Part shown: piece by piece, positions 1-64,000 of the stretch
Layout of the letters: the number at the start of each line of letters is the position of its first letter
Numbering within the stretch: the stretch's first letter is position 1
Position numbers and translations under genes: made by a program
Assembly (NCBI GenBank): GCA_016935435.1
Contig: JAFGQZ010000026.1
Span: 62,001 to 126,000, forward strand
Direction: 5' to 3'
Source of the DNA: Bacteroidales bacterium
Lineage (GTDB): Bacteria; Bacteroidota; Bacteroidia; Bacteroidales; UBA10428
Length of the DNA: 64,000 nt
Notes under the pieces: generated by a model
What the model was told of the DNA's origin: nothing
Database searches by the model: none
The model's input: only the letters and a program-made list of their open reading frames with translations

Positions 1-782
1 GTTGAAACCTTTCGTTCGAAACTGCTGCCGTTTGAGTCAAGGGCTCCTTTTCCCATAATGGTTTTTCCAATAATAAGCGAAGGCTTGTTGGTTTCGGCAA
101 CTGCATTTTTTAGTGCCTCGCGGATTTGTGCAATATTATTTCCCTCGATGGTTTGTACATGCCAGTTCCACGATTCGTATTTTTTTGCGGTATCTTCCGA
201 CGAAGTGGCACTGGTTTCGTGCGACAGTTGTATGTCGTTTGAGTCGTAAAACATAATAAGGTTGCCCAGCCCGAGGTGCCCGGCAATGCGGCCAGCCCCC
301 TGTGAAATTTCTTCCTGCACCCCGCCATCAGATATAAAGGCATAGGTCTTATGCGATAGCCATTCACCAAAACGGGCTGCTAAAAACCTTTCGGCAATGG
401 CAGAGCCAACCGCCATGGCATGGCCCTGGCCAAGGGGGCCGGAGGTGTTCTCCACGCCTCTTGTAAAATCTTTTTCGGGGTGACCGGGTGTAGGGCTTCC
501 CCATTGACGGAAGTCTTTAATTTCGTCGAGAGAATAATTGCCGGTGAGGGTAAGCATAGCATAAAGCATGGGCGACATGTGGCCCGGATCGAGAAAAAAA
601 CGGTCGCGGTTGCGCCATTCCATATTTTCCGGATCCCAGTTTAAAAATTCGCTGTACAAAACAGCAATAAAATCGGCACCGCCCATAGCGCCGCCCGGGT
701 GGCCCGACTTGGCCTTTTCTACCATTGATGCAGCTAAAACCCTGACATTATCTGCCGCCCGTAGCAATATTTTATCGTTCAT
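1..782 (-). CDS. tkt: Transketolase, N-terminal part (truncated by window edge)
   Basis: Reverse strand from ATG at 782 translates to MNDKILLRAADNVRVLAASMVEKAKSGHPGGAMGGADFIAVLYSEFLNWDPENMEWRNRDRFFLDPGHMSPMLYAML...GPLGQGHAMAVGSAIAERFLAARF, the transketolase TPP-binding N-terminus (SGHPGG, GPLGQG). Not in the ORF list because it is open at the edge. Confidence 0.95.
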   Translation of the reverse strand, partial: MNDKILLRAADNVRVLAASMVEKAKSGHPGGAMGGADFIAVLYSEFLNWDPENMEWRNRDRFFLDPGHMSPMLYAMLTLTGNYSLDEIKDFRQWGSPTPGHPEKDFTRGVENTSGPLGQGHAMAVGSAIAERFLAARFGEWLSHKTYAFISDGGVQEEISQGAGRIAGHLGLGNLIMFYDSNDIQLSHETSATSSEDTAKKYESWNWHVQTIEGNNIAQIREALKNAVAETNKPSLIIGKTIMGKGALDSNGSSFERKVS

Positions 783-950
783 TGTAAATGTTTAAAAATT
801 GATTCCTTAAAGGGTGCAAAGATAGAAAGTATGCTTTACAATTTTATTAGTATCAATATAAAATGTAATTTTGCCCTTCGTTGAAAAATTTATTTATAAA
901 CATACCTGTGGGGTAAAAGCAAATATTAATAAAGAAAACCAGTAATAAAA

Positions 951-2048
951 ATGGCATTACAGTGTGGAATTATAGGGATTACCAATGTTGGAAAGACTAC
1001 TTTGTTCAATTGTATATCGAATACCAAGGGTGAAACAACAAGTTTTGCCTTTAGCTCTAACAAATCGAATATTGGCCTGGTGCTTGTGCCCGATCAGCGT
1101 TTAAAAAAGCTCGAAGAATTGCAGCCAACAGAAAAGTTGGTACCGGCAACTGTTGATATTGTTGATATTCCGGGGCTTACTAAAGGGGCCAACCAGGGAG
1201 AAGGGGTAGGAAATAAGTTTTTGGCCGATATCCGAAATACCGATGCGCTAATTCATGTTTTACGCTGTTTCGACGACGACAGCCTTCCGCATATCGATGG
1301 CTCTGTAGATCCGGTGCGCGATATTGAAACTATCGATTTCGAGCTCCAAATTAAAGATTTAGAGTCGGTGGAGAAAAAAATACTTCGCCTGGAGAAATTA
1401 ATAAAAACCGGCGATAAAGAAGCCAAATTTGGCCTGGAGGTTTTGGCCAAAGTTAAAGCCCATATCGAAAATATGGGCAACGTGCGCGACATGGAACTCG
1501 AAGAAAAGGAGCGTAAACACCTCGACGATATGTTCCTGCTTACCGTAAAGCCAGTTATGTACGTTTGCAACGTTGATGATGCTTCGGCCATAAGTGGCAA
1601 TACATACGTTGAAAAAGTGAGGGCCGCCCTTCACGGGAAAAATACCGAGATATTGGTAATTGCCGGAAAAATGGAGGCCGAAATTGCTGAACTCGACGAC
1701 GAGGCCGACCGGCTGGCATTTTTATCCGATGCAGGTTTAACAGAGCCCGGGGTTAATAAGCTTGTACGTTCGGCTTATCAGCTGCTTAACCTACAGTCGT
1801 TTTTTACTGTTGGCCCAAAAGAAATAAGGGCCTGGACAATTCATAAAGGAATGACTGCCCCACAGGCAGCCGGGGTTATCCACAGCGATCTCGAACGAGG
1901 CTTTATCCGTGCCGAGGTTATGAAGTATCACGATTTTATTACCCACAAATCGGAACATGCCTGTAAAGAAAAAGGAAAACTCTATGTCGAAGGCAAAAGT
2001 TACGTCGTTGGCGATGGCGATATTTTGCATATACGCTTTAATGTATAA
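951..2048 (+). CDS. ychF: Redox-regulated ATPase/GTPase YchF (OLA1 family)
   Basis: P-loop GITNVGKTTLFN, DIPGLTKGANQGEGVGNKFL, and the C-terminal TGS-like region are typical of YchF. Confidence 0.96.
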   Translation: MALQCGIIGITNVGKTTLFNCISNTKGETTSFAFSSNKSNIGLVLVPDQRLKKLEELQPTEKLVPATVDIVDIPGLTKGANQGEGVGNKFLADIRNTDALIHVLRCFDDDSLPHIDGSVDPVRDIETIDFELQIKDLESVEKKILRLEKLIKTGDKEAKFGLEVLAKVKAHIENMGNVRDMELEEKERKHLDDMFLLTVKPVMYVCNVDDASAISGNTYVEKVRAALHGKNTEILVIAGKMEAEIAELDDEADRLAFLSDAGLTEPGVNKLVRSAYQLLNLQSFFTVGPKEIRAWTIHKGMTAPQAAGVIHSDLERGFIRAEVMKYHDFITHKSEHACKEKGKLYVEGKSYVVGDGDILHIRFNV

Positions 2049-2165
2049 TAATTTCTTATTTTGTTAATAAGCTGGTTATTTTAATATGCCGGGCAGAACT
2101 ATATTTGCCCCGGTATGTTTTTATTATGTTCCCTTAGCTTTTATTAACCACTTCTTTTTGTCTTT

Positions 2166-3818
2166 ATGTTGAATTTTTTCAGGTTTTCAGTTTTTAGTGC
2201 CCTTTTGGGGGCCATATTTGCGAATTCGTTGTGTGCACAGGGCTCAAAGCCAATTCCATCGGAAAAGCCAAAACTTATTGTAACCATTACGGTTACCCAG
2301 TTCCGGCACGATTATATTTCGCGTTTCTGGGACAAATTCTCCGACGATGGTTTTCGCAGGCTGGTTAACAGGGGCACTTATTGCCGGAACACAAACTACA
2401 ACTACCTTATCAGCGATAAAGGGGTTGGCACTGCTACTATTGTTACCGGCACAAACCCCTCGCGGCATGGCATAGTTGGCGAAAATTGGTACAACGATTT
2501 AAAAGGGCAGGTTGTTACTTCAATCTTCGACCAATCGGCAAAAACCATCGGAGGCCCTTTCGATGCCGGCCAATATTCCCCACAACAATTGTTATCGACA
2601 ACTTTTGCCGACGAACTTAACCTGTCGAACAATTTTAAATCGAAAGTAATTTCGGTTTCCCTTGAACCGGTTTCAGCGGTTATTAGTGGCGGGCATACTG
2701 CAAAAGCTGCATACTGGTTTGAGGTGCAGGGCGGAAATTTTATTACCAGCTCGTTTTATGCCGACTCTCTCCCTTTGTGGGTGGTTGATTTTAATAACAG
2801 GCGCTTCCCCGATATTTATATGGAAAAAACATGGTCAACAATGCTCCCCCTGGCAGAATATACCGAAAGCTTGCCCGACCAGAACCCTTATGAGCAAGGC
2901 TATAAAAACAGTGTTGTCTTTCCTTACGAAATAAAAGATATTGCAAAGATTTACAAAAAGAGGGAAGAGTATTCAATTTTAAAAACTACGCCTTTTGGTG
3001 ATAACCTTGTGAAAGATTTTGCCATTCAGGCAATTGTTAACGAAAATTTGGGGGCTGGCCCCCATACCGATGTTTTGTTCCTGAATTTTACGGCTCTTGA
3101 AGAAATTGGCAACATGTTCGGACAGTTGTCGGTTGAGGTGGAAGATGCAGTATTGCGCCTCGATCGCGAATTGGCACATTTTTTTAGTTTTATTGAAAGC
3201 ACAGTGGGTATCGAAAATACCCTGGTTGTGTTTGTGGCCGAGCATGGGCTTAACCATAAACCCGAATATCTCGAAGCTCACAAAATACCATCGGGTTATT
3301 TTAATTCGGCAAGCGCTATTAGCTTGTTGTCGAGTTATATGAACAATATTTACGGTAAAGGCGATTGGATTAAACAATACCATGCCCAACAGATATACCT
3401 TAACCGCACCTTAATTGAGTCGGCAAAACTTTCGCTAAGCTCGGTACAGGAAAATGTGGCCAACCTGATGCTCCAGTTTCAGGGGGTACAGAATACCATT
3501 ACTTCCACTGCCCTTACAAATACAAGTTATGTTAACGGGGTGTTCAGAAAAATACAAAACGGGTATAACCAGAAACGCTCCGGCGATGTGTTAATACATT
3601 TGGCCGACGGATATGTCGAGAAGCATGGTAAAAACATTGTGAGTTTTGGTACTGATACCCGGGTGCCCCTGGTTTTTTATGGATGGAAAATTGGGCGCAA
3701 AACCATTACCAGGCCAGTTGATTTAACCGATATTGCCCCAACAATTTCTGTTCTGCTCGATATTTCTTATCCGAATAGTTCGTCGGGGGTACCTGTTTCC
3801 GAAATAATTGCGCCCTAA
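2166..3818 (+). CDS. PafA-like alkaline phosphatase superfamily protein (probable catalytically degenerate member)
   Basis: Overall PafA/NPP-like pattern: RHDYISRFWDKF, TATIVTGTNPSRHGIVGENWY, VLRLDRELAHFF, VFVAEHG, VPLVFYGW, LTDIAPTISVLL; signal peptide at N-terminus. Several catalytic positions differ from consensus (see findings). Confidence 0.85.
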   Translation: MLNFFRFSVFSALLGAIFANSLCAQGSKPIPSEKPKLIVTITVTQFRHDYISRFWDKFSDDGFRRLVNRGTYCRNTNYNYLISDKGVGTATIVTGTNPSRHGIVGENWYNDLKGQVVTSIFDQSAKTIGGPFDAGQYSPQQLLSTTFADELNLSNNFKSKVISVSLEPVSAVISGGHTAKAAYWFEVQGGNFITSSFYADSLPLWVVDFNNRRFPDIYMEKTWSTMLPLAEYTESLPDQNPYEQGYKNSVVFPYEIKDIAKIYKKREEYSILKTTPFGDNLVKDFAIQAIVNENLGAGPHTDVLFLNFTALEEIGNMFGQLSVEVEDAVLRLDRELAHFFSFIESTVGIENTLVVFVAEHGLNHKPEYLEAHKIPSGYFNSASAISLLSSYMNNIYGKGDWIKQYHAQQIYLNRTLIESAKLSLSSVQENVANLMLQFQGVQNTITSTALTNTSYVNGVFRKIQNGYNQKRSGDVLIHLADGYVEKHGKNIVSFGTDTRVPLVFYGWKIGRKTITRPVDLTDIAPTISVLLDISYPNSSSGVPVSEIIAP

Positions 3819-3873
3819 CAGCCCTTTGAGGGAGGCGATGCCAGAATAAGAGATGTTTTTGTTCGTTTAAATA

Positions 3874-4773
3874 ATGCATATTACAATGAAACAAACATAT
3901 TTTTTAAAGCTTTTTGTTACGGTGTTTTTTATATTAACAGGTATGCACACTTTTGCCGGCGATTCGTTAAGGATTATGTCGTTTAATACCCGATATACAC
4001 ACGCAAACGATGGTGCCGACAGTTGGCCTGTCAGAAAAGAATTGCTTCTAAAAACAATAGCTGATAATGCACCCGACATTCTCTGTCTTCAGGAGGCCAC
4101 ACCCGATATGTTGCGGGCCATTGGTGCCGCTTTTCCGGAGTTTATGTCTTACGGTTTGGGGCGCGACAGTATTCTTACCGAATATACCGAATCGTGCCAT
4201 ATTTTTTACCGTAGCATGGTTTTTTCTATCGATTCTGCAAACTCAGGCACTTTCTGGTTTAGTAATACGCCCAACGTAGCCGGAAGCAAAGGGTGGGGCG
4301 CCAACCACCCCCGAATATGCACCTTTGCAAGGTTTACCAGTAGCAAATCGGGCAGGGGCTTCAGTATTTATAACCTTCACTGGGATCATGAGTCGGTTGA
4401 GGCCCGGAACAACAGTTCGAGAATGCTCGCCGAATCAATTTCATCCAGGCCGTTTCCCTCTGAGGCTTGTTTTGTTGCCGGCGATTTTAATGCCACAGAC
4501 GATGATAGCTCGGTTTCCGGCCTATTAGATGGAAAACACCATTCTATAAAACTTACTGATGCATTCAGTAAGTTCCATAAACATGAATTGCCCGAAGAAA
4601 GTATTACTTTTCACGGCTTTTCGGGCAAAGGCACAAACCGCATCGACTTTATCTTTTACCTGTATGGCAATTCTATTGAAGTACGCAACGCAATTATTGA
4701 AAAATACAACGAGAACAACCGTTACCCGTCAGATCATTTTCCGGTAATTTGCGATTTTGTTTTCCTGCCATAA
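3874..4773 (+). CDS. Endonuclease/exonuclease/phosphatase family protein, secreted
   Basis: SFNTRY, CLQEA, YNLHWDHES, VAGDFNATDD, RIDFIF and PSDHFPV motifs; N-terminal signal peptide. Confidence 0.92.
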   Translation: MHITMKQTYFLKLFVTVFFILTGMHTFAGDSLRIMSFNTRYTHANDGADSWPVRKELLLKTIADNAPDILCLQEATPDMLRAIGAAFPEFMSYGLGRDSILTEYTESCHIFYRSMVFSIDSANSGTFWFSNTPNVAGSKGWGANHPRICTFARFTSSKSGRGFSIYNLHWDHESVEARNNSSRMLAESISSRPFPSEACFVAGDFNATDDDSSVSGLLDGKHHSIKLTDAFSKFHKHELPEESITFHGFSGKGTNRIDFIFYLYGNSIEVRNAIIEKYNENNRYPSDHFPVICDFVFLP

Positions 4774-4851
4774 GTTAATGATTAGATAATTAACCTGTAT
4801 TTTTTGCAAACAGAGATAAAAAATTGCTACATTTAGAGAAACTGCCTCTAA

Positions 4852-6069
4852 ATGAAATACCTTGCTATTGTTGCTTTTGTTTTGTTGCACATTGTGGCTG
4901 CATTTTCGCAGACAAAAATTGTTGTCGAGAATAAAGCAGGCTCTTTATCTCCTGAATTTGATAGTGCTTTACAGCAGAAACTCACCGAATTCAATCTGGA
5001 ACTGGTCACACTAGTCGATTTCAAGAAGAAATGCGATTATTTTTTTGCTGAACTATTGACGGAAGGTCAAAATACATTGTTAAAATTGAAAAATTGCAAC
5101 GATATCCTTCTTGGAGAAAAAGACTTGGGGTATAGTTTCGACGTCTTAAACGACAACAATAAAGCCGTTGTGTTGGGCATTGCCATATTCGACATAGTGG
5201 AAAACCCTAAAGAATATGCAGCAAAGCAAAATTTCAACAAGGCCACGGAACAAAATCCGCCTGCGGCAGTAGAAGAAATACCCCTTGAAGCAGACATCCG
5301 AAATGGGCAACCAACCAACCAGCACCAGTCGCGGCATGTTTTTACCCCAACAGCCTTCAACCTAAAAAAGGGGGAACTGTATTACAATACCATGTACCTG
5401 GCAGTACACGATGTTCAATATGGCTTGAACAATCACCTTTCTATAGGCATGGGTACCACCGTAGGGCTGTTTCCTTTTTACATTACCCCCAAAGCAACCA
5501 TTTACCATGGGAACAAAACTGCTTTGGCAATCGGCGATATTATGATGATTGGCACCTGGGGCCGGTCGTTCTTCGGGAATGTTGCATATGGCGTTTTTAC
5601 AGTTGGCGATCAATTCAGGAATGTGTCGATTGGGGCAGGGCACCTCCATCTTTCGGGAGACGTTAACAACACAAACAATAAGGCTTTGTTCAATATTTCG
5701 GCTATGGTAAAACTTTCGGATTACTTTTATTTCATAACCGAAAACTACTATACATGGTTCGATGAAGAGATTTACCGCGACATTCTGCAATGGGTCGATG
5801 ACCCGTCGAACCCCGACCCTTTGTATGGCTGGCACGAGGTAACCGATACGAGGTATTATACCCGCACAAACAGTTTGGTGCTGGGGTTTGCAGGTATTCG
5901 GTTTATTAACAGGAACAAAGATATTGTTAGTTACCAGGCCGGAATGGGCTATTTATATGTTAATTATGGAAACACCCCTGCGGAGTTTAAAGAATTATGG
6001 CAGGTGTCTGATACTTTTATTGCCATACCAATGTTGAGCTACACGAAAAAATTTGGGAATCGGTATTGA
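4852..6069 (+). CDS. Hypothetical secreted/outer-membrane protein
   Basis: Signal peptide (MKYLAIVAFVLLHIVAAFSQ); C-terminal half rich in alternating aromatic strands suggestive of a beta-barrel. Confidence 0.7.
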   Translation: MKYLAIVAFVLLHIVAAFSQTKIVVENKAGSLSPEFDSALQQKLTEFNLELVTLVDFKKKCDYFFAELLTEGQNTLLKLKNCNDILLGEKDLGYSFDVLNDNNKAVVLGIAIFDIVENPKEYAAKQNFNKATEQNPPAAVEEIPLEADIRNGQPTNQHQSRHVFTPTAFNLKKGELYYNTMYLAVHDVQYGLNNHLSIGMGTTVGLFPFYITPKATIYHGNKTALAIGDIMMIGTWGRSFFGNVAYGVFTVGDQFRNVSIGAGHLHLSGDVNNTNNKALFNISAMVKLSDYFYFITENYYTWFDEEIYRDILQWVDDPSNPDPLYGWHEVTDTRYYTRTNSLVLGFAGIRFINRNKDIVSYQAGMGYLYVNYGNTPAEFKELWQVSDTFIAIPMLSYTKKFGNRY

Positions 6070-6206
6070 AAATCAGGCTATCGATAAACCGAGCATTGCC
6101 TGCAATAAGCATAATAGCAATGCCGATAATAAAAGCCGATTTTTATTTCCCCGATAGCACGAAAGTTATATTTTTGTAGATTCATTTTTATTAATAAGAA
6201 ATCTAC

Positions 6207-6830
6207 ATGAAAAAATTACCATTGATCCTGAATTTGGTGCTTGCAATAGCTGTAATAGTACTTTATATTCTTTTTTTTAACTCAAAACCATCAAAAACTG
6301 CTTCGGAAGAAACGGTGGGGTTGTCGGGTCTTTCTGCTGCCACCGAAGGAGTTGTGTTTGTAAATATCGATTCGGTGTTTGCCAATTATAAAATGTACGA
6401 CGATGTAGTTGGCGATTTGGAAAAGAAACTTAATACAGCCGAAGCCCAGTTGCAATCGCAACAACGTACTTTCGAAAAAAATTACAACGATTATATGTAC
6501 AAAGCCGAACGCGGGCTTGTAACACGTTCGGAAGCAGCACAGATAGAGCAGAACCTGCAACAAGAGCAACAGAGCCTTATGGGGCTCCAGAACCAATTGC
6601 AATATAACCTGGCAGAAGAACAACAGGTTGCCCAGCGAAAAGTGCTTAATTCAATTGTTGAGTACCTCAAAACCATGGAAGGCGTTGAAAAATACCAGTA
6701 TATTCTCGGCAATGCCTTTGGAGGCAATATCTGGTATGCCAACCAAAGCCTCGATATTACCCGTAAGGTTATCGACGGGCTGAACGCCAACTACGAGAAA
6801 ACACTAAAAGACGAAAGCAAAAAGAAATAA
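6207..6830 (+). CDS. OmpH/Skp-family periplasmic chaperone-like protein
   Basis: VFVNIDSVFANYKMYDDVVGDLEKKLNTAEAQLQSQQRTFEKNYNDY pattern with long coiled coil, typical of Bacteroidota OmpH family. Confidence 0.85.
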   Translation: MKKLPLILNLVLAIAVIVLYILFFNSKPSKTASEETVGLSGLSAATEGVVFVNIDSVFANYKMYDDVVGDLEKKLNTAEAQLQSQQRTFEKNYNDYMYKAERGLVTRSEAAQIEQNLQQEQQSLMGLQNQLQYNLAEEQQVAQRKVLNSIVEYLKTMEGVEKYQYILGNAFGGNIWYANQSLDITRKVIDGLNANYEKTLKDESKKK

Positions 6831-6836
6831 GCTGCA

Positions 6837-8108
6837 ATGCCATTTGCAACATCATACCTCGAGAAACATCAAAAGATAAAGTTTGAAGTTACAGAAGCCC
6901 CCCAGGGGCTTTTGTGTTATATTGTAATAATCCCTGCATATCGCGAACCCGATGTGTTGTCAACTTTGCTTTCGATAAAAAACAGCAAGCCGGTTGACGC
7001 CAATATTGAGGTGTATGTGCTGTTTAATTACCCCGAAGGTGAAAGCGCCGAAACTAAAAACGAAGCCGGCTTACAGTACGCCCAAACATCTGAATGGTGC
7101 AACACTAACAGTACCTCGAGTTTATTATTTAAAGCTTTTTTGGCCCCCGATCTACCTCAAAAACATGCCGGAGTTGGGCTGGCACGTAAAATTCTTATGG
7201 ATTTGGCCGTAGAGCGTTTCAACAACATAAATAACCCTAATGGTATTATTCTTTCCCTCGATGCCGATACCTTAGTGCCCGACAATTATTTTACCGGCCT
7301 GCATAAGAGAAATACCGAAAGCCCGGCGACAAATTGTTTTCTTTTTAATTTCGAACATGCAACAAGCGGGTTTGCATACCCGGCCAATGTTTATGCAGCG
7401 GCAACCCTTTACGAGCTTCACCTGCGCTATTACAAGCAAATACTGGAATCCACAGGTTTCCCGTATTACTATTACACCATTGGTTCGGCTTTTGCCGTGC
7501 GGGCTTCGGTTTATGTTAAATCGGGGGGAATGAACAAGCGCAAGGCAGGCGAAGATTTTTACTTCCTTCAGAAAATATACATGCACGATAATATCCGTTT
7601 CTTGCCGGAAATTATTTTAAAGCCTTCGTCGAGAATTTCCGACAGGGTGCCGTTTGGAACGGGGGCTGCCATAACAAAAATTGTTGGTGGGGCAAATAGT
7701 ACATATTCAACCTATCACCCAGGCCTTTTTTTTATGCTAAAAGATTTCTTTAGCCTTCTGCCATTATTCTACACTATGAAACCAGAAGAAATTGGCAATA
7801 AGTGCATGGGGCTGCCCCCTGTTTTATGCCGGTTTCTCGAAACCAATAATTATCTGTTCAATATAAACGAAATTAAGCAGAACACAGCCAGCCTGCCCAG
7901 TTTTATTAAAAGGTTTTACCAGTGGTTCGATGCCTTTAAGGTAATAAAGTTCCTGAATTATGCGCGGGAGAACGGCAGCTACAACATTGATGTTTGCACT
8001 GCTGTGAACCTGTATCTGGGCAACGGTAATGAACTAAACGCATCGGAATTGCTCAGGGCCTTACGGGATGTTGACAGGGGCGATCATGCTTATAGGGGCT
8101 CTTGTTAA
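6837..8108 (+). CDS. Glycosyltransferase family 2-like protein
   Basis: IVIIPAYREPDVLSTLLSI nucleotide-binding start and DADTLVPDNYF (DxD) motif. Confidence 0.8.
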   Translation: MPFATSYLEKHQKIKFEVTEAPQGLLCYIVIIPAYREPDVLSTLLSIKNSKPVDANIEVYVLFNYPEGESAETKNEAGLQYAQTSEWCNTNSTSSLLFKAFLAPDLPQKHAGVGLARKILMDLAVERFNNINNPNGIILSLDADTLVPDNYFTGLHKRNTESPATNCFLFNFEHATSGFAYPANVYAAATLYELHLRYYKQILESTGFPYYYYTIGSAFAVRASVYVKSGGMNKRKAGEDFYFLQKIYMHDNIRFLPEIILKPSSRISDRVPFGTGAAITKIVGGANSTYSTYHPGLFFMLKDFFSLLPLFYTMKPEEIGNKCMGLPPVLCRFLETNNYLFNINEIKQNTASLPSFIKRFYQWFDAFKVIKFLNYARENGSYNIDVCTAVNLYLGNGNELNASELLRALRDVDRGDHAYRGSC

Positions 8109-8200
8109 TAATGTTTTTCCCTGTACAACAAGTTTTGTGTAGATATGGGCTATTTTCTTAAGAAGGATTATAATTTTTCACCCCAAATTTAAATTATAAT

Positions 8201-9046
8201 ATGGATATTCAGGAAGCTGTCAGAAAGCGCAAATCGGTCAGGGACTACCTAAACACCTCGTTATCGGGCGAATTAAAAGAACAGGTTCAGCAAATAATAA
8301 ACGAGAAAGTGCCTGTGCCCTTTGGTAACAAGCCAAGGTTTAGCTTAATCGAAAACCAATCGTTAAAAAGTGGCGAAGCAGTTAAAATTGGGACGTATGG
8401 GTACATTAAAGGTGCCAAATATTTTATTGCCGGGGCAGTTGAAAGAAAGCCAATGGCCGATTTCGATTATGGTTATGCCCTGGAAACCATTATTCTGAAG
8501 TTAACCACACTCGGGCTTGGAACATGCTGGCTGGGCGGTACCCTGAGGCGAAAAGATTTTGCCGGGCCATTAGGCCTTGCACCTGATGAATACATACCGG
8601 CCATAACCCCTGTGGGCATACCTGCTGCAAATGAACGGTTTTTTGTAAAAATTCAGAAACTGCGGGTAAACCCACACAAAAGAAAAGAATTTGAAACACT
8701 TTTTTTCTATAATCAACCAGGCATTTTGCTGGAGAAAGAAAAGACAGGGCGATATGAACAAGCCCTCGAAATGTTGCGGCTTAGCCCTTCGGCCGACAAT
8801 TTTCAGCCCTGGAGGGCAGTGTTCGACAGCAAGGGCATTTTTCATTTTTACCTGAAAAGGAGCAAAATAATGAGAACGGTTATAAAAACGGCCGACCTGC
8901 AATTGATAGATTTAGGTATTGCCCTTTCGCATTTCGATTTAACCCTGAAAGAAAACGGTATCGCAGGCACCTGGGAACAAACTTCGGGCGAAGCACCGCT
9001 TGCATCCGGACTGGAGTATGTAGTAAGCTGGAAACCTGTTTTTTAG
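8201..9046 (+). CDS. Nitroreductase family protein
   Basis: MDIQEAVRKRKSVRDYLNTSLS N-terminus, LGLGTCWLGG, RLSPSADNFQPWR typical of the nitroreductase (TM-nitroreductase-like) fold. Confidence 0.88.
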   Translation: MDIQEAVRKRKSVRDYLNTSLSGELKEQVQQIINEKVPVPFGNKPRFSLIENQSLKSGEAVKIGTYGYIKGAKYFIAGAVERKPMADFDYGYALETIILKLTTLGLGTCWLGGTLRRKDFAGPLGLAPDEYIPAITPVGIPAANERFFVKIQKLRVNPHKRKEFETLFFYNQPGILLEKEKTGRYEQALEMLRLSPSADNFQPWRAVFDSKGIFHFYLKRSKIMRTVIKTADLQLIDLGIALSHFDLTLKENGIAGTWEQTSGEAPLASGLEYVVSWKPVF

Positions 9047-9109
9047 AGTTGGTTTTTTAGTATTTGAAAAAAAACAAATCAGCCCGAAATAGTAAGGTAT
9101 CCGTGAGCA

Positions 9110-9424
9110 TTATTCCCTTACAATAACAAAAACTTCTTCGTTTTTTCGGTGCATAAGGTATTGCTCGCGGGCAAATTTTTCGAGGTTCTCGTTGTTGGTT
9201 TGCAGCTCTTTTAACCGGGCAGCGTCTTTTTCAATCTGTTTCAGGTAATACTCTTTATCGTTTTCCAAACGGCGGAGCTGGCGAATGAGCTTAAAGCGTT
9301 CAATAAGGTTGTTTTCGTCAAAAAGGCCAACCCACACAACAAATATTAGCGATGCCGAAATATACTTGTTGCGCACCAGGCGAAACAGCACCTGCCAATT
9401 GTTCTTCTTTTCCGCTTTGTCCAT
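9110..9424 (-). CDS. FtsB/DivIC-type septum formation initiator family protein
   Basis: Single TM followed by a short coiled coil and FAREQYLMHRKNEEVFVI, characteristic of the FtsB/DivIC family. Confidence 0.88.
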   Translation of the reverse strand: MDKAEKKNNWQVLFRLVRNKYISASLIFVVWVGLFDENNLIERFKLIRQLRRLENDKEYYLKQIEKDAARLKELQTNNENLEKFAREQYLMHRKNEEVFVIVRE

Positions 9425-9623
9425 AACCTGTAAAAGTGTGAAAGCAAAATTAAGGCAACAACGATAATAAATCGTGTTCCGTTAAAAAAGTTATCGACAG
9501 AAGTTATCATTATGGTGATGATAAAAATCATACAATCTGTTCATTACCAAGTAATATTAGTCATGTTTTGATGGCTGCCTGTCGGCTATTTTTGTTATAT
9601 TCAGTAATTAAAACAAAACAGAC

Positions 9624-11255
9624 ATGAGCGACAGCAGGTATATTATCCCCACGCCGGTTAACGAACCGGTAAAAGCCTATGCAGTTGGTTCGCCTGAGCG
9701 CGAAGAGGTAAAAAAAGCTATCGCAAGCTTGAAAGCACAAGAACCCGATATCCCTATGATCATTAACGGACATGAAGTACGAACCGGTGTGCGGCACCGT
9801 ATTTGCCCGCCGCACGATATCAATTATACCCTGGGCTATTATCACCAGGGAGGGGCAAAAGAAGTACAGATGGCCATTGATGCCGCCCTGGGTGCAAAAA
9901 AATCGTGGATGGAACTTGACTGGGGCGAACGTGCATCGATATTTTTAAAAGCTGCCGATTTGCTGGCCGGCCCATACAGGGCCAAAATGGTTGCAGCCAC
10001 AATGCTGGGGCAGTCGAAAAATGTTTACCAGGCCGAAATCGATTGCGCCTGCGAATTAATCGACTTTTACCGGTTTAATGTTAAATACCTCGAACAAATA
10101 TACGAGATGCAGCCAAACTCCTCGCCACAACAATGGAACAGCATTGAGTGGCGGCCGCTCGAAGGGTTTATTTTTGCCCTTACCCCCTTTAACTTCACAT
10201 CAATTGCCGGCAACCTGCAAACCTCGCCAGCCATGATGGGAAACACAGTGGTGTGGAAACCTTCGAAAACCCAGATATACTCTGCCGCTGTAATAATGGA
10301 AATACTTACCGAGGCAGGGCTCCCGAACGGGGTAATAAATATGGTATTTGCCCCGGGGCCGGTAGTTTCTGATATAGTGCTTAACCACCCCGATTTTACA
10401 GGCATTCATTTTACCGGATCTACAGGCGTTTTCCAGGATATCTGGGAAACTATCGGAAAGAACATCAAAAAGTATAAGTCGTACCCCCGAATTGTTGGCG
10501 AAACCGGGGGCAAAGACTTTGTTTTTGTGCACGAAAGTGCCAACATGAAACAAGTAGTTACTGCACTTACCCGCGGCGCTTTTGAATACCAGGGCCAAAA
10601 ATGCTCGGCAGCGAGCAGGGCTTATATTCCCCGTTCGAAGTGGCCTGAAATCCGAGAAGGGCTTGAGCGCGACCTTAAATCGATGAAGATGGGGACACCC
10701 GAAGATTTTTCAAACTTCATCAATGCCGTTATCGACGAGGGGGCTTTTAAAACCCTTTCGGGGGCAATAGATAAAATAAAATCATCGCCCGATGCCGAAA
10801 TAGTTATTGGCGGAGGGTATGATAAATCGAAAGGCTATTTTATCGAACCTACCGTAGCCTTAACTTCAAACCCGAACTTTTTTTCGATGGAAGAAGAATT
10901 GTTTGGCCCTATACTTACAGTTTATCTGTACGACGAGGATAAATACGAAGAAACCCTCAGGATGTGCGATAAAACATCGATATATGCGCTTACAGGGGCA
11001 ATTTTCGCAAAAGATCGGGTAGCCGTTGTTATGGCCGATAAAATTCTGCGCTTTGCTGCCGGAAATTTCTATATAAACGATAAACCTACCGGCGCCGTAG
11101 TCGGCCAACAACCTTTTGGTGGTGCCAGGGGATCGGGCACAAACGACAAGGCAGGCTCTATTATTAACCTTATGCGCTGGGTAAGCCCGCGTACCATAAA
11201 AGAAAATTTTGCCCCGCCAACCGATTACAGGTATCCGTTTCTGGCTGAAGAATAA
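9624..11255 (+). CDS. pruA: L-glutamate gamma-semialdehyde (1-pyrroline-5-carboxylate) dehydrogenase
   Basis: Aldehyde dehydrogenase with GETGGKDFVFV, FEYQGQKCSAASRAY catalytic Cys, GAVVGQQPFGGARGSGTNDKAG signature. Confidence 0.95.
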   Translation: MSDSRYIIPTPVNEPVKAYAVGSPEREEVKKAIASLKAQEPDIPMIINGHEVRTGVRHRICPPHDINYTLGYYHQGGAKEVQMAIDAALGAKKSWMELDWGERASIFLKAADLLAGPYRAKMVAATMLGQSKNVYQAEIDCACELIDFYRFNVKYLEQIYEMQPNSSPQQWNSIEWRPLEGFIFALTPFNFTSIAGNLQTSPAMMGNTVVWKPSKTQIYSAAVIMEILTEAGLPNGVINMVFAPGPVVSDIVLNHPDFTGIHFTGSTGVFQDIWETIGKNIKKYKSYPRIVGETGGKDFVFVHESANMKQVVTALTRGAFEYQGQKCSAASRAYIPRSKWPEIREGLERDLKSMKMGTPEDFSNFINAVIDEGAFKTLSGAIDKIKSSPDAEIVIGGGYDKSKGYFIEPTVALTSNPNFFSMEEELFGPILTVYLYDEDKYEETLRMCDKTSIYALTGAIFAKDRVAVVMADKILRFAAGNFYINDKPTGAVVGQQPFGGARGSGTNDKAGSIINLMRWVSPRTIKENFAPPTDYRYPFLAEE

Positions 11256-11327
11256 CAAAAAAGTTAATAATGGCAGGTAAATAGCACAAAATAAGGTTTG
11301 GAGCAGATTAGGGGTGCTGAAGGGATT

Positions 11328-11825
11328 CTAAACTTTACCATTCTGCAACAATTCGGTAAAGAAGGGTATGGAAGTATCGAAAACAAACTTTCCACTTTGG
11401 TTGTCGATTCTCAGGAAGTAATGTAGTATGCCGTTGGTAACCAACATGTAAGGTGCTTTTACTGTGTTGTTGTAAGCAATTATCTGTTCGAAAACCTTTT
11501 GGTTAATGGCAACTTCGGGGGCTTTGCATTCAATTAAAAGAAGTGGGCTGCCCGAGCGGGAGTAAACCAGGGCATCGTATCTTTTTTGCAGCGAATTGAC
11601 CTTAATTCCCGATTCCATACTGAATAACACTGCCGGGAAATCGCGGCCGTTGGTTAAAAAAGCTGTAATATTCTGTCGTACCCACTCTTCGGGTGTTAGA
11701 AGGAGGTATTTTTTGCGTATAATGTCCCTGATGTAAAACTGTCCTTTCTCTTTCTTCACCTCAAAAGTATATTCGGGCAGGTTTAGTTTTACCATTTCAA
11801 TGCTATTGAATATCGGGTTATACAA
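11328..11825 (-). CDS. Standalone HsdR-N-like PD-(D/E)XK protein
   Basis: RYDALVYSRSGSPLLLIECKAPEVAI = D...ECK nuclease motif as in type I restriction enzyme R N-terminal domain; only 165 aa, no helicase domain. Confidence 0.85.
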   Translation of the reverse strand: MYNPIFNSIEMVKLNLPEYTFEVKKEKGQFYIRDIIRKKYLLLTPEEWVRQNITAFLTNGRDFPAVLFSMESGIKVNSLQKRYDALVYSRSGSPLLLIECKAPEVAINQKVFEQIIAYNNTVKAPYMLVTNGILHYFLRIDNQSGKFVFDTSIPFFTELLQNGKV

Positions 11826-11876
11826 AGCCGAAAAATACTAATCTTTTTTCTATTTTAGCAGACAGAACAGCCCAAT

Positions 11877-12878
11877 ATGACTTTTGATTCAATTCTTTCT
11901 GATTTACAGCAAAAAAAGTACATGCCCATATATTTTTTAATGGGCGATGAGGCTTATTTTATTGATCAGTTAACCGATTATATAGCGCAAAACGTTTTAA
12001 GCGAGGCAGAGAAAGCTTTCAACCAAACAGTAATTTATGGCAAAGACACCGACATTGCCAACGTGATAAACAGCGCCAAACGCTACCCCATGATGGCACC
12101 TTACCAGGTTGTTATTGTTAAAGAAGCCCAGAATATACGCAATATCGACGACTTGGTATATTATGCCCAAAAGCCACTGAAATCGACCATTCTGGTTGTA
12201 AACTACAAATATAAAACCCTCGATAAAAGAAAAAGGCTTGTTAAGGAACTCGAAAAAAACGGGGTGCTTTTTGAATCGAAAAAACTTTACGACAACCAGG
12301 TTCCCGACTGGATTACAAAGTATTTAAGCAAACGGGGCTTTCAGGTTCAGCCCACTGCCGCACTGTTGCTTTCGGAATTTCTTGGTGCCGAACTGGGAAA
12401 AATAGTAATGGAACTCGATAAGCTCGTGCTAGTACTGCCAAAAGGCGAAAAGCTGATAACATCGGTACATATCGAAGAAAATATTGGCATTAGCAAGGAC
12501 TATAACAATATTGAGCTACAAAATGCGCTTAGCAAAAAAGACCACCTGAAAGCTTTTAGGATTGTTGAACATTTTGGGCAGAACCAGAAAGACAATCCTT
12601 TTGTTGTAACCATTGGAATGTTGTATAGTTTCTTTAACAAAATAATTGTTTACTACTTTCTGGCCGATAAATCGAAGCAATCGGTAGCAGCGGCCTTAAA
12701 AATTAACCCCTATTTTGTGGCCGATTATCAGAATGCAGCAAAGGTATTTCCGCCTAAAAAGGCTGTTGAAATAATTTCGCTCCTACGCGAATACGACCTT
12801 AAATCGAAAGGGGTTGGCAATATTTCTGCCACACCTGGCGACTTGTTAAAAGAACTGGTATATAAAATATTAAACTGA
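11877..12878 (+). CDS. holA: DNA polymerase III subunit delta
   Basis: FDSILSDLQQKKYMPIYFLMGDEAYFIDQLTDYI and YPMMAPYQVVIVKEAQ typical of HolA. Confidence 0.95.
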   Translation: MTFDSILSDLQQKKYMPIYFLMGDEAYFIDQLTDYIAQNVLSEAEKAFNQTVIYGKDTDIANVINSAKRYPMMAPYQVVIVKEAQNIRNIDDLVYYAQKPLKSTILVVNYKYKTLDKRKRLVKELEKNGVLFESKKLYDNQVPDWITKYLSKRGFQVQPTAALLLSEFLGAELGKIVMELDKLVLVLPKGEKLITSVHIEENIGISKDYNNIELQNALSKKDHLKAFRIVEHFGQNQKDNPFVVTIGMLYSFFNKIIVYYFLADKSKQSVAAALKINPYFVADYQNAAKVFPPKKAVEIISLLREYDLKSKGVGNISATPGDLLKELVYKILN

Positions 12879-12951
12879 TGAGGTTTTATTGTTGCTTATT
12901 GCTGTTCTTTTTTTGACCATAACAATTTGTAATTCATTAAAATACCCAAAT

Positions 12952-13572
12952 ATGACCCTGATTATTATTGTGGTTACTGCACTCGTCTCAATTTTAGCGT
13001 TTTACGACCACTCAATGTTTGCCCGGCTCCAGTTCAACGCATACCAGGTAATCCATCGCAGGCAATATTACCGTATTGTTACACATGGTTTTGTACATGC
13101 TAACTGGTGGCATTTGTTTGTAAACATGTTTGTATTGTACTTTTTTGGAACAAGCGCCGAACACATAATTGGGCAGCTTGCCACCGCCGGACTGGTTAAA
13201 TTTCCTGTGGCTTTGTACATTGTGTTTTATGTGTTGGCAATAGTTTTTTCATCGTCGATTAGTTTGTACAAGCAGAAAGACAATTACCTCTACAATTCGG
13301 TAGGTGCTTCGGGTGCGACATCGGCAGTGCTTATGTTCAGTATATTCTTTAACCCCTGGCAAATGATAGGTGTTTATTTTATTCCGGTGCCTGGGATAAT
13401 TTTTGCTGTATTATACATTATTTATTCGCAATATATGGCAAAACGCGGTGGCGACAATATTGCCCACGATGCCCATTTGCTGGGGTCGGTTTTCGGGTTT
13501 ATTTTTCCGCTTTTTATCGATTTAGGGCTTATTTATTATTTTATTGAAAGCCTTAAGCGGTTTCAGATATGA
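12952..13572 (+). CDS. Rhomboid family intramembrane serine protease
   Basis: FVHANWWHLFVNMFVLYFFG, SVGASGATSAVLM (GxSG Ser) and NIAHDAHLLGSVFGF (catalytic His). ATG at 12952 preferred over the track start at 12889. Confidence 0.93.
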   Translation: MTLIIIVVTALVSILAFYDHSMFARLQFNAYQVIHRRQYYRIVTHGFVHANWWHLFVNMFVLYFFGTSAEHIIGQLATAGLVKFPVALYIVFYVLAIVFSSSISLYKQKDNYLYNSVGASGATSAVLMFSIFFNPWQMIGVYFIPVPGIIFAVLYIIYSQYMAKRGGDNIAHDAHLLGSVFGFIFPLFIDLGLIYYFIESLKRFQI

Positions 13573-14435
13573 GCCATTATTTAAACATAAATGGCGAACA
13601 GATTAAAGCTGACGCCCCGGTTTTAACCCACACAAACAGGGCATTTTGCTATGCCGATGGTGTTTTTGAAACCATTCGCTGCCTGAACTCACAACCCTTG
13701 TTTTTCGACAAGCATTACCAGCGGTTACGCAATGCCCTGTACTACCTGAAAATTGAACTGCCGGCAGAATATACCGAAAATTACTTTGGCTTACAGGTTT
13801 ACAACCTTTTGCAGCGAAACCGTATTTACAAGGGTGCACGTGCCCGGTTAACAGTTTTCAGGGACGATGGGGGGTTATACACGCCTGCGAAATGTTCTGC
13901 CGGGTACCTTTTGTCGGTCGAACCATTGCCTGGCGAAAAATATGAGCTCAACCAGGCTGGGATACATGCTGGTATTTTCAACGGGCTGAAGAAGCCGGTT
14001 AACTATTTATCGCAATTTAAAACCTGCAATGCATTGTTGTTTGTTATGGCCGGGTGCTGGAAAAAAGAGCAGGGCCTCGACGATTGTTTTATCCTTAACC
14101 AGGCCGGGGCAATAATAGAAACTTTGGCATCGAATATTTTTCTGGTGAAAAACGAAAAAATTATTACCCCTTCGATAGAAAGCGGTTGCGTTGACGGCAC
14201 CATGCGCCGTAACGTTATCGAATTGCTGGCGCAGCACAACCTTCCGGTTATAGAAAGCGGGGGCTTCACCGAAACTCACCTGCTTGCGGCCGATGAAATT
14301 TTTATTACCAACGCTATTGCCGGCATTAACTGGATAGGCGCCTATAAAGACAAGCGGTACTTTCATTTTATGTCATCAAAAATAACCCAACTGTTAAACC
14401 TGGAGGTTGAAAAACAACTAATCAAACACAGATAA
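13569..14435 (+). CDS. Aminotransferase class IV (PLP-dependent)
   Basis: NRAFCYADGVFETIR, QFKTCNAL (PLP Lys), IIETLASNIFLVKN, CVDGTMRRNVIEL. Start overlaps the rhomboid stop (ATGA). Confidence 0.93.
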   Translation: MSHYLNINGEQIKADAPVLTHTNRAFCYADGVFETIRCLNSQPLFFDKHYQRLRNALYYLKIELPAEYTENYFGLQVYNLLQRNRIYKGARARLTVFRDDGGLYTPAKCSAGYLLSVEPLPGEKYELNQAGIHAGIFNGLKKPVNYLSQFKTCNALLFVMAGCWKKEQGLDDCFILNQAGAIIETLASNIFLVKNEKIITPSIESGCVDGTMRRNVIELLAQHNLPVIESGGFTETHLLAADEIFITNAIAGINWIGAYKDKRYFHFMSSKITQLLNLEVEKQLIKHR

Positions 14436-14445
14436 GCTTGTGATT

Positions 14446-14488
14446 AATGAAGGAAATGAAAGAAATGTAATGAATGAAGGAAATGAAA
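14446..14488. repeat. Imperfect AATGAAGGAAATGAAA repeat
   Basis: AATGAAGGAAATGAAA occurs at 14446-14461 and again at 14473-14488 within an intergenic spacer. Confidence 0.85.
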
Positions 14489-14507
14489 CGTACTTTAACT
14501 TTTTACT

Positions 14508-14535
14508 GTTCACCGTTCACTGTTCACCGTTCACT
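14508..14535. repeat. Heptamer tandem repeat (GTTCACY)x4
   Basis: GTTCACC GTTCACT GTTCACC GTTCACT read directly. Confidence 0.9.
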
Positions 14536-14554
14536 GATAACTATAAACCCTAGC

Positions 14555-15163
14555 CTATTTTAAGGCCAACCCGCATCCGGGGCAGGTTTCGTCTTTCTCA
14601 CTAACCGTTTCGCCACAGGCAGGGCATTTATCGCTTACCGGAACAAAAACATCAGAACCAGGATCCATCACATACCCGTGTCGCTCCAGTTGCTCGTTCA
14701 GGAACTTCTCATCGGCCTCGCTATATTTCTTTGCAAGCTGTTTCCTTGCCTGAATAATTAATTCTTCGTAAAAATTGGCCATCTCCAAATCTTTTTCTTC
14801 TGCCGATATTTTATTTTCCCCTGCCATTAGGGTAAGTTCAGCCTGCTTTTCCGATAGTTTTTGGTTGTACAGTTTAATTATTGAATGAAAGTGCTGGTTT
14901 TTTTTGTAACCAACAGAGCCTAAAACAATAAGGGCAATGGAAGGATCAAGCAAGGCAAAAAGGGTCCATCCCAGCGGGTTTCTCCCCACCGAATCGGCAG
15001 CCCGGGGCATCCAAAGCAATACCAGCAGCCTTACAATTATGCCCGTTCCGATTAAAATACCTGTAAATTTTTCAAATGTAAGGCACAATAAAAAAAGCCC
15101 AACCAGGCATATTCCATAAACAACAAGCTTTTTATTGGGGTTGTCGAGGTGTATGGTATCCAT
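14555..15163 (-). CDS. Membrane protein with C-terminal double-cysteine zinc ribbon
   Basis: Start MDTIHLDNPNKK at 15163; two TM stretches; C-terminal KCPACGETVSEKDETCPGCGLALK. Confidence 0.8.
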   Translation of the reverse strand: MDTIHLDNPNKKLVVYGICLVGLFLLCLTFEKFTGILIGTGIIVRLLVLLWMPRAADSVGRNPLGWTLFALLDPSIALIVLGSVGYKKNQHFHSIIKLYNQKLSEKQAELTLMAGENKISAEEKDLEMANFYEELIIQARKQLAKKYSEADEKFLNEQLERHGYVMDPGSDVFVPVSDKCPACGETVSEKDETCPGCGLALK

Positions 15164-15174
15164 AACAGAAATAA

Positions 15175-16422
15175 TTAATTGGTTTCGGAATTTTGTTTTG
15201 TTTTTATCATATTCAGGGTAAAAAAGGCCAACAACATCACAATAGCGCCCATTAACAACCATAGCCATATTTCCTGGCTTTTGTTGCCATTTTGTTCCAT
15301 GCTGCCTGTTTCAAAGAGTTTTTCCTGGTTACCGGTAAAAACAAAGCTGGTGTTTTCGGGTATTTTATCGCGAAAGAAGTTGATATCGTAACCGGGGTAT
15401 TCGCAATATCTGTTACCATAATACAAATAATACCTGTACCCTTTTGTAAAACGGGCTGTAAGGCTGACAATATTTGAATATACCTTAATACTATCGATCT
15501 GTAGTGGGTGGTTGTATTGGTTAAATACAGTAAGTTTTACCTGTTTTGTAATTGAAGGGGCAAACCAGAAAGTGTTTTCTGCAATAGAACTGATGTAACT
15601 GCTTGTAAGGGTAGAATACCTCTTTATCCAGCCATCTGGTGCAGGCGTGCTGTCGGTTAGGCATTCTATTGTTGCCTTTCGGTAATAATCGAAACTGTCG
15701 GCACAAATTACAGTAATGCCCGAAACAGGCAAAGCCATGGGCAATTCTATCGAGTAAACACTGGTTCTCAATTGCCTGTCGATGGCAAGGCTTGTTGTTT
15801 TATAACTTGATGAAAGGTACATGCCAGTATCGGTACTTACATAATACGCCGATATTGACCCTAAAAGAGGATTATTGGCCGATGAAAAACTTATTCTGTA
15901 AAAGCAAAAATCGCTGTTGGAGAAATGCAGGCTTGAGTATTCGTAAGCAATTTGTCCGTCAACTATCGAAATTACCCTGTATTTGCCTGGTATTTCAAAC
16001 CATTGTTGCTGGTTGTGGCTCCCTTCGAGTGTAAGCAGGTAATCGAAATTACTGCGGTTGAATTTCAAATCAAATTTATTTAAAACCTTACCGGCACCAA
16101 CTTTTATGGTGTAATACCAGACATTGCCTTTTTTCGTAAGGTTCAGCAGTTGTGTTTCAATTTGGTTAAGGCTTTCTTTTCGCAGGTGTTGGTTAATAAT
16201 GTAAGGGGCCTCAATGGTATCGGAGGGGCCAAAGCCAACGATGCGTATATCGTTGAGCCCGTTTTCCAGTTTGCCGAAAATTTCCGTGTCGAGGGTGTAA
16301 CTGTGCCAGGTATCCGAAACCCCGGTTATGGGCACACGGTATTTAAAACCTTTTATCTGGCAATAAGCAGGTGCCAGCAACAAAAAAAGTAAGGCTGAAA
16401 GTAATTTAGCTTTTTTGCTCAT
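15175..16422 (-). CDS. DUF3999-like membrane-anchored protein
   Basis: Start MSKKAKLLSALL at 16422, signal peptide, single C-terminal TM; overlaps the 3' end of the DUF2339 gene, a common partner of DUF3999. Confidence 0.65.
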   Translation of the reverse strand: MSKKAKLLSALLFLLLAPAYCQIKGFKYRVPITGVSDTWHSYTLDTEIFGKLENGLNDIRIVGFGPSDTIEAPYIINQHLRKESLNQIETQLLNLTKKGNVWYYTIKVGAGKVLNKFDLKFNRSNFDYLLTLEGSHNQQQWFEIPGKYRVISIVDGQIAYEYSSLHFSNSDFCFYRISFSSANNPLLGSISAYYVSTDTGMYLSSSYKTTSLAIDRQLRTSVYSIELPMALPVSGITVICADSFDYYRKATIECLTDSTPAPDGWIKRYSTLTSSYISSIAENTFWFAPSITKQVKLTVFNQYNHPLQIDSIKVYSNIVSLTARFTKGYRYYLYYGNRYCEYPGYDINFFRDKIPENTSFVFTGNQEKLFETGSMEQNGNKSQEIWLWLLMGAIVMLLAFFTLNMIKTKQNSETN

Positions 16423-18739
16423 CGAAAAGGGTGCTTTTATATTTGTTGTAAAGAAACGATACCCCAAGCATTACCATGCCCAGGGCAATAAATAGCACTG
16501 CCCTTGATAAAGGCTTCATGTCTGATAAATCGTAAAAAAACAATTTCAGCAATGTAAAACCCAAAATGCAAAATGCAGCAATACGCAGGTGGGTTTTGTT
16601 TTTCCAGATGCCTATAATAACCAGCAATAAAGCATATATCCCCCAGAAAATGCTAAGGGCCAGTTTATAAAGGTTGGGTGTTTTTGCAATGTCGAGCCAG
16701 TTTAGCAATTCGCTGGTTAGCACCCATAGAATTGCCCCGGCAACAACCAAATCAAACAAGGCAGGGCTTTTTGTTAAAATTGCAGGTTTTAACCTGAAAA
16801 CCAATAGCAGGGGCAAGGCAGCAAAACCAACAGCTATGTACCGTATTGAAATAAATAAAACTGTTCGCGGATATAGATCGCCTTGTAAGTTTTGTAAATA
16901 AATATCGCGTAGTTCGCTTAAGCTGTAAAGGCCTTTTGTAAGAAAAACCAGTAATACTACAAGCGATACTGTAAGGCTAAGCCATGTATAAACATTGTTT
17001 GGCCTTCTTGTTGAATTTATTAGCATAATTACCGATGAAAACAACAGGGTATAATTAATTATCCAAACCGATTTGAATAAGCCGAGGGCAGAATCGGTTT
17101 GTGTGTAGGTAAATGGGTTTTCCCCGCCGCTGCTAATTTCAACAGCCGATGCCGAAATTTTTTGTTGCCACATACGTGCAATTTCGAGTTCGAATGTAAA
17201 ATAGGCAGTTATAATCAATAACACAGGAACAATAATAAGCATGGCTTGGAATATATTATTACGCTGGAATAAATCCGAAAGGGTTCGGCCTTGCAGCATA
17301 TAATAAAAACCATACAGGGAAATGGTTGTCAGCAGAGAGGTTAAAAAAATCACATTGTAAAAGGCCGGCGCTGCTGTATTGCTGCCCAGAAATTTTTGGA
17401 AACCGTAAAACGCTGTCCAGTCATGTACAAGGCTTATAAATGCAAGCAAAATTACCGGGAACGAAAGATAGGCATAAAGCTTAACTTTACCGGAATGGCA
17501 AATCCAGAGCAGCACAAGGGCTTCGCCTGCCCAGAAGAGGGTTACCCAGTTACCGTCGAACTGTACCGGAAACACAATTGTCAGGAAAACAAGCACCAGT
17601 CCGGCCAGCAGGTAGAATAGGTTTTTGTCGGCCAATTTAAGCCTAAAAATATACCATGCTGCAAGCAAATGGACAAAGGCTGTAACAAGGGTAAACAAGC
17701 CAAGGTGCTGGCTATTGTCGGAAAAGCCCGATATAATGGCGTAGCCCAGGCCGTAAAAAACAAACGAATTCGCTGTTAAGAGTATAATGTCGGGAGCATT
17801 AAAAAGTCCTTTGTTTAAGAGCTTATAGAAAATAAAAGTTAAAAAAAACAAGACAAAGAAAACACATAAGAACACCAGGGCCAGGGCAAAATCTTCGCTA
17901 TTGGTATAATCGCCTGCATACCATACCAGGTAAATCGACCATGTTGCCAGAAATGCCAGGAAGTGCAGCGGTTTCCAGTAACGTTTTAGGGCAACGGTAA
18001 AAATGCCGGCATTTATAATGGTTATGTATATGAACAGGAACAGGGTATTGTTTGAACCCGAACCAATTAAAAATGGCACTGAATATGCGCCAACAAGCCC
18101 GATATGCGCTATAACCTGCTGATTGTAATTAATGGCGGCAAATACTGTAAAAACAGTGAAAATGAGCAGCAGAACAAAGGCAACTGGCTGTGGCAAAATA
18201 TCGTAGAAGCTAAAGGCAGCAAAGCTAATAAAATAAAATATAGCCATAGAGCCGCTTAGCAGAACAGCACTATAATTGTGGTATTTTTGTTTTAACATGA
18301 AAGCCAGTGCCAGCAAGGCAAACCCAAACAAATAGCCACCAATAGTGCGCACCATAGGGCTGATTAAGCTATGTTCGATAGCAAACCTTGCACCAATGCC
18401 TACACCTATTACAAGAATAATTATACCAATTTTGCTAATGAGATTTTCGCCGATAAATTTTTCAATATCTGTTTTATGTTTTATTCTTTCGGGGCGGGGC
18501 ACATAATGGGGCAAATTATCCTGCGGGTTTTGGTACTGTTGCCGGCTTTCGATTTGCTGTTGAATATATTCCTGTTTGGTAAGAGGCACTTCTTTTGGGG
18601 CAGAAGTTTGCTTTTCAGTTTTTCTCAGCAGTTCTATTTCAGCTCTTACGGCCTGTAATTCGTTGTTTAGGGCAATTTGTTTTGTGCTTAACAGTTCAAG
18701 CTGTTTGAGCAATTCTTCGAATTGGTTTGATGTGCTCAT
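16406..18739 (-). CDS. DUF2339 domain-containing multi-pass membrane protein
   Basis: N-terminal coiled coil, then KFIGENLISKIGIIILVIGVGIGARFAIEHSLISPMVRTIGGYLFG and many TM helices, typical of DUF2339. Confidence 0.9.
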   Translation of the reverse strand: MSTSNQFEELLKQLELLSTKQIALNNELQAVRAEIELLRKTEKQTSAPKEVPLTKQEYIQQQIESRQQYQNPQDNLPHYVPRPERIKHKTDIEKFIGENLISKIGIIILVIGVGIGARFAIEHSLISPMVRTIGGYLFGFALLALAFMLKQKYHNYSAVLLSGSMAIFYFISFAAFSFYDILPQPVAFVLLLIFTVFTVFAAINYNQQVIAHIGLVGAYSVPFLIGSGSNNTLFLFIYITIINAGIFTVALKRYWKPLHFLAFLATWSIYLVWYAGDYTNSEDFALALVFLCVFFVLFFLTFIFYKLLNKGLFNAPDIILLTANSFVFYGLGYAIISGFSDNSQHLGLFTLVTAFVHLLAAWYIFRLKLADKNLFYLLAGLVLVFLTIVFPVQFDGNWVTLFWAGEALVLLWICHSGKVKLYAYLSFPVILLAFISLVHDWTAFYGFQKFLGSNTAAPAFYNVIFLTSLLTTISLYGFYYMLQGRTLSDLFQRNNIFQAMLIIVPVLLIITAYFTFELEIARMWQQKISASAVEISSGGENPFTYTQTDSALGLFKSVWIINYTLLFSSVIMLINSTRRPNNVYTWLSLTVSLVVLLVFLTKGLYSLSELRDIYLQNLQGDLYPRTVLFISIRYIAVGFAALPLLLVFRLKPAILTKSPALFDLVVAGAILWVLTSELLNWLDIAKTPNLYKLALSIFWGIYALLLVIIGIWKNKTHLRIAAFCILGFTLLKLFFYDLSDMKPLSRAVLFIALGMVMLGVSFLYNKYKSTLFDEQKS

Positions 18740-18955
18740 AGAAAAAATATAACGTATTCAGAAATAAATATACCAATATTTTACTTTATAAGAGGGCACA
18801 ACGAGAAATGTGTTTATGTAATGCTTTTTTCTGCTGAAAAGCACAATTGTAGGAAGTATATAGCCCGCTTAATTAATTTTGTTGATCGCTGCGGGGTTCA
18901 TAAATCTTATCAATTAGCTTGTGCTGAGAATTGAAAAAACGGTTACCGGTTTTAG

Positions 18956-19543
18956 TCAGTTCATTTCCGGATCCTCCGGAAAATTCGACCACATTTCGTA
19001 TTTTTTTCCCAGTTTGCGCAGGTGCCGTTTCCAGTAGTTACGGTTCATGGGGGTCATTATTTCCTCGGGCGGGAGTTCGCCAACAAGCCATGCGCTATCT
19101 TCAAGTTCTTCTTCCAACTGATCGGGCGACCAGCCTGAATAACCAAGGAAAAACTTGATTTGGCCGGGAACAAGGTTACCGGAGCGAATAAGCCTTTCTA
19201 CTACATCAAAATCGCCGCCCCAGAATACATTGCCAATAACCCTGTTGCTGTTAGGGATAATGTCGCCGAGTGTATGTATATAGTGCAGGGTGTTTGTGTT
19301 TACAGGGCCTCCAAGCAACAACTCAACATTGGTTGCGGGAAAGTTTTCTATAACTTCGTTTACCGGAATGTCCACAGGCTTGTTTAACACGAACCCTATA
19401 GTGCCCTCATTATTATGCTCGGTAATCAGTACCACCGAACGTTTAAAATAATTGTCCATCAGAAAGGGTTCCGAAATAAGTATCCTGCCTTTCTGCGGCT
19501 CGAGCTGGTTATTGGGTTCAAAAAAATTATAATCAAGTATCAT
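18956..19543 (-). CDS. YqgE/AlgH family protein
   Basis: PQKGRILISEPFLMDNYFKRSVVLITEHNNEGTIGFVLNKP and LGYSGWSPDQLEEEL motifs. Confidence 0.95.
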   Translation of the reverse strand: MILDYNFFEPNNQLEPQKGRILISEPFLMDNYFKRSVVLITEHNNEGTIGFVLNKPVDIPVNEVIENFPATNVELLLGGPVNTNTLHYIHTLGDIIPNSNRVIGNVFWGGDFDVVERLIRSGNLVPGQIKFFLGYSGWSPDQLEEELEDSAWLVGELPPEEIMTPMNRNYWKRHLRKLGKKYEMWSNFPEDPEMN

Positions 19544-19692
19544 AAGCCTGTATCAAACGCTTTTTCCAAAAAAACATGCGCACTGTTTGATGTTGTAAAA
19601 ATAAACTAAAAAATCAGAATATATTTTAATGTGGATGAATAATGTGTTATTTTGCAGCTATTCTGTGATAGTTTATCATAAATTTTACATTA

Positions 19693-21159
19693 ATGATACC
19701 TGAAAAGGGAAAGCTTTCTCTGTTTTATGCTTTTATACCCGTATTTTTTTTAATTGTGTGCCTTTCGGCAAATTTCATTATTTTTCGCGAGGGAACCCTT
19801 GATGGTTCCAACCAGCTGGTATTATTGTTTGCCGCTGCCATAGCGTCGTTGCTGGCAATAGCCCACGGAACCAGTTGGGGGCTTATTCAGCAAACCATTG
19901 TCGATACAATTGGCAAGGCTATGCCGGCAATGCTTATTTTGTTATTGATTGGTTCGCTGGCCGGAACCTGGCTGCTTAGCGGGGTAGTGCCTTCGATGAT
20001 TTATTATGGGTTGAAAATTATTAACCCCAGGTTTTTTCTGTTTACTGCTGTAGTTGTGTGTTGCCTGGTTTCATTGGCTACCGGTTCGTCGTGGTCAACC
20101 ATTGCAACCATTGGCGTGGCTTTGTTGGGTATTGGCAAGGCCATAGGCATTCACGAAGGGTTAGTTGCCGGGGCAATAATTTCCGGGGCCTACTTTGGCG
20201 ATAAAATGTCGCCCCTTTCCGACACAACCAATCTGGCACCCGCTGTTGCCGGCACCGACTTGTTTACCCACATTCGGTACATGGCAATAACCACTGCCCC
20301 TTCAATAATCCTGGCTACAGTTGCCTTTGCAGTTATTGGTTTTTTCTACGATTTTAACGATACCGAAACCAATATTCCCGGGGTACTTGGCGCAATTGGC
20401 GATTTATTTACAATATCGCCTTTACTGCTATTGGTGCCTGCAATACTAATCGCAATTATCATGATGAAAATACCCCCGATTCCATCGCTGCTTATTGGTA
20501 CCCTTACCGGAGGGGTTTTTGCCGTAATTTTCCAACCGCACCTTATTAACGAAATTGCAGGTATAACAGCAGATAAAGGTTTGTATTTTTTATCATCCTA
20601 TAAATCTGTAATGGTTTCGATGTTCGGAAATGTTGATATTGCATCGCCGAACGAAATTGTCGATGAACTTTTTACCACTTCGGGCATGGCCGGAATGTTA
20701 AACACGGTATGGCTTATTCTTTCGGCAATGATATTTGGGGGCGCCATGGAGGCAGGCGGTATGCTCCGGCGGATAACACATGCAATAATTTCTGTTGCCA
20801 GGTCAACGGGCTCGCTTATTGCTTCTACAATGGGCACTTCGGTGTTTTTCAACCTTACAGCTTCCGATCAGTATATTTCAATAGTTGTACCGGGCAAAAT
20901 GTTTGCCGACAGTTACCGCGAAAGGGGGCTGAAACCTGAAGTGCTGAGCCGTACCCTCGAAGATGCCGGCACCCTCACTTCGGTGCTTGTGCCATGGAAC
21001 ACATGCGGGGCAACACAGGCAAGGGTACTGGGGGTATCAACCCTAACCTACCTGCCTTATTGTTTTTTTAACCTTATTAACCCTATTGTGGCAGTTATTA
21101 TTGCCTATACTGGATACAAAATAAAAAAGACAGAAAAAAAACAGTCTGCAACTTATTAA
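19693..21159 (+). CDS. nhaC: Na+/H+ antiporter NhaC family
   Basis: ATGSSWSTIATIGVALLGIG, GAYFGDKMSPLSDTTNLAPAVAGTDLFTHI, NLTASDQYISIVVPGKMF, VPWNTCGA. Confidence 0.93.
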   Translation: MIPEKGKLSLFYAFIPVFFLIVCLSANFIIFREGTLDGSNQLVLLFAAAIASLLAIAHGTSWGLIQQTIVDTIGKAMPAMLILLLIGSLAGTWLLSGVVPSMIYYGLKIINPRFFLFTAVVVCCLVSLATGSSWSTIATIGVALLGIGKAIGIHEGLVAGAIISGAYFGDKMSPLSDTTNLAPAVAGTDLFTHIRYMAITTAPSIILATVAFAVIGFFYDFNDTETNIPGVLGAIGDLFTISPLLLLVPAILIAIIMMKIPPIPSLLIGTLTGGVFAVIFQPHLINEIAGITADKGLYFLSSYKSVMVSMFGNVDIASPNEIVDELFTTSGMAGMLNTVWLILSAMIFGGAMEAGGMLRRITHAIISVARSTGSLIASTMGTSVFFNLTASDQYISIVVPGKMFADSYRERGLKPEVLSRTLEDAGTLTSVLVPWNTCGATQARVLGVSTLTYLPYCFFNLINPIVAVIIAYTGYKIKKTEKKQSATY

Positions 21160-21290
21160 TTTTTTGTTTAAAGTTTTACAAACAGCAGCAGTAGTATTTA
21201 AAACTGGTTTTATGCACGGGCGCAAATTGTTAATGTAACCGGTTTTTTAACCGCTGGCAAAAATGTATCTTTAAAAAATAATACAACGTA

Positions 21291-24248
21291 ATGCCCAACC
21301 GCGAAGCATATTTTTATTCCGACACCTCGTTTAGCCTGCTTATGCAGAAACGAATAAGAAGGGTGCTTGTTTTGTGCAGCAATTACGACTTTTTTACCCT
21401 TGAAGAAGACGGCCGCATCGACGAGCATATTTTTAATGAGTATGTTTCGCTAAACCTCCGGTACCCACCCGTATTTCTTCATGCCGACTCATCGGAACTG
21501 GCCTTTTCAATACTTGAGAAAGAAGATATCGATTTAATAATCCCGATGTTGAGCATAAAAGATGTCGATACATTTAAGTTTGCCAAACTGCTAAAGGAAC
21601 GATATCCGGAAAAACCCATTGTAGTGCTGACACATTTTTCAAGGGAAGTTTCGCTGCGCCTTGAAAAGGCCGATTTATCGGGTATCGACCATGTTTTTTG
21701 CTGGCTTGGAAATACCGATATTTTCCTTGCAATAATTAAACTTATTGAAGACAAAATGAATGCCGACAACGATATGCTCGATATTGGCGTTCAGGCAATT
21801 TTGCTGGTGGAAGATTCAGTCAGGTATATCTCTTCTTACCTTCCGAACCTGTACAGGATTATTCTAGAGCAATCGAAAGAGTTTATGAAAGAGGCGCTGA
21901 ACGAGCACCAGCAGATGTTACGGCGCAGGGGAAGGCCTAAAATATTGTTGGCAAAGAGCTACGACGAAGCTGTTTCGCTTTTTTACAAATACAGGAAGAA
22001 TATTCTCGGTATCATTTCCGATGTAAGCTATAAATTCAGGCCCGATAAGCGCGACACAGCCACAAAATCGGGACTTAGGTTTTGCAAATTGGTAAAAGAC
22101 GAAGATCCGAATATCCCATTTTTGCTGCAATCATCCGATTCTTCAAACCAACCTCTGGCAAAAGATCTTGGGGCAGGCTTTTTGAACAAATATTCCGAAA
22201 AATTGCTTAACGAGCTGAAAGAATACATTTTGTCGAATTTCGGTTTCGGCCCTTTTTATTTCCGAAACCCCGAAACTGGCCTGGTTACGCATGTTGCTGC
22301 CGATTTAAAAAGTTTCCAGGAAATTATATTATCGCTCCCCGATAAAGTTTTGGAGTACCATACGCGGCACGACGATTTTTCGAAATGGCTGAATGCGCGG
22401 GCCCTTTTTCCTATTGCACAAAAATTTAAAGAATCGCAGTACGACGATTTTACTTCGCCCGATGCACTTCGAAAATATATTTACGATGCCATAGCCAGTT
22501 TCAGGGTTAGTAAGGCACGCGGAATTATTGCAGAGTTCGATAAAAACAGGTTCGACGATTATTTGTTTTTCTCGCGTATTGGCGATGGAAATTTGGGCGG
22601 TAAGGCACGTGGCCTGGCTTTTATGAATTCGGTAATAAAAAAAGAACGCTTAGTTAGCCGTTACCCCGATGTTAAAATTACCATTCCGGCAACAGTGGTG
22701 CTCACAACCAATGTGTTCGACGATTTTATGCAGAAGAACGATTTGTACAAAATTGCACATTCACCTGCCTCCGACAATGAAATACTAAGCCGGTTTGTTG
22801 ATGCGAAACTCCCGGAAAATATTTACGACGACCTAATTACAATTGCAAGCCTTGCAACATCGCCTATTGCGGTGCGTTCGTCCAGTAAACTCGAAGATTC
22901 TTTTTATCAGCCGTTTGCGGGAATATATTCGACCTATATGGTGCCCGTAACAGCAAACCATATGCAAACTGCCCGCTTACTGGAAACAGCAGTTAAATGT
23001 GTTTATGCTTCGGTATATTTTAAAACCAGCAAGTCGTATATGTCGGTAACATCAAACCTGCTCGACGAAGAAAAAATGGGCGTAATATTGCAGGCAGTAT
23101 GCGGTTCTGTGAATAACGGGCTTTTTTATCCGACCATTTCGGGAGTTGCTCGTTCAATCAATTATTATCCAATATTGCCGGAAAAACCCGAAGACGGTAT
23201 TGCAAATGTTGCCTTTGGCTTGGGCAAACTAATTGTAGAGGGGGGCACTTCTTTAAGGTTTTCGCCCAAACACCCGAAACGCATTATTCAACTCTCCGAC
23301 CCGGAAAATTCGCTTCAAAACACACAGAAATATTTTTATGCCCTCGATTTAAACCCGGAAAGGTTTCTGCCATCGACAAAAGAGAGCATCAACCTGCAGA
23401 AACTTAAAATTAAAGAGGCCGAAAACAACCCGGCTTTTCAGTTTGTTGCATCTACATACGATTTACAAAACCATATTATCCGCGATGGGGCAAATTACGA
23501 AGGGAAAAAAATAGTTACTTTTTCAGGAATTCTCAACCATCGCACTTTTCCATTGGCCGAAATTTTAACCGATTTACTGGAAATAAGCAAAGAGGCTATG
23601 AACTCCGATGTGGAAATAGAGTTTGCGGCAAACCTCACCCCACCCCCCGGAGAACCAAAAGTGTTTAGCTATTTGCAGGTGCGCCCCATTGTTTCCAACG
23701 AGCACCAACTTATCGATGTTGTCGGGCAGGTTAAGCCCGATGAGGCTATTTTATATTCAACAAATGCCATGGGCAATGGCACAATTGAAAACATTACCCA
23801 CATTGTTTATGTTAAAACCGAAAATTTTAAGCCTGAAAACAATGAAAAAATAGCCATAGAACTGGAACAGTTAAATGAAAAATTCAGAACCGACAATAAT
23901 GCATACGTTCTTATAGGCCCCGGCCGATGGGGCTCAAGCGATCCGTGGCTGGGCATACCCGTAAAATGGCCGCATATTTCTGCTGCACGTATAATTGTTG
24001 AATCGGGATTGAAAAATTACCGGGTCGATCCCAGTCAGGGAACCCATTTTTTTCATAACCTTACCAGTTTTGGTGTTGGCTATTTTACAATTAACCAGCA
24101 TATTGGCGAAGGTTTCTGCAATTATGCCTGGTTAAATGCCCAACCATCGGTTTATGAAACTTCGAATATAAGGGCAGTGCAATTTTGTGCAATAAAAGTG
24201 CAAATCGATGGACGAACAAACCGGGGGGTTGTTTTTAAACCTATATAA
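21291..24248 (+). CDS. PEP/pyruvate-binding (PPDK/PEP synthase N-terminal ATP-grasp) protein with N-terminal receiver-like domains
   Basis: N-terminal receiver-like regions (ELAFSILEKEDIDLIIPML; AILLVEDSVRYISS...KNILGIISDVSY); ATP-grasp motifs IGDGNLGGKARGLAFM and IAVRSSSKLEDSFYQPFAGIYSTYM; IGPGRWGSSDPWLGIPV at the C-terminus. Confidence 0.9.
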   Translation: MPNREAYFYSDTSFSLLMQKRIRRVLVLCSNYDFFTLEEDGRIDEHIFNEYVSLNLRYPPVFLHADSSELAFSILEKEDIDLIIPMLSIKDVDTFKFAKLLKERYPEKPIVVLTHFSREVSLRLEKADLSGIDHVFCWLGNTDIFLAIIKLIEDKMNADNDMLDIGVQAILLVEDSVRYISSYLPNLYRIILEQSKEFMKEALNEHQQMLRRRGRPKILLAKSYDEAVSLFYKYRKNILGIISDVSYKFRPDKRDTATKSGLRFCKLVKDEDPNIPFLLQSSDSSNQPLAKDLGAGFLNKYSEKLLNELKEYILSNFGFGPFYFRNPETGLVTHVAADLKSFQEIILSLPDKVLEYHTRHDDFSKWLNARALFPIAQKFKESQYDDFTSPDALRKYIYDAIASFRVSKARGIIAEFDKNRFDDYLFFSRIGDGNLGGKARGLAFMNSVIKKERLVSRYPDVKITIPATVVLTTNVFDDFMQKNDLYKIAHSPASDNEILSRFVDAKLPENIYDDLITIASLATSPIAVRSSSKLEDSFYQPFAGIYSTYMVPVTANHMQTARLLETAVKCVYASVYFKTSKSYMSVTSNLLDEEKMGVILQAVCGSVNNGLFYPTISGVARSINYYPILPEKPEDGIANVAFGLGKLIVEGGTSLRFSPKHPKRIIQLSDPENSLQNTQKYFYALDLNPERFLPSTKESINLQKLKIKEAENNPAFQFVASTYDLQNHIIRDGANYEGKKIVTFSGILNHRTFPLAEILTDLLEISKEAMNSDVEIEFAANLTPPPGEPKVFSYLQVRPIVSNEHQLIDVVGQVKPDEAILYSTNAMGNGTIENITHIVYVKTENFKPENNEKIAIELEQLNEKFRTDNNAYVLIGPGRWGSSDPWLGIPVKWPHISAARIIVESGLKNYRVDPSQGTHFFHNLTSFGVGYFTINQHIGEGFCNYAWLNAQPSVYETSNIRAVQFCAIKVQIDGRTNRGVVFKPI

Positions 24249-24369
24249 TAATTTTTCGCTTACCTTAAAGAAAACAGTTATCTGTTTATATTTACAACAA
24301 AAAAGAAAAAACTGATGAACCTCTTTGTAAATCACCTAATCTGGCAAACCTGAAAATTCCTGCAAATTT

Positions 24370-24921
24370 TTGAACTCCAACAATACCATATTAAAACAAA
24401 AATTCGAAAAGCTCTTTCGAGAGCATTTTACGGCCCTTTGCTATTTCGCGCAGAAATACCTGGGCGATATCGACAGCAGCAAAGAAATTGTACACAGTGT
24501 TTTTATCAAGATATGGGAAAATCGCGCGGAGTTTGATTGGGATAAGCCTGCAAAACCGTACCTTTTTACTTCGGTTTACAACCGTTCGCTGAACTACATC
24601 CGCGATAATAAAAAATTCGTTCCTGCCGGGACCGAAGGAACATCTGGCGATATTGGCGAATTTCGCGACAACCTGGAAATTGCAGAACTAGAAAGCCGGA
24701 TAAAACGGGCCTTGAAAAAACTTCCGGAAAAATGCCGCGAAGTTTTTGAGCTAAACCGTTTCGAAGGAAAGAAATACAGCGAAATTGCCGAACATTTAAA
24801 TATATCGGTAAAAACGGTCGAAACCCAAATGTCGAAGGCCCTTGGTATTTTAAAAAATGAGTTAAAAGATTATTTATACATTTTTATGCTTTTTTTACTA
24901 AAAAATATTGGTTCGCTATAA
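24370..24921 (+). CDS. ECF-type RNA polymerase sigma factor (Bacteroidetes FecI-like)
   Basis: KLFREHFTALCYFAQKYLGDIDSSKEIVHSVFIKIWENR and LPEKCREVFELNRFEGKKYSEIAEHLNISVKTVETQMSKAL. Confidence 0.95.
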   Translation: MNSNNTILKQKFEKLFREHFTALCYFAQKYLGDIDSSKEIVHSVFIKIWENRAEFDWDKPAKPYLFTSVYNRSLNYIRDNKKFVPAGTEGTSGDIGEFRDNLEIAELESRIKRALKKLPEKCREVFELNRFEGKKYSEIAEHLNISVKTVETQMSKALGILKNELKDYLYIFMLFLLKNIGSL

Positions 24922-24939
24922 GGGCAAAACACTTTTAAA

Positions 24940-25941
24940 GTGTGTTGCTTATATAAAAGTATGGACAACAACAAAAAACATATTGCCCCCATTGAATTGC
25001 TGTCGAAATATTTAGCCGGCGAGGCAAGTTTTGATGAAAAACAGGCGATCGACTCCTGGCGGCTTTCTGGCGAAGAAAACAAAAAGGAATTCGATGCATT
25101 TGCCAAACTGTGGAATGCCAGTGGACAAGTTTCTACGCTTAGCAATATTAATTTGGATACCGAATGGAAAAGGTTGGAAAACGCTATTTCGCCCGCCCGG
25201 GCAAAAACCATATCCTTTGCCAGAATATTACAGGTAGCCGCAACAATTGCTGTTTTAACGGTATTGTCGTTCATCGGCTATAAATTTACATCGGTAAAAA
25301 CAGAAAAAAGCCCCGCGGACGGACTTTCAATAATCGGCCTGCCCGATGGATCAACCGTATCGCTAAACGCAGGTTCAAAAATAACTTACAAGAAGGGGTT
25401 TGGCACAACCCACAGAAACCTTTCGCTAAAAGGCGAAGGTTATTTCGAAGTAGCCAAAAATGCCGGAACACCGTTTAGTGTTTCGGTAAACGAGGCCACT
25501 GTGAGGGTTGTTGGCACTAAATTCAATATTAAGGCATATAAAAATACGCCCGAAGTTAAAGTGCTGGTTACAGATGGCACTGTAAAACTTTACGAATCCG
25601 GGCAACCTCAGAAACAAATTATACTTAATGCAGGAGAATCGGGCTCGTACAGAAGTGCCGGAAAAACCATTCAGAAGTACACTGTTACAAACCTTAACGA
25701 TATTTCGTGGAAAACACGCGAAATAGTGTTTTATAATACGCCCCTTATAGAGGTTGCAGAAGTTTTATCGAATACCTATCATGCCAACATTGTAATTGGT
25801 GAAGAAATTAAGGATTGCCCGATAACCGTAAACTTTACGAAACAGGAGCTCCCATCGGTACTGAAAGTCCTTAAATCTACACTAAACCTGAAAATTACCA
25901 TTGAGGGCAACAAAATTAAAATCAGCGGCGAGGGATGCTAA
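24940..25941 (+). CDS. FecR-family anti-sigma/signal transducer
   Basis: Single TM, then LPDGSTVSLNAGSKITYKKGFGTTHRNLSLKGEGYFEVAKNAGTPFSVSVNEATVRVVGTKFNIKAY; overlaps the TonB receptor start. Confidence 0.95.
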   Translation: MCCLYKSMDNNKKHIAPIELLSKYLAGEASFDEKQAIDSWRLSGEENKKEFDAFAKLWNASGQVSTLSNINLDTEWKRLENAISPARAKTISFARILQVAATIAVLTVLSFIGYKFTSVKTEKSPADGLSIIGLPDGSTVSLNAGSKITYKKGFGTTHRNLSLKGEGYFEVAKNAGTPFSVSVNEATVRVVGTKFNIKAYKNTPEVKVLVTDGTVKLYESGQPQKQIILNAGESGSYRSAGKTIQKYTVTNLNDISWKTREIVFYNTPLIEVAEVLSNTYHANIVIGEEIKDCPITVNFTKQELPSVLKVLKSTLNLKITIEGNKIKISGEGC

Positions 25942-28595
25942 ACGGTCTTATAAAACACGCTTGTATTGTTGGTGCATATCTGGCCTCACAAGTTTTCTTT
26001 GCAGGCATTCCGGCAAATGCACAGGAAACGCCCCTAAAACTAACTGCTACAGTTAATTTCAACAATGTTACCCTCGAATCGGCACTGAATACATTATCGT
26101 ACGATTACAACATTCAATTTTCCTACAGTTCAAGAAACATACCTGTCGATAAAAAAATTAATTATTCGGCACAAAACAAACCACTGGGGCAAATTATCAC
26201 GGATATCCTTGACCAGTCGGGCGTTCAGTTTGAAAATGTTAACGGCTACCTGGTACTAATGCCCAAAACAGTCGAGAATAATATGCCTGAATCAATAAAA
26301 CCCGAATATTATACCTTAAGCGGTATTGTCTCCGATTCGTCGAATTCCGAATTTCTGATAGGGGCATCGGTTTACATAAAAGAAACCGGCATTGGAACAC
26401 TAAGCAACAACTATGGTTTTTTCTCATTAAAACTTCCCGCAGGAATTTACACCATTGAATCGTCGTACCTTGGTTATTCTATCGAAAGCAGGCAAATTGA
26501 GCTAAACCGTAACATAAAATGGAATTTAAAACTGGTACCGGTAAATTCGCTGGTGCAGGAAATTATAATATTTTCCGAAAATAAAAAAGAAACCATTTTT
26601 AACTCCTTTGCCGCCCAATTTAATGTTAAAGCAATAGAAGTAAAACAACAAACGGCTGCTTTGGGTGAAACCGATATGCTGAAATCGCTCGATAATTTGC
26701 CGGGGATTTCTTTCCAGGGCGATGGATCGAGTTATTTCTCGGTTCGCGGCGGCAACCGCGATCAGAACCTCATTTTGCTCGACGAGGCTACCATTTATAA
26801 CCCTTCGCATTTGTTGGGCTTTTTTACCCCTATTATTCCGGAGGCAGTGAAAAATACCGAAATTTACAAAGCCGATTTTCCAATACAATACGGAGGCAGG
26901 TTATCGTCGGTTATAGATATAAGGACCCGCGACGGAAACATGCAGGAATTTTCCGGAAATTTTAGTACCGGACTTATATCAACCAGGGCCAGTTTTGAAG
27001 GCCCGATAAAGAAAGATGCCAGCTCGTATTTTTTTTCTTTACGCCGATCGCATTATGGTTTCTTTGTAAAAAAAATTGTTCCTTCTATCGAGGATTTGTA
27101 TTTCAGGGACTTTACATCAAAATTCAATATTAAGGCAGGAAAAAACGACCGATTGTTCCTGACATTGTTTTCTGGGAAAGATGTTTTTATTAAAAAACCA
27201 GAAGGCCCCAGAAATGGGCTGATATGGAAGAACAATTCCCTTACCCTGAGGTGGAACCATATTTTCGGCAACAACTTATTTTTAAACACAACCTTTTACA
27301 CAAGCCGCTACGACTACTCTTTGTATATTAATTACGACAACAAAACTGCCTGGAACTCCCATATATCAAGTAATAACCTAAAATCGGAATTTAGCTGGTA
27401 TATTAACCCCTCAAACAAAATAAAATATGGTATAAACCTGGGTGGCTATTTCTTTAACCCGGGAAATATAAACTCAAAATATTTTCCGGCCGATATGCGT
27501 ATTTCTAAAATGAATTCGGCAGAAGTGGTAATTTATGCCGGGAACGAACAGGAAATTACTCCATGGTTTAAACTGAATTATGGTATCAGGGCTTCGAGGT
27601 GGAGTGATATTGGCGAGTCGTTTATTATCGGTTACGACAATAATTTTACACCTGTTGATACCCTTATTTATCGAAAAGGTGAACGGTTCTACAGCAAAAG
27701 GTTTGTCGAGCCCAGGGTGTCTGTATCGCTCAAAACCGGCGAATATCAATCGATAAAAGCATCATACAATAGAAATATTCAAAATATCAATTTAATAAAC
27801 AACAGTATCAGTCCGTTTAATACGCTTGAAGTATGGCTGCCTTCGGGCCCAAACATTAAACCACAAAAGGCCGAAATATTAAATTTAGGCTACATGTTAG
27901 CATGGCCGTATAAATCCCTCGAACTATCGGCCGATATTTTCTATAAAAAAATGTACAATCAGATTGGCTATGCCTATCATGCCGAAATGCTTTTAAACCC
28001 ATTTCTGGAGGGAGAACTCAGGCAGGGAAACGGCACTTGTTGGGGGTTCGAATTTTTATTCAGGAAAACTCTTGGTAAACTAACATGGCATGTTGCGTAT
28101 GCATACAATAAAAGTTTTCTGACAATCGACGGATTAAATGGCGGAAAAAAGTTTCCTTCGCATTACAACAAACCTGTTGATATTTCTTTGATGGCCGATT
28201 ACAGGCTCAAGCCGAGGTGGACAATAAACATGAATTATGTATATGCTTCGGGTATGGCCATTACCGTTCCTGATGGGTTCTATTACTACAGAGGGGCACA
28301 GGTGCCTTATTATTCCGGCCATAATAATGGCAGGTTGCCAGGTTACCATAGGTTCGATTTAGGGTCGGTTTGGCAACTCAATAAAAAACAGGGCCAATAC
28401 GAACATTACCTTACCCTTAACCTTTTTAATTTCTTTGCAGATAAAAACTTCGCCTTTCTTAACTTCAGCAAAACTATTGGCAACGATGGCAAATTTTACA
28501 TTCCGGCCGATAAAGAAAACACTGTTTACCAGGTGCCGACTTACAGGTATATATACTCGCTTGTGCCTTCGTTAACTTATAATTTAAAGTTTTAA
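25935..28595 (+). CDS. TonB-dependent receptor with STN (secretin/TonB N-terminal) and CarboxypepD_reg-like domains
   Basis: STN-like LESALNTLSYDYNIQFSYSSRNIPVDKKINYS; YTLSGIVSDSSNSEFLIGASVYIKETGIGTLSNNYGFFSL; plug FQGDGSSYFSVRGGNRDQNLILLDEATIYNPSHLLGFF; beta-barrel ending in NLKF. Confidence 0.95.
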   Translation: MLNGLIKHACIVGAYLASQVFFAGIPANAQETPLKLTATVNFNNVTLESALNTLSYDYNIQFSYSSRNIPVDKKINYSAQNKPLGQIITDILDQSGVQFENVNGYLVLMPKTVENNMPESIKPEYYTLSGIVSDSSNSEFLIGASVYIKETGIGTLSNNYGFFSLKLPAGIYTIESSYLGYSIESRQIELNRNIKWNLKLVPVNSLVQEIIIFSENKKETIFNSFAAQFNVKAIEVKQQTAALGETDMLKSLDNLPGISFQGDGSSYFSVRGGNRDQNLILLDEATIYNPSHLLGFFTPIIPEAVKNTEIYKADFPIQYGGRLSSVIDIRTRDGNMQEFSGNFSTGLISTRASFEGPIKKDASSYFFSLRRSHYGFFVKKIVPSIEDLYFRDFTSKFNIKAGKNDRLFLTLFSGKDVFIKKPEGPRNGLIWKNNSLTLRWNHIFGNNLFLNTTFYTSRYDYSLYINYDNKTAWNSHISSNNLKSEFSWYINPSNKIKYGINLGGYFFNPGNINSKYFPADMRISKMNSAEVVIYAGNEQEITPWFKLNYGIRASRWSDIGESFIIGYDNNFTPVDTLIYRKGERFYSKRFVEPRVSVSLKTGEYQSIKASYNRNIQNINLINNSISPFNTLEVWLPSGPNIKPQKAEILNLGYMLAWPYKSLELSADIFYKKMYNQIGYAYHAEMLLNPFLEGELRQGNGTCWGFEFLFRKTLGKLTWHVAYAYNKSFLTIDGLNGGKKFPSHYNKPVDISLMADYRLKPRWTINMNYVYASGMAITVPDGFYYYRGAQVPYYSGHNNGRLPGYHRFDLGSVWQLNKKQGQYEHYLTLNLFNFFADKNFAFLNFSKTIGNDGKFYIPADKENTVYQVPTYRYIYSLVPSLTYNLKF

Positions 28596-29410
28596 TGAAA
28601 AAGACATTTTTATACCGGATAATAACTTTAGCAGCAATTTTAGTTTTTGCAGCCTGCGAAGAGCAAACCTCATGGATTGTTCAAGCACCAGACAGGTTTA
28701 TTGTTGCCGATTGTATTATTACCAACGAACTAAAATATCACGAACTAAAATTATATTATTCCGGCGACAGCCTTAACTATAAGCCCGAGAGCGTTACAGG
28801 CGCAACAATAGGCATTAGTTACGGCACAAACCAAATAGAATTTACCGAAAAGCCCGGAGAGCCCGGAATTTATATTTCCAATGAAGTTTTCATGGCCACT
28901 GCAGGAAATATTTATTCGCTCCATATTAGTGCCGGCAATATTTCCGGAACTGCTTATGCAACAATGACTGCAATAAACCCTATGGAACCGGCTGAAATTA
29001 TTGAAACAGACTCGCTATATCGGTTTGTATATTTCGAAAGTTCACAGCCTTCGATGACAGATGTATTTTACGACTGGTCGTCATCGCCCGGCTATTGCAG
29101 CATTTATGGTGCATGCTCGGCATCGGAAACATTTTATACGCTCAACAATATTGATATAAACAAAATATTCGCCCCCGACAAACAGGAAATTCTTTTTCCA
29201 CGGGGCACGCAAATCATTCGCCGGAAATATTCGTTAAGCGATGAACACCAGAAATTCTTAAGATCTCTATTGATGGAAACCGAATGGCGGGGCGGTGTGT
29301 TCGATGTGGAACAGGGCAATGTGCCGACAAATTTTTCAGGCGAAATACGTGGCTGGTTTGCCGCATGCATGGTGCTTACCGATACTGTAAATTTTAATTA
29401 TTCATTCTGA
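28595..29410 (+). CDS. DUF4249-like lipoprotein
   Basis: Lipobox LVFAAC; start codon overlaps the receptor stop (TAATG); DUF4249-like position and pattern. Confidence 0.8.
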   Translation: MKKTFLYRIITLAAILVFAACEEQTSWIVQAPDRFIVADCIITNELKYHELKLYYSGDSLNYKPESVTGATIGISYGTNQIEFTEKPGEPGIYISNEVFMATAGNIYSLHISAGNISGTAYATMTAINPMEPAEIIETDSLYRFVYFESSQPSMTDVFYDWSSSPGYCSIYGACSASETFYTLNNIDINKIFAPDKQEILFPRGTQIIRRKYSLSDEHQKFLRSLLMETEWRGGVFDVEQGNVPTNFSGEIRGWFAACMVLTDTVNFNYSF

Positions 29411-29436
29411 TAAAAATTAACTATATCCATATAAAT

Positions 29437-30048
29437 ATGACTCGATTTATGAACCCCGCATTTTTAACGGCAATAGCCTGCCTTTTATTTGTACAGTGCA
29501 ATAGAGATGAAGAAGGCCAGGTTAACTTTATTAAAGCTGGGGAGGTTTCAGGTAAAAAACTGTTTAACTTCAATGAAAGCTTTTCAATCGAAGAACCGGT
29601 TGAGTTTGAATATTCCTATTCTTATTTCGCATCGGTTCCACTAAATATTGATGAAAACAACGATTTTGATATTCGGTTGATTATGGGATGCAATACCTAT
29701 GATGGAGCCGATATAATCAGGCATTTTCAGATTATCGACAACGGCAACAACTTTGAAATAGCTGTTGATACCAACATAATTATAGTTAATGAAACCGATA
29801 CGATAATTCAAACAAAACTCTTTGGCTTTTCTGATATAATATCGCATAACGAGAATTGGTCGCCAGGTTATTCCTTTATCTCGGTTTATTATAATTGCCC
29901 TCCTGTATATTATAACATAAACCCTCTTGTTACAAATAAATATATTGGTGTCAGAAAAAAAACTAATGCAGGATACCGGTATGGCTGGCTTAATGTTAAG
30001 GTTATAGATCTGAAGCAAATAATAGTAGAACAGAGTTGCTTCAATTGA
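29437..30048 (+). CDS. Hypothetical lipoprotein
   Basis: Lipobox ACLLFVQC; follows the DUF4249 gene in the same direction. Confidence 0.75.
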   Translation: MTRFMNPAFLTAIACLLFVQCNRDEEGQVNFIKAGEVSGKKLFNFNESFSIEEPVEFEYSYSYFASVPLNIDENNDFDIRLIMGCNTYDGADIIRHFQIIDNGNNFEIAVDTNIIIVNETDTIIQTKLFGFSDIISHNENWSPGYSFISVYYNCPPVYYNINPLVTNKYIGVRKKTNAGYRYGWLNVKVIDLKQIIVEQSCFN

Positions 30049-30159
30049 CCATTTTTTGCTGCTTTTACAATTTTTTTTAAATTCCTGTCAGGGTAAGAAA
30101 CATTTCTTGTGTGATAGTATTGAAAACAGTTCGAAACATAACTTTTAAACAATACAATT

Positions 30160-31311
30160 ATGAAAACAAGAAACTTTTTCTTAGCAATTTTTGCCTCATC
30201 GGCCTTGTTCTTTTCATCCTGCGAAGAAAACGCCGAACCAAAAGCAAGATATGGTATCCTGCCCGAAACTTTTAAGGTCGATATCCCAAACTCGTTGAGC
30301 AATACTTCATTTAAGCAGGGTTTAAAAAGTATAGAAAGCGATACTTTCAGCGGCAGCGATATTTATCGGCACCTGAACACGTTTATTGCTGTTGGCGAAG
30401 GTGCTGCCGATATTGTAGAAGCAGTAATCTGGGCTATATCAGCTTATCATATCGAAGATGTTATATTTTTAAGCTATACCAGCGACGAAGACAACAGGGT
30501 TAAGAACCTTGAGGTTTTTAAAGAACCGGAGTTTGCCGGCAAAACATGGCAATACCAGCTCACCATTACCGATGCAGGGTCGGAAACCAACGCCGATGGC
30601 GGAATAGGCATGCAGGTATTCTGGAGCAAAAACCCTGTTAGGGGCATTGCTTTAATAAAACCTGTAAACCTTAACAGAAAGGACAATTCCATAGAATCGC
30701 AGGCTATGTTTAGCATTGAATATTCTGAAGAAGGGATTGGCGATTACGAAAGCTATATGATTGTTTCAATTGCCGATCTGCCCCTGAGCAGAATCTTTGA
30801 CCGGCGTTTTGAAATGGAAAGCCTGAAAATGTTTGTCGGCAAAAATGGCAATATAGTAGATGTTTACGGAAACTCGAACCACCCAAATGCCCAATTTAAT
30901 TATAACGATGAAAAAACCGTTGGTTTTAACTGGGCATTTGTGGCATCGGGAAATACCAAATCAGATATCGCAGTAGCCGAGGTTGGCTTGCCGGCAAGCA
31001 ATGCCGATATAACAAGCCGTACAGCCATTCTCGCAGACAATTCGATAAAGAAAGTGCTTACCCGCGAAATGACAAATTATATTGTTGAAGAGTATGCAAA
31101 GCAAGGTATTACCCTTATTCCCGATGAAGTTTCGGTATTCATAACCCCTTACCTGAAAGATGCCGATGCACCGGGCTATTTTAACTCAAATGGTTTTATA
31201 CAGGGCGGAACTGCCCCAGACAACAATTATAGCGAACTTGAAACAAACATTCAATCGCTGGTTCCTTATAATCCTTCAGAAATAAGCAATATGGTTATCA
31301 GTTTTAAGTAG
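30160..31311 (+). CDS. Hypothetical lipoprotein
   Basis: Lipobox SALFFSSC; 383 aa; followed by a rho-independent terminator. Confidence 0.8.
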   Translation: MKTRNFFLAIFASSALFFSSCEENAEPKARYGILPETFKVDIPNSLSNTSFKQGLKSIESDTFSGSDIYRHLNTFIAVGEGAADIVEAVIWAISAYHIEDVIFLSYTSDEDNRVKNLEVFKEPEFAGKTWQYQLTITDAGSETNADGGIGMQVFWSKNPVRGIALIKPVNLNRKDNSIESQAMFSIEYSEEGIGDYESYMIVSIADLPLSRIFDRRFEMESLKMFVGKNGNIVDVYGNSNHPNAQFNYNDEKTVGFNWAFVASGNTKSDIAVAEVGLPASNADITSRTAILADNSIKKVLTREMTNYIVEEYAKQGITLIPDEVSVFITPYLKDADAPGYFNSNGFIQGGTAPDNNYSELETNIQSLVPYNPSEISNMVISFK

Positions 31312-31332
31312 TACCTATTCTAACCTTAAAGC

Positions 31333-31363
31333 AAAACCGCAGGGCAACCTGCGGTTTTTTTTT
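31333..31363 (+). terminator. Rho-independent terminator
   Basis: AAAACCGCAGG-gcaa-CCTGCGGTTTTTTTTT. Confidence 0.93.
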
Positions 31364-31597
31364 GCGGAATGACTTTTGTTAGTGTTTTTTTATATTAAAA
31401 CCCATTAAATTTGCAGCATAGCATCAAGAATTCCGGTTAACACCGGGATACCAACCGGGTTTCGAACACCAACGGTGGTAAAGTGATGCGGGCCGTCTGG
31501 TCAAAAAATGTTCGGAATTTTTATCCAGGAACAGACACCCCACTCGCTACTTGATGTAAAAAGTTTGCCGAATATGTATCGTTTAACTTTTTGCATT

Positions 31598-31858
31598 ATG
31601 GAACAAAACATTTTAAAACTCGGACTAATAAACGGATTAACCGAAGACTCGAGAAAAGAAATCTGCTGGCAGAACAAAATTTTAAAAGAAAATGCCGGCG
31701 CAGTTTTCGAAATCGACGAAGTAACCAAAAACTCTGTGCAGGTTTCAGTAAAAAACCTTAATGGGAAACGATGGGGCAAATACGATTTGCTTGTGCAGGC
31801 ATACCAGGTTTTCTCTGTCAACCTGCCATCGGGATACAGGCTTTTAATAAGGCTTTAG
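31598..31858 (+). CDS. Small hypothetical protein
   Basis: MEQNILKLGLINGLTEDSRKEICWQNKILKENAGAVFEIDEVTKNSVQVSVKNLNGKRWGKYDLLVQAYQVFSVNLPSGYRLLIRL. Start could be 31508, 31574 or 31598. Confidence 0.6.
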   Translation: MEQNILKLGLINGLTEDSRKEICWQNKILKENAGAVFEIDEVTKNSVQVSVKNLNGKRWGKYDLLVQAYQVFSVNLPSGYRLLIRL

Positions 31859-31865
31859 CATTTTT

Positions 31866-32780
31866 TTAACCCCTGAAAATTAAGGCTTTCAAAATGTGTG
31901 TTATCATGCGGGGGTTTTCTTTTAGCCGTCGTGTGGAATAACCAAACCAGTGCGTGCCATAAGGTACATAAACACGCATGGCATGTCCTTTATCAACAAT
32001 AGTTTTTCTCAAATCGGGCCTTACCCCGTATAGCATTTGAAATTCGTACCTGTCTTTGGCTAATTTATATTGCGAAATAATATGGTTAGCTGCCGTAATA
32101 AGTTTTTTGTCGTGCGTTGCAATGGAACAATAAAAATTATTCGCGGCCATGTAGGTAAGGCAACGGACATAATTCTTGTTGACATCCTGTTTCTTTTGAT
32201 AAGCAATTTGTTGGGGTTCAATATAAATACCTTTGCAAATTCTGACATTAATTGGGCTTTCGGCATTGTTTATCTTCGAGAGGCGCTCCAGGTCGCGGAT
32301 GGTGCGGTGCAAATAGGCTTGCAGAACAAACGACACAGTTTTTGGAAATTCACGGTACAAGCGTTCGAATATGTCCAGTTCGTTGTCGGTGCAGGTGGAG
32401 TCTTCCATATCAAGACAGATTGAAATATTGCTGTCGTGGGCAAATTTTACAACCTCGCGTATATGGCCGAAACAAAAATCTTTATCGATTAACAGCCCAA
32501 ACATCGATGGTTTTAACGACAGTGTTGCCTTTAGGTTATTGGAATGTATGGCTTCGATGGTTTTTATATAACCTTCTTTATATTCAAGGGCTTCCTGTGT
32601 TTTACGAATGTATTCGCCCAGCACATCGATGGTGGCCGTTATTCCCCCGCTGTTCAATTGCCTGGTAACCCTTACAGCATCATCCAATGTTTTTCCGGCA
32701 ATGTATTTTTTAGAGAATATCCAAACAAGTTTTTCCGGCATAACCGACACAATTTTGGCTATTATTTTATTTATGAACAT
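31866..32780 (-). CDS. Proline dehydrogenase family protein
   Basis: ATIDVLGEYIRKTQEALEYKEGYIKTIEAI, SLKPSMFGL, ISICLDMEDSTCTDNELDIF, FQMLYGVRPDLRKTIVDKGHAMRVYVPYGTHWFGYSTRRLKENP. Confidence 0.93.
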   Translation of the reverse strand: MFINKIIAKIVSVMPEKLVWIFSKKYIAGKTLDDAVRVTRQLNSGGITATIDVLGEYIRKTQEALEYKEGYIKTIEAIHSNNLKATLSLKPSMFGLLIDKDFCFGHIREVVKFAHDSNISICLDMEDSTCTDNELDIFERLYREFPKTVSFVLQAYLHRTIRDLERLSKINNAESPINVRICKGIYIEPQQIAYQKKQDVNKNYVRCLTYMAANNFYCSIATHDKKLITAANHIISQYKLAKDRYEFQMLYGVRPDLRKTIVDKGHAMRVYVPYGTHWFGYSTRRLKENPRMITHILKALIFRG

Positions 32781-32920
32781 TGAAATATGGTTTTATCAGT
32801 TCTTTATATTGTTTTCAGAAAGATATTTTATGCCCTTGCTGAAAAACAGGACAATTGTCAGACACTGATAAAAGTCTTGATTGGCACCGGCGAAAACCCC
32901 GAAAAAAAAGATGGTGGGAG

Positions 32921-33004
32921 GTTTAAAGTTTAAAGTTCAAGGTTTAAAGTTTAAAGTTCAAAGTTCAAGGTTTAAAGTTCAAGGTTCAAGGTTTAAAGTT
33001 CAAG
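32921..33004. repeat. Heptamer tandem array (GTTYAAR)x12
   Basis: Read directly as 12 in-register units: A A B A A C B A B B A B with A=GTTTAAA, B=GTTCAAG, C=GTTCAAA. Confidence 0.96.
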
Positions 33005-33105
33005 GTTTGTGCTTCTAGTGAAAAGTTATTGTTGATTTGAAGTGTATCAATCAAAGGTCGTTTAGTTAGCAAGTCAAGCCTGTGCGCACCCTTTGCTTCC
33101 CTAAA

Positions 33106-33136
33106 GGAACAACGCGCGGAGGTTCCCCTTCAGGGG
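33106..33136. repeat. Palindromic intergenic element
   Basis: GGAAC (33106-33110) pairs with GTTCC (33122-33126), overlapping a second hairpin CCCCT-tc-AGGGG (33125-33136). Confidence 0.6.
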
Positions 33137-33281
33137 TTTATGGGGTGAGCGAAAGCGTTATTTTTTAAGTGCAATTTCATTGGTATATCAATTGTTATTT
33201 TTCTTCATTCCCTTCATTTCTTTCACTCATGCTTCATTCCCCACAACATTTTATATTTTCGAGCAGACAAACAATTAGCCC

Positions 33282-34595
33282 TTAATTGGTTGTAAACGAT
33301 GTTATTCCAATAGGTTTATGGTACAGTTCGCCCAGGGGTTTATAATAGACAATGGCAACATAATTGTTTATGGTCTGGTAAAAATCGCCTTCAGTGATAT
33401 CGGTTGTAAACTCTGGTATGTTATATTCTTTCATTATATACCGGTAATTGTACAAACCTTGCTTGAGCAGCAATTGTTTCGAGTACGATCCGGTTTGCGG
33501 GTCAAACTCCATATAGTTATTGCTTTGTTCCCAGTTTGTAAATGCGCCATCGATATAAATATCGGCCGGGAAAGGGTAGCCGGTTTCAAGTGTAAAATGC
33601 ACATAAACATAATCGGCATCAATAATGTCGTCATCGTCGGTATCGCTGTTGTCGATATAAAAAATGCCGTTCAAATCTTCGCGTGTAAAATACTGTTTAT
33701 CGCCCCTCGTTTGATCGGGTTTTAAGAAAACATGGTAATAGGGGGGCTGGTATTCAATATAATTAATCCTTTCGGAATAATGCTTCAACGATTTGGTATC
33801 GAAAATCCTGAATTCGTTGCGACCGTTAAAAACAATTTGTCCCGGTGAATTAAAAACAATTAGCCCGGTATGGTTAACAGAATAGCTCGAAAAGGTTTTT
33901 ATGGTGTTCCAGTTATTGTTCTGAAAAACCGAAAGTATAATGTTTCCGCTTAAATCGTTAGCTGTAAGCCGCATCGGGTCGATGTCAGCTGTTAGTTCCT
34001 GGTAATACTGCGATAGTTTCGACTGGTACTTGTCGGATTGCAGCTGAACATTTACCCAATCATTATAAACAACAAAACGCTGAACAAGCAGGGTGTCGGT
34101 TAATTCATCGTTTTTAAATATGCGCAAAACATAATTGCCGCCCTGTGTAACCGAAAAATCGCTGTTTGGTATGGTTAGCCTGTAGTGCACATAATCAACC
34201 GTGGTATTAATTGAGTTCGAGTTGGCAGAAAAACTATTATATAAAAAACCTTCGGTGTAATCCATCGGGTCAATGTCAACCGGCTCCCAGTTATAGTCGC
34301 ATAATTCAACAGAATAATACAAGTCGGGTGAAGCGCTTGAAAATACATCGAAGCGAAGTTCAAGAAAATCGTTGCTGTTTAGTTCTAAAAAAGGCCCCGA
34401 CAAAGGGAAGCCCTGCCTGAAAAACTGCACTGAACCAACAAATTCGGGGTTAAAACTGTTTTTTGCCTGTGCATTAAGTGTTTGCAGTGTTACTATGCAA
34501 AGAAACGCCCAAAAACACATACAGACACCGGTAGTGATTTTTTTACCAAAAGAGTTGCACAAATATTGAGGTTTTAGTTGTAAATTATAATTCAT
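33282..34595 (-). CDS. DUF5103 / type IX secretion system plug-protein-like
   Basis: SVQFFRQGFPLSGPFLELNSNDFLELRFDVFSSASPDLYYSVELCDYNWEPVDIDPMDYTEGF...YVHFTLETGYPFPADIYIDGAFTNW is characteristic of DUF5103. Confidence 0.88.
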   Translation of the reverse strand: MNYNLQLKPQYLCNSFGKKITTGVCMCFWAFLCIVTLQTLNAQAKNSFNPEFVGSVQFFRQGFPLSGPFLELNSNDFLELRFDVFSSASPDLYYSVELCDYNWEPVDIDPMDYTEGFLYNSFSANSNSINTTVDYVHYRLTIPNSDFSVTQGGNYVLRIFKNDELTDTLLVQRFVVYNDWVNVQLQSDKYQSKLSQYYQELTADIDPMRLTANDLSGNIILSVFQNNNWNTIKTFSSYSVNHTGLIVFNSPGQIVFNGRNEFRIFDTKSLKHYSERINYIEYQPPYYHVFLKPDQTRGDKQYFTREDLNGIFYIDNSDTDDDDIIDADYVYVHFTLETGYPFPADIYIDGAFTNWEQSNNYMEFDPQTGSYSKQLLLKQGLYNYRYIMKEYNIPEFTTDITEGDFYQTINNYVAIVYYKPLGELYHKPIGITSFTTN

Positions 34596-34704
34596 AAAAA
34601 TAAGAATTAGCAGAATTGGTTAACATGAAAAACAAAAAAAGAAAATGTCTGTTATTTAATTAACAAAACAAACACTAAATAATTGTTTGCGTATTAAAAA
34701 TCTT

Positions 34705-34712
34705 TAATTTTG
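34705..34712 (+). promoter_or_regulatory. Bacteroidota-type -7 box (TAATTTTG = TAnnTTTG) upstream of nqrA
   Basis: Match to TAnnTTTG at 34705-34712; a TTTG at 34686-34689 lies 15 nt upstream, slightly short of the usual spacing. Confidence 0.4.
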
Positions 34713-34736
34713 TGCCCTCTAAAGCAAAGCAAAAGC

Positions 34737-36089
34737 ATGTCTGAATCAATTACGATTAGAAAAGGCCTTGATATCAACCTGAGAGGCAAAGCCGAAAAAG
34801 TTTTTATTAAAGCCGACACTACAGGAAAATATGCAGTAAAGCCTGTAGATTTTCCGGGGCTTACCCCAAAACTGGCAGTCGAAGAAGGTTCAGAAGTAAA
34901 AGCAGGAAGCGTACTTTTTTACGACAAGGCCAACACCGAAATAAAATTTACCTCGCCGGTAAGTGGTAAGGTTTTTGAAATTGTCAGGGGCGACCGTCGA
35001 AAGTTACTTGAGGTAATTATTGAGTCGGACGGAAAAAACGAATCGGAGCAGTTTTTGCAGGCCGATCCTTCGTCATCAGACCGGGCGACAGTTGTATCTA
35101 ACCTGCTCAACAGTGGATTGTGGCCGGCCATAAAACAACGCCCGTACAATATTATAGCCAACCCGGCACTATCCCCGAAATCGGTTTTTATTTCGGGTTT
35201 CGATTCTGCACCTTTGGGGGTCGATTTCGATTTTATTATGCAAGACCACCTAAAGGAGTTTCAGGCTGGTATTGATGCCCTCGCAAAACTCACCGATGGC
35301 AAGGTGCACCTGGGCATAAACGGAAAATATCCGCCCAACCCGGCTTTTGCAAATGTAAAGAACGTACAGGTTAACCGTTTTATCGGGAAACACCCTGCCG
35401 GCAACGTAGGGACACATATCCATTATATCGACCCGGTAAATAAAGGCGAAATAGTTTGGACAACCGACCCGCAAAGCGTTGTAACCATTGGCCGCTTGTT
35501 TATTACCGGAAAATACGATGCATCAAAAACAATTGCCCTGGCAGGGTCGGAAGTATTGCGCCCCCGTTATTATAAGGTTATTTCGGGTTGCAGTATAGAA
35601 CCCCTTATAAAAGAAAATGTTACCGATAAGCCGCTGCGCTGTATCAGTGGAAACGTGCTTACCGGAACCCGTATTGCCCCTGACGGCTACCTTGGTTTCT
35701 ACGACTCCATGTTTACAGTAATACCCGAAGGGAACAAGCATGAATTTATGGGATGGCTTGCTCCCGGGTTTAGCAAATTCAGTGCTTCGCGTTTGTTTTT
35801 CAGTTGGCTTAACCCGAAAAGGGAATATATTGTCGATACCAATGTTAAAGGGGGCAGGAGGGCACTGATGATTACCGGCAGTTTCGAAAAGGTTTTTCCT
35901 TTCGATATACTGCCCATGCAATTGCTTAAAGCAATTATTATTGAAGATATCGACCTGATGGAAAAACTGGGGATTTACGAAGTTGCCGAAGAAGATTTTG
36001 CACTTTGCGAATTTATCGATACATCGAAAACCGATATACAGGCAATTGTGCGCAAAGGCCTCGACCTGATGGCCAAAGAAATGAACTGA
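34737..36089 (+). CDS. nqrA: Na+-translocating NADH-quinone reductase subunit A
   Basis: ITIRKGLDINLRGKAEKV, VDFPGLTPKLAVEEGSEVKAGSVLFYDK; first gene of an nqrABCDEF set. Confidence 0.96.
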   Translation: MSESITIRKGLDINLRGKAEKVFIKADTTGKYAVKPVDFPGLTPKLAVEEGSEVKAGSVLFYDKANTEIKFTSPVSGKVFEIVRGDRRKLLEVIIESDGKNESEQFLQADPSSSDRATVVSNLLNSGLWPAIKQRPYNIIANPALSPKSVFISGFDSAPLGVDFDFIMQDHLKEFQAGIDALAKLTDGKVHLGINGKYPPNPAFANVKNVQVNRFIGKHPAGNVGTHIHYIDPVNKGEIVWTTDPQSVVTIGRLFITGKYDASKTIALAGSEVLRPRYYKVISGCSIEPLIKENVTDKPLRCISGNVLTGTRIAPDGYLGFYDSMFTVIPEGNKHEFMGWLAPGFSKFSASRLFFSWLNPKREYIVDTNVKGGRRALMITGSFEKVFPFDILPMQLLKAIIIEDIDLMEKLGIYEVAEEDFALCEFIDTSKTDIQAIVRKGLDLMAKEMN

Positions 36090-36114
36090 TACTATTTAAT
36101 TAATACTTATACTA

Positions 36115-37287
36115 GTGAAAGGGCTGCGAAATTATCTCGACAAAATAAAACCCAATTTTGAAAAAGGTGGGAAACTCGAAAAGTTCCACTCGCTTTTCGA
36201 TGCTGTTGAAACACTGTTGTATGTGCCAGACAAGGTAACCACTAGTGGTTCGCACATACGCGATGCCATAGATATGAAACGTACTATGATAATAGTTGTC
36301 ATGGCCATGGTACCAGCACTGCTCTTTGGGATCTGGAATGCAGGTAACTTCCACTTCCAGTCGCTTGGCATTTTACAGGAAAAAACTTTCTGGCAGGTTT
36401 TTGGCTATGGGTTGCTTAAAGTGCTCCCCATAATTATTGTGTCGTATGTAACCGGGCTTACTATCGAAATAATTTTTGCCCAGATACGCCATCACGATGT
36501 TCCTGAGGGATTCTTTGTTACCGGCATGCTCATTCCCCTGGTTATGCCTGTCGATGTGCCACTTTGGATGGTGTCGGTATCGACTGTTTTTGCTGTAATA
36601 ATTGGTGTTGAAGTTTTTGGCGGGGCAGGCATGAACATACTTAACCCGGCGCTTACAGCCAGGGCTTTCCTGTTTTTTGCCTATCCTTCCGAAATGTCGG
36701 GCGACAAGGTATGGGTTGCCGGTTTAAAAGGCGGCGAAGGAATAGTCGATGGCTTTTCGGGCGAAACCATCATGGGCTATGCTGCCGGCGGCAAGCTCGA
36801 ACAAATGCCCTATTCGGTATCCGATATGTTTTTTGGCTTTATTCCCGGCTCCATTGGCGAAACTTCTACTTTAGCCATTCTTATTGGGGCAATAATACTC
36901 ATTTATACAGGCGTGGGCAGCTGGAAAATAATTGCATCGGTTTTTGCCGGCGGGGCAATTATGGGGCTTCTTCTAAACCTTTTTGCAGTAAACGAATATA
37001 TGGCCCTGCCCTTTTGGCAGCATTTAATTATCGGCGGGTTTGCATTTGGGGCAGTTTTTATGGCCACCGATCCGGTTTCGGCTGCACAAACCGAGAAGGG
37101 CAAATGGATTTATGGTTTCCTTATCGGCTTTCTTGCCATTCTTATACGTGTGCTTAACCCGGCATACCCCGAGGGGGTAATGCTTGCCATATTGCTGATG
37201 AACGTGTTTGCGCCGCTAATCGACCATTATGTGGTAGAGGCAAATATTAAAAAGCGGTTAAAGCGTTTAAAAACACTTAAAGCTTAA
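36115..37287 (+). CDS. nqrB: Na+-translocating NADH-quinone reductase subunit B
   Basis: SHIRDAIDMKRTMIIVVMAMVPALLFGIWNAG; NPALTARAFLFFAYPSEMSGDKVW; GTG start; operon context. Confidence 0.97.
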   Translation: MKGLRNYLDKIKPNFEKGGKLEKFHSLFDAVETLLYVPDKVTTSGSHIRDAIDMKRTMIIVVMAMVPALLFGIWNAGNFHFQSLGILQEKTFWQVFGYGLLKVLPIIIVSYVTGLTIEIIFAQIRHHDVPEGFFVTGMLIPLVMPVDVPLWMVSVSTVFAVIIGVEVFGGAGMNILNPALTARAFLFFAYPSEMSGDKVWVAGLKGGEGIVDGFSGETIMGYAAGGKLEQMPYSVSDMFFGFIPGSIGETSTLAILIGAIILIYTGVGSWKIIASVFAGGAIMGLLLNLFAVNEYMALPFWQHLIIGGFAFGAVFMATDPVSAAQTEKGKWIYGFLIGFLAILIRVLNPAYPEGVMLAILLMNVFAPLIDHYVVEANIKKRLKRLKTLKA

Positions 37288-37305
37288 TTTTAAAAGAGTT
37301 GAACA

Positions 37306-38136
37306 ATGAAAAGTTTTAGTAACCGGTATATTTATATTTTCTCTGCAACAATGGTAGTTATTGTGGCTACCCTGCTTGCTTTTATTTCTTTGCAGCTAAA
37401 ACCGGCCCAGGAACGGAATATTTTAACCGAGAAGATGCAGAACATACTGGCTTCGGTTAGGGTACAAAGCACAACCAGCAATGCACAAGACCTTTTTGAT
37501 AAATATATTACCGGCAGCATTGTACTGAATAATGAAGGTAAAATTCTTGAAAATACTGATGCTTTCGATGTTGATTTGGTGGCCCAGGTTTCGAAAATTG
37601 AAAAAACAAAACAATTAAAATCGTTATTGGCCGAGCGCAGGGTAAGCCCATTTAAACAATTTATTGCTTCGTTCGGTGGTGCAAAAGAAACCGACAGGCA
37701 GGGCATACAAAGCCAGATTTCGGCTATTGGTGGCGAAAGGCAGTTGCCGGTTTATATCTGCACGAAAGAAGACAGTTCGGTTTATTATATTTTCCCTGTA
37801 AGGGGAAAAGGTTTATGGGGCCCTGTATGGGGTTATATTTCGCTGGAAGCAGACATGAACACAATTTACGGGGCAGTGTTCGATCACAAGTCGGAAACCC
37901 CAGGTTTGGGTGCAGAAATAAACCAGGAGTGGTTCCAGGTGAACTTCAGGGGCAAAAAATTATTCGACGGTGCCAGTTTCAGGTCTATTGAAGTAGCAAA
38001 GAAAGGTACGGTTGAACCTTCGCCATTCACTGTCGATGCCATTTCGGGCGGCACCATTACCAGCAAAGGGGTAGAAGCTATGCTTTATGATTGCCTCGAA
38101 GGATATATACCTTATTTCGAAACACAAAAAAACTAA
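37306..38136 (+). CDS. nqrC: Na+-translocating NADH-quinone reductase subunit C
   Basis: FMN-binding region with DAISGGTITSKGVEAML flavinylation-like motif; LWGPVWGYISLEADMNTIYGAVFDHKSETPGLGAEI. Confidence 0.97.
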   Translation: MKSFSNRYIYIFSATMVVIVATLLAFISLQLKPAQERNILTEKMQNILASVRVQSTTSNAQDLFDKYITGSIVLNNEGKILENTDAFDVDLVAQVSKIEKTKQLKSLLAERRVSPFKQFIASFGGAKETDRQGIQSQISAIGGERQLPVYICTKEDSSVYYIFPVRGKGLWGPVWGYISLEADMNTIYGAVFDHKSETPGLGAEINQEWFQVNFRGKKLFDGASFRSIEVAKKGTVEPSPFTVDAISGGTITSKGVEAMLYDCLEGYIPYFETQKN

Positions 38137-38139
38137 TAT

Positions 38140-38784
38140 ATGAGTGGGAAAGAACCATTATTATCGCCTAAAAACCTAAGGCTCCTTACCGATCCGTTAG
38201 CCAGGAATAACCCGGTTACGGTGCTTGTACTTGGTATTTGCTCTGCTTTAGCAGTAACGGTAAAACTTGAGCCTTCGATTGTAATGGCCATATCGGTTAT
38301 TATTGTAACCGCATTTTCGAACCTTGTAATTTCTTTAATGCGGAATTACATACCGCCCCGGATACGCATTATCGTGCAGCTGGTGGTAATTGCAGCTATG
38401 GTTATTATTGTCGATCAGGTGCTAAAAGCCTATGCATATAATGTCAGTAAACAACTTTCGGTTTTTGTAGGGCTAATTATTACCAATTGTATAATAATGG
38501 GCCGCCTCGAAGCTTTTGCCCTGGGCAATAAACCGTGGCCGGCTTTTCTCGATGGTGTAGGAAACGGAGCAGGCTATGGCTTTATTTTGATTGTAGTTGC
38601 CTTCTTTCGTGAATTGCTTGGTTCGGGTACCTTATTGGGCTATCCGGTACTGGAAAAAATAGGGCTTTATAAAACAGGATATGTAAACAACGGAATGATG
38701 ATTCTTCCGCCTATGGCGCTTATTACCCTGGGCATTATTATATGGGTGCAGCGCTCAAGAAACAAAGATTTAATCGAAAGCTAA
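38140..38784 (+). CDS. nqrD: Na+-translocating NADH-quinone reductase subunit D
   Basis: [44 protein letters not shown]; operon context. Confidence 0.97.
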
Positions 38785-38796
38785 TAAATAACGCAA

Positions 38797-39414
38797 ATGG
38801 AAAACCTGGCAAATATTTTTGTAAAATCGATATTTATCGATAATATGATTTTCGCATACTTCCTGGGCATGTGTTCCTACCTGGCTGTGTCGAAAACCGT
38901 AAAAACTTCTACCGGATTAGGTGTTGCTGTTATTTTTGTGCTAGGGTTTACTGTGCCGGTAAACTACCTTATCGAAAACTACCTGCTCAAGCCTGGCGCT
39001 ATGCAATGGCTAAGCCCCAAACTCGCCAGTGTCGATTTGAGTTTTCTTTCGTTCATAATGTTTATTGCTGTAATTGCTTCAATGGTGCAGCTTGTTGAAA
39101 TGGTTATTGAAAAATTCTCGCCGGCTTTGTATTCATCGCTTGGTATTTTTCTTCCATTAATAGCTGTAAACTGTGCAATACTTGGCGGCTCGTTGTTTAT
39201 GCAGGAGCGACAGTACCAGTCGATTGCAGAAGCAACCGCTTTCGGGCTTGGTTCCGGTGTAGGCTGGTTCCTTGCTATTGTTGGCATTGCTGCCATTCGC
39301 GAAAAAATTCGTTATTCAAATATACCTGCGCCCTTACGTGGTTTGGGAATAACATTTATAATAACCGGATTAATGGGTATTGCATTTATGAGTTTTATGG
39401 GCATTAAATTATAA
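38797..39414 (+). CDS. nqrE: Na+-translocating NADH-quinone reductase subunit E
   Basis: [53 protein letters not shown]. Confidence 0.97.
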
Positions 39415-39434
39415 TTCTAAAACAACTGGGAGCA

Positions 39435-40691
39435 ATGATAATTTTAACATCAAATATGGGCACTGTACTCATTAGTGTGGGTGTTTTTCTTACTATTATT
39501 ATTTTGTTGGTAGCTATACTGCTTTTTGCGCGCAAGAAACTTACCCCGCAGGGGCAGGTTAACATCAATATCAACAACGAGAAAGATATTACTGTTAACC
39601 CGGGAAATACGGTGTTGGCATCCTTGTCGGCAGCCGATATTTTTCTTCCATCGGCATGTGGTGGTGGTGGCACATGTGGAATGTGCAAGTGCCAGGTAAC
39701 CGAAGGCGGAGGAGGTATTTTGCCCACCGAAACAGGTTTCTTCACCCGGAAAGAACAGGCAGCAAACTGGAGGCTTGGCTGCCAGGTAAAAGTGCGAAAC
39801 GACCTTAAAATAGTTGTTCCCGAAGAGGTAATGGGTATTAAAAAATGGGAATGCGAAGTGGTATCGAACCATAATGTTGCAACCTTTATTAAAGAGTTTG
39901 TTGTAAAACTTCCGGAAGGCGAAAACCTTAACTTTAAGTCGGGCGGTTATATACAAATTGATGTGCCTAAATACGAAATGTCTTTTAAAGATATTGAGGT
40001 GGAAGCAGAATACCGCGATGAATGGGACAAATATAAACTGTGGGATTTGAAAATGAAGAACACCGAAGAAACCTACAGGGCTTATTCTATGGCCAACCAT
40101 CCGGCAGAAGGCAATATTGTTATGCTCAATATACGTATTGCTACACCACCTTGGGATTCAAAATCGGGTTCGTGGGCACGTGTAAACCCCGGAGTTTGTT
40201 CTTCATACATATTTTCGCGCAAACCTGGCGATAAGGTTACCATATCTGGCCCATACGGAGAATTCTTTATACAGGAAACTAACAACGAAATGCTTTATAT
40301 TGGTGGCGGTGCCGGCATGGCCCCTTTGCGCTCGCACCTTTTCCATCTTTTCCACACTTTAAAAACCGGAAGAAAAGTAAGCTATTGGTATGGTGCCCGC
40401 TCAAGGCGCGAAATATTTTACGAAGATCATTTCAGGGATATTGAAAAAGAATTCCCGAACTTTAAATTTACAATAGCCCTTAGCGATCCGCAGCCACAGG
40501 ATAAATGGGACGGCCCTGTTGGGTTCATACACCAGGTAATATACGACAACTACCTGAGCAAGCACGATGCCCCCGAAGATATTGAATATTATATGTGCGG
40601 CCCCGGCCCAATGGTTGGCGCCGTAAATAAATTGCTTTACAATTTAGGGGTACAGCAGGAAAATATCCACTACGACGATTTCGGCAACTAA
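39435..40691 (+). CDS. nqrF: Na+-translocating NADH-quinone reductase subunit F
   Basis: 2Fe-2S motif [21 protein letters not shown] (FAD) and [13 protein letters not shown] (NAD) motifs; C-terminal MCGPGPM. Confidence 0.97.
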
Positions 40692-40873
40692 TTGCTTTAC
40701 ATGGCTTCCCGTAAATATTCTGCATAGTGCAACAACAATATGTTGCCGCTTTGATGAATGTTCGTTTCTACTGGTGCAGGGATAGTTATAAATAATTGCC
40801 AATAACAGCTTTTTCCAATACTTTCTTTGAAAAGTCGGTGTGTTTCATATCTTCGCATAGTAAACACAGCAAA

Positions 40874-41902
40874 ATGAAAAGAAAACAACTTATACCTGTT
40901 GCCATTATTTTTTCGCTGGCATTTGTGCTATTGTTTTTTTATAAGCCATTAGCCGTTTATAAAGACACCCTGCACGGCGATATACAGGGCACAACCTATT
41001 CAATTACCTATGAAGACAGGCCCGGACGGAACCTTCAGCCTCGTATTGAGCAACTTTTGCACAAATTCGATATGTCGTTGTCGCTATATGAAAAAAAGTC
41101 GGTTATATCGAGAATTAACCGGAACGAAAAAAATGTAAAACCCGACAGGTTTTTTAAGACAGTATTTCACAAAGCCGAAGAGGTATATCACCTTTCGAAC
41201 GGTGCTTTTGACATAACTGTTGCCCCACTGGTTAACGCATGGGGTTTTGGCCCCGAAAAGAAGGCCGATGTCGATAGCGCTCTTATCGACAGCCTCCTGG
41301 CATTTGTCGGGATGGAAAAAATATCGTTGGAAAAGGGCACAATTATAAAAGCACACCCTTCGGTACAAATCGATGCAAATGCCATTGCCCAAGGATATTC
41401 GGTTGATATTGTTGCCGAATTCCTCGAACGAAAAGGCATAAAAAACTATCTGGTTGAGATTGGCGGTGAACTTAGGGCAAAAGGTGTAAATAAAAAAGGC
41501 GAACCATGGAAAATTGGAATCGATAAGCCTGTCGATAATAATTTTTCCCCGGGAGAAAACCTGCAGGCCATTTTACAGCTCAACAACAAATCGCTGGCCA
41601 CATCCGGCAACTACCGAAAATTCTTTGAAAAAGACGGTGTTAAGTATGCACACAGCATTAACCCAAAAACCGGCTATCCGATTATTAGCCGTCTGCTGAG
41701 CGCAACCGTTATGGCCGACGATTGCATAACTGCCGATGCCTTTGCTACTGCCTTTATGGTAATGGGGCTGGAGAAATCCATAGTATATGTTTCAAACCAT
41801 CCGGAGCTCAATGTTTACTTGGTTTACAGCGACGATGATGGAAATTTTAAAACATTCATGACCCCCGGTATGAAAGAATGCATTGTGAAAGAAGCATATT
41901 GA
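40874..41902 (+). CDS. apbE: FAD:protein FMN transferase
   Basis: GTTYSITYED, NGAFDITVAPLVNAWGFGP, IDANAIAQGYSVDIVAEFLERKGIKNYLVEIGGELRAKG. Confidence 0.95.
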   Translation: MKRKQLIPVAIIFSLAFVLLFFYKPLAVYKDTLHGDIQGTTYSITYEDRPGRNLQPRIEQLLHKFDMSLSLYEKKSVISRINRNEKNVKPDRFFKTVFHKAEEVYHLSNGAFDITVAPLVNAWGFGPEKKADVDSALIDSLLAFVGMEKISLEKGTIIKAHPSVQIDANAIAQGYSVDIVAEFLERKGIKNYLVEIGGELRAKGVNKKGEPWKIGIDKPVDNNFSPGENLQAILQLNNKSLATSGNYRKFFEKDGVKYAHSINPKTGYPIISRLLSATVMADDCITADAFATAFMVMGLEKSIVYVSNHPELNVYLVYSDDDGNFKTFMTPGMKECIVKEAY

Positions 41903-42021
41903 ACCTCAGAGGTATTTATGCTTATACTGGTTTAAAAAGCTTCCTTCTGCTACTTTTTTTTTCGCAGGTAACTAATTTCCATCCTTGCCGTATATTTTAT
42001 TTGTAACTTAAAATTATTTAT

Positions 42022-43539
42022 ATGAGGTTTTTGTATTCATTGTCTTTTTTATTGTGGTTTACAGTAGCCATAGGGTGCGATAAAAATGAAGGTATTGCGA
42101 AAATAGAAGTTGAGTCGGTTAGCTTCGATAAAAATTCCCTCGAATTAACAGAAGGAGAAACAGCTTCGTTAAAAACTACCGTGCTTCCTGCTAATGCCAA
42201 CGATAAAAAGCTTAGCTGGAGCAGCTCCGACAACAAGGTTGCATCGGTAAATGTTTTTGCTGTTATTACTGCTGTTTCTGAAGGTACAGCAACCATTACG
42301 GCCACTGCGCCCAATGGGGTTAAAGCCCAATGTGTTGTAACCATAAATAAAATCGACCTGCCGGATTTTAGCTTTCTTAAAGCACAGGGCAATAAACTGG
42401 TTAACGAAGAGGGAGAACAAATTATGCTCAGGGGGACAAACCTGGGATGTTGGCTTGTACAAGAAGACTGGATGACTGGGAACACCAGCGGGTGCCAAAA
42501 AGAAATGATTGAAACCCTTAACGAACGTTTTGGCGAAGAAACTACTGAAGAATTAATTGATGTATGGGAAGAAACCTGGATTAAAGAATCGGATTTAGAC
42601 AACATTAAAAATTTGGGTTTTAACTGTGTACGTGTGCCGTTTTCGTTTATGAACCTTTTAAGGCTCGATGATTACTCCTGGAAGGCCGATGCTTTTGAAA
42701 GGCTCGACTGGGTTGTTCAACAGTGTTCCGAACGGGAAATTTATGTTATTCTCGATATGCATGGTGCGCCTGGTTCCCAAAATGGCAGCGACCACTCAGG
42801 TATTGATGGGGGCAACAACAAAGAAGCTGCATCGGAATTTTTCTTTGGCGACAATGCCCTGGACAACCAGGCAAAATTCTACGAAATCTGGGAAACCATT
42901 GCTACAAGGTATGCTGGCAACGAAGCCGTTGCCGGTTACGACCTGCTGAATGAACCTTTTTGCACTTACCGCTACAGCTCCACGGTTGGCGAAAGCGCTT
43001 TGCACGCTTTGCTGTTTCCTATTTACGATGAGGCCTATAAGCGCATTCGGGCCAAAGATCCCGACCATTTAATAATTATGGAAGCCACCTGGGATCCGTG
43101 GGATTTGCCAAATCCCTCAACCTATGGATGGAAAAATGTAATGTACCAATACCATAATTACGAGTATAGCGACTATGATAATGCCAACGGCAAGCAAATA
43201 AGCAGCATGAGAAATAAGCTTAACCATATTAAAAATTACGATGCAAACTATAAAGTGCCAAACCTGATGGGGGAGTTTTGTTACATGAACAATTACGATG
43301 CGTGGCGCGAAGGTATGGCATTGCTGAATTCGTACGGGGTTCACTGGACAAGTTGGAACTATAAAGTACAAAAATATTATGGCAACTGGGGAATATATAA
43401 TTGTACAACCAGCAACATTAATATAAAAACAGCTACGGAAAGTGCCATCCGGGCTGCATGGGGAGGCATAACCACAACAAAAAATACCAGTCTGGCCGAT
43501 GTGCTGTCGGAATATGCCTCAGGAAAAACAACTTTCTGA
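42022..43539 (+). CDS. Glycoside hydrolase family 5-like lipoprotein with N-terminal BIG2-type Ig domain
   Basis: Lipobox-like AIGC; VSFDKNSLELTEGETASLKTTVLPANANDKKLSWSSSDNKVASV (BIG2); GCWLVQEDW, GFNCVRVPFSF, YVILDMHGAPGSQNG, AGYDLLNEPF (catalytic NE), MGEFCYMN. Confidence 0.92.
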   Translation: MRFLYSLSFLLWFTVAIGCDKNEGIAKIEVESVSFDKNSLELTEGETASLKTTVLPANANDKKLSWSSSDNKVASVNVFAVITAVSEGTATITATAPNGVKAQCVVTINKIDLPDFSFLKAQGNKLVNEEGEQIMLRGTNLGCWLVQEDWMTGNTSGCQKEMIETLNERFGEETTEELIDVWEETWIKESDLDNIKNLGFNCVRVPFSFMNLLRLDDYSWKADAFERLDWVVQQCSEREIYVILDMHGAPGSQNGSDHSGIDGGNNKEAASEFFFGDNALDNQAKFYEIWETIATRYAGNEAVAGYDLLNEPFCTYRYSSTVGESALHALLFPIYDEAYKRIRAKDPDHLIIMEATWDPWDLPNPSTYGWKNVMYQYHNYEYSDYDNANGKQISSMRNKLNHIKNYDANYKVPNLMGEFCYMNNYDAWREGMALLNSYGVHWTSWNYKVQKYYGNWGIYNCTTSNINIKTATESAIRAAWGGITTTKNTSLADVLSEYASGKTTF

Positions 43540-43572
43540 AAAAATTGCAGGGATCATTTAAAATGATAATAA

Positions 43573-43624
43573 TAAACACCAGTGGCTATAAACTTCTTGT
43601 AAAGTAACCACTGGTGTTTTTTTA
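43573..43624. terminator. Rho-independent terminator, possibly bidirectional
   Basis: AAACACCAGTGG...CCACTGGTGTTTTTTT between convergent genes. Confidence 0.85.
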
Positions 43625-43647
43625 CCATGCCACGAAGATTACAGTGG

Positions 43648-44562
43648 CTATTCTTTTGGCAGCGGAATGCTGTAAACAAACCGCAATTCGGCAAAGGCAC
43701 CATCTTTAAACTGAATGTTTTTTACTGTACGCTTGTCGCCAAAGGTTGCCAGGGGCATGGCAAAACTTACTTTATCGTCTGAAGAATATTGTTTATAGCA
43801 CCGGTTCATCGATTGTCCGAAGCGCCCTTCGATGTAAATGTTTTTTGCAAGTTGGTAATTGGCGAAAACAGCCAAATCAATACTTTGCCTTTCGATATAA
43901 TCGCCGGAGAAATTATCATCGTTCAGCCTAAAACTCGTAGTGAGCCCAAAATGGCTTATGCCTGCATTGAACTTCTCGCTGAACTTGTATTTTATTTTCG
44001 CATAAACAGGCAACATGCCCGATATCGAAAAGCGGTTGGTTATGTTCCAGTTAAGGTTTATAACCGGTACCAGGTAGGGGCCGAAAAATTCGTTGTTAAC
44101 GATACTTCCAAAACCCATTGTAAGCTTTTCGTTGAAATTTTTCTCATAAACGGCGAGCCCTCCAAACTGCATGTTCTTGATGCCTCCGCCTTTCATATCA
44201 GTCATAAGCCTGGGCGATACCAACATTTGAATGCTTTGCCCGTTTCCTAAGCGCTGAACTATTCCGGTTCGAAGAATAAAACCATGCAGGCTTAGAGGGT
44301 CGGAATTATTTGAGTTAATTATATTATCGACATGGAAATAGAAGTAATTCAGGCTGTTGTATATTATGGTTTTTTTTGTGAGCGGAACGGGAACCGTTAT
44401 AGCAACAAAACTTCCGGTTTCTTTTGCTTTACCGGGCAAAACACTGTCGAAACCTGTGGCAAAAGCGTTTCGGCCAGAAAGGGTTATAATATCGAGTGTG
44501 TTTTGGGCCGCAAGAATGCCTGTAAGGGCTATACCGATAACACAAAAAATTTTTCTTTTCAT
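43648..44562 (-). CDS. DUF6268-like outer-membrane protein
   Basis: Signal peptide; alternating-strand barrel pattern; family assignment tentative. Confidence 0.6.
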   Translation of the reverse strand: MKRKIFCVIGIALTGILAAQNTLDIITLSGRNAFATGFDSVLPGKAKETGSFVAITVPVPLTKKTIIYNSLNYFYFHVDNIINSNNSDPLSLHGFILRTGIVQRLGNGQSIQMLVSPRLMTDMKGGGIKNMQFGGLAVYEKNFNEKLTMGFGSIVNNEFFGPYLVPVINLNWNITNRFSISGMLPVYAKIKYKFSEKFNAGISHFGLTTSFRLNDDNFSGDYIERQSIDLAVFANYQLAKNIYIEGRFGQSMNRCYKQYSSDDKVSFAMPLATFGDKRTVKNIQFKDGAFAELRFVYSIPLPKE

Positions 44563-44771
44563 AATTGAAGCAAATTATGGGGTTAAGCAATAATTAAAGG
44601 GCCGGGCATTTTATTGAAAAAAATACCTGGCAGTTTATCAGGAAGTAAATTATAAAATGTTTTCTGCCCGAAAAATAATATTGATTAACAATATGATACC
44701 TGGACAAAAAATAATGAAGGATTCAGGGAACATTATTATACACCTATCACTATTGATGGTTTGGTATTCTT

Positions 44772-45218
44772 TTATGTTTCGGTTAAATCGTTCTTCGAAA
44801 GCCGGCGCACCTGGGTAATCTCGCAATGGTCGAGCCCGTATTGTTTCAGTATTTTTAGAAGTGTTTCATGATCGGGGGCATTGAAGTATAATTTCTCGTT
44901 TTCTGTTATAACTTCAAACCTGCGTTTGTTAAAATATCGAGGGTGGTACTGAATAGCTTTTTTTTCCTGGGGAGAGAAAAGTTCAAGTTTTAACTGCCCG
45001 TCGTCGATATGTTTTAAGGTAATATCGTTGGGGCTTACCCATAACTCTTTGTATTCTGCAAAGCCATTTTTAATGCTTTTTATTGCTTTTACTCTAAAGT
45101 TATTTTCTCCCCTGGGGTTAAATCCTGTTATTTCAAGCCAGACAGTTTTCCCCTTTAGGTTGATGCCATTTTTATAGTGTTCCGAGGTTTTTTTTATTTT
45201 GGCCCTAAGCGTTTTCAT
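44772..45218 (-). CDS. Hypothetical protein (148 aa)
   Basis: Long ORF with coherent composition in an otherwise intergenic region; no recognised family. Confidence 0.65.
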   Translation of the reverse strand: MKTLRAKIKKTSEHYKNGINLKGKTVWLEITGFNPRGENNFRVKAIKSIKNGFAEYKELWVSPNDITLKHIDDGQLKLELFSPQEKKAIQYHPRYFNKRRFEVITENEKLYFNAPDHETLLKILKQYGLDHCEITQVRRLSKNDLTET

Positions 45219-45274
45219 TGTATAGAAAAAAAGCTGTCGAAACCGACAGCTTTATATTCGATAATTATTAAGGC

Positions 45275-45538
45275 TTATAAAGATAAATCTGCGCCTGGTT
45301 TAAATTTAGCAACTTTTTTTGCGGCTATTTTAATTTCTTTTCCTGTTTGTGGGTTCCTTCCTGTACGTGCTTTGCGATCAAGTACCGAGAATGTACCGAA
45401 TCCGATAAGGGTAATCTTGTCACCTTTTTTTAATTGTTCTTTTACAGAATCAACAAAAGCATTAAGTGCTTTTTCGTTGTCAACTTTTGTAAGGCCGTTT
45501 TCTGCTGCCATAGCAGAAATTAGTTCCGATTTATTCAT
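45275..45538 (-). CDS. hup: HU family DNA-binding protein
   Basis: [71 protein letters not shown]. Confidence 0.97.
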
Positions 45539-45768
45539 AATTAAGGTATTAAATTATTTATTCAGAAATAAAATTAATCAATTATCCTTGATTCCCAAGT
45601 GCTGGCATTAATATTAAGGCTTTTTTATTAAGGTTTGTTTTGCCTGTTCTTAAACAGAATTGCCTAACAGATTGCTGTTTAGAGGTTTAGTGGGTGTTGA
45701 AAACATAGTGTTTTTCTGCCCCGTCTTTTAATAATTATCATAGAGGCTTTGCCCATACTTCAAAAGAT

Positions 45769-45808
45769 AAACCGTCAGGCATGGTTTTTCATTCCTGCCT
45801 GACGGTTT
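45769..45808 (-). terminator. Terminator-like perfect 13-bp hairpin downstream of the chitinase gene
   Basis: AAACCGTCAGGCA - 14 nt loop - TGCCTGACGGTTT, 75 nt past the chitinase stop; U-tract is weak. Confidence 0.65.
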
Positions 45809-45882
45809 AATTAGCGCGATTTATAATCTTCACTGAGAACTTAGGGGCTCTTAAATCTTAAGTATTAACCCGGTTTAAGGGG

Positions 45883-47787
45883 TTATTTAATGATTTTTTC
45901 GTTTTTAATAAATGCCCCGTTTACTATTTGTATTAAATAAAACCCCGGTTCGAACGAAGAAACATCTATTGTATTTGTTCCTTCGTCGAGAATATTCTGG
46001 GCGATACAATTACCAGATGAGTTGAAAATTCTGTATGTTGAATGACCGTTGAGGTAGTTATCAATTATTAACACATCGTTTACTTTTGTCGGATAGATGT
46101 CTATTGAGTAGCCTTCAGAGTTTTCTAACGAAGCATCGATGGACGATTTAGGCGCAGAATTAGTAATGGCAAACCAGTTTAAGTTCCAGCCGCCGCCGAG
46201 GGCTTTAATTCCAAAGCTTTGGTTGCCTGCAGTGAGGCTTACGGTGTGGCTTATGGTTGTCCATGTTTGCCAACCGCCGGTTGAAGGTACATTTATGCTG
46301 CCAAATACCGGTGAACCACCACCCCTTTCGAACTGAAGGCTTCCTCCGCCATTTTGGCTTGCCACCCTGTACTGTAAAGTGTATGTGCCATTCGAAGGAA
46401 TATTTATATTGTTATAGAGCATCCAGTCGTTGGCGTCAATCCAGCCAACATTCAGCCCGCCACCTGCATCGCTTGTTGTTTCGGTTTGTATGCCCGACAT
46501 CATGTTGTAGCTTTCAGCCTGTACCGTGAGGTTAAACGGCACTGTACCACCGCTTATGCTAAACCAGTTAATGTTATAGCCACCTGCCGGGGCAGTAATG
46601 GCAATATCCTGTACGCCCGCTGTAAGGGTTACATTATGGCTTATGGTAGTCCATGTTTGCCAACCGCCGGTTGATGGTACAGAGATAGAACCATAAGTTG
46701 TGCCTCCCCCAAGTTTTTCAATACGGATACTTCCTCCGCCGTTTTGGCTGGCAACACGGTATTGTACTGTATAGGTTCCGGTAGATGGAACATTCACCCG
46801 GTAAGCAATCCAATCATTAGCATCTATCCAACCAACATTTAACCCGCCGCCAGCGTCAGATGTTGTTTCGGTTTGAATTCCGCTCATAGAGCAATAGTTT
46901 TCGGCCTGCAAGGTTGCCGGAAGGTTAATGGTTGTGCAGTTTGATGTTCCTTTGCACAAAGTGCCAAGGGTGTTTACAATAGAGGTTATATCGCCATATT
47001 GCGTGGCTATGTCCCAAACCATAATACCTCCGCCGTTGGCTTTTGCCAGGTTTGTTTTCTGCACATGCAGGCTGGTGTAGTTGTCGGAAGAATAAAACGG
47101 CAACCCAAGAATTCGTTTTTCTTTTGGCACCCCGCGCCCGGCCCAGTATTCCAGTCCGCTTACTGCATACGAATAGGGAGCATTTGTCGGACAATTGCAA
47201 TCGTATGCCATAATATTTACCAAATCAAGCATCGAGAGATTCCCGAAATTATCGCCACTATATGCCCCGCCTGCAACCGCAGCAGTTAAAAGCTTGTTCA
47301 TGCCATGTATGCGGTTTCCCAGGGGTACCATTAAATTGTTCCATTTTGTTTGAGATGTAGGGTATTCCCAGTCAATGTCTATTCCATCAAGGTTATACTG
47401 GTTTACCAGTGCTGCACAGGCTTCCACAAAAGTGTTAATTGCTGCGGAACTGTTTGCAATCGACTCAAAAGGGGTGTTGTTGGGCGATGAGCTCAACCAG
47501 CCGCCCACCGAAAGCAGCACTTTAGTGTTGTTTGCATGTGCCCTGCTGACCAAGTCTATAAGTAAGGGCGCGTTTTCAATGGAGCCAATAGTGCCATTGG
47601 TGTTTGGTATGGCAAAGGCATAATTAATGTGGGTCCATTTCGAATAATCGATAGATGCAGCCGAGCCCACCCACGAGGGTTGATAACCAATGCTAACATA
47701 ACATTGTGCAGAGAGGTTTCCGGTTGACAAGCCAAAAGCCAACAGCCACAATGGCATCGGCCACAGATTCAGTAATAATCTTTTCAT
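45883..47787 (-). CDS. GH18 chitinase with two tandem CBM6-like modules and T9SS type A sorting domain
   Basis: LDGIDIDWEYP (DxxDxDxE); two near-identical blocks SGIQTETTSDAGGGLNVGWIDANDW...YRVASQNGGGS...VPSTGGWQTWTTISH; C-terminus SIDIYPTKVNDVLIID...FEPGFYLIQIVNGAFIKNEKIIK. Confidence 0.95.
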   Translation of the reverse strand: MKRLLLNLWPMPLWLLAFGLSTGNLSAQCYVSIGYQPSWVGSAASIDYSKWTHINYAFAIPNTNGTIGSIENAPLLIDLVSRAHANNTKVLLSVGGWLSSSPNNTPFESIANSSAAINTFVEACAALVNQYNLDGIDIDWEYPTSQTKWNNLMVPLGNRIHGMNKLLTAAVAGGAYSGDNFGNLSMLDLVNIMAYDCNCPTNAPYSYAVSGLEYWAGRGVPKEKRILGLPFYSSDNYTSLHVQKTNLAKANGGGIMVWDIATQYGDITSIVNTLGTLCKGTSNCTTINLPATLQAENYCSMSGIQTETTSDAGGGLNVGWIDANDWIAYRVNVPSTGTYTVQYRVASQNGGGSIRIEKLGGGTTYGSISVPSTGGWQTWTTISHNVTLTAGVQDIAITAPAGGYNINWFSISGGTVPFNLTVQAESYNMMSGIQTETTSDAGGGLNVGWIDANDWMLYNNINIPSNGTYTLQYRVASQNGGGSLQFERGGGSPVFGSINVPSTGGWQTWTTISHTVSLTAGNQSFGIKALGGGWNLNWFAITNSAPKSSIDASLENSEGYSIDIYPTKVNDVLIIDNYLNGHSTYRIFNSSGNCIAQNILDEGTNTIDVSSFEPGFYLIQIVNGAFIKNEKIIK

Positions 47788-48268
47788 AGTTTAAAAAGTT
47801 AGGTAAATAAATATAGTTAGACTAAACAAAAGTATTTAGTTGCAAAATTAGTGGCGTATCGTAGCCGGTTAATCAGTGCCTTTTGGTTACCGGCGCATAA
47901 AAGGGGCAATACAGAAAAGATTTTCTGCCCCAACATCTTGCCTGTGTAAAAATTCTATTAGTGAACCTTACCGAGGGTTATTCATTTATCCAATTCACCT
48001 TGAACTTATTAAAATTTCAGGTTTTGGAGCCTTTAAATATAATAAAAGTTTATAAAAAAGCAAACGTTTGCGCAGTAAACATAACAAATCTACAATGCAA
48101 ATCGGTTCTGTTTTGTCTTGATTTATTGGTTATTTCAGTTGTTGGTAAAAGATTAAAAACTTGATTTTTTCTACAACTTTTCGTCTCTTAACGACTAAGA
48201 TTTTCAGGGATTTATTTCCTTTCCCGATCTTAAGTCACAAACGCTTCATTTCCTCAGGGGCGAAAGAT

Positions 48269-49003
48269 TTATTTCTTGAGTGCAGCTTTGGTGAAAATAT
48301 ATTCTGGTATCACCTGGTTGAATTTTATGCTGGTAATTTTAAATTCGGTACCATCGCCCTGTTTGAGCATATCTTTATAAACAATGCTTGTCGGGAACCA
48401 CCTTCCGTCGATTTTTATTATATTGCCCATAGCTGATTGTTTTAACAACTGGCCGCTTTTCGCAAAGAGTTCCTCACGCAATGGCACATATCGTTCATTG
48501 TCGATCCAAATTTTACGCTTGGCATACGCTACATCGGTAACCTTGGCATTTAGTTCCAATACCCAGGTATTTCTGCCATCGATATTCTCGCTTCCGTTTA
48601 CAGTGGCGGAATATAAATCGGTAAGTTTGCGGTCGTCCATCATGTCTTCGTAAGAAAGATCGGAACCCATTACCGATTGTCGCAACATGTGCCCCGATAT
48701 TTGAATGGTCCGATCGGTTGAAGGGGAATAAATCCATAGCTGGTTTTCGAGTTTCAGCATTTTGGTGCCTTGTTCGCGCGCTGGCGACAAATACTCGGTA
48801 AATGCTTTCTTGTCGCCAATGGAATAAGACTTCGATGTAATGGTACGGCTCCCCCTTTTGCCGTTGATTGTCATGGTGGATTCGAATACACGGTTCTCCG
48901 ACGACATGTTTTGGTCAACTTTTTTTAGTATTTCATCGGCATTTTGGGCATTGAGGTCCAGAAAGCTGATTATGGCCAATAATGAATAAACAATCCGTTT
49001 CAT
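48269..49003 (-). CDS. LolA-like outer-membrane lipoprotein-sorting protein
   Basis: DEILKKVDQNMSSENRVFESTMTINGKRGSRTITSKSYSIGDKKAFTEYLSPAREQGTKMLKLENQLWIYSPSTDRTIQISGHMLRQSVMGSDLSYEDMM. ATG at 49003 (MKRIVYSLL). Confidence 0.92.
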   Translation of the reverse strand: MKRIVYSLLAIISFLDLNAQNADEILKKVDQNMSSENRVFESTMTINGKRGSRTITSKSYSIGDKKAFTEYLSPAREQGTKMLKLENQLWIYSPSTDRTIQISGHMLRQSVMGSDLSYEDMMDDRKLTDLYSATVNGSENIDGRNTWVLELNAKVTDVAYAKRKIWIDNERYVPLREELFAKSGQLLKQSAMGNIIKIDGRWFPTSIVYKDMLKQGDGTEFKITSIKFNQVIPEYIFTKAALKK

Positions 49004-49028
49004 GGTGTAAGTTTTTAAAAGTTGTTTA

Positions 49029-49065
49029 CATAGCGGTTTAAAATTTCTTCCACCGCAGGGGTGCA
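49029..49065 (-). repeat. 37-bp direct repeat, copy B
   Basis: Minus strand TGCACCCCTGCGGTGGAAGAAATTTTAAACCGCTATG; 34/37 identical to copy A at 51566-51602. Confidence 0.9.
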
Positions 49066-49078
49066 ATTAGTTTCCTCC

Positions 49079-50359
49079 TCAGGCTTCGAGTTCTTTAAAC
49101 AATTGTGCCGTTTTCCTTTTATATATACCAATACCCGAAAGCATTGTGCCAATTACAGTAGAAACCACCCCGGGAATAAAGCCTATATAGAAATCTGGCG
49201 GGGTTATCCTGGAGCGTACAAGGTTAGGCATCATAATTCCGGTTGTGGCATTTTTTGTAAATTCGCTTATATCGAGCCCGTAAGTTTGCATTAACCACGA
49301 CAAAAACAGGCCTGTAGAAGTGCCAATAATTGTTCCGGCAACGCCTACCATTACCGATTCAAGCACCATTGAGCGGTAAACATGGCCTTTTTCTTCCCCA
49401 ATAGCAATGCGCACCCCAATTTCGCCATAGCGGCGCAATCCGCCGAGCAGCCCTGCATTCCATAAAACCAGCGACATGGCAAGCATGAAAATAAAAGTAA
49501 TTATGGTGCCCATACTTTTAGTTAAATCGACATATAGCGATAAGCCTTCCTGATCCCTTAGGCGAAGCATAACAGGACTATACTCACCTGTCTCCCCTAC
49601 AAATAGTTTTTCAGACTTTGCCATTACAATTTCTGCCAGTTCATCATTATAGTAACCACCAGGGAAGAAGCCAATAATTTCGCCGACGGCATCGGTCATA
49701 TCAAGGGCAAGTTGTATATCTCTTATGTCTGCAATAACTGTTCCCCTGTCGAGTCCGGTATTTCCAAAACGCACAGTTCCGGCTACACTAAAATTGTAAA
49801 AAGCCATGCTTCCACCCATTGTAGAGCCAATAAGGGTAACCATGTCGCCTGAATTTACACCAAGTTTTTGCGAAAAATCTTCGCTAAGCAGAATTTCTCC
49901 CTCTTTTGTCGGAAGATTGCCCCTGACAAGCGATTTTGCCAGGTTCAGCCTCAGAGCCTCTTTAGAGCCTGTTGAAAATAAATCAAGGCCGATGCCCATG
50001 GCCGGTCCCTGGCTTTTGGTTTCGCCTTGTTCATCGGGAACATCTATTAACCCCCCGAATTTAATACGGCAAGCCCAGTCAATATCCGGAAAAGTATCTT
50101 CAAGTTTCAGTATAAGGTTGCTGGCATCCAAAATGGCCAGGTCGTTTGGTGCCTGGTTTATATTGTCGGCATAAGCCTTAGTTGTTACTTTTACGTGTCC
50201 GGTATTGAAGCGGGCGGTTTGTTCAATCATATCTACCATTATGCCATTGATATACCCGCGGGCAAATACTACAAGGGTAACCCCAATAGCAACAACAATT
50301 AAGGGCAGCAGGCTCCGGCTTTTGTCCCTTATCAGACCTTTTAGTAAAAATCGTATCAT
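49079..50359 (-). CDS. ABC transporter permease (FtsX-like)
   Basis: MIRFLLKGLIRDKSRSLLPLIVVAIGVTLVVFARGYINGIM; RRYGEIGVRIAIGEEKGHVYRSMVLESVMVGVAG. ATG at 50359. Confidence 0.93.
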   Translation of the reverse strand: MIRFLLKGLIRDKSRSLLPLIVVAIGVTLVVFARGYINGIMVDMIEQTARFNTGHVKVTTKAYADNINQAPNDLAILDASNLILKLEDTFPDIDWACRIKFGGLIDVPDEQGETKSQGPAMGIGLDLFSTGSKEALRLNLAKSLVRGNLPTKEGEILLSEDFSQKLGVNSGDMVTLIGSTMGGSMAFYNFSVAGTVRFGNTGLDRGTVIADIRDIQLALDMTDAVGEIIGFFPGGYYNDELAEIVMAKSEKLFVGETGEYSPVMLRLRDQEGLSLYVDLTKSMGTIITFIFMLAMSLVLWNAGLLGGLRRYGEIGVRIAIGEEKGHVYRSMVLESVMVGVAGTIIGTSTGLFLSWLMQTYGLDISEFTKNATTGIMMPNLVRSRITPPDFYIGFIPGVVSTVIGTMLSGIGIYKRKTAQLFKELEA

Positions 50360-51534
50360 TGTATTTTCCCCCTTAATGCTTCTGTTGGGTTCATTTTTGC
50401 TATTTTTCTTGATGGCCAGTAGCTTACAATTGTTGTTGCCATAAGTACCAGAATGGTTGTGCCAACAATCAGCGATCCACTGTAAACAGGGTACATGGTT
50501 TCGGCAATAGCAAAACCATATTCGGCCGATGACACTCCCAGCGAAATGCCTTTTTTCGCAAACCACATTAGAAACGGAATGCCATAAATAGCACCCACAA
50601 CTGCAGCCAGAATTGCATTCATGGCGCCTTCGATGGTAAACAGCCCCACTACCTGTCCACGGGTGTAACCCAAGGCTACGTATGTGCCTATCTCTTTTTG
50701 CCGACGGAAAATTGATAACACCTGTGTGTCGAAAATTGCCAGAAGTGCGAGAATAAGCAGTATGGAGTAAAAAATGGCCTGGCCTGCCGATTTTGTTTTT
50801 ATCATTTCTTCAACCTCGCTTACCAGGGTTTCGAAGGTCATAAGTTTCCACTCTCCCGTGTCGCCCCTTCTTATTAAATTTCCATCGCGAAAGGTGAAAA
50901 CAGTAGCTTCGTTTGGCAGCATTGCCATCGATTGTAAGTTTTCAATTGGTATCCAAACCTGTGCCAGATCAACAGTTGGAACATTGGTGGTAAATATTTG
51001 TGTTATGCAAATTTCCGCAGCATCGAAGGTACCGTTTGCATCGCGCCAGCGAATAGTTAGGTAATCGCCTGTTTGAAGTTTATTGGCACGGGCCATGTTG
51101 GCCCCTATAATTGCCGGAATGGCACCCACTGTTGTATCAAGGTTTTGCGTGGGCAGTTTCAATAGGTTTTGCTTCGGATGGATTCCCTTTATTAATACGG
51201 GCTGCATCCTTCCCCCGGGGTAAATTGTTCCCTGTGTAATAAGCACGGGTACCATATTTCCGTTGGCAATTTCTTCTTTAAATTCGGGCGGAACGGGTGC
51301 GTGTGCATCAGACAGGCTAAATGCATCGTACGGGTCGTAGTTTCTGTGCCAGTATTGCCCGCCACCAATCTCCCAGTCGGCCATGTCGTTTTTTGCCTGT
51401 CGGTCCCAGCCAACTAATATTCCCTTGGCGGCAATGATAATGACAAACGAGAACGACAATACAATAACATTGAGCCAGGTGCGCAGCCCGGCACCAATAA
51501 GGTTTTTAAATGCCAGTTTAAATGCCAGTTTCAT
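50356..51534 (-). CDS. ABC transporter permease (FtsX-like)
   Basis: MKLAFKLAFKNLIGAGLRTWLNVIVLSFSFVIIIAAKG; FRRQKEIGTYVALGYTRGQVVGLFTIEGAMNAILAAVVG; overlaps the next permease by 4 nt. Confidence 0.93.
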   Translation of the reverse strand: MKLAFKLAFKNLIGAGLRTWLNVIVLSFSFVIIIAAKGILVGWDRQAKNDMADWEIGGGQYWHRNYDPYDAFSLSDAHAPVPPEFKEEIANGNMVPVLITQGTIYPGGRMQPVLIKGIHPKQNLLKLPTQNLDTTVGAIPAIIGANMARANKLQTGDYLTIRWRDANGTFDAAEICITQIFTTNVPTVDLAQVWIPIENLQSMAMLPNEATVFTFRDGNLIRRGDTGEWKLMTFETLVSEVEEMIKTKSAGQAIFYSILLILALLAIFDTQVLSIFRRQKEIGTYVALGYTRGQVVGLFTIEGAMNAILAAVVGAIYGIPFLMWFAKKGISLGVSSAEYGFAIAETMYPVYSGSLIVGTTILVLMATTIVSYWPSRKIAKMNPTEALRGKIQ

Positions 51535-51565
51535 TGTATTAGGTTTTTTCTTCGCGTCTTGGCGT

Positions 51566-51602
51566 CATAGCGGTTTAAAATTTCTTCCACCACAGAGGCG
51601 CA
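51566..51602 (-). repeat. 37-bp direct repeat, copy A
   Basis: Minus strand TGCGCCTCTGTGGTGGAAGAAATTTTAAACCGCTATG. Adjacent octamer run CACAGAGG CGCAGAGG CGCAAAGG at 51591-51614. Confidence 0.9.
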
Positions 51603-51625
51603 GAGGCGCAAAGGTTTTTGTTTTA

Positions 51626-52318
51626 CTAATTTGTTACATCTTTATCTATCATCCCGTCTTTCAGGTAAATTTTTCTTTTCAGGTAACCGATAACCTTATC
51701 ATCGTGGGTGGCAAAAAGGAAAGTTGTTTTTAGCTCTTCGTTCATCCTGGCCATGGTTTGTAAAATATTATGCGAATTTACGGCATCGAGGTTTGCAGTT
51801 GGCTCGTCGGCAAGCACAATGGAAGGCGTTTTTACCATTGCGCGGGCAATTGCAACCCTTTGGCATTCGCCACCTGAAAGTTGTGGGGGCTTTTGTTTTA
51901 TTTTATCAGTAAGCCCTACCCATTCAAGAGCTCCCATCACCAATTTTTTGCGTTCATTAGCAGAGTAGTTTAGCAGCAATAAAGGGAACTCAACATTTTC
52001 GTAAACCGTATGTACCTGCAATAGGTTGTAGCTCTGAAAAATAAATCCTATTTTTTCTTTGCGGAGCTTAGCTGCTTCTTTGGCGGTAAGTTTCCCGATC
52101 GATTGGCCCAATACAAGGGCTTTGCCATCGGAGGGCGAATCGAGCGATCCTAAGATATTTAGCAGGGTGGTTTTTCCTGAACCGCTTGGCCCTATTAAGC
52201 CGGCAAACTCCCCTGTTCCAAGTTTAAGGTCGATACCTTTAAGTGCAGAAAACTCGCCTTTTCCCATCGGAAAAATCTTTGTTAATCTTTCTGTTTTTAT
52301 CACCGGAATGTTTTCCAT
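51626..52318 (-). CDS. ABC transporter ATP-binding protein (LolD-like)
   Basis: GPSGSGKTTLLNILG Walker A, LSGGECQRVAIARAM signature, IVLADEPTANLD Walker B. Confidence 0.96.
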   Translation of the reverse strand: MENIPVIKTERLTKIFPMGKGEFSALKGIDLKLGTGEFAGLIGPSGSGKTTLLNILGSLDSPSDGKALVLGQSIGKLTAKEAAKLRKEKIGFIFQSYNLLQVHTVYENVEFPLLLLNYSANERKKLVMGALEWVGLTDKIKQKPPQLSGGECQRVAIARAMVKTPSIVLADEPTANLDAVNSHNILQTMARMNEELKTTFLFATHDDKVIGYLKRKIYLKDGMIDKDVTN

Positions 52319-52412
52319 TGCAAAACTTTTAAGTTATATAAACCTGTTAATGTTTTTTAATATACAGTTTTTTACCCAGAATTGAAACCGGCCTATACAT
52401 GGGTTTGTTAAG

Positions 52413-53561
52413 TTAATAATTAATGACAAGCATTGCCTGTATTCCGGTTCCGGCATATAAAACGCCATTGTCGCTTTGGGCCGGTAAGTAATACTCTTTA
52501 GGGTTAAAATACCCCATAAGGTAGAGAGTTTTACTTTTAAACTGATGTTGCCAGTTAATAAAATTGTAGGTTTTATGGCTTTTCCAGTCGAAATAAACAA
52601 TTGCGTTTATGTTGTCGAAAATCCCAAGGGGGTACCCCAGGTTTAAGAGGGAAAAAGTTCCAGTACTTTCGAAGGAAAAAGGTTTTTCGCTAAACGAAAA
52701 AAGCAATTGTTCGAAAACAATATTCAGGCCGTTGCCACATCCGAAAGTATAATCGGCACCTGCGTTAAGAATATGCTGGTTCGTGTAAATGCCTGCTTTT
52801 TTAGAAACATTCGACCATGTAGCCTCCAGCCAGCAGCCAACAACAATATCGAGTTTGAAGTCGAAACCTATTCTGTTTTCGGGTGAATAGGCTTGCCGAA
52901 AGTTCGTATCGGCGGGCATTCTGTAAATGGCTGTACGGTGATGGTACGTAACTGCGGCCTCGCCTGCCGGAAGGGGGTGTTGGAACCTGCCGCCAAATTC
53001 CGGGCTGTTTTTTCGGGTTTTTAGAGGCTCCCACCCTTTTAGCTGGTTATTGCCATATAGGCCCCATAGCCAGATGTTGGCATTATTTAAAAAGTAATAC
53101 CTTGCTAGTGCCCCCCATACACCATCGGTCAGACGGAGCGGATCTCGCGGGTCCATCTGGTCGAACCACATTAGCGGTCTGAGCATTGTTGCAGATCCAA
53201 AATTTATTTTCTGCAGCCCGGCGCGAAATTCAAACTGGGCAGAAGAATATCTTGCCCACAAACGATAGGGTTTAACGTTCCCGTCTAGCGACAAAGTGTC
53301 AAAAGGCAGTGAGCCTGCATTCCCTAAAATGTTTGCTGAGGCTTCAATATCGATAAGGCTATTTGTTGTAAGCTTATGTTCGTAATTGATTTGTGGAATA
53401 AAGCGTATGCCGCCCCAAAGATGCAATTTATTTTCACTGTTCAGGTGGGTGTAAGCTGTAAGCAGCCCCTTAAATGTAATGGTGTCCCCGGCACGAAGCT
53501 GACAGAAAGCCAGGGCAGTAAGAATACCTGTTAATATGCGAAAGTTGGTTTGCATAATCAA
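52413..53561 (-). CDS. Outer-membrane beta-barrel-like protein
   Basis: Signal peptide; FEFRAGLQKINFGSATMLRPLMWFDQMDPRDPLRLTDGVWGALARYYF and repeated aromatic strands; located between tetR and the ABC genes. Confidence 0.75.
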   Translation of the reverse strand: MIMQTNFRILTGILTALAFCQLRAGDTITFKGLLTAYTHLNSENKLHLWGGIRFIPQINYEHKLTTNSLIDIEASANILGNAGSLPFDTLSLDGNVKPYRLWARYSSAQFEFRAGLQKINFGSATMLRPLMWFDQMDPRDPLRLTDGVWGALARYYFLNNANIWLWGLYGNNQLKGWEPLKTRKNSPEFGGRFQHPLPAGEAAVTYHHRTAIYRMPADTNFRQAYSPENRIGFDFKLDIVVGCWLEATWSNVSKKAGIYTNQHILNAGADYTFGCGNGLNIVFEQLLFSFSEKPFSFESTGTFSLLNLGYPLGIFDNINAIVYFDWKSHKTYNFINWQHQFKSKTLYLMGYFNPKEYYLPAQSDNGVLYAGTGIQAMLVINY

Positions 53562-54139
53562 TGGGGCATCATACCATAAACCATTAAATTAGCGAATTCC
53601 ATAATTAAATCCTGCCTGGATGGGAACAGGCCGACAAGGCTTTCGTCGTCGAGAAGTTCTACAAGCTTGTTTTGCACTTTTAGAAGCAGTTCAATATTAA
53701 GGTCTTTGCGTATTACCCCTTTTTCCTGTGCCTTTTTATAATCGGTTTTTAATATTTGCCAGGCCTCAAATGTGCGTTGTGCAACGTACTCTTTTAATTC
53801 CGGTACGGTGCCGGTATAGAAGTCTTGCAGGAATTCAGGGCTGATATCGTTGGTGCTTTCAAGTTTAAGCAATAAAATTTTTTGTGTTTTGCCCGCCGCA
53901 GTATCGTTACTTTCAATTATCCCACGGAACTTTTTTTCGCCATTTTCAACCACATTGTTGAATATAGCCTTGGCAAGTTCAATTTTATTGGGAAAATATT
54001 TATAAAAAGTCATTTTGCTGGCATTGGCCTTTGTACAAATCTCTTCAATAGAAACTCTTTTAAACCCGTATTTCCAGAATAGTTCGCGCGCCGACTCCAA
54101 AATGGCCAGGTATTTCTTATTCTCACTTACATTTTTCAT
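53558..54139 (-). CDS. TetR/AcrR family transcriptional regulator
   Basis: ILESARELFWKYGFKRVSIEEICTKANASKMTFYKYFPNKIELAKAIF helix-turn-helix. Confidence 0.95.
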   Translation of the reverse strand: MKNVSENKKYLAILESARELFWKYGFKRVSIEEICTKANASKMTFYKYFPNKIELAKAIFNNVVENGEKKFRGIIESNDTAAGKTQKILLLKLESTNDISPEFLQDFYTGTVPELKEYVAQRTFEAWQILKTDYKKAQEKGVIRKDLNIELLLKVQNKLVELLDDESLVGLFPSRQDLIMEFANLMVYGMMPH

Positions 54140-54377
54140 TTATTAAAACTAAAAACATATAAATATACGAAAAAAGTAAAATATTTTAATATAAGTATAT
54201 TTTATTTTGATGAAACAGAGCAGTTTTTTTACTGCCCGAATTTTAAGGCTTATTTGAAACCGTTCGTTGGTTGTGTTTTAAAAAATTAACCTGGTGCTTT
54301 TTCAAATACTGATAATAATTATATATTTAACGTGTTATTGTAAGGGTGTGCCAAATGCCCGGTAAATGATTAAAAAT

Positions 54378-54944
54378 ATGAACAAACAAATTGGAAACAA
54401 GGTCAGACAGATTCGCGAAAACCTTAAAATTAGTATTGAAGAATTGTCGGAGAGATCGTCTCTGAATGTCGATCAGATTGCAAAAATTGAAAGCAACGAA
54501 ATAATACCTTCGCTTGCGCCGCTGATACGTATATCGCGTGCGTTGGGCGTGCGGCTGGGCACCTTTATGGACGATAACGAGAACCTGGGGCCGGCACTGC
54601 ACCTAAAAGATCAGTCGGCTCAGGGCATAAGCTTTTCGAACAACATGGCCACAGAACGCTCAGCCATGCAATATTTCCCTCTTGCAGCAGAAAAAGCAGG
54701 GCGGCACATGGAGCCCTTCATTATAGAAATAAAGGCCAATGCCGATGAATATATACTTTCGACACACGAAGGCGAAGAATTTATTTATGTGCTGGAAGGT
54801 GAACTGGAAATTGTTTACGGTAAAGAAAAGAAACACCTTACTGCCGGCGACAGCATTTACTACGATTCGATTGTGCCTCACCATGTTCATGCTGCCGGCA
54901 ACAAAAATGCACGCATACTGGCAGTTGTTTACGTTCCACTTTAA
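54378..54944 (+). CDS. XRE-family regulator with C-terminal cupin domain
   Basis: [54 protein letters not shown]; cupin [44 protein letters not shown]. Start 54366 also possible. Confidence 0.94.
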
Positions 54945-54958
54945 ATAAGGGTACTACT

Positions 54959-56611
54959 ATGCAATTAATTGAAAAAACACTGGGCGAAATACTAGAGTGG
55001 AACGCCAGCCGATGGCCCGATAAGGATTTTATTGTGTATTCCGACCGCAACCTGCATTTTACTTATTCTGCCTTCGACACAAGGGTTAATAAACTGGCAA
55101 AGGGGCTTCTGTCTATCGGGGTAAAAAAAGGCGATCATGTAGGCGTTTGGGCAACCAATGTGCCCGACTGGCTTACTTTTGCTTTTGCAACGGCCAAAAT
55201 TGGCGCTATACTGGTTACCGTAAACACCAATTATAAAACCCACGAGCTCGAATATCTTATTGACAACGCCGACTTGCACACCCTGTGCATTATCGGTGGG
55301 TACCGCGATAGCGATTATGTGGGCATGGTTTACGAACTGGTGCCCGAGTTAAAGGCACATCAACGGGGGCACCTGGTTTCGTCGAGGTTTCCCTGCCTGA
55401 AAAATGTTGTTTTCATAGGGCCCGAGAAACATAGGGGCATGTACAATACGCAGGAACTCATTCTGTTGGGCGGGCATATCGACGATGACGAACTTAGCCG
55501 TGCCAAACAAAGCCTGAATTGCCAAGAAGTTATTAATATGCAATATACATCGGGAACAACAGGCTTTCCGAAAGGGGTAATGCTTACCCATCACAATATA
55601 ATAAACAATGGTTTCTGGATTGGGGAGTGCCAGAAATTTACCGACAACGAAAAGGTTTGCTTGCCGGTTCCCTTGTTCCATTGCTTTGGCATTGTTTTAG
55701 GAATAATGGCCGTGCTTACACACGGGGCCACTGCTGTAATGCTTGAAACCTTCGATCCGCTAATGGTGCTGGCATCGGTACAAAAAGAAAAAGCAACGGC
55801 CCTCTATGGCGTACCAACCATGTTTATTGCAGAGCTAAACCACCCTATGTTCGATATGTTCGATTTACGCTCGTTACGCACCGGAATTATGGCAGGCTCG
55901 CCTTGCCCGATTGATGTAATGCGCAAGGTTATCGATAAAATGCACATGGGCGAGGTAACCATTGCTTACGGGCTTACCGAAAGCTCGCCGGTAATGACAC
56001 AAACCCGCACCGACGACCCCATTGAAGCGAAGGTATCGACTGTAGGCAAAGAACTTCCGTATATCGAAGTTAAAATAGTTAACCCCGAAACCGGCGCGGA
56101 ATGTGAACCCGAGCAACAGGGCGAGGTTTGCTGTCGTGGTTACAGTATTATGAAAGGTTACTACAAAAACCCTGCTGCTACCAATGAGGTCATTGATACC
56201 GATGGCTGGCTGCATTCTGGCGACCTTGGGGTAAAAACCAAAGAAGGGTATTTCAAAATCACAGGCCGTATTAAAGACATGATTATAAGAGGCGGCGAGA
56301 ATATTTATCCCCGCGAAATTGAGGAATTCCTTTACTCGATGCCAGCAATAAAAGATGTACAGGTTGCCGGTGTGCCTTCGGAAAAATATGGCGAACAGGT
56401 TGGGGCTTTTATAGTTAAGCACCCCTATGCCACACTAACCGAAGAAGATGTAATTGATTATTGCCGGGGGAGAATATCGAAGTTCAAAATACCGAAATAC
56501 GTTTTCTTTGTTGATACTTACCCGATGACTGCCTCAGGAAAAATACAGAAATACAAACTGGGCGAAATTGGCCTTTCAATGCTGAAAGAGAAAAACATTA
56601 AGGTAATCTGA
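54959..56611 (+). CDS. AMP-binding protein / acyl-CoA ligase
   Basis: [88 protein letters not shown]. Confidence 0.96.
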
Positions 56612-56613
56612 TA

Positions 56614-56656
56614 CAAACCAGGCATTCCGGAAAAACCGAAAGGCCTGGTTTTTTTA
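56614..56656 (+). terminator. Rho-independent terminator
   Basis: CAAACCAGGC...GCCTGGTTTTTTTAA immediately after the acyl-CoA ligase stop. Confidence 0.88.
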
Positions 56657-56680
56657 ATTTCGATAAACTCGGGCAAACAG

Positions 56681-58636
56681 CTATTCTTCGAATAAACTTT
56701 TGGGGTATTCGGTTGTATAGTTTATGGCTGATGAGTTTCGAAAGTAGTTTTCTGCTGGTCCGCTAATTTGTAACAACGCAATAAGCGAGTCGGCATTGGC
56801 TGTGGGCAGGTGCCCCAATTTGGCAAGGCGTTCCGACATAGAATAAAAATATTCCCTCTCGAATGGCGCCATTTTCCCTTCTTTGTCGAACCGGTAATAA
56901 AACTTTTTCGGACTGGGTATGACGCTGGCCAGAAAAATAGACTCCGCAGCATTGAGCTTCGATACATCTTTGGAAAAATAAAAACGGGCAGCTTCGGATG
57001 CGCCATAAACCCCCGGCCCCCATTCAATAATATTCAGGTACACCTCGAACATTCGTTGCTTAGTCACCAGCCGGTTCGACTCAATAAGCCAGACCATAAT
57101 TAGCTCTTCGAGTTTTCTGGCTATAGTTTTATCGCGCGAGAGGTAAACATTTTTTACCAATTGCATACTAATTGTGCTGCCACCCCTGGCAAACCTTCTT
57201 TCTTTAATATTTTGAGCCAATGCCCTTTGCATGGCATTTACCGAAAAGCCCCTGCTGTAAAAGAAAGCATCGTCTTCGGCATACAACACAGCGGTTTGCA
57301 GTAGTGCCGGAATATTATGCAGGTGCACGAAATCGGGGTTTTCTTCTCCCACAATAATTTGCCGCACGGTCTTTCCTTTTTCATACACGGTATGGACAAA
57401 CGATGTGTTCATTTTTAATAAGGCTTCATCGAAACGTGAAATTTTAAAATTATCGGTTGTTAACTTCGATTCTATTTTTAACGAGTCGGGCAAAGTAAAA
57501 TCAATTTTAACACCCGCTTTGTACGAGAGGTTCCCGGTGGCTTCGATGTTTTGTGCCAGCATAAACAAACTTTTCGGGAGCGATTCAAAAAACATTTCCG
57601 GCGTAAAGCCGGGAAAAAAACACGAGGCCTCGAGGCAATGTACAGGCACTTTCGAGTAGCGTACATAAGGATGGGCAATTAGTTTGCCAATGTTTATTTT
57701 TGAAATGCTGTCGATTTCAATATACTGTTCATGTAAATGAAACAACAATTTTGCAGAGAATGAGGGGAATGTAAGTAGTTCATCGGAAATTGACTGGTGC
57801 AATATTGTGGGAAAAATAACCGAATATGTAGCCTCAATAGTAGAATAATCCGGTGCATGCGGCTTTTCTTCTATGCTCAACCGTGCATGCTTGTATGAGA
57901 AATGGCAGCCGGCTAAACCAGCCAAAGGCGAAACAATAAAACTGCTGTCGTTTTTTGTGTACAGGTTCATATCAAGCCTATGGTTTGTTTTGCTTAGCTC
58001 CCCTTCGAATCGTATTTCCTGTGCCTTGCCATTGCCTGTTATTATTGCATTGGAGCGAAACCGTCCGCGTATCAGTTCAAACCTGTGCACAGTTGCCATA
58101 ACCGGAACGCTGACGGTACGAAAAATGAAATGTGCATTTTTAATTCCGGTCTTTAAAGGAATTGTACGAAACAATTGTTTAATAGCGGCAGTTGATTTCT
58201 TTCGAAGGTTTACCGGATTTGGTGTACCTGACTGGGCACTAGCATCTTCAGGTAGAATATTTGCTTGTCTGCCAGTCAGCAACTTTTTATCTATATTAAC
58301 CAGCAGATCATTAATATCGAGCTGTCGTATGCCAATTTTCCCCATCAGGGTTTTAGCTAAGCTGATTTTTAAAGATATGCCGGAAGCATTTATCAGTGTG
58401 TCGTTATTTGCCGATAACAATGTAACGGAGCCTGTTTTTAGTGTTCTGATGCCTGTAAAATGAATATTGTTGATAGCAATACTTGTTGTATGGCTTCTGT
58501 TATATGTTGCTGTTTTTTGATTGACAAGTTTCCTGGTAAGGGTATTCCGGAAGGCAAATAAATTTGTGGCTGCCAGCAAAACGAACAATGTAAAAACAAT
58601 AAATAGTTTGCTTAGTTTTTTTTTGAGATTTATCAT
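56681..58636 (-). CDS. Transglycosylase (GT51) domain protein without transpeptidase domain
   Basis: LQTAVLYAEDDAFFYSRGFS, RRFARGGSTISMQLVKNVYLSRDKTIARKLEELIMVWLIE, YLNIIEWGPGVYGASEAARFYF. Confidence 0.92.
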   Translation of the reverse strand: MINLKKKLSKLFIVFTLFVLLAATNLFAFRNTLTRKLVNQKTATYNRSHTTSIAINNIHFTGIRTLKTGSVTLLSANNDTLINASGISLKISLAKTLMGKIGIRQLDINDLLVNIDKKLLTGRQANILPEDASAQSGTPNPVNLRKKSTAAIKQLFRTIPLKTGIKNAHFIFRTVSVPVMATVHRFELIRGRFRSNAIITGNGKAQEIRFEGELSKTNHRLDMNLYTKNDSSFIVSPLAGLAGCHFSYKHARLSIEEKPHAPDYSTIEATYSVIFPTILHQSISDELLTFPSFSAKLLFHLHEQYIEIDSISKINIGKLIAHPYVRYSKVPVHCLEASCFFPGFTPEMFFESLPKSLFMLAQNIEATGNLSYKAGVKIDFTLPDSLKIESKLTTDNFKISRFDEALLKMNTSFVHTVYEKGKTVRQIIVGEENPDFVHLHNIPALLQTAVLYAEDDAFFYSRGFSVNAMQRALAQNIKERRFARGGSTISMQLVKNVYLSRDKTIARKLEELIMVWLIESNRLVTKQRMFEVYLNIIEWGPGVYGASEAARFYFSKDVSKLNAAESIFLASVIPSPKKFYYRFDKEGKMAPFEREYFYSMSERLAKLGHLPTANADSLIALLQISGPAENYFRNSSAINYTTEYPKSLFEE

Positions 58637-58792
58637 TTATTGCCCCGTTTCTATTGGATTACACATTTAACTTGTTTAATTAAATTCGTTGAAGGTTAAG
58701 GGGTTCATTAACATTATTAATTAACCTGTTTCAAAAAATTATATTCAGAACTACAAATTCAAGGCCTACAGCCAAAATTTGTAACCATCTGC

Positions 58793-60823
58793 TTATTTCA
58801 ACCCGCTTCTTTTAAGCAGGTGTTCGTGCGATGGCTTTTGCCCCCTGAAACGCACATAAAGTTCCATAGGGTGTTCGGTGCCGCCTTTCGATAGTATGCA
58901 ATCTCTGAATTTAGAGGCCGCCTCTTTGTTAAATATCCCTTTTTCCTTAAAGAAGGCGAAGGCATCGGCATCGAGCACTTCGGCCCATTTATAGCTGTAA
59001 TAGCCTGCGGCATAGCCGCCGGAGAAGATATGGCTAAACGATGGGCTGAGGGCAGTATTGGTTACCCGGGGCAAGACCTGTGCCGGGGCTGTAGCTTTGG
59101 TTTCAAAATCAAAAATATCAACAGGGGCATTTTCATTAAGGGTATGCCACTTCATGTCGAGTATTCCAAAAGCAAGCTGCCTTACGAAGAAATAGCCTGA
59201 GTTGAAATTTCTCGATTCAATTATTTTGTTTACCAAATTTTCGGGAATTTTTTCGCCCGATTTATAATGTAAAGCTACCTTATCGAGCCAATCTTTTTGT
59301 TCGGCCCAGTTTTCGAGCAATTGCGAGGGGAGCTCAACAAAATCGCGGTAAACATTGGTGCCGGCAAGTTCTTCGAAAGTGCAGTTGCTGAGCATACCGT
59401 GCAGGGCATGGCCAAATTCGTGCAACATTGTAGTAACTTCGGTAAATGTTAGCAGCGAAGGTTTTTTGCCGACAGGTTTCGAAAAGTTGAACACCAGTGA
59501 AACATGCGGCCTGATATTTTCACCAGCAGCTGTTTTGTGTTGTTGTTGGTATTCGGTCATCCAGGCGCCACCTTTCTTTCCTTTGCGCGGAAAGTAGTCC
59601 ATGTAGAGCAACGACAGGAAAGTGTTATCGTTGTCGAAAACTTCAAACACTTTTACATCGCTATGGTAAACGGGAATATTTTTCGACTCCTTAAAGCTGA
59701 GTTCAAAAAGTGTGCCTGCCAGTTGAAAAACACCTTCTTCAACTTTTTCGAGTTGAAAGTAGGGGCGGGTCATTTCATCGTCGATATCGAATTTTTCTTT
59801 CCTCAGTTTTTCTGAATAGTATGCCCAGTCCCAGGTCTCCAGAGTTCCTTGCAGTCCGTTTTTGTTGGCAAATTCCAGCAGTTCCTCATATTCTTTTTTC
59901 GCAAAGGGCATGGCCGCATTGAGCAGCCCATTGAGAAATGTTCCGACATTTTCTACCGATTCGGCCATTCGGTTGCCCAAAACGAAATCGGCATAGGTTT
60001 TATAGCCCAGGATAGAAGCTTTTTTACTACGTAGGCTGGCAATACGTTTTATTATTTCAATATTACTGTTTTTATTTTTTAAGCATCGGGTGTTATAGGC
60101 AAAGTATATTTCTTTGCGAAGGGCTCGGTTGTCAGCATATTTCATAAAGGGTCCAAAACTCGGGAACTGCAAGGTGAAAGCCCATCCTTCGAGCCCACGC
60201 GATTTGGCTTCATCTTCAGCAGCAGTGCGCATGTCGTCGGGCAAGCCTTCCAAATCGTTCTTGTTGGTAATATGCAGAAGGTAGTTATTGGTTTCTGCAA
60301 GCACATTCTCGTCGAAATCGACCGAAAGCGTTGCAAGTTCTTTGGTTACTTCCCTGTAAATGGCTTTATCGGTGTCGGACAAATTTGCCCCGTTGCGCAC
60401 AAAATCGGTATAAGTTTTTTCGAGCAGCCGTTTCTCTTCAACCGAAAGCATGTTTTTATCGGCTGTGCCATAAACCTTTTTTATACGTGCAAACAAATCT
60501 TTGTTCAGCACAATATCGTTATGGAAGTCCGAAAGCAGGGGCGATATTTCTCGTGCAGCAGCCTGTATTTCGGGGTTTGTTTCGGCAACGTTCAGGTTAA
60601 ACAGCAAAGCCGACAACCTTCCGAGCCGGTAGCCTGCACGCTCAAGTGCTGCAATGGTATTGTAAAAACCAGGTTCTTCGGGGTTTGCAACGATACTTTC
60701 AATTGCACTTCGGGCCGAAACAAATTCTTGTTCAAAGGCAGGCTGAATGTGCCCGGGAATTATTTTGTCGAAAGGAAACGATTGGTAAGGTGTATTAAAA
60801 AGGCCTATTAATGGATTGTTCAT
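58793..60823 (-). CDS. M3 family metallopeptidase (Dcp/oligopeptidase-like)
   Basis: TMLHEFGHALHGMLSNCTFEELAGTNVYRDFVELPSQLLENW zinc-protease motif and M3 fold pattern. Confidence 0.96.
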   Translation of the reverse strand: MNNPLIGLFNTPYQSFPFDKIIPGHIQPAFEQEFVSARSAIESIVANPEEPGFYNTIAALERAGYRLGRLSALLFNLNVAETNPEIQAAAREISPLLSDFHNDIVLNKDLFARIKKVYGTADKNMLSVEEKRLLEKTYTDFVRNGANLSDTDKAIYREVTKELATLSVDFDENVLAETNNYLLHITNKNDLEGLPDDMRTAAEDEAKSRGLEGWAFTLQFPSFGPFMKYADNRALRKEIYFAYNTRCLKNKNSNIEIIKRIASLRSKKASILGYKTYADFVLGNRMAESVENVGTFLNGLLNAAMPFAKKEYEELLEFANKNGLQGTLETWDWAYYSEKLRKEKFDIDDEMTRPYFQLEKVEEGVFQLAGTLFELSFKESKNIPVYHSDVKVFEVFDNDNTFLSLLYMDYFPRKGKKGGAWMTEYQQQHKTAAGENIRPHVSLVFNFSKPVGKKPSLLTFTEVTTMLHEFGHALHGMLSNCTFEELAGTNVYRDFVELPSQLLENWAEQKDWLDKVALHYKSGEKIPENLVNKIIESRNFNSGYFFVRQLAFGILDMKWHTLNENAPVDIFDFETKATAPAQVLPRVTNTALSPSFSHIFSGGYAAGYYSYKWAEVLDADAFAFFKEKGIFNKEAASKFRDCILSKGGTEHPMELYVRFRGQKPSHEHLLKRSGLK

Positions 60824-61022
60824 ATCAGTTTTAAATTTATCGGAGCCGGCAAAAATACGAAAATTATCTGTTACCGGCGTTTTTTAAAACAAAGTGCAAA
60901 CACAATAAAGTGTTGAAGCATTGCCTATTGTTACTGATTTAAAAAACAAATTGGCTTTTATTATAAAAATGTCGGTATAACATTATAGTTTTACGCGCTT
61001 AAAATTTCAAACTGAATATCCG

Positions 61023-62627
61023 ATGAGAGATTTTTTTTCACGTAACAGGGTTCTGACCGGGCTTACAGGTTTATTGTTAATTCCGGGTTGGTACGAGTGG
61101 GGCACCGGGCTTACCATGTTGTTTGCATTTATACCCTTATTGATTGTTATGGAAAGGTTAGTAGCCCTAAAAAGCGGAGGCCGAAAGTTATTTGGCTTGT
61201 CTTTTGCCGGTTTTTTGTTTTGGAATTTTGGTGCTACCTGGTGGATAAATTTTGCATCGTTTTTTGGTTTGCTTACCGCAGTTTTTGTGTCGTCGTTATT
61301 TATGGCAACAGCCGTATGGCTTGCTTTTAAGGCCTGGCAAATGTGGGGGCGAAGGATAGGGCTGATTGCGTTTATCGTTTTTTGGCTTGCATTTGAGTTT
61401 TGCTATACACACGGAGAAATATCGTGGCCATGGCTTACACTAGGCAACGGGTTTGCATATAACCACAGGCTTATACAGTGGTACGAGTTTACCGGGGTTT
61501 TTGGGGGGTCGCTGTGGGTGCTGGCATCCAATGTTTTAATTTTCCGGACATTTTTCCCCGTAAGCGGCCATGCGCAATTGCACAGAAAAAACGCCATATT
61601 GGCTTCGGCATTGATAGTACTGCCTGTTTTAGTTTCGTTGGCCATATATTTTACCTATAAGGAGGAAATCAACCCGCGAAAAATAGTTGTTGTACAGCCC
61701 AATATCGACCCCTATCTGAAGTTTAACGATATTCCGCCCCTGGAACAGTCGAAAATTCAGGTTGACGAAGCGGAGCGTCTTGTCGATTCAACTGTAGATT
61801 ATGTTGTTGCCCCCGAAACGTCTATAATGAACAATATATGGCTTCACCAGATGGAACAGGTGCCAGACATTCAAATGGTTCGTAAGTTTCAACAGCAATA
61901 CCCGCAATTAAAATATATTACAGGCATTATGTGCTACCAATTGTATGCCCCGGGCGAGAAATTAACAGCAACAGCGCGCGAATACGGTAATGGGCATTAT
62001 TACGACAGTTATAATTCTGCCATTCAAATCGATTCTTCCGACTCCATTCAAATCTATCACAAATCGAAACTTGTAATAGGGGTTGAGAAAATGCCCTATC
62101 CCGGGCTGCTAAAAATTCTAAAACCTTTAACATTAAGGCTGGGGGGCACCTTTCGAAGCCATAATACCCAAAAAGAACGTTCGGTGTTCACGGCTTCCGG
62201 CGATTCGGCAAAAATTGGCACCATTATCTGCTACGAATCGGTATATGGCGAATTTGTTACTGAATATGTAAAAAAGGGGGCAGGTTTACTGTTTGTAATG
62301 ACAAACGACGGCTGGTGGCGAAATACTCCGGGCCACAGGCAACACAATTCCTTGTCGGCTATACGTGCAATTGAAACCCGAAGGGGTATTGCCCGCTCTG
62401 CCAACACTGGTATTTCATCGTTTTTCAACCAAAGGGGCGATATGTTACAGAAGCTTACCTGGTGGAAACGTGGGGCTCTTATTGATGAACTCAACTATAA
62501 TTCCAGATTGACATTTTATGCAAGGCATGGCGATTATATTGGCAGGGCGGCTTTTTATCTGGGGTGGGCACTATTGGCTACTGTGTTAATAAAAGCTTTC
62601 CTGAAAAGAATAAAACGCGGGCGATAG
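61023..62627 (+). CDS. lnt: Apolipoprotein N-acyltransferase
   Basis: N-terminal TM bundle; nitrilase triad context VAPETS, YHKSKLVIGVEKMPYP, TIICYESVYGEF; MTNDGWWRNTPGHRQH. Confidence 0.95.
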   Translation: MRDFFSRNRVLTGLTGLLLIPGWYEWGTGLTMLFAFIPLLIVMERLVALKSGGRKLFGLSFAGFLFWNFGATWWINFASFFGLLTAVFVSSLFMATAVWLAFKAWQMWGRRIGLIAFIVFWLAFEFCYTHGEISWPWLTLGNGFAYNHRLIQWYEFTGVFGGSLWVLASNVLIFRTFFPVSGHAQLHRKNAILASALIVLPVLVSLAIYFTYKEEINPRKIVVVQPNIDPYLKFNDIPPLEQSKIQVDEAERLVDSTVDYVVAPETSIMNNIWLHQMEQVPDIQMVRKFQQQYPQLKYITGIMCYQLYAPGEKLTATAREYGNGHYYDSYNSAIQIDSSDSIQIYHKSKLVIGVEKMPYPGLLKILKPLTLRLGGTFRSHNTQKERSVFTASGDSAKIGTIICYESVYGEFVTEYVKKGAGLLFVMTNDGWWRNTPGHRQHNSLSAIRAIETRRGIARSANTGISSFFNQRGDMLQKLTWWKRGALIDELNYNSRLTFYARHGDYIGRAAFYLGWALLATVLIKAFLKRIKRGR

Positions 62628-62712
62628 TATGTTCGGAGTCAGGTTAATAAAAGAAATTTATGAACCCCGAAGGGCTCAACGAAGTTAATTAAATAGGTTA
62701 AAAGATCAGGCA

Positions 62713-63105
62713 TTAAAAAGGATGCTCGTCAACAGCCAGTATTTCCTTGAAGCAATAAAATTGTTCGAGCACCTCTTCGCCCAGTTCGCGCATTTCGTTG
62801 TCGCCCCTGAAATATTTCCAGGTAATCTTCACGTTGCAGTCTTCGCGCCCGTGAAGCCCGCTGATAATGTCGCACAGTTCAAAAACCATTTTTGAGGCTG
62901 CTGTATTAAGGTAATCGAAATGCAGTATTAATTCGGTGGCGGCTTGTGGAGAATCAAGGTAATTGTTCACCCATTTTCTGATTGGGGCAAAAAAAGTCCT
63001 CACATCTTCGGGAATTGCAACCCCGCTCATTTTAAGCAACCCTGTTGTGGCATCGAATTTTACGGTTGGGGTAGTTTCGTCACCTTTAATATCAAAATTC
63101 TCCAT
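62713..63105 (-). CDS. SiaC-like (DUF1987) regulatory phosphoprotein family
   Basis: TPTVKFDATTGLLKMSGVAIPEDVRTFFAPIRKWVNNYLDSPQAATELILHFDYLNTAASKMVFEL. Confidence 0.9.
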   Translation of the reverse strand: MENFDIKGDETTPTVKFDATTGLLKMSGVAIPEDVRTFFAPIRKWVNNYLDSPQAATELILHFDYLNTAASKMVFELCDIISGLHGREDCNVKITWKYFRGDNEMRELGEEVLEQFYCFKEILAVDEHPF

Positions 63106-63189
63106 TGTCGCGTATTCAATTTAACAAGTGCGAAAAAAAACGAAAAAACTGGTTTTTTAAAGGTAAACAAAAAAACAAAAATAAGAAAA

Positions 63190-64000
63190 TTACAAGGGAA
63201 ACTGCCCTGGGTTTTTCTCAAGCATAGTACGGAAATCGCTGAAGGCTTTTTTGTCGATGTTTTTGTAAAACTTACTGAAATGCGAGGGATCGTCGAAGCC
63301 AAGCTGGTAAGCAATTTCCTTGTTTGTTAAGTTAGTGTGTATTCCCAGCCGCTTTGCCTCCAGTATAATTCTTTCCTGAATGAAGTCTTTTGCTGTTTTG
63401 CCAATAGCTGTTTTTATTACATTGTTCAGGTAATCCGATGTAATGTTCAGGCTGCCGGCATAATCCGAAACTTTGTGCCACTTTCGGAAATTCTTTTCAA
63501 CCGATCGCCTGAAACGCTTTAAAATAGAACGTCCTGCCTGAATCGACTGGGTATTGTCGGTACCTGGCCCGGGTGCATATTTGTTGCATTCTATAAGGAA
63601 CAGTTTCAGGTAAGCCCCAAGAACTTCCGTTCTATACTGGGTTTGTCCGTTAAAAGCTTCCTGCATCGTTTCAACTATTTGAGAAAGTGCAAGGGAGCCT
63701 TGTTTGTTTAGTAGAAGGGGCGGGGTGGTTGAGGTGCAGGAAAATAATCCCAGATCGGAAATAAAATCGGTGCTTATGTGGTTTTGCTGAAGAAATTCGA
63801 AGGTAAACATTATTACTACCCCTTCGGGTTTTCCAAAAGTAATTACCTGGTGAACTTGCCCCGGGGACACAAAAAACACATAATTTGGCATTATCGCGAA
63901 TTCCTGGTAATCTATAATATGCTGCCCACAGACATTTTTAGCCCATAAAACAGTATAGTAATCGTGCCGGTGGGGTGAGTCTGGCACATTCCCGTTACGC
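63190..64000 (-). CDS. AraC-family transcriptional regulator (probably truncated by window edge)
   Basis: Cupin-like N-terminus (HRHDYYTVLW) and C-terminal HTH GSLNITSDYLNNVIKTAIGKTAKDFIQERIILEAKRL...NKEIAYQLGFDDPSHFSKFYKN. Frame stays open to the window end (RNGNVPDSPHRHD). Confidence 0.92.
   Translation of the reverse strand, partial: RNGNVPDSPHRHDYYTVLWAKNVCGQHIIDYQEFAIMPNYVFFVSPGQVHQVITFGKPEGVVIMFTFEFLQQNHISTDFISDLGLFSCTSTTPPLLLNKQGSLALSQIVETMQEAFNGQTQYRTEVLGAYLKLFLIECNKYAPGPGTDNTQSIQAGRSILKRFRRSVEKNFRKWHKVSDYAGSLNITSDYLNNVIKTAIGKTAKDFIQERIILEAKRLGIHTNLTNKEIAYQLGFDDPSHFSKFYKNIDKKAFSDFRTMLEKNPGQFPL

What the first reader, a model, noticed from the sequence alone, without database searches (positions are those of the whole stretch)
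2166..3818. PafA-like protein with nearly all catalytic and metal-ligand positions substituted (candidate pseudophosphatase)
Family consensus motifs compared from memory: first metal-ligand VDQMR...DY reads VTQFRHDY (Asp to Thr, residue 44). The nucleophile/His segment T-G-P-G-H-A-T reads K-G-V-G-T-A-T (residue 85 on). STDYxGH reads ALEEIGN (Asp to Glu, His to Asn; 3093-3113). ADHG reads AEHG (3236-3245). YDTHVP reads TDTRVP (His to Arg; 3660). The overall fold signature is well preserved, which suggests selection for a non-catalytic role.
Basis: partly seen in the sequence, partly recalled or inferred. Interest (0 to 1): 0.6.

Follow-up and report, generated by a model that had tools for sequence, protein, structure and literature searches.

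The report
Dead alkaline phosphatase kept across Bacteroidales
The gene encodes an exported protein with the complete fold of the phosphatase PafA but with nine of its ten catalytic residues gone, and relatives with the same kind of loss are kept under strong selection across the order Bacteroidales, so these bacteria seem to have reused an old enzyme for a non-enzymatic job that nobody has identified.

Summary
ORF 2166-3818 (550 aa) is a full-length PafA homologue: 36% identity, and the AlphaFold model (pLDDT 91.8) matches 5TJ3 with TM 0.88/0.93. Of PafA's ten catalytic and ligand residues only H353 remains: D38T, T79K, N100E, K162E, R164V, D305E, H309N, D352E, and the H486 loop is missing. 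One detail was wrong: TDTRVP is not the H486 position.

It is not a local oddity. In 146 aligned homologues the number of kept residues is bimodal: 0-5 in 110 proteins, all Bacteroidales, and 9-10 in 36. All 20 sampled homologues from other orders of the class are intact. The degenerate proteins sit with 7 intact ones in a Bacteroidales-only sister clade of PafA. They keep full length and are under strong purifying selection (dN/dS about 0.04-0.08 in seven unsaturated pairs). They lie at recurrent loci: YchF/GldD/GldE, or DUF4105-X-SecA.

Best reading: a pseudophosphatase retained for a non-catalytic periplasmic role, possibly in envelope biogenesis or secretion. That role is inferred from gene neighbours only. 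A published PafA survey removed sequences with changed key residues, which may be why these were overlooked.

The parts
2166..3818 (+). PafA-like pseudophosphatase gene, 550 aa; hydrophobic signal-peptide-like N-terminus (residues 1 to about 25), then the alkaline-phosphatase fold
2295..2297 (+). T44 in place of metal ligand D38
2418..2420 (+). K85 in place of nucleophile T79
2481..2483 (+). E106 in place of phosphate-binding N100
2664..2672 (+). E167 and V169 in place of K162 and R164
3099..3113 (+). E312 and N316 in place of metal ligands D305 and H309
3240..3245 (+). E359 in place of D352; H360 = H353, the only ligand kept
3624..3662 (+). Segment HGKNIVSFGTDTR: the loop carrying H486 in PafA is missing here; R499 replaces the neighbouring H495
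951..2048 (+). YchF ATPase, upstream neighbour that recurs at 20 of 40 degenerate loci
3874..4773 (+). Endonuclease/exonuclease/phosphatase-family gene 55 bases downstream, same strand; not a conserved neighbour (0 of 40 degenerate loci)

Best explanation
The protein is a pseudophosphatase, a positional and phylogenetic relative of PafA whose catalytic site has been dismantled. Shown here: nine of ten catalytic or ligand residues are lost, the whole fold is kept, the loss is shared by most Bacteroidales homologues, the genes evolve under strong purifying selection, and they sit at recurrent gene neighbourhoods. Inferred: it is exported to the periplasm by Sec and works there as a folded binding or scaffold protein. 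The former catalytic pocket is free to vary, and the rest of the AP fold carries the selected function. The most likely setting is envelope biogenesis or protein secretion, because homologues lie beside gldD-gldE and T9SS-tailed peptidase genes in some families and form DUF4105-X-SecA in others. I give about 0.9 to 'no PafA-type phosphatase activity', about 0.8 to 'selected for a non-catalytic role', and about 0.25-0.3 to the envelope/secretion assignment.
For: Residue-by-residue loss. 5too, the T79S/N100A/K162A/R164A mutant in the PDB, independently marks four of these positions as the active site. Fold kept: pLDDT 91.8, TM 0.88/0.93, rmsd 2.1 to 5tj3. Present in 21 of 23 genomes of the family; the 19 relatives with a complete main copy are all degenerate, each lineage with its own set of residues. 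Bimodal kept-residue count. In intact proteins the sites are invariant or nearly so; in degenerate ones they fall to ordinary or hypervariable (positions 79, 164, 309 and 486 are less conserved than about 85-98% of columns), while structural residues such as G62, G102, W184, N210, D302, D327, D333, P501 and G506 stay at 98-100%. dN 0.03-0.09 against dS 0.5-2.4, ratio about 0.04-0.08, in seven degenerate pairs; a comparable intact pair gives 0.07. Recurrent neighbourhoods. Tree: one Bacteroidales-only clade, split support 100.
Against: No biochemical data exist. Within the window's own genus the residues E312, E359 and H360 are constant, so a residual one-metal or ligand site cannot be excluded. 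dN/dS could not be computed for the window's own nearest relatives because dS is saturated. The neighbourhood link is partial (17-20 of 40) and differs between lineages, and neighbours such as YchF, Ssb and MutY are housekeeping genes, so it may be inherited synteny rather than function.
Confidence: 0.75

Rival explanations
1. It is still an enzyme with different chemistry: a single metal or a water nucleophile held by E312, E359, H360 and T44, acting on a different substrate.
For: E312 is invariant in the window's family (20/20), position 38 is Ser in 95% and H360 is kept in 90%; E359-H360 is constant within the genus.
Against: The nucleophile position is K, I, L, E, Q or D within one family; the phosphate-binding positions vary freely; across the order even E312 and H360 are not kept.
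Confidence: 0.12
2. It is a decaying gene on its way to loss (relaxed selection).
For: The former active-site columns are now among the most variable.
Against: Full-length open frames with no internal stop in nearly all homologues; dN/dS about 0.04-0.08; retention in 21 of 23 genomes of the family; recurrent synteny.
Confidence: 0.03
3. As to origin: the degenerate family arose once by loss in a single ancestor, and the 7 intact members in its clade are early branches, not survivors of several separate losses.
For: A quick reduced tree could not reject all intact proteins on one side (AU p 0.53); branches at the base are short.
Against: A careful tree with the active-site columns removed puts degenerate proteins on both sides of intact ones: 0% of bootstraps have one degenerate group, AU p 0.033, nested set supported 99/96.
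Confidence: 0.35
4. The protein still binds phosphoesters in the old pocket without cleaving them, as a carrier or sensor, after loss of a need for PafA catalysis.
For: The window genome still has a PhoA-family phosphatase, so phosphate release does not depend on PafA.
Against: The phosphate-binding residues N100, K162 and R164 are replaced by acidic or neutral ones here, so phosphoester binding in the old pocket is unlikely.
Confidence: 0.08

Closest known systems
PafA, phosphate-irrepressible alkaline phosphatase of Elizabethkingia meningoseptica (5TJ3; NCBIfam NF042991)
   Same: Full-length homology (36% identity over 510 residues), same fold (TM 0.88/0.93); CrcB lies directly upstream of some PafA genes and of some degenerate genes
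   Different: Nine of ten catalytic/ligand residues are lost; score 549 bits, below the NCBIfam cut-off of 650; phylogenetically in a separate Bacteroidales clade
PhoK/SPAP of Sphingomonas (3Q3Q, 5XWK)
   Same: Same PhoK/PafA-type architecture (TM about 0.78-0.82)
   Different: PhoK is an active enzyme; only 22-23% identity
Nucleotide pyrophosphatase/phosphodiesterases (NPP/ENPP; Pfam PF01663)
   Same: Pfam PF01663 matches (93 bits against a cut-off of 23)
   Different: Remote (11-12% identity, TM about 0.5); catalytic and metal ligands absent here
Pseudoenzymes in general, such as iRhom pseudoproteases and pseudophosphatases (from general knowledge)
   Same: An enzyme fold kept under selection after the active site is dismantled
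   Different: No pseudo member of the PafA family was found described in the searched library

Membership tests
Alkaline phosphatase superfamily (fold) | AP core fold | tested here: met
   AlphaFold model pLDDT 91.8; best PDB match 5tj3, TM 0.88/0.93; PF01663 93 bits
PafA alkaline phosphatase (enzyme) | Nucleophile T79 | tested here: not met
   K85
PafA alkaline phosphatase (enzyme) | Metal ligands D38, D305, H309, D352, H353, H486 | tested here: not met
   T, E, N, E, H, gap: only H353 kept
PafA alkaline phosphatase (enzyme) | Phosphate-binding N100, K162, R164 | tested here: not met
   E, E, V
PafA alkaline phosphatase (enzyme) | NCBIfam equivalog cut-off of 650 bits | tested here: not met
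   549 bits
PafA alkaline phosphatase (enzyme) | Phosphomonoesterase activity | not testable with these tools
   needs purified protein
Pseudoenzyme (functional class) | Catalytic residues lost while the fold is kept | tested here: met
Pseudoenzyme (functional class) | Retained by purifying selection | tested here: met
   dN/dS about 0.04-0.08 in seven degenerate pairs; 21 of 23 family genomes. Window's own pairs: dS saturated
Pseudoenzyme (functional class) | A demonstrated non-catalytic function | not testable with these tools
   only neighbourhood hints

The most novel reading that the evidence does not exclude
An order-wide family of exported pseudophosphatases in Bacteroidales, derived from PafA by at least two separate losses of catalysis, serves as a dedicated factor in envelope biogenesis or protein secretion (linked to GldD/GldE in some families and to SecA/DUF4105 in others), a function that pre-existed in the catalytic ancestor and was kept when catalysis was dropped.
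Probability: 0.2. Interest if true: 0.8.

Novelty: new variant of a known kind. Interest (0 to 1): 0.6.

Why it matters
PafA is counted as a marker of phosphate-insensitive organic-phosphorus release, and one study reported pafA in 78.7% of the phylum (PMC8115612). In Bacteroidales most close homologues sampled here cannot be PafA-type phosphatases, so homology-based counts there would be inflated; a later survey removed sequences with changed key residues (PMC8812569) and did not study them further. A conserved, exported, mostly single-copy pseudoenzyme beside secA or gldD/gldE in many families is a clear, testable lead to an unknown envelope function. The mixed intact/degenerate clade also offers a natural series for asking what a phosphatase fold does when it stops being an enzyme.

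Tried and rejected
Co-occurrence with T9SS (GldM, TIGR03517) was uninformative, because GldM is in 269 of 295 genomes of the order. Sequencing artefact or pseudogene was rejected: open frames, the same state in independent genomes, low dN/dS. A compensating ligand nearby (H487 in place of H486) was considered: L003 has His there but L002 has Gln, so it is not conserved. A second, active PafA copy in the same genome: none found at E 1e-5; a PhoA-family gene exists, and the only other PF01663 match is a short piece of an 853-aa frame. Single versus multiple loss: one AU test could not decide (p 0.53) and a more careful one favours at least two losses (p 0.033); I treat it as likely, not shown. 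Literature searches for a described pseudo-PafA or pseudophosphatase in Bacteroidetes found none; the library is open-access only. One family search was lost to a wrong coordinate.

Full report
WHAT IS THERE. The window's ORF 2166-3818 (ATG, 550 codons, + strand) encodes a protein with a hydrophobic signal-peptide-like N-terminus (sequence). Over its whole remaining length it matches the crystallised alkaline phosphatase PafA (5tj3/5too, E about 1e-107). Pfam gives PF01663 (93 bits, cut-off 23). NCBIfam gives alk_phos_PafA at 549 bits, below the curated cut-off of 650. The protein is the only one of its kind in its genome at E 1e-5.

ACTIVE SITE. The catalytic and ligand residues of PafA are D38, T79, N100, K162, R164, D305, H309, D352, H353 and H486. 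The numbering was checked on the 5tj3 chain, where all ten letters fall in place, and the 5too mutant T79S/N100A/K162A/R164A marks four of them. In the window protein they read T44, K85, E106, E167, V169, E312, N316, E359, H360 and a gap. Only H353 survives.

FOLD. An AlphaFold model from 49 homologues has mean pLDDT 91.8. Foldseek returns 5tj3 first, TM 0.88/0.93, rmsd 2.1 over 528 columns. Nothing in the alignment places ligands elsewhere. The region 480-500 around the missing loop is the least certain part of the mature domain.

RELATIVES. In the window's family 21 of 23 genomes carry the gene, mostly at 53-70% identity (one only as a fragment, one with a second, intact copy), and the 19 complete main copies in relatives are all degenerate but with different replacements. 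Position 79 alone reads K, I, L, E, Q or D. Across the order 171-174 of 295 sampled genomes have a homologue. Of 146 aligned proteins, 110 keep 0-5 of the ten residues and 36 keep 9-10; none keeps 6-8. All 110 degenerate ones are Bacteroidales (110 of 125 examined there, a sample chosen by similarity, not at random). All 20 homologues examined from other orders of the class are intact. In intact proteins the sites are invariant or nearly so; in degenerate ones they drop to ordinary or hypervariable, while many structural Gly, Trp, Pro and Asp positions stay at 98-100%.

SELECTION AND DESCENT. In seven degenerate pairs where dS can be estimated, dN is 0.03-0.09 and dS 0.5-2.4 (ratio about 0.04-0.08); a comparable intact pair gives 0.07. 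For the window's own nearest relatives dS is saturated. A tree built without the ten columns separates, with support 100, a PafA clade (other orders, E. meningoseptica PafA and 8 Bacteroidales copies) from a Bacteroidales-only clade with all degenerate proteins in the tree and 7 intact ones (twelve long-branch rows were left out). A careful 58-row tree nests intact among degenerate proteins (0% of bootstraps with one degenerate group, AU p 0.033), which means at least two losses. An earlier quick test could not decide (p 0.53), so I hold this as likely only.

SURROUNDINGS. CrcB lies at or next to PafA at 6 of 20 catalytic loci (directly upstream in 5) and near 5 of 40 degenerate loci; such a shared old neighbour suggests that the degenerate genes are positional orthologues of PafA. 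Degenerate loci have YchF nearby in 20 of 40, GldD in 17, GldE in 18, GGGP synthase in 18, Ssb in 16 and an M14-type peptidase in 12 (its representative carries a T9SS tail); catalytic PafA loci have none of the gld genes. A distant degenerate group sits in DUF4105-X-SecA at 15 of 18 loci, with SecA at 17 of 18. DUF4105, SecA, CrcB and M14 are named here from their sequences and from memory of the families, not from a profile search; YchF, GldD, GldE, GGGP synthase, Ssb and MutY were confirmed by NCBIfam. In the window the order is a transketolase-like gene, YchF, this gene, then an endonuclease/exonuclease/phosphatase-family gene that is not conserved at this place.

EXPLANATION. Shown: dismantled active site, kept fold, kept gene, strong selection, lineage-wide pattern. 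Inferred: no PafA-type catalysis (about 0.9); a selected non-catalytic role (about 0.8); an envelope or secretion setting (0.25-0.3, from neighbours only). The main rival, an altered enzyme using E312/E359/H360, cannot be excluded inside the window's genus but fails across the family.

KNOWN OR NEW. It belongs to the AP superfamily by fold and to the PafA branch by descent. It fails every catalytic criterion for PafA and the NCBIfam equivalog cut-off, so it should not be called PafA. I found no description of a pseudo-PafA. PMC8812569 states that sequences with any point mutation at key residues were removed before its phylogeny, and PMC8115612 reports PafA in 78.7% of the phylum. The kind (a pseudoenzyme) is known; this order-wide instance appears to be new.

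Noticed in passing
L154-L172 (for example L155, L156, L160, L165): A distant degenerate PafA-like group (about 525-550 aa, D38 mostly kept, nearly all else lost) sits between a DUF4105-like gene and secA at 15 of 18 loci; a conserved three-gene arrangement of unknown purpose.
   Followed up: partly
L034, L035, L037, L040, L041, L044, L058: Seven fully intact PafA active sites (DTNKRDHDHH) lie inside the Bacteroidales clade of otherwise degenerate proteins; useful natural controls.
   Followed up: partly
L203, L204, L205, L208, L209, L210: CrcB (fluoride channel family) lies at or next to catalytic PafA in other orders of the class (directly upstream in five of six), and near some degenerate genes; an unexplained recurrent link.
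   Followed up: no
L119, L121, L122, L124, L128, L131, L135, L139, L146, L148: An M14-type peptidase gene (a T9SS sorting tail was found in the L128 representative) lies directly upstream of the degenerate gene in many families.
   Followed up: no
window 4852-6069: A 405-aa protein downstream with a signal-peptide-like start has no Pfam match at E 1e-3.
   Followed up: no
G000:C48:24883-25134: The only other PF01663 match in the window's genome is a short stretch inside an 853-aa frame (33 bits).
   Followed up: no
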